In this document: piece by piece, positions 1 to 41,247 of the stretch
Layout of the letters: every line of letters begins with the position of its first letter
Position numbering within the stretch: position 1 is the stretch's first letter
DNA from: Pegethrix bostrychoides GSE-TBD4-15B
GTDB lineage: Bacteria > Cyanobacteriota > Cyanobacteriia > Elainellales > Elainellaceae
Direction of reading: 5' to 3'
Assembly: GCA_019359155.1 (NCBI GenBank)
Contig: JAHHHV010000025.1
Coordinates: 1 to 41,247, forward strand
DNA: 41,247 bases
Notes under the pieces: model-generated
What the model was told of the DNA's origin: nothing
Database searches by the model: none
Seen by the model: only the letters and a program-made list of their open reading frames with translations
Program-made: the position numbers and the translations under genes

Positions 1-140
1 CGAGAGCAGGAAGCGTTTGACCAAAGTGGACGATTCTAATTGACTCACAGACACTTTCAGCGAGGACACCCGCCCTTGGGGCGGTCACATTCATCAAGCC
101 ACCAGCTTTGCTGGGGGTGTCTGACTTGTTAATCCTATGA
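1..140 (+). other. Possible right end of an IS200/IS605-type (TnpB) element, structured DNA
   Basis: Two compact hairpins sit close together: CCGCCC-TTG-GGGCGG near 80-94 and CCAGC-TTT-GCTGG near 103-115, and ACACCC upstream can pair with GGGTGT just downstream, so the block could fold as a multi-branched structure. Short frames at 1-42 end in stop codons and could be the last residues of a truncated protein entering from the left. This arrangement resembles the 3' end of TnpB elements, where the gene end and right end form a structured guide RNA. No transposase motif is visible in the window, so this is only a suggestion. Confidence 0.25.
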
Positions 141-309
141 GGTAAGTGATTGCACTAGCAAAACACAATGTGTGACCCTTTATGAAAATTCCTACTTTTT
201 CAAACAACGAAGGAAAGCGTCCCAGTTTTTATATGTCTTTGTTACTTATGAATGTACCGGAAGTGGTGGTTACCCTAAACTTTCTCTAATTGGTCGGCTA
301 ACTACTATG

Positions 310-511
310 TAGACGGACACAGTCTGCCTATCTACCCCTCATTAGCGATATAGACGGACTGCATCCAACTATATCGCCGTTAGAGCTACTTAGGCGGACA
401 GCTATCCGCATATCTGCCCAAATCGGGTATTTAGACAGATAACTATCCGCATATTAGCCCTCATATCCATTTGGGCGGACAAGCTTCAGCAATTCTTTAG
501 ATGAGCTGTCT
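310..511. repeat. Five degenerate 40-41 bp palindromic tandem units
   Basis: The core TAGACGGAC (variants TAGGCGGAC, TAGACAGAT, TGGGCGGAC) starts at 310, 351, 391, 432 and 472, so spacing alternates 41, 40, 41, 40. Most units carry an imperfect inverted repeat after the core, such as GCGGA-cagcta-TCCGC in unit 3 and TAGACGGAC-aca-GTCTGCCTA in unit 1. Unit 2 overlaps a perfect 9 bp stem (345-353 with 369-377). No gene is seen in 1-808. The units are too divergent and too short in the conserved part for a CRISPR. An aged palindromic repeat family or a phased protein-binding array are both possible. Confidence 0.7.
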
Positions 512-632
512 GCCTAGCCAAAGCTCACCAAACGTAAAAATTCTCCCTTCCCACTTGCGCTCAGCCAGAGTTTCGGTTTATGATTCTTCAACTGATTGCG
601 TGAAGTGGTCAGGACACGCAAAAGCTTAAGGC

Positions 633-808
633 GTCGCTGACTAGAAGTGTTGACGCACCGCTAGCCAGCTAACCCGGCCTCCTGATTAGTCCCAGAAGGC
701 AAGGCTGAGTCGATTTTACATCGCGCTCGCTTCGTTTTACACGCATGTGGTTAGGTGACTCTGCGCCTTGAGCTTTCAAACCCATACCAAAAATACGAGG
801 AAAATATC
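633..808 (+). promoter_or_regulatory. Conserved structured leader of the 66-aa protein gene (copy 1)
   Basis: GCTGACTAG (636-644) pairs with CTAGCCAGC (661-669) over nine positions with one A-C mismatch. Inside the 16 nt loop GTG (647-649) pairs with CAC (656-658) around a 6 nt loop. The same geometry recurs at 35360-35393 before the second copy of the gene. Identical blocks shared by both leaders are an 18-mer (633-650), CTAGCCAGCTAACC (661-674) and TTCAAACCCA (775-784), with a looser GTGGTT(A/G)GGT block near 747-756. The hairpin ends 139 nt before the ATG. No promoter was identified confidently, so calling it transcribed leader RNA is inference. Confidence 0.6.
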
Positions 809-1009
809 ATGTCTACAGAGTTCAACGAACGTCTGAGAGAGCCGCTTGGCGAGCAGGCGCAGATTTGGATTGTCGGGACGCGAGAGCAAGTCAACCACAT
901 CATCAGCGAGATGTACGTGCGGCAGATGATTGCCGACCGCAGCCAGTTCTCGCCAATGGTTCCCGCGCCTTTCGCGCAGGGCAAATTTATGAGCGTACTG
1001 ATCCGATAA
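809..1009 (+). CDS. Conserved small protein of unknown function, 66 aa (copy 1)
   Basis: I do not recognise the family. The ATG at 809 is chosen because GAGG lies 8 nt upstream and because the paralogue at 35514 starts at the same residue; the frame is open further upstream to 755 but that part is not conserved. The protein is about 40/66 identical to the 35514 copy over its full length without gaps. Conserved segments are an N-terminal MS-x-EFNE, a central QIW-x-VG-x-REQV-x-HII-x-E-x-YV block that looks like strand plus helix, and DRSQFSP-x-x-PAP near residues 43-54. There is no signal peptide, membrane span or cysteine, so it is probably a small cytosolic protein or an adaptor. It converges with the kdp operon and has no obvious operon partner. 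Confidence 0.7.
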   Translation: MSTEFNERLREPLGEQAQIWIVGTREQVNHIISEMYVRQMIADRSQFSPMVPAPFAQGKFMSVLIR

Positions 1010-1091
1010 GCTCAGGCTAGCAGCACTGCCGCTATTAGCAGTACAAAACCGAGTCGGCCTACTCAACGACGGTGCTGCTGGCTAGCTGAGC
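1010..1091. terminator. Nested inverted repeats downstream of the 66-aa gene
   Basis: Directly after the stop codon, GCTCAGGCTAGCAGCAC (1010-1026) is an imperfect inverted copy of 1072-1091, with a 3 nt bulge. Between them lie two smaller hairpins, ACTGC/GCAGT (1025-1042) and GAGT/ACTC (about 1051-1064). There is no clear U-tract, so a factor-independent terminator is not proven. It may serve as a bidirectional end signal between this gene and the converging kdpC, or stabilise the transcript 3' end. Confidence 0.45.
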
Positions 1092-1198
1092 AGTGGTGAC
1101 GATGGTGGCAAAGGCGCTGCTAGAAGCCAAAACGGGGTGAGTAAATCTGACCTCCCTCACACTTCCCATGCTTCACCCCGATCGCTAATGAGTAACCC

Positions 1199-1846
1199 TT
1201 ACGGGCTGAACGGTTTCAGCACATCGAGCGCCAGATTCAGCTTCAGCACATTCACTCCCGGTTCACCAAAAATACCCAAGAAACGGCCATCCGTGTTTTG
1301 GGTAATCAGTGCTTCCAGCTGATCGGGCTGTAGTCTCCTTGCCTGTGCGACTCTTGTGATCTGCGCTCTTGCACTGGCAGGCGTAATATGAGGGTCAAGG
1401 CTAGAGCCAGAGCTGTAGATCAGGTCAGCTGATGGTTCCACGCTAGCTTTTCGGAGTCTGGGAATATCGCCTTCAATTGCTTTCTCAGGATCAAGATCAG
1501 ACTTTCCCTGGATCCGCTCCAGTAAGGCTGGGTTACTCGGTGCCAAGTTGCTCGCCCCCGAAACCCCTGTTTTGAGGACTCCGGCTGCATCTGCTTGCGG
1601 ATCAGCAGTGCTGTAGCTGGTTGTACTCGGACGACTGTTAAAGTAACGATCTGAAGTAAACGGTTGCCCAATCAGGGCTGAGCCAACTGGCTGACCTTGG
1701 GCATTGGTGATTAGGCTACCATTTGCCTGAAAGGGAAAAACAAGTTGCCCAACTGCCACCATCACCAAGGGATAGAGGATTGCAGTCAGAACCCAAAGCA
1801 CTAAGGTAGATCGAACGGCTCTACCGGCCTCACGTGCAAAACTCAT
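1199..1846 (-). CDS. kdpC: Potassium-transporting ATPase subunit KdpC
   Basis: KdpC is the small single-span subunit that stabilises the KdpFABC K+ pump and helps nucleotide binding by KdpB. The 215-residue protein has one N-terminal membrane segment (about residues 12-38), the FPFQANGSLI-type stretch after it, the FTSDRYFNSRPS motif, and the C-terminal GEPGVNVLKLNLAL motif typical of the family. The usual length is about 190, so it is slightly long. The ATG at 1846 overlaps the kdpF stop by 4 nt (ATGA), which fixes the start and implies translational coupling; an upstream TTG in the same frame would run deep into kdpF. It is the last gene of the operon. Confidence 0.95.
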   Translation of the reverse strand: MSFAREAGRAVRSTLVLWVLTAILYPLVMVAVGQLVFPFQANGSLITNAQGQPVGSALIGQPFTSDRYFNSRPSTTSYSTADPQADAAGVLKTGVSGASNLAPSNPALLERIQGKSDLDPEKAIEGDIPRLRKASVEPSADLIYSSGSSLDPHITPASARAQITRVAQARRLQPDQLEALITQNTDGRFLGIFGEPGVNVLKLNLALDVLKPFSP

Positions 1847-2184
1847 GAGAATTTCTCCGGTGCAAACATCACACAGAACAAGTAGACAGAAAGCGCAATA
1901 ACCGATAATCCCAACACTCCTAGCGCCCAAGATTGGGTTTGGGAAAGCTCACCATCGGCGGCGGCGTAAACGATTGGAGCCAGTACCAGATTAAAGCAGA
2001 GTGCTAGAAACAGATAGAGTGGCAGTTTTTGTCTGCGCCCTTCAGACCAAAGTTCGGCCACGGTTTCAAGCGTTTGAGCAGTGCTTTCAGGCAGAGAGGG
2101 TAAACGCCGTTTGCGGGTATGTGCTCTCACAGGTTTCATTTTCACAGGTTTCATTTCCACAGGTTTCATCTTCACAGGTTTCAT
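1843..2184 (-). CDS. kdpF: Enlarged KdpF-like subunit with repeated N-terminus
   Basis: The C-terminal 30 residues (ALGVLGLSVIALSVYLFCVM then FAPEKF) match the single-span KdpF peptide, which stabilises the pump and normally has only about 30 residues. Here it is preceded by about 80 residues: four MKPV-x repeats, a basic stretch (RAHTRKRRLP), and a further hydrophobic segment (LPLYLFLALCFNLVLAPIVYA), giving 113 residues and two predicted spans. It lies between kdpB and kdpC, 33 nt after kdpB and overlapping kdpC by 4 nt. Four in-frame ATGs in the repeat make the true start uncertain; the first is annotated. The KdpF assignment of the last segment is confident, the role of the extension is unknown. 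Confidence 0.8.
   Translation of the reverse strand: MKPVKMKPVEMKPVKMKPVRAHTRKRRLPSLPESTAQTLETVAELWSEGRRQKLPLYLFLALCFNLVLAPIVYAAADGELSQTQSWALGVLGLSVIALSVYLFCVMFAPEKFS
2127..2184. repeat. 15 bp tandem repeat (four copies) at the kdpF start
   Basis: A 15 bp unit containing CAGGTTTCAT (plus strand) repeats four times. On the coding strand each unit reads MKPV plus K, E or R, so each copy supplies a possible start codon. Gain or loss of a unit keeps the frame. Confidence 0.85.
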
Positions 2185-2217
2185 AGTGTGTTTTTTGGGA
2201 GTGAATCGCGATTGCGC

Positions 2218-4362
2218 TTAAAACGAGATTGGTAAAACCAGGTCAATCAATTTGATCGCGACAAAGGGAGCAATAATACCGCCAACGCCGTAAATCAAAA
2301 TATTGCGTTGAAGCAGTTGATCAGCAGTCAGCGGACGAAACTTTACGCCTTGTAAGGCCAGTGGAATCAAGGCTGGAATGATCAAGGCGTTGTAGATCAA
2401 AGCAGAGACGATCGCGGATTGAGCGCTCTTTAGCCCCATGATGTTCAATGCGCCAATTCCGGCAGCAGCAAAAATGGTGGGAATAATCGCAAAATATTTA
2501 GCGATGTCGTTGGCAATGGAGAAGGTGGTCAGTGCGCCGCGCGTGATCAACAGCTGTTTGCCAATCGTCACCAGATCAATCAGCTTCGTGGGGTCAGAGT
2601 CCAAATCCACCATGTTTGCCGCTTCTTTAGCGGCTTGCGTCCCTGAGTTCATCGCCACCCCAACGTTGGCTTGGGCCAGGGCGGGGGCATCATTGGTGCC
2701 GTCTCCGGTCATGGCGACCAGGTTGCCCTCAGCCTGTTCCCGGCGAATCACATCGATCTTGTCTTCGGGAGTGGCTTCGGCAATAAAATCATCGACTCCA
2801 GCCTCCTCTGCAATCACAGAGGCCGTGATGCTGTTGTCCCCCGTCAGCATAATCGTCTTGACCCCCATCCGCCGCAGTTGATCGAAGCGTTCGCGCAAGC
2901 CTGATTTCACAATATCCTTGAGATAAATCACGCCGTAGATCTCATTGCCTTTGCAGACAGCCAAAGGCGTGCCACCTAAGCGAGATACACGCTCATAGGC
3001 TTGATCGACCGTTTCAGAAACCTGTCCCCCCCGCGATCGCACAAAGCTCTTAATGGCATCTACCGCCCCCTTCCGAAACTCCTGTTCTGCCACATTGGTG
3101 CCGCTCATCCGAGTTCGGGCAGAGAATTCTACGCCTTCCGCTGTTTTGCTATCAAAACTCACTTTGGCACCCAAGCCCTCTGCCAACTGAACGATCGATC
3201 GGCCTTCAGGCGTTTCATCAAAGATACTGGCAGCCAAACAGATGTTAGCGACTTCCTGAATCGAGTTACCATTGGTGGAAATGAATTCATCGGCCAAACG
3301 ATTTCCCAGGGTAATTGTCCCAGTTTTGTCTAGCACCAGCGTGTTGACATCACCGCAGGCTTCAACAGCCCGTCCAGACGTGGCAATCACGTTAAACTGA
3401 GCAACCCGATCCATGCCAGCGATCCCAATAGCACTGAGCAACCCACCGATTGTTGTGGGAATCAGTGCCACCAGCAATGAAATTAAAATTGCAATACTCG
3501 ATCCGGTGCGTAGGCTGTTTCCTGCTTCCGATCCAAGAATTTCAGTCACGAAACTGGCAATGTACCCGGCAATGGGAGGCACGGTTGCTACCACGATCAA
3601 AAACACCTGGGTCAGGACTGCTAGCAACACCGTCAGAGCAATTTCGTTAGGAGTTTTTGTGCGCTTGGCACCTTCGACCAGGGCAATCATCCGATCGATA
3701 AAGCCCTGCCCCGGATCTTGGGTAATGCGAAGCAGTAGTTCATCGGACAGGAGGCGAGTTCCACCTGTCACCGAACTGGAAATATCTGTACCGGGCTGCT
3801 TTAGCACCGGAGCAGACTCCCCGGTAATGGCAGATTCATCCACCGAGGCCACCCCCTGAACAACCTCTCCATCTGCCGGAATCATATCGCCTGCCACTAC
3901 TTTGACCTGATCGCCGCGCCGCAGTTCGGTCGAGATCACCTCTTGCGTCGAGCCGTTGGGCAAGACCTTGCGGGCGATTGTATCTGATCGCGTCGCCCGT
4001 AACGAATCTGCCTGGGCTTTACCCCGCCCTTCTGCTACCGCTTCTGCAAAGTTGGCAAACAAAACGGTGAAAAATAGAATCAGCGTAATGATGCCGTTCA
4101 GCAATCGTTGCTGGTTAGTATCTGCTTGAAGGGTGCCAAACAGGTTGGGATTGATGGTGACCAGCAACGTAACTAGAGTGCCTAACCAGACGACGAACAT
4201 CACCGGATTGCTCACCACCAACCGAGGGTCAAGTTTGACAAACGCCTCCTTAACGGCTCTCTGATATAGACCACTCAGATTGACTTTTGGCGGCTGCCTA
4301 CGGCTGTCACGAGAACCTTGAGGCTCTCTGAGCGAAGCATCTGATGCTGGATGGGATTGCAT
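2218..4362 (-). CDS. kdpB: Potassium-transporting P-type ATPase subunit KdpB
   Basis: KdpB is the catalytic ATPase subunit of the high-affinity K+ pump in the plasma membrane. The 714-residue protein has the actuator motif TGES (residues 180-183), the phosphorylated aspartate in DKTGTIT (D345), the hinge motif TGDGTNDAP, and the transmembrane segments expected for a P1-type ATPase. The serine of TGES matches the site whose phosphorylation inhibits the E. coli enzyme. ATG at 4362 has only a weak ribosome binding site, so coupling to kdpA across 66 nt is likely. The N-terminus is about 25 residues longer than the E. coli form and is polar. Gene order is kdpA-kdpB-kdpF-kdpC. Confidence 0.97.
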
Positions 4363-4390
4363 AAATTTCTGTATGTTGTGTTGAGACGAA

Positions 4391-4420
4391 GGATGTTGAA
4401 AAGCAGGATGTTGAAAAGCA
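4391..4420. repeat. Perfect 15 bp direct duplication between kdpA and kdpB
   Basis: GGATGTTGAAAAGCA occurs at 4391-4405 and again at 4406-4420, followed by a partial third copy (GGAT). It occupies about half of the kdpA-kdpB spacer and has no coding role on the minus strand. Confidence 0.85.
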
Positions 4421-4428
4421 GGATAGAG

Positions 4429-6123
4429 TTACCCAATCCCTTTGGCAATCTGGAAGGCTTCGGCGATTGGACCGAGTGCCAACACGGGAAAGAAGGTGAG
4501 CGCACCCAGAATTAAAATTACGCCTGCCGTTACGCCTGTAAACAACCGAGTATCCGTTCGCAGGGTTCCAGAAGTCATGGGCACCACCTGCTTGCGCGAC
4601 AGGCTATCTGCCAGCAACAGCAACCCAATGATGGGGACATAGCGCCCAACTAGCAGGCTAAAGGAAGCCGTCAGGTTCCACCAGGGAGTGGCATCGCCCA
4701 GTCCTTCAAACCCAGAGCCGTTGTTTGCCGCAGCGGATGCATACTCATAAACCACTTGAGATAACCCGTGGAAACCAGGGTTACTAATACCTGAAACATC
4801 AGGAACCGCTAAAGTAATGGCGCTGGGAATCAAGATGGCAATCGGGTGTACGAGCAATAGTAAAAAGCTGGCCAGCACAACTTCTCGTTTTTCGATTTTG
4901 CGACCCAGAAATTCTGGGGTACGCCCAACCATCAAGCCCGTCACGAAGACCGCCAAAATCAGATAAGTAAATAGGTAAGCCGTGCCAGTGCCCTGCCCCC
5001 CCCAAACAATTTGCAAGAACAGATTTGAGAGCGTCACAAAGCCACCATTGGGCATGAAGGAGTCATGCAGCGCATTGACTGCACCGCACATTGTTCCGGT
5101 TGTTGCCACTGCAAATAATGCCGATTGCGCCCAGCCAAACCTGATTTCCTTCCCTTCTAGATTAGGTTGCTGACCGCCGAGTAGCGTATTAACAGCGGGA
5201 TTTCCTTGATATTCCCCAATCGCAGTGATGATAATGAAGCCAACGAAAATTGCCATCACCATGCCATAGACCAACCAGGCTTGCTTGAGACTGTTGGCAA
5301 AGATCCCATAGGTGTAGATCAGGGCTGTCGGCACAGAGAGGAGTGCCACGATCTCAATTAGATTGGTGAAGCCATTCGGATTTTCAAACGGATGCGCCGA
5401 GTTAATCGCAAAAAAGCCGCCGCCATTTTCGCCCAATTCTTTAATGATTTCATAGTGCGCTACCGGCCCGCGAGCGATCGCCTGACGAATCGCTGGATCT
5501 TCCAGGGTTGGCACGACTGCGGGCCCCGCCAACGTTTCTGGAATCCCAGCGGCCATTAAGATCACCGCGCCAGCGATGCTAATTGGCAGCAAGACGCGGG
5601 TAATCGAGCGGGTCAGATCACTATAAAAGTTGCCGAGCGGTCTACCCGTCAGCCCTCGAATAAACGCCATGGATACCGCAATTCCAGTAGCCGCCGACGT
5701 GAACATCATGAAGCCTAGCGCCGCAAACTGACTGAAATAGCTGAACGCAGTTTCACCCGAATAGTGTTGCTGATTTGTGTTGGTCACGAAAGAGATAGCC
5801 GTATGCAGCGCTAAATCCCAAGTTGGTGCCCCGATCCCAGTTGGGTTGAAGGGCAATAGTCCCTGCAACATGAAAACAGTGAAAATGAAGACCGCCATGA
5901 CCAGGTTGCTGTATAGAATGGCGCGGGCATACTGCCAGCCGGTCATATCCTCCCTGGCTCGAACCCCTGATAAGGCATAGAGAAACCGCTCAACGGGGTT
6001 CAAAACTGGGTCGAGCAGCGTGCTGTGATCCTGGAAAACACGAGCCATGTAGTTTCCGAACCAGGGAGTAATCGCTACCACAATCAGTAGCGTTAATGCA
6101 ATTTGCATCCATCCTTGAAGCAT
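4429..6123 (-). CDS. kdpA: Potassium-transporting ATPase subunit KdpA
   Basis: KdpA is the K+-binding channel-like subunit, with about ten membrane segments and four selectivity-filter loops. Family signatures visible include [59 protein letters not shown] and NNGSGFEGL, which cover the filter loops. The ATG at 6123 gives 564 residues, close to the E. coli 557. A TTG at 6141 would add six residues and has no better ribosome binding site; GGAG lies about 12 nt before the ATG. It is the first gene of the operon, divergent from the kinase gene at 6495. Confidence 0.96.
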
Positions 6124-6141
6124 GGGTTGATTCAACTCCAA

Positions 6142-6494
6142 TAGGTGAGACTTAGGTGAGACTAAAGCTTTGTTGAAGTGGATGCTTGCCGACTCAACTA
6201 AAAGCTAGTTCAGGTCCTTGTTTAAGAACAACAATCTTGATGATCGGAGATCTTGCAGCAGTTCACAAGGTATAGAGAGGTATACTTTTGCGTTTAGTGA
6301 GTGGTATACATCAGGGTTGTCTAAAGCTCTCTCGAAAGGCGTAGAAGCGTTTAGGCTTGTTTAGATCTTGTTTGTCATTTAGCTAAACGCAAACTAAACG
6401 TTTTTTAGTTGTTTTTAGTTAAAATATACGACTATAGTCCAGCATACTGAGAGATTTTCGACATAGACTCAGAGTATTGCGCTTCTGACAAACA
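6142..6494. promoter_or_regulatory. Divergent control region between kdp operon and kinase-regulator pair
   Basis: No gene is seen in this 350 bp. Near kdpA an 11 bp unit (TAGGTGAGACT) is duplicated at 6142-6163. GGTATAC occurs at 6279-6285 and 6303-6309. GTTTAG occurs at 6292, 6349 and 6359, and inverted as CTAAAC at 6383 and 6394, with TTTTAG at 6403 and 6413; from 6349 on, many of the steps are close to 10-11 bp, one helical turn. A possible promoter for the kinase gene is TTGTTT (6409-6414), 18 bp, TATAGT (6433-6438). The phased boxes look like an operator cluster, perhaps for the adjacent regulator, which is inference. Confidence 0.5.
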
Positions 6495-7595
6495 ATGCCG
6501 CTCAAATTGATGACATCCATGCAAGAATTATGGGTTGGTAAATTCTGGTTGATTGTCGGATTGTTTGTGATCGTTGCATCGTTGGAGTTTGCAACACCTC
6601 CTGACTACGTGTTTGGCTACCTATACATTGGGCCTATCCTGCTCGTCAACGATCGCTTCAGTCGCACTGCCACCTTGCTAGCCACGGCGATTGCCTGTCT
6701 GCTGACCATGACGAATGTCTGGCTTCCGGGTCGGGCTGTGGTTCAAGCCCCGACCATTGCCAGTCGGCTGATTGCGGTTCTGGCTTTGGTGGTGACTGGC
6801 CTTTTGAGCGATCGCAACCGCTCCTATCAGCAAACCTTGCTGCAACAACAGGCAAAGCTCCAAGCCCAAGAAAAACTGGCTGGTGTTCGAGAAGATTTTG
6901 CTTCCACCCTCACTCATGATCTAAAAACTCCCCTCCTGGGAGCCATTGAAACCCTGGAAGCGATTCGACGAGAGAATTTTGGGCCCATTTTGCCTGCACA
7001 GAAAACTGTGATGACAACGATAATTCGGAGTCATCAAACTAGCTTGCAGCTCGTAGAAACCCTGCTGGATGTTTATCGCAATGATACGGAAGGTCTCAAG
7101 CTGCAATCTGCTCCGGTGGATCTCGTGGAGATGGCTGAAGAGGTGGCAGCTACCTTAATGGGATTAGCTGCTAGTCGACGGATTCACATTTCATTTAACT
7201 ATGGCAATTCAGATTTTCGCCAGTTTCTCTGGGTGAAGGGCGATGCCTTTCAGTTGCGCCGAGTCTTCGTCAATTTATTAATCAATGCGATTAATCATTC
7301 GCCGCGTGGCAGCAAAGTGGAAGTGATTTTAGAACCAGGTGCTGCCTATCAAGTCGCGAAGGTGATTGATGCGGGGGCTGGAATTACACCTGAAGAGTTG
7401 CCCCACTTGTTTAAACGGTTTTACCAGGGGCATAGCGATCGTCAGGCGAAAGGCTCAGGCTTAGGGCTATATCTAACTCGCCAAATTGTAGAAGCGCATG
7501 GCGGTAAAATTTGGGCAGAGAATCATCAGCCGCATGGTGCCATCTTTGCCTTTCGGTTGCCTGTACTCCCTTGCCAACTGTCCTTATCCACTTGA
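6495..7595 (+). CDS. Membrane sensor histidine kinase
   Basis: A 366-residue kinase. The N-terminal 105 residues hold about four membrane segments with almost no periplasmic loop, so the signal is probably sensed in or near the membrane. A short coiled linker (residues 107-130) leads to the phosphorylated histidine H141 in STLTHDLKTPL. The ATP-binding domain has an N-box (FVNLLINAINHS), an F-box (LFKRFYQ) and G2 box (GSGLGLYLTRQIVEAHGG); the G1 region reads DAGAGI instead of the usual DNGxGI. The regulator gene starts 1 nt after its stop, so they form a pair. Position opposite kdpA suggests, but does not prove, a role in kdp control in place of KdpD. Confidence 0.9.
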   Translation: MPLKLMTSMQELWVGKFWLIVGLFVIVASLEFATPPDYVFGYLYIGPILLVNDRFSRTATLLATAIACLLTMTNVWLPGRAVVQAPTIASRLIAVLALVVTGLLSDRNRSYQQTLLQQQAKLQAQEKLAGVREDFASTLTHDLKTPLLGAIETLEAIRRENFGPILPAQKTVMTTIIRSHQTSLQLVETLLDVYRNDTEGLKLQSAPVDLVEMAEEVAATLMGLAASRRIHISFNYGNSDFRQFLWVKGDAFQLRRVFVNLLINAINHSPRGSKVEVILEPGAAYQVAKVIDAGAGITPEELPHLFKRFYQGHSDRQAKGSGLGLYLTRQIVEAHGGKIWAENHQPHGAIFAFRLPVLPCQLSLST

Positions 7596-7596
7596 C

Positions 7597-8298
7597 ATGT
7601 CAGCAAATCCTTTACGAATTCTCCTGGCAGAAGATGATGAACTCTTCCGCCTTGGCTTACGAATGCGACTACAGCAAGAATCGGGTTTTGATGTCGTCGC
7701 AGAGGCAGAAGATGGTGAAATGGCGGTAGAAATGGCCAACCGGCTTCCCGTTGATATCGTTGTCTTAGATATTGGGCTACCGGGAATTGGAGGGATTGAA
7801 GCCTGCCGTCAGCTGAAGCAACAGCATGCTGATCTCCCGATTCTGGTGCTCACATCGCGTACTCAGGCATCTTTGGTCTCTCGTTTAATTGAAGCTGGAG
7901 CGCAGGGCTATTGTCTGAAGGGAATTGTTGCTGAAACACTGATCCTGGCAATTCGCTCTGTGGCTACTGGCGCTTCTTGGTGGGATGCGGCGGCCACCAC
8001 TGAGATTCGGGCCGCCTTTGAAAGTCAGCCCGCCGCGATTGCCGCAAGTACATATTTAGAAGGAAATCCAAGACTGCCAGCCAATCCCTTAACCCGCCGT
8101 GAACAAGAAATTCTGGCTTTGATTGTGGTGGGCAAAAGTAATCAGGAAATTGCTGGGATGCTTTATATCACGGCTGGCACGGTTCGAGTTCATGTCCATG
8201 CGATTTTGAATAAATTAAATGTTGGCGATCGCGCTCAAGCAGCAGCCTTGGCGATTCAGAAGCAGCTGATTGCTAAAGAGTTACTATCAGAGCCATAA
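7597..8298 (+). CDS. NarL/FixJ-type response regulator
   Basis: A 233-residue DNA-binding regulator. The receiver domain (about 5-125) has the acidic pocket AEDD, the phosphorylated D58 in VVLDIGLPG, and the conserved lysine in YCLKG. The C-terminal LuxR-type helix-turn-helix (about 165-230) is recognisable from LTRREQEILALI, GKSNQEIAGMLYITAGTVRVHVHAIL and KLNV. The ATG at 7597 begins 1 nt after the kinase stop; the frame is open 99 nt further upstream inside the kinase gene but that part is not a receiver domain. KdpE is an OmpR-type regulator, so this is not a KdpE orthologue. Confidence 0.92.
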   Translation: MSANPLRILLAEDDELFRLGLRMRLQQESGFDVVAEAEDGEMAVEMANRLPVDIVVLDIGLPGIGGIEACRQLKQQHADLPILVLTSRTQASLVSRLIEAGAQGYCLKGIVAETLILAIRSVATGASWWDAAATTEIRAAFESQPAAIAASTYLEGNPRLPANPLTRREQEILALIVVGKSNQEIAGMLYITAGTVRVHVHAILNKLNVGDRAQAAALAIQKQLIAKELLSEP

Positions 8299-8538
8299 GC
8301 CAGCACGATTTGGCGATAAGGCAATATTCTTAAATGGAGAATTTCCAACCCTGCTACTCAAAGCTGGATTGTTCGATTGCCACAGTTCAACTTATTTTTA
8401 CAAGCTGATTTTGATCAGGGCAGCTCTTTTCTCCTGGCCATCCTTCAGTCCACAACAAATCTAGTGCAAAAGCAGGATGCAGAATAGAGCTAGATCCTAC
8501 TAGCATCTATTCTGCAATAACCTAGAGGAGACTCAACT

Positions 8539-9501
8539 ATGCAAACCAAACAGCTTGGCAATTCAGACTTGCAGATCACGCCGATCGGCTATGGAGCTTG
8601 GGCCATTGGCGGCGGCGACTGGGCGTTTGGCTGGGGTTCGCAGGCGGATCAAGATTCGATTGCTGCTATCCAGCGCGCGTTGGATCTGGGGATTAACTGG
8701 ATCGACACCGCCGCAATTTACGGGCTGGGGCATTCAGAAGAAGTGGTGGCCAAGGCACTTAAAACCAGCCCGCATCACCCCTATATTTTCACCAAATGCT
8801 CGATGATCTGGGATGACCAGGGTCAGATTGGGCGCAGCCTCAAGACTGACTCGCTGCGGCAAGAGCTAGAGGCCAGTCTGCGGCGGCTTCAGGTTGAGAC
8901 CATTGATCTCTATCAAATCCACTGGCCCAACCCCGACGCGGATATCGAAGAAGGTTGGGAAACCCTAGCCAAATTTCAGCAGGAGGGTAAAGTCCGCTAC
9001 ATTGGCGTCTCCAACTTCAGCATCGCCCAGATGCAGCGTATCGCCCCAATCGCGCCCATCACCTCGCTCCAGCCCCCCTATTCGCTGGTTAAGCCAGGGG
9101 TTGAGCAGGAAATTCTGCCCTACTGTCAGCAGCAAAATATTGGTGTCATTGTCTACTCGCCGATGCAGTCAGGGCTGTTGACCGGCAGCATGACCGCCGA
9201 GCGGATCGCTAAGCTGCCTGACAACGACTGGCGCAAACACAGCGATGAGTTTCAGCCGCCTCGCCTGTCGCGCAACCTAGAACTCGTTGAGCTGCTGCGC
9301 CAGTTTGGGCAGCAGCACGACCGCTCTCCCGGTGAGGTGGCAATCGCCTGGACGCTGCGGCATCCAGCTGTGACGGCTGCCATCGTGGGCGGGCGTAGCG
9401 CCAAGCAAGTTGAAGGCACAATTGGCGCAGCAGAGTTTCGGCTAGACGAGGCCGAGCGGGCGCAGATCCAGCAGTTTTTGCAGCAGCCGGTTGCGGTCTA
9501 G
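8539..9501 (+). CDS. Aldo/keto reductase
   Basis: An NADPH-dependent oxidoreductase of the aldo/keto reductase superfamily, 320 residues, a typical length. The catalytic tetrad is visible: D56 and Y61 (NWIDTAAIYGLGHSEE), K86 (IFTKCSM) and H128 (LYQIHWPN). The C-terminal cofactor segment includes AIVGGRSAKQVEGTIGA. It resembles general stress or YajO/YdhF-like members, but the substrate cannot be inferred. A strong ribosome binding site (AGAGGAG, 8524-8530) lies 8 nt before the ATG. The 240 bp upstream (8299-8538) hold no credible gene. It stands alone, 147 bp before the next gene. Confidence 0.93.
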   Translation: MQTKQLGNSDLQITPIGYGAWAIGGGDWAFGWGSQADQDSIAAIQRALDLGINWIDTAAIYGLGHSEEVVAKALKTSPHHPYIFTKCSMIWDDQGQIGRSLKTDSLRQELEASLRRLQVETIDLYQIHWPNPDADIEEGWETLAKFQQEGKVRYIGVSNFSIAQMQRIAPIAPITSLQPPYSLVKPGVEQEILPYCQQQNIGVIVYSPMQSGLLTGSMTAERIAKLPDNDWRKHSDEFQPPRLSRNLELVELLRQFGQQHDRSPGEVAIAWTLRHPAVTAAIVGGRSAKQVEGTIGAAEFRLDEAERAQIQQFLQQPVAV

Positions 9502-9598
9502 CGGCAAGCACTCAGCGCCTGCTGAACTTATCTGGCAAAACAGCTGAAGATATGCATGAAATTCAGGTAACAAACTGAAGTTGCCCACTCTTATCCTG

Positions 9599-9628
9599 TG
9601 GGGCAGATGAACAAATGATTCTGCCCCA
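9599..9628 (+). promoter_or_regulatory. Perfect 9 bp hairpin in the leader of the 9649 gene
   Basis: TGGGGCAGA (9599-9607) and TCTGCCCCA (9620-9628) pair perfectly around a 12 nt loop, ending 5 nt before the ribosome binding site GAAGGAG (9634-9640). No U-tract follows, so a translational or stability role is more likely than termination of the reductase gene, though a terminator cannot be excluded. Confidence 0.5.
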
Positions 9629-9648
9629 AGTTTGAAGGAGCAATTACG

Positions 9649-11007
9649 ATGGGTGTGGCCTGGAAATATTGGACGCATGTTCGGCTGGAGATGTCAGGCA
9701 AGCTGAAAAGACAAGAGATAGCGACGCTCAAGTCTTTTTTTCAGCAGCAGTTTCAGATTGAAGATACAGATGATGTCGTAGATAGCACGATCCAGATGCG
9801 CCTGAATGCCCTAAAAGCCTCTGGGCAGGATTCTGAGCAAGATTCTGGGCAAGATTTTGGGCAAAATTCTGGGCAAAGCGACCTAGCGGCAGCCTGTCTG
9901 CGTTGCTTTGTCTCGCACTGTATCGTGGTGGTCTGCGCTGACTTGAGCCGCAAGTTTCAGCTCCAGCGTCACTTTACGCAGGCTGAGCTGCTGGCCTATG
10001 TGCTGAACGATGTCAATCCGCTGCAAAAATTTCAGCCTGCTGCGGTCTATCTGCCGCTGGCGGTTAAGGTGGTGCAAAGCTTTCAGCCTGAGCAAAGCAG
10101 TCTTGCCTACTGGACAAAGCGGCTGGTCTTGCAGCAAAAAGATCTCTATCGCGCCTTGGCCAACTGCGGCGTATATATTGCCAGCGACTGGGCAATTCTC
10201 AACCATACGACTGCCCTACAAGTCCAGCGGCAGCTCGCAGAGCGTTTGCATCCCGCCGAGCTTGCGGAAATTGTGGCAGTTTTAGCAAGCTTTCATGCTG
10301 TCTATCGGCAAGATCGGCTGCGGGCGGGAGCGGGACAACGCTGCGCTGAGCCAACTTTAGATCAGCTCGCCCGCATGGTGCAGCAGTTGACGACTCTGCC
10401 AGATGCTCATCCTCAGCGGGTGCTGAGAATGCTGCGGTTTTTGGCCAACGAACTGCGTCAGCCCAGACGTACCGCAATTTTGCTGAATGAGAGTTTATCG
10501 CCTCCCAACCCTCAGCCTGATGAGCAGGATGAATTTTTGGTAGATTACCAAATCCAGGTGCGACGCTGCTTGAAGCAGGCAATTCGGCTGGCCTTTGAAG
10601 CGAGATTGGCGGAGCTACAGCAGCAGCCCCAGCGGGTCGGAGCTTTTATGCAGGCGATGACGCTGTTTTTTCTAAACCGCATGTCAATGTCGCAGATTGC
10701 GCCGCTCGTTGGACTACAAAAGCAGTTTCAGGTGACTCGGCTCCTCAACTTAAAAACGCTGCGGGCTGAGGTCAGACAGCACTGGCTCTCTCTGATTCGG
10801 CAGGAGCTACCGCAGATTTTGCAGCACTACCAAGCCTCAGACCAGCCTATAGAAACCGAGCAGCTTGATCAAATCTTGGCAGAGGCCATCGACCGGATTA
10901 TGGCTGAGGATCAAGCCGACTGCTACAGCGCCAAACGACGCTCAGAAAGTTTGTTTAACGCCTGCCTCTGCCGCTACTTAAACGAATGGCAGCAGGACTC
11001 AGCTTGA
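9649..11007 (+). CDS. Unrecognised cyanobacterial-type protein with sigma-like C-terminal helix-turn-helix
   Basis: I do not recognise this 452-residue protein by name. Residues about 330-380 (from VGAFMQAMTLFFLNRMSMSQ onward, with IAPLVGLQKQFQVTRLL) resemble region 4 of sigma-70 factors: a hydrophobic helix, a turn and a recognition-type helix followed by basic residues. The rest is helical and rich in Q, L and A, with no signal peptide or membrane span. Residues about 58-76 are a low-complexity Q-D-S-G segment encoded by five tandem 12 bp units (9820-9879). The ATG at 9649 has GAAGGAG 8 nt upstream. A transcription-related role is a reasonable guess, not established. It is followed by a hairpin and a converging gene. 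Confidence 0.7.
   Translation: MGVAWKYWTHVRLEMSGKLKRQEIATLKSFFQQQFQIEDTDDVVDSTIQMRLNALKASGQDSEQDSGQDFGQNSGQSDLAAACLRCFVSHCIVVVCADLSRKFQLQRHFTQAELLAYVLNDVNPLQKFQPAAVYLPLAVKVVQSFQPEQSSLAYWTKRLVLQQKDLYRALANCGVYIASDWAILNHTTALQVQRQLAERLHPAELAEIVAVLASFHAVYRQDRLRAGAGQRCAEPTLDQLARMVQQLTTLPDAHPQRVLRMLRFLANELRQPRRTAILLNESLSPPNPQPDEQDEFLVDYQIQVRRCLKQAIRLAFEARLAELQQQPQRVGAFMQAMTLFFLNRMSMSQIAPLVGLQKQFQVTRLLNLKTLRAEVRQHWLSLIRQELPQILQHYQASDQPIETEQLDQILAEAIDRIMAEDQADCYSAKRRSESLFNACLCRYLNEWQQDSA
9820..9879. repeat. 12 bp in-frame tandem repeat, five units
   Basis: Units at 9820, 9832, 9844, 9856 and 9868 share TCTGGGCAAGAT or one- to three-base variants. They encode the Q-D-S-G-rich stretch of the 9649 protein, so unit number can change without a frameshift. 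Confidence 0.85.
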
Positions 11008-11046
11008 AGCTTGCCTGAGACTCAGCTCTGGTATAGACCCAAACCA

Positions 11047-11086
11047 CGAAGGTCAGAATACTCGGAGATATAGCATCTGACCTTCG
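11047..11086. terminator. Perfect 11 bp hairpin between converging genes
   Basis: CGAAGGTCAGA (11047-11057) pairs perfectly with TCTGACCTTCG (11076-11086) around an 18 nt loop. It lies between the + gene ending at 11007 and the - gene ending at 11163, the expected place for a bidirectional terminator, but no U-tract follows. Next to it an 11 bp unit GCAATATCAAC is duplicated (11086-11107), and ACTAGTTGAAC is duplicated at 11151-11172, across the stop codon of the minus gene. Confidence 0.55.
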
Positions 11087-11162
11087 CAATATCAACGCAA
11101 TATCAACTGAGTTCGGCGAGGACGATAGCCAGTCGCTCAGTTAGTTAAGAACTAGTTGAACA

Positions 11163-11570
11163 CTAGTTGAACGCATCCTTGATGTTATCGACAGCGCGCT
11201 CAATTACGTTCTTAGTTTCGTCAACTGCACGCTCTGTCCGGTCTGCATCTTCTTCTGCCCGCTTCTCAATAAAGTCGCGGTCGCTTTTGGCTTTACGCTC
11301 AATTGGGCTATTGTAGTCGGTGGCTCGGTCAACCTTGCCAGCGTTTTTGTTGGCAGTACGCTCTACCCGATCAGCGGTGTTTCGGATCAAGTCTTTCGCC
11401 TGGCCAGCAGTTTCGCGGGTCTGCTGCTGCACCTGATTGCCCAAATCAGCCGCTAGAGCAGGCGTGCTGAAAAATGCACCTTGCGAAACAAAGGCCAGCG
11501 CGCAAAGTAGCCCTACAGTCAGCCAGCGTTTCAGCAAAGAAATAGAATTCTCAAAATAATTCAGCTGCAT
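11163..11570 (-). CDS. Small secreted, highly charged protein
   Basis: A 135-residue protein with a clear signal peptide: basic SLLKRW, a hydrophobic core LTVGLLCALAFVS and a likely cleavage after STPALA (residue 40). The mature 95 residues are helical, without cysteines, and rich in K, R, E and D with recurring R-T-A/V-D and ERAVD elements, similar in style to small periplasmic LEA-like or stress-related proteins of cyanobacteria. The function is unknown. ATG at 11570 is preferred over a TTG three codons upstream; the ribosome binding site (GGGG about 10 nt away) is weak. The stop codon lies in a duplicated 11 bp unit. Confidence 0.75.
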   Translation of the reverse strand: MQLNYFENSISLLKRWLTVGLLCALAFVSQGAFFSTPALAADLGNQVQQQTRETAGQAKDLIRNTADRVERTANKNAGKVDRATDYNSPIERKAKSDRDFIEKRAEEDADRTERAVDETKNVIERAVDNIKDAFN

Positions 11571-11640
11571 TGGATACAAACCCCGTAAGTTCTAGCATTC
11601 TATTTTTACGTGATCTACCCCGTAGCCTAAATCTTTCTAC

Positions 11641-11660
11641 AGACAGAGCTTGCTCTCTCT
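11641..11660 (-). terminator. Hairpin after the cobalamin operon
   Basis: Reading on the minus strand, AGAGAGAGC and GCTCTGTCT form a stem with one mismatch just after the cbiG-cobJ stop. The loop is very short and the following T content is modest, so this is a weak candidate terminator for the operon. Confidence 0.35.
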
Positions 11661-11662
11661 AG

Positions 11663-13348
11663 CTATAAATCATACCGACGCGGCGTATAGAGCCAGACTC
11701 CGTTGGGATGAGCAATCGTGCGGGTTTTGCTAGAGCCAATCAACACCAGCGTGCGCATATCGACTTCGGCAGGAGCAAATGTCGCCAATGTCCGTAGCGT
11801 TACCGATTCCGCAGGTCGTCCGACGTCGCGCGCCAGCAAAACGGGCGTATCGGGCTGGCGGTAGCGCCGCAGGATCGCAATGGCTTGTTCAAGCTGCCAG
11901 CTTCTCTGCTTGGAGAGCGGATTATAGAAGGCGATCACAAAGTCCGCCTCAGCCGCCGCCGCAATCCGACGTTCGATCACCTCCCAGGGCTTGAGAATAT
12001 CCGACAGCGAAATCGCGCAGAAGTCGTGACCAATCGGCGCACCCACCCGCGCCGCCGCTGCCTGCAACGCCGAGATGCCAGGAGCGACCTGAATCTGGAT
12101 CTGTTCCCAGGCTGGCTCCGGCGTTTCCAGCACCTCAAAGACTGCCGCCGCCATCGCGTAAATGCCCGGATCGCCCGACGAAATGAGCGCTACTGAACGG
12201 CCTGCGGCGGCTAGATTCAGCGCCAATTTAGCCCGCTCTAGCTCAACCCGGTTGTCTGAATCATGCCGCTGCTGCCCCTGACGCAGTGGCTCCACCAAGT
12301 CAAGATAGGTGCTGTAGCCCACCCAGTCGGTGGCGGCCTGCAAAAGCTGCTGCACCTGCGGCGACATCCATTCGGCGCTGCCGGGGCCAGTCCCCACAAT
12401 CGCCAGCTGGCCTTGAGGCTGACCAATGCTGGCCGGATCGAGCGGCAAATCTGCGACCGCAATTGCGTAGTCAGGCTCAGAAACTAGCAGGCGACCTGAC
12501 GCTCCCACCGCAGCGCGCGCCAGCAGTTCGGGAGATGCAGCAGGTAGGAATCGCGCCGGAACTTGCAGGTTGGCAGCGGCGGCATGAACGCCTGGATCGG
12601 CAGCTTGATTGAGCGGGGCGACAAGAACGGCAGCGGATGCGGGAGATAGATTGGCAGCGGATAGAGCTTGAGCAATTAGCGCAGATGGGTGATCTGTGGC
12701 TCTGGGGTTCATACTAATCGCCAGAGTTTTGGGATGATAGGTGAGACAGTCTGGAGAATGATTCGGAATATATTCAGTGACTCGAACGGTGAGCGCGGCG
12801 TTTTCAGCAAACGGCAGCTGACTTTCGCTGAGCCAGCTCGCGGCACCCTCCAGCTTGAGAGTTGCACCCGACAGCAGATTAGAGATAAAGGCTTTTGCAT
12901 CGTCAGGATTAGCCAGCGTATAGCCCGCAGGTGGTGAGAGCAAAGCGGTCTGAAACCTCAAATCTCCGGCTGTGGTAATGGCTGGGGATACGTTAAGCGC
13001 AGCGGCAATCTGGCGGGCTAGCTCGTTCACGCCCTGCAAGCCGCCCAGCAGCGGCACAACGGTGCTGCCATCTTCAGCGACAGCCAGAACGGGTGGCTCT
13101 TGACGCTTATCAGAGATTTGGCTCGCCAGCGTCCGGATCAAAATTCCGGCAGCGCAGATGCCGACAATTGGCTGACCCTCTGCAAATAGCTGGCGCAGGC
13201 TATCTCCAAAATTGGCAAAGCTAGCCTCTACTTCAGCTGCTGGAATCCGGCTCTCTAGGCCATAGATCAGCGTGTCAGGCAAAGCAGCTTGAATCTGACG
13301 GGCAACCATCAAGCTCTGCTGATTCAGGATCACAATCGTCAGCGCCAT
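11663..13348 (-). CDS. cobJ: CbiG-CobJ fusion: cobalt-precorrin-5A hydrolase / precorrin-3B C17-methyltransferase
   Basis: A 561-residue bifunctional corrin-ring enzyme. Residues 1 to about 305 are CbiG-like, with the GICAAGILIRTLA and PLLGGLQGVNELARQIA motifs; CbiG opens the ring lactone and releases acetaldehyde in the oxygen-independent route. Residues about 315-561 are the SAM-dependent CobJ/CbiH methyltransferase that contracts the ring, with the glycine-rich GTGPGSAEWMSPQ loop and ALISSGDPGIYAMA. Such fusions are known in cyanobacteria. It starts 3 nt after the cobI stop and is the last gene of the cob operon. Confidence 0.93.
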   Translation of the reverse strand: MALTIVILNQQSLMVARQIQAALPDTLIYGLESRIPAAEVEASFANFGDSLRQLFAEGQPIVGICAAGILIRTLASQISDKRQEPPVLAVAEDGSTVVPLLGGLQGVNELARQIAAALNVSPAITTAGDLRFQTALLSPPAGYTLANPDDAKAFISNLLSGATLKLEGAASWLSESQLPFAENAALTVRVTEYIPNHSPDCLTYHPKTLAISMNPRATDHPSALIAQALSAANLSPASAAVLVAPLNQAADPGVHAAAANLQVPARFLPAASPELLARAAVGASGRLLVSEPDYAIAVADLPLDPASIGQPQGQLAIVGTGPGSAEWMSPQVQQLLQAATDWVGYSTYLDLVEPLRQGQQRHDSDNRVELERAKLALNLAAAGRSVALISSGDPGIYAMAAAVFEVLETPEPAWEQIQIQVAPGISALQAAAARVGAPIGHDFCAISLSDILKPWEVIERRIAAAAEADFVIAFYNPLSKQRSWQLEQAIAILRRYRQPDTPVLLARDVGRPAESVTLRTLATFAPAEVDMRTLVLIGSSKTRTIAHPNGVWLYTPRRYDL

Positions 13349-13351
13349 GAT

Positions 13352-14089
13352 CTATTCGGGCTGCCACTGACTGGGAACAGAGATCAGGGCAAAGTAGGGA
13401 ACGACCGCAGGGTCAACCTCGCGAATCGGCAGAATCCGCTGATTGGGCATTGTGGCGCGTTCGATGTAGTGCGCCCGGTCAAGCAGTCCCAGCGTTTCCA
13501 GGACGGCATAAACTTTGGCAAAATTACGCCCCAGCTTCAGGATAATTGCCGCATCCGCAGCGGCTAGCTTTTCCTGCAAAACTTCTGCTGGCAGCGTCCC
13601 TGGCAGCACCATAAATACATCATTGCGATAGGTCAAAGGCGTACCCAGCATGGCCGCATTCGCCATCACTGAAGATACTCCCGGAACCACTTCAGTGACA
13701 AATCGCTCGCTCAGGCGCGTGAACAGATACATGAACGTACCGTAGAAGAACGGATCACCCTCGCAGAGTACGACTACATCACGACCTGCCTCTAGATGCT
13801 CAGCCAGCGTTTCGGCAGCCTGATCGTAATAGGGCTGGGAAGATTGCTCTAACTTAAACGGATACCAGAGCGGCACTTCGATCTGCTTGGGTCGCAGATA
13901 GCCCGCCACAATCGAGCGCGACAGGCTCTTGCCGCCATCGGATACTGGATAGGCCACGACTGGAGCTGCCTGCAACCGCCGCAGCGCTTTTATGGTTAAA
14001 AGTTCTGGGTCGCCGGGGCCAACGCCAATGCCGTAGAGTTTGCCTTTTGACTGGCTAGCTTCTCCCACTTGTCCGATCAGATTGCTCAT
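13352..14089 (-). CDS. cobI: Precorrin-2 C20-methyltransferase
   Basis: SAM-dependent methyltransferase (CobI/CbiL) that methylates C20 of precorrin-2 or its cobalt form. The 245 residues include the family loop YGIGVGPGDPELLTIKALR near the N-terminus, VVLCEGDPFFYGTFMYLF and EVVPGVSSVMANAA. The length is typical. The ATG overlaps the cobH stop by 4 nt (ATGA) and has a strong GAGGAGG just upstream, so translation is coupled to cobH. The sequence alone does not tell whether the cobalt-free or cobalt substrate is used. Confidence 0.95.
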   Translation of the reverse strand: MSNLIGQVGEASQSKGKLYGIGVGPGDPELLTIKALRRLQAAPVVAYPVSDGGKSLSRSIVAGYLRPKQIEVPLWYPFKLEQSSQPYYDQAAETLAEHLEAGRDVVVLCEGDPFFYGTFMYLFTRLSERFVTEVVPGVSSVMANAAMLGTPLTYRNDVFMVLPGTLPAEVLQEKLAAADAAIILKLGRNFAKVYAVLETLGLLDRAHYIERATMPNQRILPIREVDPAVVPYFALISVPSQWQPE

Positions 14090-14715
14090 ATCTCCTCCTC
14101 TTTTGCTAATGCGTTGACTGCTGCTGCCGCCATTGCGCTGCCGCCGCGCCGCCCTTGCAGCGTTATAAACGGCACGCCTCGACTGGCTGCGGCGAGCGCG
14201 GCTTTTGACTCGGCTGCGCCCACAAACCCGACCGGAAACCCCAGAATCAGCGCCGGCTTGGGACAGCCTTCATCTAGCATTTCCAATAGCCGAAACAGCG
14301 CGGTGGGGGCATTGCCGATAGCGACGACCGCACCCGCCAAATCAGCCTGCCACAGATCCATTGCTGCCGCCGAGCGCGTATTGCCAATCTGCTCAGCTAA
14401 GGCCGGAACCTGGGGCGCGTTGAGCGTGCAGATGATGGCGTTATTGGCGGGCAGGCGTTTGCGGGTGATGCCCTCGGCCACCATTTGAGCATCGCAGAGA
14501 ATTGGACAGCCAGAGGCTAAGGCCGCGCGACCCAGGGTGGCTGCTGCCGGAGAAGCTGCCAAATCGCTGACAATATCGGTCATGCCGCAGGTGTGGATCA
14601 GCCGCACAGCGACTGACACCAGATCTGCTGGCAGTCGCTCTAAGTCGACCTCAGCGCGGATCATGCTGAAGGAGCGGCGGTAGATTTCGTTGCCGTCTCG
14701 GATGTAGTCCAGCAT
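14086..14715 (-). CDS. cobH: Precorrin-8X methylmutase
   Basis: CobH/CbiC moves the C11 methyl group to C12 to give hydrogenobyrinate or its cobalt form. The 209-residue protein carries the active-site histidine H41 in RLIHTCGMTD, plus GCPILCDAQMVAEGITRKRL and the GFPVGFVGAAESKAAL segment. The start ATG at 14715 shares one base with the cobG stop (TAATG) and has GGAGG 9 nt upstream, so it is preferred over a start eight codons further upstream in the same frame. Confidence 0.95.
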   Translation of the reverse strand: MLDYIRDGNEIYRRSFSMIRAEVDLERLPADLVSVAVRLIHTCGMTDIVSDLAASPAAATLGRAALASGCPILCDAQMVAEGITRKRLPANNAIICTLNAPQVPALAEQIGNTRSAAAMDLWQADLAGAVVAIGNAPTALFRLLEMLDEGCPKPALILGFPVGFVGAAESKAALAAASRGVPFITLQGRRGGSAMAAAAVNALAKEEEI

Positions 14716-16178
14716 TAGCAGATTCCTCCGCTGCTCCAAGCTTGGAGCTGAACCACAGGCTGCTGGCTGACAAAATCGCGGAAGGATTGCTCTGAATCTG
14801 AATCTGCGGCGCGAGATTGCCGGTAGGCAACCAGCAAATTTGTGAGCTTCTGGGGCAGTTCTGCGGGTGATAGATCAGCCGCAATCAGCCGCCCAAACGT
14901 CTCGCCCAGTCCTGCGTAGAGGCTGTAGCGAGGCGTTGACTGCTCCGGATCGCCCACCAGCGCCAGATCGCTGCTCGTCCGATGCGCGCAAGATTTTGGG
15001 CAACCGCTGAAGTGAATCGTCAGCGGCTCTGGCTGCCCTAGCTGGGCGAGCGCTGCCGCTAAAGCTGCCGCATCTGCCTGAGTATCTGTGGCAGCAGAGA
15101 GGCAGCCCGTCAGGCCAGAGCAGGCCACTAATCCGCCCCAGATCGGATCGTCGCTGAGTCCCAAATCTGCAAGCTGCTGCTGTACGGTCGGTAAATCAGC
15201 CTCAGCAATGTCGGGCAGCAGCAGATTTCGCCAGGGCGTGAGTCGGATGCCGCTGCCGTAGGTTTCCGACAGGTTCGCCAATTGACGGAGCTGCTCCAGG
15301 GTCAACCGTCCCAGCGGTAGGGCGACGCCAATGTAAAACCGCCCGGACTGCCGCTGAGGATGAATGCCTAAATGCCTGTAGGTGGGCAGGATGGCAGGTA
15401 AATCAATCCGCGCTGCCTGATAGGGGCGCAGCTGTTGCAGCAGAGGGCGCTGAGCCTGCAAGACCTGACGCAGTCGAGGTTTCCGCACCAGAGCCGGATC
15501 GACGCAGCCGAGATAGAGTTCAGCAATGGCGGCAACCGCCTCAATGCAGGCCGAAGGCGGTATCAAATAGCAACCGAGCGCCATCTCACTCAGATCAAGC
15601 TGTAGATAGATCTGCTCATTGATTTCTACCCCTCTGAAGAGCAAATCATTCGGCTGCTGAGCCATCGAAACCTGCTCGCCGCCGTCCCAGCCGACGCTAA
15701 ACTTGGGCGAAAGTCCGACCAGTCGCGGCTCGGTTGAAATATAGGCATCCAGCGCCTGCACCAGCGGACGGGTATCTAACAGCTGAGTTGGGTCAATTCC
15801 CGCCGTCGGGCTAGCCATAATATTTCGCAGATGGTCAACGCCCATCAGCGGAGCCGCCAGCTGATCTGCCGCTAGCTGCGCTGAGCTAGCCACAAGGCGG
15901 CGCGGCAAATCTGTCGCCACTAAGCCGCGAATCTGGACATTCGCCCGATTGGTCACATCCACCGCAGCAGCGCCTAAGCGTTCGCTGAAGCTAGCTAAAC
16001 TGCGGCACTGCCGCGCATTTAGCAGACCGCCCGGAAACCGCAGCCTTAGCAGCGCGCCATCTGGAGCGGCGGTTGGATAAAACAGGCCGGGGCAAGGAAT
16101 TGAGCCGGGAGCCGGAGCCGTCTGAAGGCCAAACTGATCGCCAGCTTCCCCTGACGGCTGAACTTGAACAGAGATCAT
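14715..16178 (-). CDS. cobG: Precorrin-3B synthase-like sirohaem protein CobG
   Basis: A member of the nitrite/sulfite reductase fold, 487 residues from the ATG at 16178. The C-terminal cysteine pairs CSGLTGC and GCPKSC are the [4Fe-4S]/sirohaem ligands. CobG is the oxygen-using precorrin-3B synthase of the aerobic pathway, and the same fold is used by assimilatory reductases; the operon supports CobG. The start is placed here because the frame upstream runs through the riboswitch; AGGGA lies about 7 nt before the ATG inside a possible sequestering hairpin. First gene of the operon. Confidence 0.88.
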   Translation of the reverse strand: MISVQVQPSGEAGDQFGLQTAPAPGSIPCPGLFYPTAAPDGALLRLRFPGGLLNARQCRSLASFSERLGAAAVDVTNRANVQIRGLVATDLPRRLVASSAQLAADQLAAPLMGVDHLRNIMASPTAGIDPTQLLDTRPLVQALDAYISTEPRLVGLSPKFSVGWDGGEQVSMAQQPNDLLFRGVEINEQIYLQLDLSEMALGCYLIPPSACIEAVAAIAELYLGCVDPALVRKPRLRQVLQAQRPLLQQLRPYQAARIDLPAILPTYRHLGIHPQRQSGRFYIGVALPLGRLTLEQLRQLANLSETYGSGIRLTPWRNLLLPDIAEADLPTVQQQLADLGLSDDPIWGGLVACSGLTGCLSAATDTQADAAALAAALAQLGQPEPLTIHFSGCPKSCAHRTSSDLALVGDPEQSTPRYSLYAGLGETFGRLIAADLSPAELPQKLTNLLVAYRQSRAADSDSEQSFRDFVSQQPVVQLQAWSSGGIC

Positions 16179-16203
16179 CACAGTTTCCCTGTGCAACGCA
16201 GGG

Positions 16204-16330
16204 ATGCGAGTAGAGTTGCGACTGGTGTTCTGACTTGAGGCGGACGCGAGGCGCGCCTTCACAGTTGCGGCACAGTCCTGGAGTTACACCAGAGTTTCCC
16301 AGTGAGCTTAGCAAGCCTACCACATCGGCT
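16204..16330 (-). promoter_or_regulatory. Cobalamin riboswitch
   Basis: On the minus strand the core of the cobalamin riboswitch is readable: GGGAAACTCTGGTGTAACTC, then CAGGACTGTGCCGCAACTGT, then after a short variable arm AAGTCAGAACACC. These match the conserved GGGAA, GGTGnAAnTCC, CCGCAACTGT and AGTCAGnAnACC elements. Downstream, CCCTG and CAGGG (16187-16203) form a hairpin that covers the AGGGA ribosome binding site of cobG, so control is probably translational. Exact ends of the outer stem are uncertain. Confidence 0.93.
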
Positions 16331-16358
16331 CGGCCAATCTGGCGCAAGGCCAATCTTT

Positions 16359-16473
16359 CTTAAAGAATGGCCTTAAAGAACGGGCTGAAAGAACGGGTTA
16401 GAGCAGAGCGAAATCTGCGGCGGCGGCAGGCAGTGGGGCAGGCAGTGAGGCGGGCAGTGGAGCGGGCAGTGGG
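16359..16473. repeat. 13 bp and 12 bp tandem repeats upstream of the cob riboswitch
   Basis: CTTAAAGAACGGG-type units of 13 bp occur at 16359, 16372 and 16385, and GGCAGTGGGGCA-type units of 12 bp at 16429, 16441, 16453 and 16465 (the last partial). They lie in the 270 bp between the riboswitch and the end of the trehalose synthase gene, where the cob promoter must be. No other feature is seen there. Confidence 0.75.
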
Positions 16474-16598
16474 TTGACGGCAGATTGCAACCCCACAATC
16501 TACCTCTAGCGAAAAGTCCCCTCCCGGCAGAGGCCAGAGGCCTTGTCAGAAGGGAACAGAGATTGCGGATATGACGGCAGGCTTAGCTTCCCGCGACC

Positions 16599-19500
16599 CT
16601 ATGGCAGCGTCTCTCGGCCAGCTCCCGCACCTTCTGACAAGCGATCCGAGGCAAAGCTAGAAGCGGTCTCAGGGACATCTGCGGAGGTGATTTTGGAAAC
16701 ATCTTCAGAGACGTTCTCAGAACCGCCCGCTGCGCGTTCGCTGAGCCGCTCTCGATAGCCCGTCGTCCAGTCCTGAATTGGCGGCGGCTGCAATAGCTCA
16801 ACGACACGCTGAAGCGGAATTTCTACCCAGTCAGGGCGATTGCTCAGCTCATAGCCCAGCTCATAGACCGCCTTTTCAAGCAAGAAAGCATCCAGCAGCA
16901 CCTGCATTTCCTGATACGACTTGGGTAAGAACGGCGCATCCGCAGCAGTCACGACATACTGCTTTAAGAAAGCAACGCTAACCCAGGCATCAAAGAATCT
17001 AGCCCAGAGGTGCATCGTTGCCCGATTTTCAGGTCGTACCAAACCCGTCTCGATCTGATTTCGCAGCGCCACCTGCGACACATAGTAGAACGACTGAATC
17101 ATCCCGGCAATGTCGCGTAGCGGCGAGCGCTTCATCCGCCGTTCGCTCAAGAGCCGGTATGGTTCCCCCTCAAAATCAAGGATGACAAAATCTTTGCCGG
17201 TATAGAGCACTTCCTCTAGGTGGTAGTTGCCGTGGCAGCGAATCCGGATCGTCGTAATTTGTAGATCAATCACGGTTTTGAACCGCCCCAGCAGCGCTTC
17301 CCAGTGGCTTAAGACCGTCCGAGCCGCAGGCTGAGCTGCCTCCGGCAGATGCTTGGCCTGTTTGCGAAGCTGGAGCAGCACCCGTCCGGCATGATTCCGC
17401 ATCGACTGATAGATCGAACGCTGATAAAACAGCGAGAACTCTTCTGGCGCAAAGTTGGGATCATCTGAGTCTGAAGCTAGCGCTAGGTGCAGCTCGGCAG
17501 TCCGCTGTCCCAATAGCTCCGCCGCCTGAATCTGTAGCCCAATTAGTTCGCAGGCCATCGGCGGAATCTCGCTGGTCAAGGCCTTTGAGAGCAGCGTCGA
17601 GGGCATTTGCGCCTCACCAATTTCAGCCTGCGTCACCAGCACCCGCTCAAAGCTGTCGCGCAGGCTGTCTAGCGCCTGTGACCAAGCATCTCTGGCATCC
17701 GGGACATATTGCTGCAACATACCCACTGTCATCGACTCAGCGCCGCGCCGCCGATATTCCAACGCGCCCAGCACCGGGCTAAACAACGCCTCAGATCCTC
17801 TGGCGGGATGCGGCAATTTCCGGGTGAGAAACTGGCCGATTTCCAGATCTGAGTTGATGCATTCATCAACATAGCGATAGAGCTTCAGCAGCGAGCGGCT
17901 CTGCATCGCGCCGCCTTCAGTCGGGGCGCTGTAGGTAATTAGCGCATTGGCGTGATTGCCGCGCAGCAGGTGCGGCTCGGTCGCTTGAGCTGGCGCTTCG
18001 GTATTTAGCTCTGCGTTGAGTTCTGAGCTGATGGCCACCAGCTCACCTGCCATTCCAGCATAGCGAGCGCGCTGCAAAATGGCTTGGAGCGGAATTTCCA
18101 GGAAAGCTCGCTCACCCAGCGCATCAAACAGCAGCCCCTGATCGACTGTGCCAACAATTCGGGCAATCGCCTCGCCCTCTGGCGTCGTGCCTGAGAGAGC
18201 AGGAACATAGGCCAAGGGCAGCACGAAAGTTTCGGCGATGCCTTCGGTATAGTCAACATGCACCAGCAGAATATCGTAGCTGTGCGCCTGAGCAGATGCC
18301 TGAGCAGATGCCTGAGCACCTGATTTAGCCTGAGGCAAGCTAAGCGGAATTGCATCGACAATTTGGACGCTCTGCAAAATCTTGGTTTTTTTGAACCAAG
18401 AGGAGCGATGCAGATAGGCAGGCAGCAGGGCTTCAAAGGCTTTGCGGGCATCAGGACGGCTGTAGATATCGCGCCAGCTGCCGTTGACCTGCAAGCTAGG
18501 TAGCTCAGCCTGAGGCCGTATCTGCACTGCATCCGGCTGTAGTTGCAGCGTGAACCAGAAGAACGCATGAGGTCCCATGCTGAGGAAATAAGACGAGTCG
18601 CTAACCGGGGGAAATTCAGAGCGGCCAAAAATCTCCACCGGAGTCATGCCCTGAAACGCCGTCAAATCCAGCTCAACCGCCTGCGTAAACCGCGACAGAT
18701 TGGCTACTACCAAAATATGCTCGCCCTGATAGGTGCGGGTGAAGGCCAGCACCTTCCGGTTGTCAGGCGAGAGTAGCTCAAACGAGCCGCGCCCGAAGGC
18801 CTGATAGCGGCTGCGAATCGCAATTAGCCGCTTCATCCACCACCAGAGCGAGTTGGGGTTGGAGCGCTGCGCCTCGACGTTGACGGTTTCGTAGTTATAT
18901 TCCGGATCGACGATGGCGGGCAGAAACAGCTTTTGCGGATTGGCGCGGCTAAATCCGGCATTGCGGTCAGAACTCCACTGCATCGGCGTACGCACCCCGT
19001 TGCGATCGCCCAGGTATATATTGTCACCCATGCCGATCTCGTCCCCGTAGTAGAGGACGGGCGTACCGGGGAGCGACAGCAGCAGACTGTTGAGCAGCTC
19101 GATTTTGCGGCGGTTGTTGTTGAGCAATGGCGCGAGCCGTCGCCGGATGCCCAGATTAATCCGCGCCTGCGGGTCTTGGGCATAGACGCGATACATATAG
19201 TCGCGATCTTCGTCAGTCATCATTTCCAGCGTCAGCTCATCGTGGTTGCGGAGAAACAGCGCCCACTGGCAGTTGTCGGGGATGCGGGGCGTCTGCTGCA
19301 AAATATCGATGATCGGGAAGCTGTCTTCCATCCGCAGCGACATAAACAGGCGCGGCATCAACGGGAAATGGAAGTTCATGTGGCATTCGTCGCCCTCGCC
19401 GTAGTAGGCGGCAGCATCTTCTGGCCACTGGTTGGCCTCTGCCAGCAGCATCCGGTTGGGAAAATTCTCGTCAACATGGCTCCGCAGCGCCTTCAAAAAT

Positions 19501-20195
19501 TCGTGGGTGCGGGGCAGGTTTTCGCAGTTGGTGCCTTCCTCTTCGTAGAGATAGGGCACAGCATCCATCCGCAGACCGTCCACGCCCATGCCCAGCCAGA
19601 AATCGACGACATCAAAAATCGCCTTTTGCAGATCGGGATGCTCGTAGTTGAGGTCGGGCTGATGCGAGTAAAAGCGGTGCCAGTAATAGGCTTGCGCCAG
19701 CGGATCCCAAGTCCAGTTTGAGGTTTCAAAATCTTTGAAGATAATCCGCACGCCTCGATACTGTTCCGACGAATCGCTCCAGACGTAGAAATCACGCTCG
19801 CTGCTGCCCGGAGCGGCTCGACGCGCCCGCTGAAACCAGGGATGCTGGTCGGAGGTATGGTTGACAATCAGCTCGACAATCACCCGAATCCCGCGCTGGT
19901 GAGCCGCATCCAGGAAGGTTTGGAAATCCTGACTGTCGCCGTAGATGGAGTTAACGGTATTGAAATCAGACACGTCATAGCCATCATCCCGCAGCGGCGA
20001 CGGAAAAAACGGCAGCAGCCAGATTGCTGTCACGCCCAGATCCTGGATATAGTCGAGTCGCTCCGTTAAGCCGCGAAAGTCGCCAATCCCGTCGCCATCG
20101 CTGTCTGCAAAGGCTTTGACAGGCACTTCATAGATGATGGCATCTTTAAACCAAAGGGGGTCGTCGTTTAGGTTCGAGCGCTGTATGGTCTCCAA
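16599..20195 (-). CDS. treS: Trehalose synthase-maltokinase fusion (TreS-Mak)
   Basis: About 1198 residues. The N-terminal 550 are a GH13 trehalose synthase/maltosyltransferase domain (DPLWFKDAIIYEVPVKAF, GVTAIWLLPFFPSPLRDDGYDV, catalytic Asp in GLRMDAVPYLYEEEG near residue 211, LRNHDELTLEM). The rest is maltokinase-like, with FVILDFEGEPYRLLSERRMKRSPLRDIAGM and the related kinase core. It interconverts maltose and trehalose and phosphorylates maltose to maltose-1-phosphate. The frame has no early ATG; TTG at 20195 with GAGG upstream is preferred, TTG at 20210 is the alternative. A 12 bp triplication (18286-18321) encodes an Ala-Gln-Ala-Ser linker. The final 50 residues are low-complexity. Confidence 0.92.
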   Translation of the reverse strand: METIQRSNLNDDPLWFKDAIIYEVPVKAFADSDGDGIGDFRGLTERLDYIQDLGVTAIWLLPFFPSPLRDDGYDVSDFNTVNSIYGDSQDFQTFLDAAHQRGIRVIVELIVNHTSDQHPWFQRARRAAPGSSERDFYVWSDSSEQYRGVRIIFKDFETSNWTWDPLAQAYYWHRFYSHQPDLNYEHPDLQKAIFDVVDFWLGMGVDGLRMDAVPYLYEEEGTNCENLPRTHEFLKALRSHVDENFPNRMLLAEANQWPEDAAAYYGEGDECHMNFHFPLMPRLFMSLRMEDSFPIIDILQQTPRIPDNCQWALFLRNHDELTLEMMTDEDRDYMYRVYAQDPQARINLGIRRRLAPLLNNNRRKIELLNSLLLSLPGTPVLYYGDEIGMGDNIYLGDRNGVRTPMQWSSDRNAGFSRANPQKLFLPAIVDPEYNYETVNVEAQRSNPNSLWWWMKRLIAIRSRYQAFGRGSFELLSPDNRKVLAFTRTYQGEHILVVANLSRFTQAVELDLTAFQGMTPVEIFGRSEFPPVSDSSYFLSMGPHAFFWFTLQLQPDAVQIRPQAELPSLQVNGSWRDIYSRPDARKAFEALLPAYLHRSSWFKKTKILQSVQIVDAIPLSLPQAKSGAQASAQASAQAHSYDILLVHVDYTEGIAETFVLPLAYVPALSGTTPEGEAIARIVGTVDQGLLFDALGERAFLEIPLQAILQRARYAGMAGELVAISSELNAELNTEAPAQATEPHLLRGNHANALITYSAPTEGGAMQSRSLLKLYRYVDECINSDLEIGQFLTRKLPHPARGSEALFSPVLGALEYRRRGAESMTVGMLQQYVPDARDAWSQALDSLRDSFERVLVTQAEIGEAQMPSTLLSKALTSEIPPMACELIGLQIQAAELLGQRTAELHLALASDSDDPNFAPEEFSLFYQRSIYQSMRNHAGRVLLQLRKQAKHLPEAAQPAARTVLSHWEALLGRFKTVIDLQITTIRIRCHGNYHLEEVLYTGKDFVILDFEGEPYRLLSERRMKRSPLRDIAGMIQSFYYVSQVALRNQIETGLVRPENRATMHLWARFFDAWVSVAFLKQYVVTAADAPFLPKSYQEMQVLLDAFLLEKAVYELGYELSNRPDWVEIPLQRVVELLQPPPIQDWTTGYRERLSERAAGGSENVSEDVSKITSADVPETASSFASDRLSEGAGAGRETLP
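18286..18321. repeat. 12 bp in-frame triplication in the TreS-Mak gene
   Basis: GCCTGAGCAGAT occurs at 18286 and 18298, with a third copy GCCTGAGCACCT at 18310. It encodes an Ala-Ser-Ala-Gln-type spacer in the kinase half and does not disturb the frame. Confidence 0.8.
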
Positions 20196-20364
20196 AGTCC
20201 AGTTCCTCAATGAGTCAAGAGTGGGTGTGAGCGGAAGTTACGGGCAGGCGAAGCCAAAGGGCAGGCAGCAGTTTATATACCGCACAATACTCAGTCAGCG
20301 ATTTGCCATCTAGAAACCCTTACCAGAGTAGATCACTGGAGTAGATCAAAGCTATGTTCAGATG

Positions 20365-20425
20365 CATCATGTAGATCTTGAGCAGATCTTGAGCAGATCT
20401 TGCATTGCTCAAGATCTACATGATG
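20365..20425. repeat. Perfect 20 bp inverted repeat with internal 11 bp duplication
   Basis: CATCATGTAGATCTTGAGCA (20365-20384) is exactly complementary to 20406-20425, with a 21 bp loop that repeats GATCTTGAGCA. It stands about 170 bp before the TreS-Mak start and 500 bp before malQ. No U-tract follows either arm. It could be a cruciform, a regulatory RNA structure or a MITE-like relic; nothing nearby decides. Confidence 0.75.
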
Positions 20426-20599
20426 GTGAGCCTGCTAGCAGCTCTAGAAGATACCAGAGACAGGCCCAGAGACCGACTCTGAGTTAGTTTCTAAATTGTT
20501 GACAGATGATTGCACTAGGCGGGAACTAATCCAGTGACTCGCAAGGCAAAATCAAGCTGAAATTCCCTTAACAAGCTGCAACGGCTCTGTCGATTTGAT

Positions 20600-20643
20600 T
20601 GCTGGCTGGTTACTGGCTGGTTGCTGACTGGTTGCTGGCTAAT
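20600..20643. repeat. 11 bp tandem repeat, four units
   Basis: TGCTGGCTGGT and close variants start at 20600, 20611, 20622 and 20633. Eleven base pairs is one helical turn, so a stacked protein-binding site is possible. A further run of AACTGTAAA-like units follows at about 20646-20672, then a 7 bp stem ACTTTAC/GTAAAGT (20749-20771). Confidence 0.7.
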
Positions 20644-20849
20644 GGCTGTAAAACAACTGTAAAACTGTAAAGAAGTGTTACATACCCTTCAGCTTCACGA
20701 TCACCATTCTAAGAAAAGAATTTGCGGAATATATGCAGAAGATGTGCGACTTTACTCGATCTTTGTAAAGTTTAGGCCAGCTAGCTTTTCCTCGGTCGGG
20801 CTGAGAATCCGTTGTAGGATAAAGTTCGTAGAATAAGATTCGTAAGAAC

Positions 20850-20901
20850 CAGACCAGAGCCTCAGACCAGAACCTCAGCTCAGAGCCTCAGATCGCTCCC
20901 C
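20850..20901. repeat. 13 bp tandem repeat just upstream of malQ
   Basis: CAGACCAGAGCCT, CAGACCAGAACCT and CAGCTCAGAGCCT follow each other from 20850, 20863 and 20876, with a decayed fourth unit. They occupy the malQ leader, ending about 25 bp before the ATG. No convincing ribosome binding site separates them from the start codon. Confidence 0.75.
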
Positions 20902-20925
20902 GTCAAACTCACCCCCTGTTAACGC

Positions 20926-22419
20926 ATGGCTTTTCAACGCGCAAGCGGTATTCTTCTCCATCCCACCTGTCTACCTGGACGATTTGGCATTGGCGATTTG
21001 GGGCAGGCAGCCTACGGGTTCATCGATTTTCTAGAGCGCAGCGGCCAAAAGCTCTGGCAGGTGCTGCCGCTGGGCCCCACGGGTCTAGAGCATTCGCCCT
21101 ACATTATGAATTTCAGCAGCTTCGCTGGCAATCCACTGCTGATTGATCTAGACCAGCTGGCTGATGAGGGCTTGCTGGCCGCAGAGCTTACCGCCCTGCC
21201 CGACGGCGATGCCGCCTATGCCAAAGTTGAGTTTGCTCAGGTTATCCCGCACAAGTTTGGCTATCTGCATCAGGCGTTTGAGCGGTTTAGTCCCAACGAT
21301 GCCTACCAACAGTTCTGCGAGGATCAAGCCTGGTGGCTGGATGACTACGTGCTGTTTATGGCGCTGTTTGAGGCGAACGGCGAGCTGCCTTGGAATCAAT
21401 GGCCAGCCGATCTGGTGCGGCGTGACCCGCAGGCTTTGGCTGAGGCGGCGGCGAAGCTCTCGGTGGAGATTAAGTTTCAGCGGTTTTTGCAGTTCAAGTT
21501 TTTTGAGCAGTGGGGCAAGCTCCGAGCCTACGCCAACGGCAAGGGCATCCAAATTGTTGGCGATATTTCAATCTATGTTTGCCACAACAGCGCGGATGTT
21601 TGGGCAGCGCCGGATATGTTCAAGCTCGACCCGCAGACCTACGAGCCAGCTTTTATGGCAGGTGTGCCGCCGGACTACTTCAGCGCCACAGGCCAGCTCT
21701 GGGGCAATCCGGTCTATGACTGGCAGAACATGGAACAGGCCAACTTTGCCTGGTGGGTGAATCGGTTTAAGGCAACGCTGCTCTATGTGGATATCGTCCG
21801 CATCGATCACTTCCGAGGGTTTGAAGCCTATTGGCAGGTTCCCGGCGGCGAGACCACTGCCTTAAACGGCGAGTGGGTGAAAGGCCCAGATGCCAAATTT
21901 TTTGAGGTGCTGAAAGCGGCGTTGGGCAGTCTGCCTGTGATGGCTGAAGATTTGGGCGTGATTACGCCGGAAGTAGAGCTGCTGCGCGATAGCTTTGAGT
22001 TTCCGGGGATGAAAATCTTGCAGTTTGCCTTTGGCGGCGGCGCAGAAAATCCCTACCTGCCGCATCACTATATCCAAAACTCGGTGGTCTATCCCGGCAC
22101 CCATGATAACGATACGGCCATTGGCTGGTGGGATTCGACGGGCGATGCTGAAAGGTGTCATCTGGCTGAATACTTTGGCTACAGCAGTCCAGATCAAGTC
22201 CAGCAGATCAACTGGGAATTTATCCGAGCGGCGCTGGCTGCGGTGTCGGATCTGGCGATTCTGCCGATGCAGGATTTGCTGGGGCTAGACGGACGCGCCC
22301 GGATGAACGACCCGCGCTTCAACGACGGGCAGTGGCGCTGGCGGTTCACCGATTTAGCTCTGCTCAGCCCAGAGTTGAGCGACCGACTGCGGCGGCTGAC
22401 GCAGCTTTACAGTCGCTAG
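20926..22419 (+). CDS. malQ: 4-alpha-glucanotransferase (amylomaltase)
   Basis: GH77 enzyme that transfers maltodextrin segments in glycogen and maltose metabolism. The 497-residue length is typical. Catalytic features are D294 in VDIVRIDHFRGFEAYW (nucleophile), E341 in MAEDLGVITPE (acid/base) and the aspartate in YPGTHDNDT; the N-terminal SGILLHPTCLPGRFGIGDLG and GPTGLEHSPY motifs are also present. It reads divergently from the TreS-Mak fusion, so the two sides share a 730 bp control region. Together they suggest a trehalose/maltose/glycogen module. No obvious terminator follows; the next gene converges 24 bp away. Confidence 0.97.
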   Translation: MAFQRASGILLHPTCLPGRFGIGDLGQAAYGFIDFLERSGQKLWQVLPLGPTGLEHSPYIMNFSSFAGNPLLIDLDQLADEGLLAAELTALPDGDAAYAKVEFAQVIPHKFGYLHQAFERFSPNDAYQQFCEDQAWWLDDYVLFMALFEANGELPWNQWPADLVRRDPQALAEAAAKLSVEIKFQRFLQFKFFEQWGKLRAYANGKGIQIVGDISIYVCHNSADVWAAPDMFKLDPQTYEPAFMAGVPPDYFSATGQLWGNPVYDWQNMEQANFAWWVNRFKATLLYVDIVRIDHFRGFEAYWQVPGGETTALNGEWVKGPDAKFFEVLKAALGSLPVMAEDLGVITPEVELLRDSFEFPGMKILQFAFGGGAENPYLPHHYIQNSVVYPGTHDNDTAIGWWDSTGDAERCHLAEYFGYSSPDQVQQINWEFIRAALAAVSDLAILPMQDLLGLDGRARMNDPRFNDGQWRWRFTDLALLSPELSDRLRRLTQLYSR

Positions 22420-22443
22420 TGGCGCATCGTTTGGGACTCTAGC

Positions 22444-23724
22444 TCAATTGGGTACAGGTTTGGCACAGGATGATAGCGGCAGCGTGATGGTGAAACTGGT
22501 GCCGACATTCAGCTTGCTGCTGACTTTGATCTGCCCGTTTTGCAAGTCCACAAATCGTTTGACGATATTTAGTCCTAAGCCAGTACCGGGAATATTGCTG
22601 ACATTTTTACCGCGATGGAAAGGCTCAAACAGATCAGCTAAATCTTCATGCGGAATGCCAATGCCTTGATCGCTGATCCGAAAAATTACTTGATTGCTGC
22701 GCTTTGATAATTGCAGATTGATCAGGCCACCATCGTGGGAGTAGCGGATTGAGTTGGAGAGAATATTGGTTAAAATCGAGCGCAGCAGCTTTTCGTCGAG
22801 TTCGGCCATCAAACGGCGGTGACGACTACTGAGCGTGATTTGCTGGGCAGAGGCCAGCTGAAGTTCGGCAACTAGCGCCTGACAAAACTGCACTAGCTCG
22901 ATTGGCTTGGGCTGAATCATCAGTCTGTGCGCTTCAGTCTTGCCAATTACTAAGATATCGTCGATCATTTGCGTCATCCGCTCCACATCCGTCTTGATGC
23001 CGTTTAGATATTCTCGACGATGATCGGGGAGGAGCTGTGCGTCATAGCGATCGAGCGAAGAGGAGGAGAGCAAAATGTTGTTGAGGGGATTGCGAAATTC
23101 ATGACAGACCATGGAGACAAAGCGGGATTTGAGGTTGTTCAGCTCTTGTAGCTGTTCATTTACCTGCTGGAGTTCTACCGTTCGCTCTTTAACCTTCAGC
23201 TCCAGTTCTTCATTGGTTTGTTGTAGTAGGGTTTCTGCCCATTTACGCTGGGTAATATCTTGGAATGCTACAACAGTTCCCACCAAGTTACCCTGCTGAT
23301 CTTGCATGGGAGTACTGATATATTCTACGGGAAAGCTAGAGCCATCTCTACGCCAAAACACTTCAGTATTAGCACGATGAATTTTCCCGTCTCTAAAAGC
23401 TTTATAGATCAGACAGTCCTGCACCGGATAGCTCGTGCCATCTGGCTTGGAGTGGTGCAGCACGGCATGCATCGACTGACCAATCAGCGCCTCGATCTCC
23501 CAGCCGATCATTTTGGCCGCTGCCGGATTTACAAACGTCACTTTACCTGCCAAATCGACACCATACACGCCTTCTCCGACTGAATTCAGGATTAGCTCAT
23601 GCTGGCGGCGCAGCGTTTCTAGATCGGTTTCTAGATGAGTTTCTAGATTGGTTTCTAGATTAGGCTCAGGATCAGTTTCAGGGGGGTGAGCTGGTGCAGA
23701 TTGTAACCAGTAGTATTGCCGCAT
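22444..23724 (-). CDS. PAS-domain soluble sensor histidine kinase
   Basis: A 426-residue cytosolic kinase without membrane spans. A PAS domain (about 40-155, from LRRQHELILNSVGEGVYGVD) is followed by a PAC motif (VVAFQDITQRKWAE), a coiled coil (about 165-195) and the phosphoacceptor histidine in MVCHEFRNPLNN. The ATPase domain has ILTNILSNSIRYS, DQGIGIPHEDLADLFEPFHRG and GTGLGLNIVKRF. Residues about 18-37 contain a xLET repeat made of four 12 bp DNA units (around 23618-23665). It is divergent, 163 bp away, from the AraC-type regulator at 23888, probably its partner. The signal is unknown. Confidence 0.92.
   Translation of the reverse strand: MRQYYWLQSAPAHPPETDPEPNLETNLETHLETDLETLRRQHELILNSVGEGVYGVDLAGKVTFVNPAAAKMIGWEIEALIGQSMHAVLHHSKPDGTSYPVQDCLIYKAFRDGKIHRANTEVFWRRDGSSFPVEYISTPMQDQQGNLVGTVVAFQDITQRKWAETLLQQTNEELELKVKERTVELQQVNEQLQELNNLKSRFVSMVCHEFRNPLNNILLSSSSLDRYDAQLLPDHRREYLNGIKTDVERMTQMIDDILVIGKTEAHRLMIQPKPIELVQFCQALVAELQLASAQQITLSSRHRRLMAELDEKLLRSILTNILSNSIRYSHDGGLINLQLSKRSNQVIFRISDQGIGIPHEDLADLFEPFHRGKNVSNIPGTGLGLNIVKRFVDLQNGQIKVSSKLNVGTSFTITLPLSSCAKPVPN
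23618..23665. repeat. 12 bp in-frame tandem repeat, four units
   Basis: TCTAGAT-x-x-GTT-type units of 12 bp repeat four times on the plus strand and encode the xLET tetrapeptides near the N-terminus of the kinase. Unit number can change without a frameshift. Confidence 0.75.
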
Positions 23725-23768
23725 GAAGTCTTAGGGTTTGATCACAAATAGAGCAGCCAAGCGAGATC

Positions 23769-23782
23769 TGTATTCTATTACA
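23769..23782. promoter_or_regulatory. Palindrome TGTA-N6-TACA in a divergent promoter region
   Basis: TGTATTCTATTACA is a perfect 4-6-4 palindrome between the kinase and regulator genes. It resembles a dimer-binding operator, but the NtcA pattern GTA-N8-TAC needs a different spacing. It could serve autoregulation; the binding protein is unknown. Confidence 0.35.
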
Positions 23783-23887
23783 CGACTGAGTTATCCGGGT
23801 AGCGCTAACAATTAAAGTCTGCCGAAAGGTTTCCTGACTTCGCTACACCACTCAGATCTCTTCAGATCTCTTTTGAGATAGCTAGCT

Positions 23888-24658
23888 ATGACCAAGGTTT
23901 TAGTCATCGAAGACGAATTGCAGACCCGCAGCATCTTTATGAGATGTCTGGCATTTGAGGGATTTTGTGCGCTGGAAGCTGAGAATGGCGCAATCGGTGT
24001 CAAGCTGGCGCAGATGCATTTACCTGACTTGATTATTTGCGACATCATGATGCCCGACATGAACGGATATAGCGTGCTCTCAGCCATGCGTCGTCAGCGC
24101 ACCACGGTTGCCATTCCGTTTATTTTTTTGACGGCCAAAGTGACCATGCCAGATCTGCGTCAGGGGATGGAAATGGGAGCAGATGACTATTTGACCAAGC
24201 CCTGTAGCGTCGAGCAGTTTTTGAGTGCTGTGACGACCCGGCTGACGCGGCAAGCCCAACTGCGAGGCAGTGCGTCCAAGCCTCATCCGCCAGAAGCTAG
24301 CTCAGCGGAGGGGGGCATTTTTCCGCCTAGCCCGCGACTGGCTTCCGTGTTTACCTTTATTGAAGCAAACTATCACCAGCCGATTAGCCTGGGCGATGTC
24401 GCGCAAGCGGCAGGTTATTCCCCGGCCTATTTGACCAACCTGACGCAAGAGCTAACCGGATACAGCATCAAGCGCTGGATTACAGAACGGCGGATGTCGG
24501 AGGCTCGACTGTTGCTGCGCCAGACTGACCAACCCATCCGGCAAATTGCAGCCGCGATTGGCTATGCCGATGTAGCTTACTTCACTCGACAATTCCGGCA
24601 GCAGCACGGCCATCCGCCTCAGTCCTGGCGCAATTCTCTGCGTCTGCACTCGGCTTAA
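23888..24658 (+). CDS. Response regulator with AraC-type DNA-binding domain
   Basis: 256 residues. The receiver domain (1-120) has the VIEDE pocket, phosphorylated D52 in IICDIMMPDMNG and the conserved lysine in YLTKP. A flexible P/S/A-rich linker leads to an AraC/XylS domain (about 150-250) with both helix-turn-helices: ISLGDVAQAAGYSPAYLTNL and IRQIAAAIGYADVAYFTRQF. This REC-AraC build is common in cyanobacteria. It sits 115 bp before the cyanate transporter genes in the same direction and next to a divergent PAS kinase, so it is a good candidate for controlling cynA-cynS. That link is inferred from position only. Confidence 0.92.
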   Translation: MTKVLVIEDELQTRSIFMRCLAFEGFCALEAENGAIGVKLAQMHLPDLIICDIMMPDMNGYSVLSAMRRQRTTVAIPFIFLTAKVTMPDLRQGMEMGADDYLTKPCSVEQFLSAVTTRLTRQAQLRGSASKPHPPEASSAEGGIFPPSPRLASVFTFIEANYHQPISLGDVAQAAGYSPAYLTNLTQELTGYSIKRWITERRMSEARLLLRQTDQPIRQIAAAIGYADVAYFTRQFRQQHGHPPQSWRNSLRLHSA

Positions 24659-24773
24659 GAGACAGCGAAAGAAACTCCTACTGTTGCAAAATTGAGTCCA
24701 ATGCGCTCGCTGGTGATGTTCTGATATTGTGCAAAGCAATCGAGACAAGCTGTAATCTCAGCGGGAGCGGCTC

Positions 24774-26345
24774 ATGGTATCAGCAAATCTGCAATCCCAG
24801 CGTCAGGTCGAGCTAAGTCGCTGTCCCTGTGGCGGCACTCATTTTCCCCAGGATCACTGGCAGGCTGCTGAGGGAATGCCGCAGGAACCCGCAGCGTTAA
24901 TCAACGACCTGATCCGGATGGGTTTGTATCAGCCTGAAACGCTGGAAATGGCTCAAAGGCTGACAGAGCTGGAGATGAAGGAAGCATTGCTGCTGCGTCA
25001 GGTGGGCGGCGGCAACCCTGAACGAGAGAACTTTTGCCAAGCGCTGATTCAAGAAGCGGGCGGACTCGATCAGGTATTTGCCGCTGCATTTGGCGTGAAT
25101 GCAACCGAGTTTTTTAGTAATACGATCCGCAACAGCGAGTTTAGCCGCCGAGAATTCTTAAGGCGCGTCGTGGTCGCGGCAGCGCTGGTGGCGGCAGCAA
25201 GCTGTGGTCAGCAGTCTAACCAATCTGTGGCCGAATCGCCTGCTGCGGCCCCGGCCAACTTGGAGAAAACAGATCTGACGATTGGCTTTATTCCGATTAC
25301 CTGCGCCACGCCGATTGTGATGTCTGAGCCATTGGGCTTTTACAGCAAGTATGGCTTAAACGTCAGCGTTAAAAAGATGCCCAACTGGGCAGCCGTTAGG
25401 GATTCGGCAATTGCCGGAGAGCTAGATGCCTATCACATGCTCTCGCCAATGCCGATTGCAATTACCCTGGGACTCGGCTCTGCGGCATTCCCCATCAAGC
25501 TAGCCAGCATTGAAAACATCAACGGGCAGGCGATTGCCGTGGCGATGAAGCACAAAGATACGGTGAAAACAGCCAAGGACTTTAAGGGCTTCAAGATCGG
25601 CGTGCCATTTCCCTACTCAATGCACAATATGCTGCTGCGCTACTATCTGGCGGCAGATGGGCTGGATCCCGATAAAGACGTGCAGATTTCCTCTGTCCCG
25701 CCGCCCGACAGCGTCGCCAAAATGGCAGCAGGCGATATTGACGCGATGCTGATGCCCGATCCGTTTAACCAGCGCGCTGTGTTTGAAGAGGTCGGTTTCA
25801 TTCACCTGCTGACAAAAGATCTCTGGGACGGGCATCCCTGCTGTGCCTTTGCTGCCAGCCAGACCTGGATTGATGCCAACCCCAACACCTTCCGCGCCGT
25901 CAACAAGGCGATTGTGGATGCTGCCGCCTATGCCAATCTGCCAGCCAATCGACCGGAAGTTGCCAAAGCTTTGATTGAGCGCAAGTATCTGAACCAGCCT
26001 TTACCTGTGGTCGAAGCGGTCTTGACGGGCAAGTTTGAGGATGGCCTGGGCAATACCCAAAATGTGCCGGATCGAATTGGCTTTGACCCTTATCCCTGGA
26101 AGAGCTACGCCAAGTGGATTTCTTCACAGCTCGTGCGCTGGGATTTGATGCCTAAAGACAAAGCCAACTACGACAAAATTGCTCAGGAAATTTTTCTCAC
26201 CGACGTTTCAGCAGAACTCCAGAAAGAGCTAGGCCAAACGCCAGCTGCCGAAACGGAAAAAACTGAGACGCTCAAGTACGACAGCTTTGATCCCAAAAAT
26301 CCAGCGGCCTACGTCGATCAGCAGATCCAAAAGTTTCAGGTTTAA
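24774..26345 (+). CDS. cynA: Nitrate/cyanate-type ABC transporter substrate-binding protein with N-terminal extension
   Basis: 523 residues. Residues from about 155 on are an NrtA/CynA/SsuA-type periplasmic binding domain (LTIGFIPITCATPIVMSEPL, GELDAYHMLSPMPIAI, AMLMPDPFNQRAVFEEVG). A twin-arginine-like SRREFLRR (124-131) precedes a hydrophobic run and a lipobox-like AAASC (C144), so the mature part is probably a lipoprotein exported by Tat. What is odd is the 120 residues in front, with a CPCGG motif at 17-21. The ATG has GGGAG 8 nt upstream. An internal GTG at 25095 is a possible shorter start, without a clear ribosome binding site. cynS downstream favours cyanate as substrate. Confidence 0.85.
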   Translation: MVSANLQSQRQVELSRCPCGGTHFPQDHWQAAEGMPQEPAALINDLIRMGLYQPETLEMAQRLTELEMKEALLLRQVGGGNPERENFCQALIQEAGGLDQVFAAAFGVNATEFFSNTIRNSEFSRREFLRRVVVAAALVAAASCGQQSNQSVAESPAAAPANLEKTDLTIGFIPITCATPIVMSEPLGFYSKYGLNVSVKKMPNWAAVRDSAIAGELDAYHMLSPMPIAITLGLGSAAFPIKLASIENINGQAIAVAMKHKDTVKTAKDFKGFKIGVPFPYSMHNMLLRYYLAADGLDPDKDVQISSVPPPDSVAKMAAGDIDAMLMPDPFNQRAVFEEVGFIHLLTKDLWDGHPCCAFAASQTWIDANPNTFRAVNKAIVDAAAYANLPANRPEVAKALIERKYLNQPLPVVEAVLTGKFEDGLGNTQNVPDRIGFDPYPWKSYAKWISSQLVRWDLMPKDKANYDKIAQEIFLTDVSAELQKELGQTPAAETEKTETLKYDSFDPKNPAAYVDQQIQKFQV

Positions 26346-26348
26346 GCC

Positions 26349-27176
26349 ATGACAAACCAGGCGCTACGGGCTACGACAGCTCAGCCAAAGCCAATTCTCA
26401 ATCCAGACCAGCAGGCATTTCTGCTATTTATCGCCATTCTGCTAGTATTTCTAGGGCTGTGGGAGCTAGGGGCAACCCTGAAGATCTTCTTGCCGATTAT
26501 GCCTTCGGCCAGTCAGACTATCCAGGATTTCTGGTTCTGGATGTCCGATCCCTTTTTTGATAATGGCCCAAACGATCAGGGGATTGGCCTGCTGCTGTTA
26601 ACTAGCTTACGGCGTGTATTAACCGGCTTTTTAATTGGCTCTGCGATCGCCATCCCGCTAGGCATTCTGATCGGCTTATCTGAGGTCGTCTCTAAAGCAG
26701 TCGATCCCTTTATCCAGATTCTGCGTCCGGTTTCTCCGTTAGCATGGCTGCCCTTGGGGCTAGCGCTGATGCGAGACTCTGAGAAAACAGCGCTGTTTGT
26801 GATTGCCATTACCAGCATTTGGCCGACCTTAATCAATACTAAATTTGGAGTGAGCAACGTTGACGTCACCTATCTGAATGTGGCTCGAACGCTGGGCGCT
26901 TCGCGTTGGCGCACTATTACAAAAGTGATTCTGCCTGCCGCTGCTCCCAACATTGTGGCGGGTCTGCGGATCAGTCTTGGCATTGCTTGGCTGGTGATTG
27001 TTGCTGCTGAAATCTTGCTGAGCGGCGGCATTGGCTACTTCGTCTGGAATGAGTGGAATAATCTGAAAATCACCAGCATTATTACCGCTATCCTCGTGGT
27101 AGGTTTGGTGGGACTGATCATGGATCGCTTATTTGGTCTACTGCAAAATTGGGTCTCATTTGGACAGAGGTCTTAG
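26349..27176 (+). CDS. cynB: Nitrate/cyanate-type ABC transporter permease
   Basis: A 275-residue inner-membrane permease of the NrtB/CynB/SsuC family with about six membrane spans (for example FLLFIAILLVFLGLWELGA) and the cytoplasmic coupling loop ARTLGASRWRTITKVILPAAAPNIVAGLR (a typical EAA motif). It begins 3 nt after the cynA stop and its own stop lies 2 nt before cynD, so the three genes are one operon. Cyanate is inferred from cynS, since sequence alone does not separate cyanate, nitrate and sulfonate permeases. Confidence 0.93.
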   Translation: MTNQALRATTAQPKPILNPDQQAFLLFIAILLVFLGLWELGATLKIFLPIMPSASQTIQDFWFWMSDPFFDNGPNDQGIGLLLLTSLRRVLTGFLIGSAIAIPLGILIGLSEVVSKAVDPFIQILRPVSPLAWLPLGLALMRDSEKTALFVIAITSIWPTLINTKFGVSNVDVTYLNVARTLGASRWRTITKVILPAAAPNIVAGLRISLGIAWLVIVAAEILLSGGIGYFVWNEWNNLKITSIITAILVVGLVGLIMDRLFGLLQNWVSFGQRS

Positions 27177-27178
27177 CG

Positions 27179-28060
27179 ATGCAATCCTCTAAAACTATGC
27201 TTTCTCCTGAAACATCCGCGCCAGCAGCAGCTCATTTATCTCTGAATAACATCTCAAAGCTATTTCCCGGTCGAAATAGCTGGACTGATCGACTGTTGCG
27301 GCGCACCTCGAAAGAGTTCATGGCGATCTCCAATATCAATCTAGAGGTTGCTCCCAACAGATTTGTTTCAATTATTGGGCCATCCGGCTGTGGCAAGTCA
27401 ACGCTGCTCAATATCATTGCGGGTTTGTCTCAGCCCACGACGGGCAGCGTCAGCATCAATGGTCAATCGGTTACGGCTCCTGGCCCAGATCGCGGCGTTG
27501 TATTTCAGAACTATGCCTTGATGCCCTGGATGACGGTAGCTGAAAACATTCGGTTTGCGGTTGAGACGGTTTATCCGACGATGCCGATTGCTGAGCAAAA
27601 GTCGATCATGCAGGACTATATTGGCTTAGTGGGTTTAAGAGGTGCTGAAACCAAACATCCGCACGAACTCTCTGGCGGCATGAAACAGCGAGTTGGGATT
27701 GCGCGAGCGCTGGCGATTAACCCTCAGATTTTGCTAATGGATGAGCCGTTTGGGGCGTTGGATGCCCTGACCCGGGGCTTCCTGCAAGACGAAGTTGAAC
27801 GCATCTGGGAGCAAGAACGCAAAACTGTGATTTTGATTACCCACAGCATTGAGGAGGCGCTGCTGCTCTCTGACCAAATTGTGATGATGACACGCGGCCC
27901 TGCTGCCCAAATTGCTCAAGTGCTGGACGTGCCGTTTCCCCGTCCGCGCCGACGTGAGACGCTCGACCAATACCCCGACTACCACAGGCTAAAAACGGCG
28001 ATGGAACAGCACCTTTCCTATGAAACACGCGCGGTGGAAGAATCCCGGATTCGCCCCTGA
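27179..28060 (+). CDS. cynD: Nitrate/cyanate-type ABC transporter ATP-binding protein
   Basis: A 293-residue ATPase subunit from the ATG at 27179. Walker A is GPSGCGKST (residues 67-74), the signature is LSGGMKQRVGIARAL and Walker B is ILLMDEPFGALD. Residues 1-45 are a variable N-terminal tail and the C-terminus is short, as in NrtD/CynD-like subunits. A start ten codons upstream overlaps cynB but is not needed. The 66 bp after it contain a duplicated 13 bp unit (TAATCAAGTCT-type), and the cynS ribosome binding site lies at the end of the second copy. Confidence 0.93.
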   Translation: MQSSKTMLSPETSAPAAAHLSLNNISKLFPGRNSWTDRLLRRTSKEFMAISNINLEVAPNRFVSIIGPSGCGKSTLLNIIAGLSQPTTGSVSINGQSVTAPGPDRGVVFQNYALMPWMTVAENIRFAVETVYPTMPIAEQKSIMQDYIGLVGLRGAETKHPHELSGGMKQRVGIARALAINPQILLMDEPFGALDALTRGFLQDEVERIWEQERKTVILITHSIEEALLLSDQIVMMTRGPAAQIAQVLDVPFPRPRRRETLDQYPDYHRLKTAMEQHLSYETRAVEESRIRP

Positions 28061-28126
28061 CCCCTGTGTGATCAAGTCACGCAAACTGATAGTAATCAAG
28101 TCTATTAATCAAGTCTGGAGAACATG

Positions 28127-28576
28127 ATGTCAAACGCTGAAATTTCCGCAATCACGACAAAACTTCTGGAAGCCAAAAAAGCAAAAGGTGTGTCCTTTAC
28201 AGACCTGGAAGCCGCGCTTGATCGAGACGAAGTTTGGATTGCCGCTGTGATTTATCGTCAGGCAAGTGCTTCAGAAGATGAGGCCAGCAAACTGCTCCAT
28301 GCTTTAGGATTGAGCGAAGACCTGCTGCCTGAATTAACCTCCTATCCTGTCAAAGGACTAGGCCCGATTGTGCCCACCGATCCGCTGATCTACCGCTTCT
28401 ATGAAATTATGCAGGTCTACGGGATGCCGATGAAGGAGGTAATTCATGAAAAATTTGGGGATGGAATCATGAGCGCGATTGACTTCACATTAGAGATTGA
28501 AAAAGAAGCTGATCCGAAGGGCGATCGGGTCAAGGTGATCATGAACGGCAAGTTTTTACCCTACAAAAAATGGTAG
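28127..28576 (+). CDS. cynS: Cyanate hydratase (cyanase)
   Basis: Cyanase decomposes cyanate with bicarbonate to ammonia and CO2, so the operon can supply nitrogen from cyanate and detoxify it. The 149-residue protein has the catalytic triad of the family: arginine and glutamate in [12 protein letters not shown] (R90, E93) and serine in [10 protein letters not shown] (S116). The C-terminal dimer motif [15 protein letters not shown] is complete. ATG at 28127 is preferred because GGAG is 6 nt away; ATG at 28124 directly before it would have a spacing of only 3. Confidence 0.98.
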
Positions 28577-28591
28577 CCTGGAGCATCACAG

Positions 28592-28726
28592 ATGAAATGC
28601 CGCAATTCATTGACTAAACCTGAAGTGAGAACAGCCTGGATACCTTTTATTACCAAAGTTTTGGCCTTCATCGGACTTTGGCAAGTGATTTCAAATAGCG
28701 CAGCGGTGCTGACTCGCTGGCTTTAG
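28592..28726 (+). CDS. Small single-span membrane ORF in the cyanate cluster, 44 aa
   Basis: A short frame starting at ATG 28592 with a good ribosome binding site (GGAG, 28580-28583, spacing 8) only 15 nt after the cynS stop. The 44 residues begin with a polar stretch (MKCRNSLTKPEVR), then a hydrophobic segment from AWIPFITKV through LAFIGLWQV, ending in LTRWL, which fits one membrane helix. No family is recognised. Position, start signal and hydrophobic pattern support a real peptide, perhaps an accessory of the transporter, but length is too short for certainty. Confidence 0.45.
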   Translation: MKCRNSLTKPEVRTAWIPFITKVLAFIGLWQVISNSAAVLTRWL

Positions 28727-28769
28727 GGTCTCACTCATCTAAAACGTGAACTTTATTCAGAGCTAACCT

Positions 28770-29225
28770 ATGGCTAATAGCATCAGCGTTGAGCAAACAA
28801 GCAACTCGAAACCACCTCTGCCGCCATTTACGCTAGAGACTGCCAAAGCCAAAGTGCAGGCGGCTGAAGATGCTTGGAATACGCGCGACCCGGAGCGGGT
28901 TGCTTTAGCCTATACCGAAGATTCTGAATGGCGAAATCGCACTGAGTTTTTTAGCGGGCGAGATGCCATTAGAGAGTTTTTGAAGCGCAAGTGGGCTAAA
29001 GAGCTGGACTACCGCCTCAAGAAGGAGCTTTGGTGCTTTATGGATCATCGAATTGCGGTGCGCTTTGAATATGAATGGCATGACGAGGCTGGATGCTGGT
29101 CTCGTGCTTACGGCAACGAGAACTGGGAGTTTGCCGAGAACGGCCTGATGATGCGGCGGTTTGCCAGCATTAACGATCTGCCGATTCAAGAGTCTGAGCG
29201 CAAGTTTCGCTGGGAGCGCGTCTGA
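28770..29225 (+). CDS. DUF1348 / SnoaL-like NTF2-fold protein
   Basis: A 151-residue protein. After a 20-residue disordered N-terminus the sequence reads as an NTF2-like barrel of the DUF1348 type: [40 protein letters not shown] and [24 protein letters not shown] are family-like, with a conserved C-terminal [11 protein letters not shown]. Members bind or convert small molecules, but function is not established. No signal peptide. It follows the cyanate genes with no terminator seen, so it may belong to the same transcript; the ribosome binding site is weak. Any link to cyanate is unproven. Confidence 0.88.
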
Positions 29226-29379
29226 TTTTCAGGAAATAGTCGTTTTCAATACAATTTTTCAAGACACTTTTTTAATACACTTTAGTATTCAAGACAACCG
29301 ATTTATTAAGGCGACTTTGGCAAACAGCTGTTTGATCCGGCTATTTGATCAAAGTGAGCGACTGAATATTTTACTGCCC

Positions 29380-30393
29380 ATGACGACTGCACCTGACCTG
29401 AACCACTTTCTGCATGACAAACAGCCACTGTGGAACAGTCTGGCGATTGGCTATGCTGTCGGCGGATATGCGCTGGGAATCTGGCTAATTCTGGATGCGA
29501 ACGTTTGGCTGAACGGTTTAGGTGTTCTGCTGCTCACCCACAGCCTGGTGATTTCAGCCTATCTATCCCATGAGTTCATGCACGGCACCATTTTTGACAG
29601 TCTCTCAGCAAATGCCAGAGGTGGAAACCTGATGCTGTTTCTGAACGGGGGCTGCTATGGACGCTTTCAGGAACTGATGAAGATGCATATTGCCCATCAT
29701 GTGAATCGAGTAGACTACTACCGATTCGATCTGGCGGCATTTTTGCAGGCTTTGCCGCCGCCGCTTCGCTGGATCCTGCTGGGGCTAGAATGGCTCTACT
29801 TTCCGGCGCTGGCTTTTCTGCTGCGGCTGCGGGCAATTCTGGCTCCCTTTTTCAGTCCCGAACGGCGAGATGAGCGACTGCGGGTTGTGCTGCTGCTGAG
29901 CGGGCGGGGGCTATTGTTCGGACTGCTGACCTATCTGACTCCCAAGGCGCTGCTGCTCTACTTCTTGTCCTATATCGGCATGATTCACCTGCTGCGATTT
30001 CTGGATGCCTTCCAGCATACCTACGAAGTATTTCCAGTCGGCGCGACCTTGCCCAAACGCGATCACGCTCACGAGCAGGCCAACACGTTTTCAAATTTGC
30101 TCTCCAAGCGCCACCAATGGCTGAACTTGCTGTTCCTTAACTTTGGCTATCACAATGCCCATCACGAGCTGATGAAATGTCCCTGGTATAGCCTGCCAGA
30201 GCTGGATCAAGCGCTGTATCAGGGTGGAGAAGTGCAGTACGTGACGCTGCCGCAGCTGTTAGGCAACTATCATCGCTTTCGGCTGGCTCGCATTTTTAAC
30301 GGGCAGGGACAGGCGGTAGATCCGCAGGGAAATCTTCAGCTGGAGACATTTTACGGTGGTATAGAAGTTTCGTTTCTGGTTGTGCCTGCCTGA
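29380..30393 (+). CDS. Membrane fatty acid desaturase/hydroxylase-like diiron enzyme
   Basis: 337 residues from the ATG at 29380 (the open frame runs further upstream but lacks conserved sequence). Three histidine boxes for the diiron centre are visible: HEFMH (64-68), HIAHH (103-107) and HNAHH near the C-terminus. At least four hydrophobic segments alternate with them. The family includes acyl-lipid desaturases and carotenoid ketolases or hydroxylases; short conserved motifs do not decide which, so no symbol is given. It ends 2 nt before the converging hybrid kinase gene. Confidence 0.85.
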   Translation: MTTAPDLNHFLHDKQPLWNSLAIGYAVGGYALGIWLILDANVWLNGLGVLLLTHSLVISAYLSHEFMHGTIFDSLSANARGGNLMLFLNGGCYGRFQELMKMHIAHHVNRVDYYRFDLAAFLQALPPPLRWILLGLEWLYFPALAFLLRLRAILAPFFSPERRDERLRVVLLLSGRGLLFGLLTYLTPKALLLYFLSYIGMIHLLRFLDAFQHTYEVFPVGATLPKRDHAHEQANTFSNLLSKRHQWLNLLFLNFGYHNAHHELMKCPWYSLPELDQALYQGGEVQYVTLPQLLGNYHRFRLARIFNGQGQAVDPQGNLQLETFYGGIEVSFLVVPA

Positions 30394-30395
30394 AT

Positions 30396-32312
30396 TTAGC
30401 TCGCCGATGTCAGCGGCTGACTGAGCTGGATCAGCTGGTCAAAGCGATAGTTGTCCACCAGCTGACTCAAAGCAGCGCTCAGCGTTGGCTGCTCGGTGGC
30501 AATCTGGTCAATCAGTTTGCGGCTTGCCCGCTCATCGCACTGCTCAACGGCGCTATGGAACTGCTCTAGCCAGCCAGCAGGCAGCATTTGCAGCAGCTCT
30601 GGCTGGACGGACAGATCGACTAGGGGCGGCAAATATCTGGGCGAAGCAGGCGAGATAGTCGGCGAGAGAGTGGACAAGACAGCGGGCGGTAGCTCGATAT
30701 CGAGCTGCTGGAACACCAGCTCTAGCAGCTTTTCTTGGCGAAACGGCTTCGTCAGAAAGCCGTCGCATCCAGCTTTGACGCTGTCTTGCTGGTCTTCAGA
30801 AAAGGCGTTTGCCGTCAGCGCAATCACTTTGGTGGCCGTTCTCCGTGGCGGGCAGAGTGACTGCTCCCTAGCGCGAATGCTGCGGGTGGCCTCGTAGCCA
30901 TTCAGCACAGGCATCCGCACATCCATCAAAATCAGGTCAGGCTGCCACTGCTGCCAGAGGGCTAGCGCCTCCTGCCCATTCTCGACGGCTTGAACCGCAA
31001 ACCCCCGTTTTTGCAGCAGCCGACTCAAGAGCATCTGGTTTTCAGCGTTATCTTCAGCAATCAGAATGCGGTGATCGGGAGCATTGGGAATCAGCGCAGC
31101 TAGATTGGAATCGGCAGCTCTGGCGCTGGTAGGTTCAGCATCTTGAGTCAGCCCAACGGGAATCTGAAAGCTAAAGCAGCTGCCTTGATTCACCTGACTC
31201 GCAACGCTGATCTCACCGCCCATCAGCTCGACAAAGCGACGGCTAATTCGCAGCCCTAGCCCTGTGCCTTCCTGCGCCTGTCTGCCTGTTTCGGTCTGCT
31301 GAAACGCCTCAAATAGCTTGTCTAGCTCCTCTGGGGCAATGCCGCTGCCTGTATCGGCCACCTCAAAACTGAGCAGCGCGGAGGCTCTGTGGCTTGAGGT
31401 GCTGAAGGCAGCGCAAGCAGCGGGAGCAGAAACACGCAGATTAATCTGGCCGCAGTCGGTAAACTTGACGGCGTTGCTCAAGAGATTGAGCAATATCTGC
31501 CGCAGCTTACTTTCGTCTGCTCTAATGTACTCAGGTAAATCCGAGCAATATTCAATCACTAGATCTAGACTTTTGGCAGCAGCTCTCAGTCCCAGCATGG
31601 CCTGGATGCTGTTGAGCAGGTTATGCAGGCTGAAAACCGTTTCAAACAGCGTGGCTTTTCCCGCCTCGATTTTGGATATTTCCAAAACATCATTGACGAG
31701 CTTCAGCAATTGGTCGCTGCTCTGGGCAATAATTTCGACATACTGCTGATGGTCATCGCTGAGCTGATCGAGCTGAAGCAGCTGCGTAAATCCAGAGATG
31801 GCGTTGAGCGGCGTGCGAAACTCATGGCTCATATTGGCTAAAAATTCGCTCTTGGCCTGATTGGCGGCATCGGCAGCTTCCTTGGCTCTCGTCAGCTCAT
31901 CGGTATGGCGCAAGGTCTGAATCTGCCGCTCCAAATCCTGATTGATCCGCTCCAGCACTGCGGGGGAGCGCAGCGCCAAAAACTGCGGCAATAGCTCGAT
32001 GAGCTGCCAAGCCGTATAGAGCGAAACCCCGGCGGTCATTGCCTTTTCAAGACCCGCCAGCCAGTAGGCGGGATACCAAAGCGTCCAAATATCCAGCAGG
32101 TGCCCCACTCCACAGAAAACAATAAAGGCGCTGAAGAGCAGGAATACTTTCGAGAGATGTAGATCCTGACGCTGTTGGGCGAAGTAGAGCAGCAGCATCG
32201 GAATCGAGAAGTAGGCGATGGCAATCAGGGCATCGCTGGCTAAATGCAGACCGACTAGGGGCGTTTGCCAAAGGTAACAGTGCCCATGCGGAATATACGG
32301 ATTCAACGGCAT
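30396..32312 (-). CDS. Ethylene-receptor-type hybrid histidine kinase
   Basis: 638 residues. The N-terminal 110 residues have three membrane spans like plant ETR1. Residues D27, Y34, I37, I64, C67 and H71 align with ETR1 D25, Y32, I35, I62, C65 and H69, which bind copper and ethylene. Then come a coiled linker, the phosphoacceptor histidine in [15 protein letters not shown], an ATPase domain, a receiver ([13 protein letters not shown]) and a C-terminal helical segment that looks like a degenerate HPt domain without a clear phosphorylatable HxxKG. There is no GAF domain. ATG 32312 has GGGAG 6 nt upstream and is better than the TTG five codons earlier. No partner gene was identified. Confidence 0.9.
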
Positions 32313-32502
32313 CAACAGCTCCCACAATCCAACGGCTAATCAACAGCTTTAGCGGCGATTTGTCAGGTTTGGGCAAGTTTCGGCAGGTTTGGTAGCAAAT
32401 CTGCTTTTAGCCAAGCTCTAGCTCTACCCACAGACAGAAGTCCCTAGACATTTACAGATGATATATAGATATATTACACAGATGTTGACGAGCTGTCAGA
32501 GT

Positions 32503-32520
32503 GATCAATTGCACTTGATC
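32503..32520. promoter_or_regulatory. Palindrome GATCAA-N6-TTGATC in a divergent intergenic region
   Basis: A perfect 6-6-6 inverted repeat lies about 90 bp before the ABC transporter gene and 190 bp before the hybrid kinase gene. The same 294 bp region has AT-rich tracts (near 32460-32478). It may be an operator, but no regulator is known. Confidence 0.35.
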
Positions 32521-32606
32521 GCCTGCCCAAGCTGCTGCTGCTACCGCTGCTCACAGCGCCCACCCCTTTAACGTTACGATTGCGGAAGCGTTTTGGATGA
32601 AGCGGC

Positions 32607-34388
32607 ATGAGAAGCACAGCGCCAGTAATCGCATCTGAGCAAAAGTCGGGGCAGCAGATTTCGACACTGAGGCGGTTTTTGCAGTATCTGCGTCCCTACC
32701 GGGCTGAGCTGCCAGCGGCGCTGATGCTGGTAGCCATTGGCGGCACAACTCAGGCGATCGGGCCGTTTTTGATTGGCTGGTCGATTGATCACCTGATTGT
32801 GCCGGGTAATCTGCGTGGCTTGATTGGGATGCTCAGCGGTTTGGCGGGGATCTATCTGCTGGGCGTGACGGCGATTCGGGGGCAGATTTTGCGGGTCGGC
32901 TGGATTATGCAGCGGCTGCTGGCCAATCTGCGACAGGATATTTTCACCAAAATTCAAAGCCTGCCGATTAGCTTTTTTGACCGCAGCGAGACGGGGGATT
33001 TGATGAGCCGGCTGCTGAATGACGTGAACACCGTCAATCAAGCCTTTGGGCAGACGGTGGCGCAGATGTTGGGCAACCTGTTTAGCCTAGTCGGTATCGT
33101 GATTGCCATGCTCTCGATTGACCTGCGGCTGGGGCTGCTCAGCAATCTGGTGGTGCCGCTAATGATTTTTACAACCGGGCTGTTTGCGCGCTGGGCGAGG
33201 TCGCGGTTTCGGGTGACGCGCCAGACAATTGGCGAACTCTCTAGCCGCCTTGAAGAAGATATTAGCAGCGTCCGGGAAGCGCAGGCGTTTAATCGGGTGC
33301 AGCTGAATATTGCCGAGTTTGATTCGCTGAATGCTGCCAATCGGGATGCCAACGTGCAGGCGGTGGCGATTACCGCAGCCTTCCTGCCCTCGATTGATTT
33401 TCTGAACACGCTGGCCACGGCGGCGGTGTTGGCTTATGGTGGCTATCTAGCGGTCACCGGACAGATTACGGTGGGAGTCGTCACGGCGTTCTTGCTCTAT
33501 GTGCAGCTGTTCTTCCGCCCGATTCAAATCCTTAGCCAGTTTTATACGCAGGCGCAGTCGGCTTTGGCAGGGCTGGAGCGGATTTTTCTGCTGCTGGATG
33601 AACCCGTGACGCTCCAGGATGCTGCCGCCGCGACCGAGATGCCGCCGATTCGCGGCGAGGTGGCATTCCGGCAGGTGGAGTTTGGCTATTCTGCCAATCA
33701 GCGTGTCCTCAACGGCATAGATTTGCTGGCTCAGCCCGGTCAGATGGTCGCGCTGGTGGGGCCAACGGGAGCCGGGAAAAGCACGATTATTAACCTAATT
33801 TTGCGTTTTTATGACGTGACGGCGGGGGCGGTTTTGATTGACGGAATTGATATCCGCAGCGTCACGCAGGCGAGTCTACGCCGTCAGATTGGGATTGTGC
33901 TGCAAGATAATCTGCTGTTCAGCGGCACGGTGGCTGAAAATATTGCCTTTGGCTTGCCGGGTACGCCGCAGGCTGAGATTGAGGCCGCCGCGCAGCTTGC
34001 TAACGTGCATGAATTTATTACCTCGCTGCCGCAGGGCTACAGCACGCAGCTGGGCGAACGGGGTGCGCCGCTGAGTCAGGGGCAGCGCCAGCTGATTAGC
34101 ATTGCGCGGGCGGTGCTGATCAATCCGCGTATTTTGATTTTGGATGAGGCGACGAGCAGTATTGACACGCGAACGGAAGGCTTGGTGCAGGCGGCGATTG
34201 CCAAGCTGCTGAAAAACCGCACGAGCTTTGTGATCGCGCATCGGCTCAGCACCGTGACTCAGGCGGATCAGGTGCTGGTGATTCAGCAAGGCCAAATTGC
34301 CGAGTGCGGTACGCATCAGCAGCTCATGGCGCTCCAGGGGCTTTATGCCAATCTCTATGCGCTTCAGTTGGGCAGTAGCGTTCAGTAG
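32607..34388 (+). CDS. ABC half-exporter, transmembrane and ATPase domains fused (1)
   Basis: A 593-residue type IV-like exporter half. Residues about 30-320 form six membrane spans (TM segments around LMLVAIGGTTQAIGPFLIGW and IGMLSGLAGIYLLGVTAIR), followed by a nucleotide-binding domain with Walker A GPTGAGKST, signature LSQGQRQLISIARAVL (LSQGQ instead of LSGGQ) and Walker B ILILDEATSSID. The closest styles are MsbA/MdlB/LmrA lipid or drug exporters; substrate unknown. It faces the second half-exporter at 36295 across a 1.9 kb gap. It may work as homodimer or as partner of that protein. Confidence 0.92.
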   Translation: MRSTAPVIASEQKSGQQISTLRRFLQYLRPYRAELPAALMLVAIGGTTQAIGPFLIGWSIDHLIVPGNLRGLIGMLSGLAGIYLLGVTAIRGQILRVGWIMQRLLANLRQDIFTKIQSLPISFFDRSETGDLMSRLLNDVNTVNQAFGQTVAQMLGNLFSLVGIVIAMLSIDLRLGLLSNLVVPLMIFTTGLFARWARSRFRVTRQTIGELSSRLEEDISSVREAQAFNRVQLNIAEFDSLNAANRDANVQAVAITAAFLPSIDFLNTLATAAVLAYGGYLAVTGQITVGVVTAFLLYVQLFFRPIQILSQFYTQAQSALAGLERIFLLLDEPVTLQDAAAATEMPPIRGEVAFRQVEFGYSANQRVLNGIDLLAQPGQMVALVGPTGAGKSTIINLILRFYDVTAGAVLIDGIDIRSVTQASLRRQIGIVLQDNLLFSGTVAENIAFGLPGTPQAEIEAAAQLANVHEFITSLPQGYSTQLGERGAPLSQGQRQLISIARAVLINPRILILDEATSSIDTRTEGLVQAAIAKLLKNRTSFVIAHRLSTVTQADQVLVIQQGQIAECGTHQQLMALQGLYANLYALQLGSSVQ

Positions 34389-34465
34389 CATGGCAAAAGG
34401 CGATGGTCAGATCGACTAGACCAGATCGAGTAGAATAGCTGTACTGTCCTGAATTGGTTTGTCGC

Positions 34466-35245
34466 ATGATTGCCAAAGAAATTGCTAATCAACAGGAGCC
34501 AGTCGCGCCGTTGGCTGAGGCTCAGCCAGAATTAGCTCAGCCGGAATTAGCTCAGCCAGAGATTACTTTCCCACCCGGCGACCTTTACAGCAACGAACCT
34601 CCCTTGGAAACCTATCTGCACCTGCGTCAGTTGATCTTGCTGCTCACCTGCCTAGAGTGGCACTGGCGCGAGCGAACTGACTATTTTGCGGCAGGCAATC
34701 TCACCGTCTACTACAGCCCCAACCAACGCAAGTCAGAAGACTTTAGAGGCCCCGATCTGTTTGTGGTGCTGAATACTGAATGGAAGCCGCGCAAAAGCTG
34801 GGTGGTTTGGGAAGAAGACGGCAAATATCCCAATGTGATTGTGGAAGTCCTCTCAGATACGACTGCCAAAACAGATCGAGGACTCAAAAAGCAGATCTAT
34901 CAGGATACGTTCCGCACGCCCGATTACTTCTGGTTTGACCCCGATAGTTTGGAGTTCGCTGGCTTTCATTTGGTAGACGGCGAATATCAACCGCTGGTTG
35001 CCAACGAGCAGGGCTGGCTGTGGAGCCACCAGCTTCAGCTATTTCTGGGAGTGCAAGGCCAGCAGCTCCGCTTTTTTACAGCCACAGGTGAACTGGTGCT
35101 CAGCCCTACTGAATCAGCTCACCAGGCAGAGCAGCAGCGGCAGCAGGCAGAGCAACAGCAGCAACAGGCAGAGCAACAGCGGCAGCAGGCAGAGGATTTG
35201 CTGGCACAATATCGCGCTCGGTTTGGGGAACTGCCGGAAGACTAA
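34466..35245 (+). CDS. Uma2/DUF820 family protein with repeated tails
   Basis: A 259-residue protein of the Uma2 family, which is expanded in cyanobacteria and shares the PD-(D/E)XK nuclease-like fold. Visible pieces are GPDLFVVL (first acidic residue), VIVEVLSDTTAKTD (second acidic site) and the lysine-rich KKQIYQDTFRTPDYFWFD. The N-terminus has a 15 bp triplication (34522-34566, AQPEL repeats) and the C-terminus a Gln-rich QQAEQQ repeat from three 21 bp units (about 35131-35193), suggesting a coiled tail. The ATG is chosen over a TTG four codons upstream. The function of the family is not settled. Confidence 0.88.
   Translation: MIAKEIANQQEPVAPLAEAQPELAQPELAQPEITFPPGDLYSNEPPLETYLHLRQLILLLTCLEWHWRERTDYFAAGNLTVYYSPNQRKSEDFRGPDLFVVLNTEWKPRKSWVVWEEDGKYPNVIVEVLSDTTAKTDRGLKKQIYQDTFRTPDYFWFDPDSLEFAGFHLVDGEYQPLVANEQGWLWSHQLQLFLGVQGQQLRFFTATGELVLSPTESAHQAEQQRQQAEQQQQQAEQQRQQAEDLLAQYRARFGELPED
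34522..34566. repeat. 15 bp in-frame triplication in the Uma2 gene
   Basis: GCTCAGCCAGAATTA-type units repeat three times and encode AQPEL tripling. The upstream region (about 34407-34436) also carries a two-copy AGATCGA-type duplication. Confidence 0.75.
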
Positions 35246-35356
35246 CGCGGCGGGCTGAAGATTTTCTGAGTTTGGGCTTGTGCAAATCCTGCTCTGTGCC
35301 GTATGCTTTTCAAACTGGTCAATTCCATTCCCAGTAAAATCTGGGCTTGAGGCGAG

Positions 35357-35513
35357 GTCGCTGACTAGAAGTGTACCACCACAACTAGCCAGCTAACCTA
35401 AGGCTCCGTTCGTCGCGGGGCGCTAGGCTGTGCTGATTTTCGCACACCTTGTTCATACGTGGTTGGGTTATACCGCTGCCTTAAGCCCTTCAAACCCAAT
35501 AGAGGAATCTATC
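35357..35513 (+). promoter_or_regulatory. Conserved structured leader of the 66-aa protein gene (copy 2)
   Basis: The same hairpin as at 633: GCTGACTAG (35360-35368) and CTAGCCAGC (35385-35393), with GTG (35371-35373) and CAC (35380-35382) in the loop. The loop bases differ (TTGACG in copy 1, TACCAC here), while stem and spacing are kept, which points to selection on structure. The 18-mer from 35357, CTAGCCAGCTAACC and TTCAAACCCA (35489-35498) are shared too. The hairpin ends 120 nt before the ATG, against 139 nt in copy 1. Confidence 0.6.
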
Positions 35514-35714
35514 ATGTCATCAGAGTTCAACGAACTGTTGCAGTCTCCGCGTGGCGATTTGCCACAAATCTGGGTGGTGGGCAGCCGCGAGCAGGTGATT
35601 CACATCATCAACGAGTTCTACGTCAAAAAAGTAATCACCGACCGCAGCCAGTTTAGCCCGCTGATTCCAGCTCCGCTCGCTCCCGGCCAATACATGACGC
35701 TGCTGATGCGGTAG
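35514..35714 (+). CDS. Conserved small protein of unknown function, 66 aa (copy 2)
   Basis: Second copy of the protein at 809, exactly 66 residues in both, no gaps. The ATG at 35514 has AGAGGA (35501-35506) 7 nt upstream; the open frame begins earlier, at 35430. Differences from copy 1 are mostly conservative (I/V, K/R, F/Y), with the segments REQV, DRSQFSP and PAP unchanged, so purifying selection is likely. No family recognised. It follows Uma2 by 268 bp and precedes a degenerate repeat array. Confidence 0.75.
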   Translation: MSSEFNELLQSPRGDLPQIWVVGSREQVIHIINEFYVKKVITDRSQFSPLIPAPLAPGQYMTLLMR

Positions 35715-35776
35715 GCGTTGATGGCGGGGCTGGGGATTGACCTTTGCCCCCTCAAAACTTCACTGCATGAGCAATC

Positions 35777-35891
35777 ATTGCAATTGTGACCTGCCGCATT
35801 GCCGTTGTCTGAGTGAACAATGCGACTGTGGCGGGTCAATTTACCATTGCATAGCCGATTAATGTGATTGTGGTCGGTCAACTTGCCATTG
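35777..35891. repeat. Three 42 bp-spaced degenerate direct repeat units
   Basis: A 31 bp unit beginning AATGCGACTGTGG at 35819 is 25/31 identical to that at 35861, and a third, weaker unit begins at 35777. Period is 42 bp, similar to the 40-41 bp period at 310-511 but with a different motif. The region is free of genes. Confidence 0.6.
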
Positions 35892-35985
35892 TGAGCACCG
35901 ACACTTTGATTAAGTTGATGGCTGTTAGATAATCTTGGTCGTCTGTGGGATATATCAAGTCAATGTATTGTTGCGAGATATATCG

Positions 35986-36203
35986 CCCTCTTCCCCGGCC
36001 TTACCCCTACGGTGTACAGACAAGTCAGATTCGCTATCGTTCAAAGCTTTTCAGCCCTCCCTTTCTTGAATGCCGCAGGCTATATTCTGGGGGACTTTCC
36101 GAACCATTTCCGGCTCAAAGTCCCCCAGAATTGGGGGATTGAGGGGGCTGACAATACTTGTGTGTACACCGTAGGAGTAGGGGGGAGGGGCTAGGGGAAG
36201 GGG
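35986..36203. mobile_element. MITE-like element with 39 bp inverted ends and an inner 15 bp hairpin
   Basis: The left arm (35986-36024) and right arm (36156-36203) are inverted copies: ACTTGT, TGTACACCGTAGG and GGGGAAG are matched, with an indel of about 8 nt. Inside, ATTCTGGGGGACTTT (36084-36098) pairs perfectly with 36117-36131, part of a CCCCCAGAATTGGGGG-type repeat commonly seen between cyanobacterial genes. No transposase or clear target duplication is present. The gap 35715-36294 holds no other feature except the direct repeats. Confidence 0.6.
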
Positions 36204-36294
36204 ACGATGCGCCTCGCTACTGTTGCATACCCCCTGCCAATCTATCGCCCATATTCTCTGGCTCACTCTTTTGGCTCACTCTTTGCCGCCCTCG

Positions 36295-38064
36295 TCATTT
36301 GAGGCTTTCCGCAGGCTGTTTGATCTGCGACTCTAAAATGGATTCGTAGAGCGGGCTAGTTTGCATCAGATGCTCATGCGTCCCCTGTGCCACTAGGCGA
36401 CCTTGCTCAATCAGCAAAATTCGGTCGGCATTTTTAACTGTGCTGATTCGCTGAGCGATCACAAACGACGTGCAAGTTTTCTGTTGCATCAGCAGATCCA
36501 GCGCATTCTGGATCTGAGCCGCAGTCTGGGCATCAATCGCCGAGGTACTGTCATCTAGGATCAAAATGCTGGCGTTAGTGAGCAAGGTACGAGCAATAGC
36601 AATTCGCTGCTTTTGACCGCCCGACAGCCCGATCCCCCGTTCACCAACCTCAGTATCGTAACCCTCTGGCAGCCCCATGATAAAATCGTGGATCTGCGCT
36701 GTTTGGGCAACCTGAATAATCTCGTCGAGCTGAGCCGTAGGGTTTGCATAGGCAATATTATCGCGCAGGCTGCCTGAAAACAGCGTCGTTTCCTGAAAAA
36801 CAATGCCAATTTTGGTTCGCAGACTGGCCAGCGTAAAGTCACGCACATCGCGCCCGTCGATTCTAACCGCGCCTGCTGTAACGTCATAAAACCGGGGCAG
36901 CAGGTTCACGATCGTGCTCTTGCCCGAACCCGTCATCCCCAGAATTGCAATCAGCTCGTTTGGCTTCGTCTCAAATGAAATATTTTGCAGTGCTGCCTCA
37001 GTAGCGCCGGGATAGCGAAACGAAACGTTTTCAAAGGTGATTCTGCCGCCGCAGGTCTCAAAAGGGACGGCAGTGGGGCTGTCGCAGATTTCGATTGTCG
37101 CATCCACCACTTCGTAGATCCGCTCGGCTGAGGCGGCAGCTTGAGCAATGGCGGGAGCGGCAAAGCCAATCAGCAGAATGGGCTGGAGAATTAGCAGCAG
37201 ATAGGAGTTGAAGGCTAGCAGTTCGCCGACTGAAAACTCACCGCCAATCACTTCTGCACCGCCATAGCCCACGACCACAACCGTTACCAGATTGCTGAGC
37301 AGGAATATAAACGGGAACGTATTACGAATGGCGCGAATCGTCTGCATACTGCTTTGCCTCAACTGTTCGTTAAGGTTGGCATAGCGGCTCGTCTGGTTAG
37401 ACTCCTGCACAAAGGCTTTGACAACCCGCACGCCAATGAGATTCTCTTGCAGGACGGCGTTTAGGTTGCCTAGCTCCTCCTGCACCCGCCGAAAAATGGC
37501 GTTGTTGCGCTGCAAAAAGCGAGCCATCAGCCAGCCAGCCATGGGCACAACGGTGAGCGTGATCAGGGCAAGCCGCCAGTTCATGAGCAGCAGCACAACT
37601 GCGATGCTGACAAGCGTGACGCTGGCGCTGATCACCTGAACCAGACTGGTGCTGAGGAAGCTGCGAATTTGCTCAATGTCGTTGGTCATGCGGGTGAGCA
37701 ACTGCGAAGTCTGCGCCTGGTCATGGTAGCTAAAGCTGAGGTTCTGAATCTTGCGAAAGATCCGATTCCGCAGATCGTAGGCCACGCCCTGCGAAGCTGC
37801 CTCCGCCCAAAAGCTCTGGCCAAAGTTAAACAGCCCCCGCCCAACCGCCGCCAGCACCATCGCCCCAGCGCTCTGCCAGACGACGCGCAGATTTTGGCGG
37901 GCAATCCCCTCGTCGATTCCCCAGCGAAACAGCTGCGGCGTGACGGCATAGGCCGCCGTGAGCAGCAGCGAGCTGACCAGTGCTCCAGTTGCTAGCCCTG
38001 GATAAGCCCGCAAGCTGGCCAGAACGCGCCGGAGTGGGGGGGCTGCGGGATGAGGTGGCTGCAT
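36295..38064 (-). CDS. ABC half-exporter, transmembrane and ATPase domains fused (2)
   Basis: 589 residues, same architecture as the gene at 32607. Six membrane spans (about 20-310) and an NBD with Walker A GMTGSGKST, signature LSGGQKQRIAIARTL and Walker B ILILDDSTSAID (DD in place of the usual DE, so the catalytic glutamate is lost). In heterodimeric exporters one half often has a degenerate site, which suits a pair with the gene at 32607. The direction is convergent. Upstream a CCAATAGTTCACG unit is duplicated (38072-38097). Confidence 0.92.
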   Translation of the reverse strand: MQPPHPAAPPLRRVLASLRAYPGLATGALVSSLLLTAAYAVTPQLFRWGIDEGIARQNLRVVWQSAGAMVLAAVGRGLFNFGQSFWAEAASQGVAYDLRNRIFRKIQNLSFSYHDQAQTSQLLTRMTNDIEQIRSFLSTSLVQVISASVTLVSIAVVLLLMNWRLALITLTVVPMAGWLMARFLQRNNAIFRRVQEELGNLNAVLQENLIGVRVVKAFVQESNQTSRYANLNEQLRQSSMQTIRAIRNTFPFIFLLSNLVTVVVVGYGGAEVIGGEFSVGELLAFNSYLLLILQPILLIGFAAPAIAQAAASAERIYEVVDATIEICDSPTAVPFETCGGRITFENVSFRYPGATEAALQNISFETKPNELIAILGMTGSGKSTIVNLLPRFYDVTAGAVRIDGRDVRDFTLASLRTKIGIVFQETTLFSGSLRDNIAYANPTAQLDEIIQVAQTAQIHDFIMGLPEGYDTEVGERGIGLSGGQKQRIAIARTLLTNASILILDDSTSAIDAQTAAQIQNALDLLMQQKTCTSFVIAQRISTVKNADRILLIEQGRLVAQGTHEHLMQTSPLYESILESQIKQPAESLK

Positions 38065-38256
38065 AGTTTACTCCAATAGTTCACGCCAATAGTTCACGCT
38101 GAGATTATCGCAACTTTTATGACTCCATCTGCTGAGCATTCTACCTTTAGACGTAGCTGAGCGGCGGCTCTTGTCATGCTTCAGGTAGGTGCCCTGATCC
38201 TGAATGTACTGATAATCTATGTGCAGATTCGTAAAAACATTCAGCGGGGAACGGAC

Positions 38257-38535
38257 ATGAATATTTTAGCTTGGCTTATCCTGGGTTTAATTGCAGGTGC
38301 GATTGCTAAGGCGATCTATCCCGGCCATCAGAGCGGCGGCATCTTGGGAACATTGGTCTTGGGTGTTATTGGTGCATTTGTGGGCGGTAGCCTGTATAAT
38401 CTTCTGACAACAGGTACTATTGCGCTAACCTCAGCAGGTGCTGGCTTGAGCATTGGCGGGATCGTGGTTGCCGTGTTGGGCGCAATCGTCGCGCTGTTTA
38501 TCTACTATGCGCTCTCTCGCCGCAGCGCGATTTAA
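38257..38535 (+). CDS. GlsB/YeaQ/YmgE family membrane protein
   Basis: A 92-residue, mostly hydrophobic stress-related membrane protein (transglycosylase-associated family). Three membrane segments: ILAWLILGLIAGAIAKAIYPG, ILGTLVLGVIGAFVGGSLYN and LSIGGIVVAVLGAIVALFIYYALSRR, with glycine-rich motifs. ATG at 38257 follows a GGGGA with good spacing; the upstream start in the frame is less likely. It ends in a strong terminator at 38588. Confidence 0.9.
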   Translation: MNILAWLILGLIAGAIAKAIYPGHQSGGILGTLVLGVIGAFVGGSLYNLLTTGTIALTSAGAGLSIGGIVVAVLGAIVALFIYYALSRRSAI

Positions 38536-38587
38536 GGTTAGCTTTTGTTGATCAGATAGCTTGAAGATTGAACAGCTTGAAGATAGA

Positions 38588-38617
38588 AGCCTGTGGTTTA
38601 GCTACCACGGGCTTTTT
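38588..38617 (+). terminator. Intrinsic terminator after the GlsB gene
   Basis: AGCCTGTGG (38588-38596) pairs with CCACGGGCT (38605-38613) over 9 bp with one G-T pair, then TTTT follows directly. This is the clearest factor-independent terminator in the window. A 16 bp duplication AGCTTGAAGATTGAAC-like lies just before it. Confidence 0.85.
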
Positions 38618-38625
38618 AGGGAGCA

Positions 38626-38668
38626 TTTTGTTTGGGATTGTTTGTTTGGGATTGTTTGTTTGGGATTG
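38626..38668. repeat. 14 bp tandem repeat in the antiporter leader
   Basis: TTTGTTTGGGATTG repeats at about 38627, 38641 and 38655, with a partial copy at 38680. The units lie between the terminator and the antiporter start and contain no ribosome binding site. Confidence 0.8.
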
Positions 38669-38729
38669 TCTACTTGTGATTGTTTGGGATTCGTTAATAT
38701 TGCTCTTGAAGGCAGAGGAGTTGGGTTGC

Positions 38730-40871
38730 ATGTCTCTGAGCGTCTCTTCAGAAATTTTATCAGGTGTATTTTCAATTTTCCTATCGGTTGATTGGTTAAC
38801 CACACAGGTCTCTCTTGCAGCCTTCCCTATTTTGAGTCAGCAGCCAATTACCGATCCGGTCACGATGTTTTTGGTGCTGGTTGGCGTGATGCTCATTGCG
38901 CCCTTGCTGTTTGAACGGCTGGGCTTACCCGGAATTGTTGGGCTGATTTTGGCCGGGGTGGCGATTGGCCCGCATGGGCTGGGGCTGCTGGAGCGCGATC
39001 AGACCATCGTGCTGCTGGGGACAGTGGGGTTACTGTTCCTGATGTTTTTGGGAGGGCTAGAAACTAGCCTGGATGATCTCAAAAAAAATGCGGGGGCGGC
39101 GCTGAGCTTCGGGATGCTTACCTTTCTCGTGCCGATGGCGCTGGGTGTTGCGGCAATGCTGCTGGTTGGCTATGGCTGGCTAGCTGCTGTACTGGTCGCC
39201 TCCTGTTTAGCATCGCATACGCTGCTCGCCCTGCCTGTGCTGAATCGACTGGGCATTATGAAAGCCGCTCCGATTACGGCGACGCTGGGCGGGACGCTCA
39301 TTACCAATGTGCTGGCGCTGCTGGTGCTGGCAGTGGTGGTCAAGGCGCAGGCAGGCGCACTGACGCTTAGCTTTTGGCTATTTTTGATCCCGTCGCTGAT
39401 TGTTTTCACCGTCATGACGCTTTGGGGACTCCCCCGACTAGGCCGCTGGTTTTTCTTGAAATTTGGTCATGATGAAAACGCTGAATTCGTATTTGTGCTG
39501 GTAGCACTCTTTGTTGTCTCTTATATTGCAGGCTTGATTGAAATTGAGCCCATTGTGGGAGCATTCTTAGTGGGCGTAGCGATTACCCAGCAAATTCCAG
39601 CGCTAAGTCCGCTGATGAACCGGATTCAGTTCATTGGCAATACTTTGTTTGTACCCTTCTTCTTGATTTCAGTGGGGATGCTGATCGATCCGCTGATTAT
39701 CTTCAAAGAGCCAAAAACTTTGCTGGTCGCGGCGGTGATTATTCTGGCTGAGCTGCTGAGCAAATTTCTGGCAGCTTGGGGTACAGGCCAAATCTTCCGC
39801 TGGCCGTTTGCCAGCTCTATGACTGTTTTTGGCCTCTCGATGGCGCAGGCTGCTTCCACGTTGGCTGCGATCACGGTGGCCTTCAACCTCAAAATTGTCG
39901 ATGAGGCGACTGTCAACGGCATTATTGCAATGATTTTGGTGAGCTGTATTTTGTCACCCTGGGTTACCGAGCGCTGGGGAAGCCGCATAGAACCCGGTGA
40001 AGCTGCCCCCAGCGATTTGAGCCTAGACTGGGGCAAGCGGATTCTGGTGCCGGTTTCCAACCCTGATACCGAAACCAGCCTGCTCAATCTGGCAATTTTG
40101 CTCTCCAAGCGGCTAGAGGGAACGTTGCTGCCGCTGCATGTGCTCACCGATCGCCAAGGCAAGATCTCGGAGCAGCAGCAAACCCATCAGCAGCGGTTGC
40201 TCTCTATCGCTGAAAATTTGGCTCATGCTGCGGTGGTGGATGTCTCGACTGTGGCGCGTGTTGATCACAGCATTGAAAAGGGCGTATTGCGCGCTGCAAC
40301 CGAGCATCAGGCTAGCCTGATTATCTGCGGTTGGAAAGGACAAACCTCCAACAGGAGCGGCTTGTTCGGCAACGTGATCGACAGCATTTTGCAGCAAGCG
40401 ACAGTGCCAGTCTTGGTTGCTCGCTTTCCCAAGCCAGCCAGTATGATGGATCGGATCGTGCTGGCGATTCCGGCAACGCGGCAGCTGCTGGATGCAGATG
40501 AGCTAGCTCTAATGCTGGCGCAGCGGCTGGCTGAAGAACTCAAAGCGCCTCTAGAACTGCTGCTGATCTACAGCGGTGCTCGCACCCGAATGGCAACCCC
40601 TTGGGTCGATGAACTCTCTGATGAAATCGTCATCACCCGCACTAACGGCAGTCTCATCCAGCAGATTTCTAGAGTTTTGAAGCCGACTGATCTGCTAGTT
40701 CTGCCAGCGCGTCGGGGGCGATACCAGGGCAAGATTTCAGTTCGCCGTACGCCGGATGCGGTGGCTTACCGTAATTCAGATAGCTCAATGATTGTGGTGC
40801 ATACACCGCCTCGATCGGCTCAGGCGCTGACCTTTACAAAGATCACTCGCTCTGCTCCGGCTCCGGTTTAA
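38730..40871 (+). CDS. CPA2 Na+(K+)/H+ antiporter with two UspA domains
   Basis: 713 residues from the ATG at 38730, chosen because AGAGGAG lies 9 nt upstream; the frame runs upstream to a TTG at 38568 inside the repeats. Residues about 35-425 are a cation/proton antiporter core (PGIVGLILAGVAIGPHGLG, LMFLGGLETSLDDL, EIEPIVGAFLVGVAITQQIP). Two universal stress domains follow: the first from KRILVPVSNPDTETSL, with a CGWKGQTSNRSGLFGNVIDSILQ ATP-binding-like motif, and the second from MDRIVLAIPAT. Such proteins exchange Na+ or K+ for protons and respond to nucleotides. The hairpin GACCTG/CAGGTC at 40896-40920 may end the transcript. Confidence 0.92.
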   Translation: MSLSVSSEILSGVFSIFLSVDWLTTQVSLAAFPILSQQPITDPVTMFLVLVGVMLIAPLLFERLGLPGIVGLILAGVAIGPHGLGLLERDQTIVLLGTVGLLFLMFLGGLETSLDDLKKNAGAALSFGMLTFLVPMALGVAAMLLVGYGWLAAVLVASCLASHTLLALPVLNRLGIMKAAPITATLGGTLITNVLALLVLAVVVKAQAGALTLSFWLFLIPSLIVFTVMTLWGLPRLGRWFFLKFGHDENAEFVFVLVALFVVSYIAGLIEIEPIVGAFLVGVAITQQIPALSPLMNRIQFIGNTLFVPFFLISVGMLIDPLIIFKEPKTLLVAAVIILAELLSKFLAAWGTGQIFRWPFASSMTVFGLSMAQAASTLAAITVAFNLKIVDEATVNGIIAMILVSCILSPWVTERWGSRIEPGEAAPSDLSLDWGKRILVPVSNPDTETSLLNLAILLSKRLEGTLLPLHVLTDRQGKISEQQQTHQQRLLSIAENLAHAAVVDVSTVARVDHSIEKGVLRAATEHQASLIICGWKGQTSNRSGLFGNVIDSILQQATVPVLVARFPKPASMMDRIVLAIPATRQLLDADELALMLAQRLAEELKAPLELLLIYSGARTRMATPWVDELSDEIVITRTNGSLIQQISRVLKPTDLLVLPARRGRYQGKISVRRTPDAVAYRNSDSSMIVVHTPPRSAQALTFTKITRSAPAPV

Positions 40872-40921
40872 GCGAGCGGCTGGTGACTCCACCCCGACCT
40901 GCCCCGAAACAGGACAGGTCA

Positions 40922-41124
40922 TCATTGATCGATTTTGAAAAACACAATAGAATTTCCGTCCACAATTTTTTCTCCTGTTTTCCTCATGCCGAGTCTTTCT
41001 GCTACTTTCTACGACTCAAGGTTTGGCTGGTCACAGCTTGCTACAAGATACTCATAGCCGAGTTCATCAAAACAATACTTGAGAATTTCGGCTGCGGTTC
41101 GGTGGCATAGCCTTGCTTGAGGGG
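40922..41124 (-). pseudogene. GNAT acetyltransferase remnant, frameshifted with internal stop
   Basis: On the minus strand a frame reads PLKQGYATE, shifts by one base near 41095-41100, and continues ILKYCFDELGYEYLVASCDQ, PNLES, a TAG stop at 41009-41011, then KVAERLGMRKTGEK and a final SIVFFKIDQ stop at 40922-40924. GYATE, the PN-x-x-S-x-KVAERLGM motif and the closing strand are typical of RimJ/RimL-type GNAT enzymes. The N-terminal half is missing. The plus-strand frame over the same region (40883-41110) is meaningless. Confidence 0.65.
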
Positions 41125-41155
41125 AGCATCTCATTAAGGCAATGAGTATAAATAC

Positions 41156-41247
41156 TCAGGAAATGGCTAGATTGAGATAAGCGCATCGTTGCTTGAGCAC
41201 TTGAGCCACATTCTCTTGCTTCCACTGCGCTCCCGATAGCTTCAAGC
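41156..41247 (-). CDS. C-terminal end of an ISKra4-type transposase (partial)
   Basis: At the right edge the minus strand encodes LKLSGAQWKQENVAQVLKQR then CAYLN and a few residues to a TGA at 41156-41158. The GAQW-x-x-ENV-x-QVL-x-x-RCAYLN pattern is the usual end of ISKra4-family transposases in cyanobacteria. Only 29 residues are in the window. Just downstream TGAGTAT-AA-ATACTCA (41143-41158) forms a compact hairpin. Its closeness to the broken GNAT gene suggests insertion damage, but the element may itself be defective. Confidence 0.55.
   Translation of the reverse strand, partial: LKLSGAQWKQENVAQVLKQRCAYLNLAIS

What the first reader, a model, noticed from the sequence alone, without database searches (positions are those of the whole stretch)
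633..784. Structured leader RNA shared by two loci of the same small gene
Both 66-aa genes are preceded by a hairpin with the same 9-position stem, the same AA bulge, a GTG/CAC inner stem and a 6 nt loop whose bases differ (TTGACG, TACCAC). An 18-mer, a 14-mer, a GTGGTT(A/G)GGT block and TTCAAACCCA are also shared, at 633-784 and 35357-35498. Coding similarity is about 61%, so conservation of non-coding structure is notable. This fits a cis-regulatory RNA, perhaps ligand-sensing or autoregulated by the small protein.
Basis: partly seen in the sequence, partly recalled or inferred. Interest (0 to 1): 0.75.

Follow-up and report, generated by a model that had tools for sequence, protein, structure and literature searches.

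The report
Many-copy RNA leader with hypervariable loops
The two leaders belong to an apparently uncatalogued cyanobacterial RNA family that sits in front of a small unknown protein, is repeated dozens of times in some genomes, folds over its own ribosome-binding site, and carries two hairpin tips that differ from copy to copy although the rest is far more constant, as if each copy wore its own recognition tag.

Summary
The 66-aa protein has 40 matches at E<=0.001 in the window's own genome; at least 34 have the same leader directly before them. A covariance model of 50 leaders also finds the RNA before distant relatives of the protein in other cyanobacterial families. No family of Rfam, Pfam, NCBIfam, PHROGs or PADLOC was matched at its cut-off. 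Covariation is strong: 30 of 55 pairs change on both sides, and no shuffle reaches the score. It includes a pseudoknot with the Shine-Dalgarno region. The loop of the reported hairpin is hypervariable: 93 sequences in 143 copies. Loops tend to open with Y-U-G or to be the reverse complement of such a loop, and own flanks or mRNA do not explain them. Best reading: a translational switch with copy-specific recognition loops, most likely read by an antisense RNA of the same locus; the opposite strand of one leader resembles the antitoxin RNA SymR, below Rfam's threshold. Fold and SD pairing are well supported. The antisense RNA, the protein's function and dispersal are not shown. Nothing here points to ligand sensing or autoregulation.

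The parts
295..520 (+). array of palindromic repeats (TAGACGGAC...TCCG...TATCTACCC), upstream part of copy 1
   Evidence: 14 own-genome matches, at places of this element's copies; two array types seen, both starting TAACTA
555..584 (+). sense promoter of copy 1, TTGCGC-18-TATGAT, inferred
   Evidence: same position and motif upstream of copies in several genera; the strict consensus scan lists no promoter here
624..632 (+). outer helix P1, 5' strand (pairs with 765-773)
   Evidence: 99.6% of cells paired, 5 of 9 pairs with changes on both sides
636..669 (+). hairpin 1 of copy 1 (the reported hairpin)
   Evidence: 86.4% of cells paired, 7 of 13 pairs with double changes
650..655 (+). hypervariable loop 1 of copy 1, TTGACG
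   Evidence: 93 distinct loops in 143 copies
677..700 (+). hairpin 2 of copy 1, loop also variable (685-692)
   Evidence: variation; helix 60.1% of cells paired, 7 of 11 pairs with double changes
711..723 (+). small hairpin P4, CGAT-TTTAC-ATCG
   Evidence: 78.9% of cells paired in the aligned helix
713..718 (-). candidate antisense -10 box TAAAAT, inferred
   Evidence: TAnAAT at this place in many leaders, -35 weak
730..735 (+). anti-Shine-Dalgarno strand of the pseudoknot, copy 1
   Evidence: aligned helix 5, 82.1% of cells paired; local pairing read from the sequence
765..773 (+). outer helix P1, 3' strand
795..800 (+). Shine-Dalgarno strand ACGAGG, pairs with 730-735
   Evidence: sequence
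809..1009 (+). 66-aa ORF, copy 1
   Evidence: median dN/dS 0.15 among own-genome copies
1010..1091 (+). copy-specific hairpin after the stop codon, terminator-like
   Evidence: sequence shown; the strict terminator scan lists none here
35278..35307 (+). sense promoter of copy 2, TTGTGC-18-TATGCT, inferred
35345..35353 (+). outer helix P1 of copy 2, 5' strand (pairs with 35478-35486)
35360..35393 (+). hairpin 1 of copy 2, loop TACCAC at 35374-35379
35478..35486 (+). outer helix P1 of copy 2, 3' strand
35514..35714 (+). 66-aa ORF, copy 2
   Evidence: an identical protein is at C40 of the same genome (L038), with a different loop

Best explanation
Each copy looks like an independent transcription unit: promoter, structured leader, small-protein ORF. 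Supported here: the leader folds into a closed multibranch structure, and a strand inside it pairs with the Shine-Dalgarno region in a pseudoknot, so the fold can hold translation down. Also seen here: the tips of two hairpins vary from copy to copy far more than their stems. Inferred: the tips are recognition loops for an antisense RNA transcribed from the opposite strand of the same copy (candidate -10 box just 3' of hairpin 2), with two hairpins like SymR. Pairing at the loops would start a sense-antisense complex that sets how much of the small protein is made. Loops would differ so that one copy's antisense RNA does not silence the others. What the protein does is unknown.
For: Covariation: 50 leaders, 55 pairs, 30 with changes on both sides; score 0.221 against 0.160 +/- 0.004 in shuffles (0 of 500 as high) and at most 0.120 when slid; SD pseudoknot helix 82.1% paired, 4 of 7 pairs doubly changed. 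Loops: 93 distinct in 143 copies. In 10 copy pairs with backbone identity >=0.93 none shares its loop, where about 6.6 were expected. 68 of 93 distinct loops open with Y-U-G in sense or in reverse complement, against 12.4 on average in shuffled loops. 22 of 93 have their reverse complement in the set, against 0 for reverse and 0 for complement, and 11.0 expected when the two bases at each end are kept, p 0.006; a set closed under reverse complement is expected if both strands are read. The opposite strand of the L257 leader, over hairpins 2 and 1, matches the whole Rfam model of the antisense antitoxin SymR (positions 1-77, 32.4 bits, E 0.006, gathering score 61), whose printed consensus has the tip GUG-UUGGCG-CAC, the same as hairpin 1 of L070. 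UUGGCG is also named in the title of a ColIb-P9 antisense paper, seen only in a reference list (PMC10724649). YUNR U-turns in loops of either strand are described in PMC4485353 (passage). Minus-strand TGnTAnAAT in 46 of 53 loci of G200 and G020. The protein is under purifying selection, median dN/dS 0.04-0.15 in three sets.
Against: No expression data. The SymR match is a single one, below the curated threshold, in 34 superfamily loci scanned; the window leader and nine family loci show none. The antisense promoter is weak: mean p 0.34 over 103 leaders, 15% below 0.05, and window copy 2 has GAAAAT. The extended -10 was not found in the 27 G006 and G147 loci. The YUNR excess is not significant when loop ends are kept, p 0.074. 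Complementary loops are not clearly avoided within a genome: 68 of 1677 pairs within against 241 of 5826 between at 5 nt. No terminator for an antisense RNA was established. Hairpin 2 pairs in only 60.1% of cells of this alignment, and the pseudoknot's outer extension in 52.0%. The pseudoknot is short in window copy 2.
Confidence: 0.46

Rival explanations
1. An SD-masking leader controlled by a ligand, by temperature or by the small protein itself; the loop varies because it is free of constraint.
For: SD pseudoknot and covariation; conserved core around GCTAACC; the protein is small, conserved and of unassigned fold.
Against: The loops are not free: strong base preferences at both ends (lengths 6-8 are set by the search rule), the same loops recur in distant genomes (CTACCAA in 9 copies of six genome groups), and the set is closed under reverse complement beyond expectation. 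No riboswitch family matches a leader.
Confidence: 0.27
2. The loops are guides of a mobile element, as in IS110 bridge RNA or group II intron EBS-IBS pairing.
For: Dispersed copies; the homologous block ends at the stop codon in most copies of several genomes; Kaiparowitsia copies read into their flanks.
Against: Loops do not match own flanks better than permuted loops in three sets of copies. Four copies with the same 3' flank (L013, L016, L022, L028) have four different loops. The unit encodes only the small ORF.
Confidence: 0.06
3. Loops of different copies kiss each other in trans and couple the RNAs into a network.
For: The loop set is closed under reverse complement.
Against: Within genomes complementary loops are not enriched: 6-nt complementarity in 12 of 1677 pairs within against 78 of 5826 between genomes, Fisher p 0.041 in the direction of fewer within; exact reverse-complement pairs 1 of 1667 within against 30 of 5236 between.
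Confidence: 0.05
4. A private type I toxin-antitoxin locus per copy, a special case of the main reading: the small protein is harmful and each antisense RNA neutralises only its own mRNA.
For: Same evidence as the main reading, with the SymR-like opposite strand of L257; SibC acts on ibsC through two target recognition domains (PMC8309996, passages).
Against: No toxicity data; PADLOC has no match; no Pfam match to SymE or another toxin family; dozens of copies per genome under purifying selection would be an unusual load.
Confidence: 0.18

Closest known systems
SymR/SymE, the SOS-induced E. coli locus with a cis antisense RNA
   Same: The opposite strand of one leader (L257) aligns end to end with the SymR model, two hairpins, and the model's consensus tip GUG-UUGGCG-CAC equals that of L070. 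SymR is encoded in cis and represses SymE (abstract of PMC1891008).
   Different: One sub-threshold match among 34 superfamily loci scanned. SymE is an AbrB-superfamily protein (PMC1891008 passages); the protein here has no Pfam match at a cut-off.
I-complex plasmid replication control (RNAI/Inc RNA and the rep leader, e.g. ColIb-P9, IncB, IncK)
   Same: Leader with a recognition hairpin whose loop is read by an antisense RNA; a pseudoknot tied to translation; loop bases set specificity (IncK1 and IncK2 RNAI differ by five nucleotides; passages of PMC10724649); loop motif UUGGCG.
   Different: Here the ORF is a small protein of unknown function, not a replication initiator; copies are in chromosome-sized genomes and dozens per genome in some; the pseudoknot pairs with the SD region itself; the antisense RNA is only inferred.
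Type I toxin-antitoxin systems with paralogues (Sib/Ibs) and the cyanobacterial candidate MsoT1/MsoA1
   Same: Small protein; an antisense RNA with copy-specific recognition would explain the variable loops; MsoA1 is predicted with two hairpin loops (PMC12390103, passages).
   Different: Those toxins are described as membrane peptides or proteins (PMC8309996 and PMC12390103 passages); MsoA1 is predicted to bind the 3' end of its mRNA; this protein is predicted as a compact alpha/beta fold; toxicity untested.
IS110 bridge RNA (recalled)
   Same: Non-coding RNA beside an ORF with variable loops.
   Different: No recombinase in the unit; loops unrelated to the flanks.

Membership tests
I-complex type antisense-controlled replicon | recognition loop of UUGGCG/YUNR kind on one of the two strands | tested here: met
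   68 of 93 distinct loops open with Y-U-G in sense or antisense; YUNR anywhere in either strand 65 of 93, p 0.074 against an ends-kept null; 25 of 93 do not open with Y-U-G on either strand
I-complex type antisense-controlled replicon | antisense RNA gene over the leader | tested here: inconclusive
   conserved minus-strand -10 in part of the family, weak elsewhere
I-complex type antisense-controlled replicon | controls a replication initiator | tested here: not met
   the ORF is 66 aa with no family match at its cut-off and occurs in dozens of copies in a 5.7-Mb genome
SymR antitoxin RNA (RF01809) | opposite strand of the leader matches the covariance model at its gathering score | tested here: not met
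   L257 only, 32.4 bits against 61; no match in the other 33 superfamily loci scanned or in the window leader
type I toxin-antitoxin | toxic small protein | not testable with these tools
   no expression possible; PADLOC no match
type I toxin-antitoxin | antisense RNA antitoxin | tested here: inconclusive
SD-sequestering translational leader | conserved pairing of the SD supported by covariation | tested here: met
   helix 5: 82.1% of cells paired, 4 of 7 pairs with double changes; the outer extension (helix 6) only 52.0%
known Rfam riboswitch or leader | match to a covariance model at its gathering score, sense strand | tested here: not met
bridge RNA or intron guide | loop complementary or identical to target flank | tested here: not met
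   permutation tests in three sets, all p > 0.05

The most novel reading that the evidence does not exclude
A chromosomal many-locus recognition code: dozens of similar RNA-protein units per genome, each with a private pair of hypervariable loops read by its own SymR-like antisense RNA, diversified (by selection or by a dedicated process that can even invert the loop) so that every new copy escapes the antisense RNAs of the older ones. It would act as a selfish, addiction-like or incompatibility-like system that has spread through several cyanobacterial families without a plasmid.
Probability: 0.18. Interest if true: 0.92.

Novelty: new variant of a known kind. Interest (0 to 1): 0.78.

Why it matters
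It is a structured RNA family and a small-protein family that the consulted libraries do not hold, with up to 83 RNA matches in one genome. If the loops are recognition tags, this is a natural collection of dozens of mutually distinct RNA-RNA recognition pairs in one cell, built on one scaffold. That would make orthogonality and its evolution directly testable, and give ready parts for RNA control circuits. It also asks what one small conserved protein does that needs dozens of separately tagged copies.

Tried and rejected
Guide or bridge RNA: loop against upstream 260 nt, leader 3' of hairpin 1, ORF and downstream 200 nt, both orientations, k = 5 and 6, in three sets (33 copies of the own genome, 33 of G200, 40 of loci L099-L155, mostly Elainella saxicola with some other species); nothing significant. 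Intramolecular pseudoknot of loop 1 with the leader 3' of it: same test, none. An idea that loops 1 and 2 pair was dropped by inspection, not by a test. Trans-kissing and avoidance of complementary loops: mixed and mostly null. Tyrosine-recombinase core site: dropped because the two arms differ at the internal loop and pair as RNA. tRNA-like or anticodon loop: dropped because many loops lack U at the second place. The last two are by inspection.

Fold of the protein: Foldseek best E 0.4; VIA-align best Z 3.8, 208 of 996 chains with Z >= 2 and none >= 5; no assignment. Viral contigs, phages and plasmids: no relative of the window protein; distant superfamily members on cyanobacterial plasmids, 2 records for a G200-type query and 12 for the L063 query; the six loci examined have no match to the leader model. 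Empty-site test: one copy's 6.2-kb locus against four relatives gave three short matches of 66-71% identity in two of them, so mobility stays open. Literature: nine searches; of these 19, 45, 46 and 106 were aimed at such an element and their listings showed no paper on it. Five papers were seen: passages of PMC10724649, PMC8309996, PMC4485353, PMC1891008, and passages, abstract and outline of PMC12390103.

Rows dropped: hairpin 1 was found by script in 150 of 220 loci; 70 were missed (contig ends, fragments, insertions, other closing pairs, leaders beyond the scanned stretch) and 7 calls judged false (L018, L032, L098, L162, L219, L225, L272) were removed, leaving 143. Covariation used 50 leaders: the 50 that chose below 90% identity from the 103, with L162 replaced by window copy 2.

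Full report
OBSERVATION. Both leaders are as described. Copy 1 has the hairpin at 636-669 with loop TTGACG; copy 2 at 35360-35393 with loop TACCAC. Each leader folds better than dinucleotide shuffles, z -2.47 and -3.23, as a closed structure with an outer helix around the hairpin.

NOT TWO LOCI BUT DOZENS. The 66-aa protein has 44 matches at E<=1 in the window's own genome of 5.72 Mb, 40 at E<=0.001. I fetched the other copies with their flanks. In all-against-all comparison the shared block runs from the promoter region, or from an upstream repeat array, to the stop codon in most copies. Similar limits hold in a set made up mostly of Elainella saxicola copies, in Kaiparowitsia and in G006, while in G200 and G020 similarity can run up to 36 nt further. 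In eight Kaiparowitsia copies examined the stop codon is replaced and the frame runs into the flank after an almost identical body; the flanks differ except in two pairs. Copies lie between other ORFs. After the stop many copies show a hairpin of their own (seen by eye, not counted). How copies spread is open: relatives were too distant for an empty-site test.

DISTRIBUTION. With a protein profile, 21 of 36 genomes of the window's family match, and 21 of 291 of the class, 20 of these in the family (own genome included). Copy numbers range from one to 62 per matching genome. Named carriers include Elainella saxicola E1, Drouetiella hepatica, Kaiparowitsia implicata and filamentous cyanobacterium CCP2 (80 of 114 relatives kept). 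G001, in the window's genus, has contig lengths equal to records of Elainella saxicola E1, so the window most likely comes from that genus; this is inference. A more distant query, L063, finds relatives in 44 of 145 class genomes, and the family profile finds 67 copies in G200 of another family.

THE RNA. I aligned 50 leaders and counted a structure of 55 pairs drawn on one of them, L050. 77.4% of cells form standard pairs against 73.3% in shuffles; 30 pairs change on both sides against 22.7; the covariation score is 0.221 against 0.160 +/- 0.004; none of 500 shuffles reaches any of these three. The number of further pair types is not exceptional (108 of 500 shuffles as high). Slid versions score at most 0.120. 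Since the structure came from one of the sequences, the slide control favours it somewhat. Per helix: outer helix 99.6% paired, reported hairpin 86.4%, hairpin 2 60.1%, P4 78.9%, last hairpin 67.7%. The pseudoknot between an inner strand and the Shine-Dalgarno region is 82.1% paired over seven pairs, four of them doubly changed; its outer extension is only 52.0%. In window copy 1 it is CTTCGT (730-735) with ACGAGG (795-800). In copy 2 it is short, and the predicted local fold puts part of the SD in a small hairpin.

ONE RNA FAMILY IN SEVERAL CYANOBACTERIAL FAMILIES. A covariance model of the leaders (R1) finds the leaders of G200, G147, G020 and G018 loci at E from about 1e-15 to 5e-4, although the proteins there are distant: median identity to the window protein 28% in 40 G200 loci, 35% in 13 of G020, 23% in 13 of G147. 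Over 17 genomes it has matches in 11: 47 in the window's genome, 83 in G001, 24 in G019, 21 in G006, 15 in G022, 10 each in G200 and G147, 5 in G023, 3 in G018, 2 in G020, 1 in G010. G010 has no match to the protein profile at E<=1e-6. None was found in G002, G005, G007, G013, G016 and G017, which also lack a protein match there. That scan scored at most 146 first-look candidates per genome and reported only 2 in G020, although all 4 L063-type leaders of G020 given to one search match, so its zeros and low counts are weak evidence. In the window's genome 35 of 47 matches are listed; 34 lie directly before a protein match and one lies at a contig end. The model does not match single-copy-type relatives L166, L170 and L171 or six plasmid-borne relatives. 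Some short rows are hairpin 1 read on the opposite strand. No Rfam family matches a leader at its gathering score.

THE PROTEIN. No match in Pfam or NCBIfam that reaches its cut-off, none in PHROGs or PADLOC. Predicted as a small alpha/beta fold, mean pLDDT 83, most core residues above 90. No solved structure resembles it with confidence. Copies are under purifying selection: median dN/dS 0.15, 0.04 and 0.05 in three sets.

THE HYPERVARIABLE LOOPS. A script that looked for loops of 6-8 nt closed by G-C found hairpin 1 in 150 of 220 loci; after removing seven calls judged false, 143 loops remain with 93 distinct sequences: 23 in 33 copies of the window's genome, 29 in 33 of G200, 32 in 33 of G001. 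In an alignment of 20 leaders of the window's genome, columns of loop 1, of the two bases after CAC and of loop 2 vary strongly, while most of the rest is constant, with further variable positions in the stem of hairpin 2, near the 3' end and around the SD. Ten copy pairs with at least 93% identity elsewhere share no loop, against about 6.6 expected (5 pairs in the own genome, 2 in G200, 3 in the mixed set). Window copy 2 and L038 encode identical proteins with loops TACCAC and CTTGTAA. The loops are patterned: preferred end bases and recurrence in distant genomes, for example CTACCAA in nine copies of six genome groups. 68 of 93 open with Y-U-G in sense or in reverse complement, against 12.4 in shuffled loops. 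22 of 93 have their reverse complement in the set, while none has its reverse or its complement. Against a null that keeps the two bases at each end the expectation is 11.0, p 0.006; the general YUNR motif is not significant against that null, p 0.074.

WHAT READS THE LOOPS. Not the copy's own flanks, leader or ORF as far as tested: permuting loops among copies gives as many matches in three sets. Complementary loops within a genome are not enriched, and their avoidance is at most weak. A set closed under reverse complement is what one expects if both strands are transcribed and the U-turn may sit on either; PMC4485353 states that such a motif is found in the sense or the antisense loop (passage). 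On the minus strand just 3' of hairpin 2 lies TAnAAT in many leaders; with TGn before it in 46 of 53 G200 and G020 loci, but not in the 27 G006 and G147 loci. With a simple sigma-70 score the best antisense site has mean p 0.34 over 103 leaders and 15% lie below 0.05.

A SYMR-LIKE OPPOSITE STRAND. In G147 locus L257 the opposite strand of the leader (leader at 944-1129 minus; match at 1049-1118 plus) aligns with the whole Rfam model of SymR, positions 1-77, 32.4 bits, E 0.013 and 0.006, below the gathering score of 61. The match covers hairpin 2 and hairpin 1, which is where the antisense RNA was predicted from the loops and the -10 box, and the SymR consensus printed there has the tip GUG-UUGGCG-CAC. 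The same tip is hairpin 1 of L070, and CGCCAA, its reverse complement, is the loop of L214, L217 and L248. SymR is encoded in cis to SymE and represses its synthesis (abstract of PMC1891008). This is one match in 34 superfamily loci scanned; nine family loci and the window leader gave none. It may be chance or shared design; I take it as a lead. So the antisense RNA is the most economical partner, but it is not shown.

JUDGEMENT. Well supported: a multicopy, covarying, SD-pairing leader RNA linked to a conserved small protein. Supported: hypervariable, patterned loops. Inferred: antisense recognition with copy specificity. Unknown: the protein's function, the dispersal mechanism, any ligand. 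It works like the antisense-controlled leaders of I-complex plasmids or of SymE but is not shown to be a member of either: no replication gene is involved, SymR's threshold is not met, and the antisense RNA is unproven. A cyanobacterial type I candidate in print, MsoT1/MsoA1 (PMC12390103, abstract and passages), has a different mRNA site. The listings of the four searches aimed at such an element showed no description of it; they cover open-licence PubMed Central papers only.

Noticed in passing
window 16203-16339, minus strand: Cobalamin riboswitch (RF00174, 37.8 bits) overlapping the 5' end of the ORF at 14715-16262 minus; a precorrin-8X methylmutase follows at 14086-14739.
   Followed up: no
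window 295-520: Palindromic repeat array whose 14 own-genome matches lie at copies of this element; a second array type exists; both start with TAACTA.
   Followed up: partly
L025, upstream of the element; similar ends near L030: Insertion with ends TATAGCAATCCG...CGGATTGCTATA inside the repeat array, MITE-like.
   Followed up: no
L014, L027 (second copy), L018, L032: Mosaic copies: leader of one subfamily with ORF of another, or ORF with foreign upstream sequence, suggesting recombination among copies.
   Followed up: partly
L059, L074, L129, L131, L136, L139, L152, L154: Stop codon replaced by TCG, creating GCGATCGC (the HIP1 octamer, name recalled) at the end of the shared block; C-termini come from the flanks.
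   Followed up: partly
L273 (Trichormus variabilis plasmid D), L276, L278: Superfamily members without a leader match lie beside ParG and a replication-related gene, or beside a tyrosine recombinase, on cyanobacterial plasmids.
   Followed up: partly
L257 1049-1118: Sub-threshold SymR match on the strand opposite the leader.
   Followed up: partly
L072 9-650: CRISPR array (RF01370 repeats) next to a copy of the element in G006.
   Followed up: no
window 34454-35245: Uma2-family protein (PF05685) with a Q-rich repetitive C-terminus directly upstream of copy 2.
   Followed up: no
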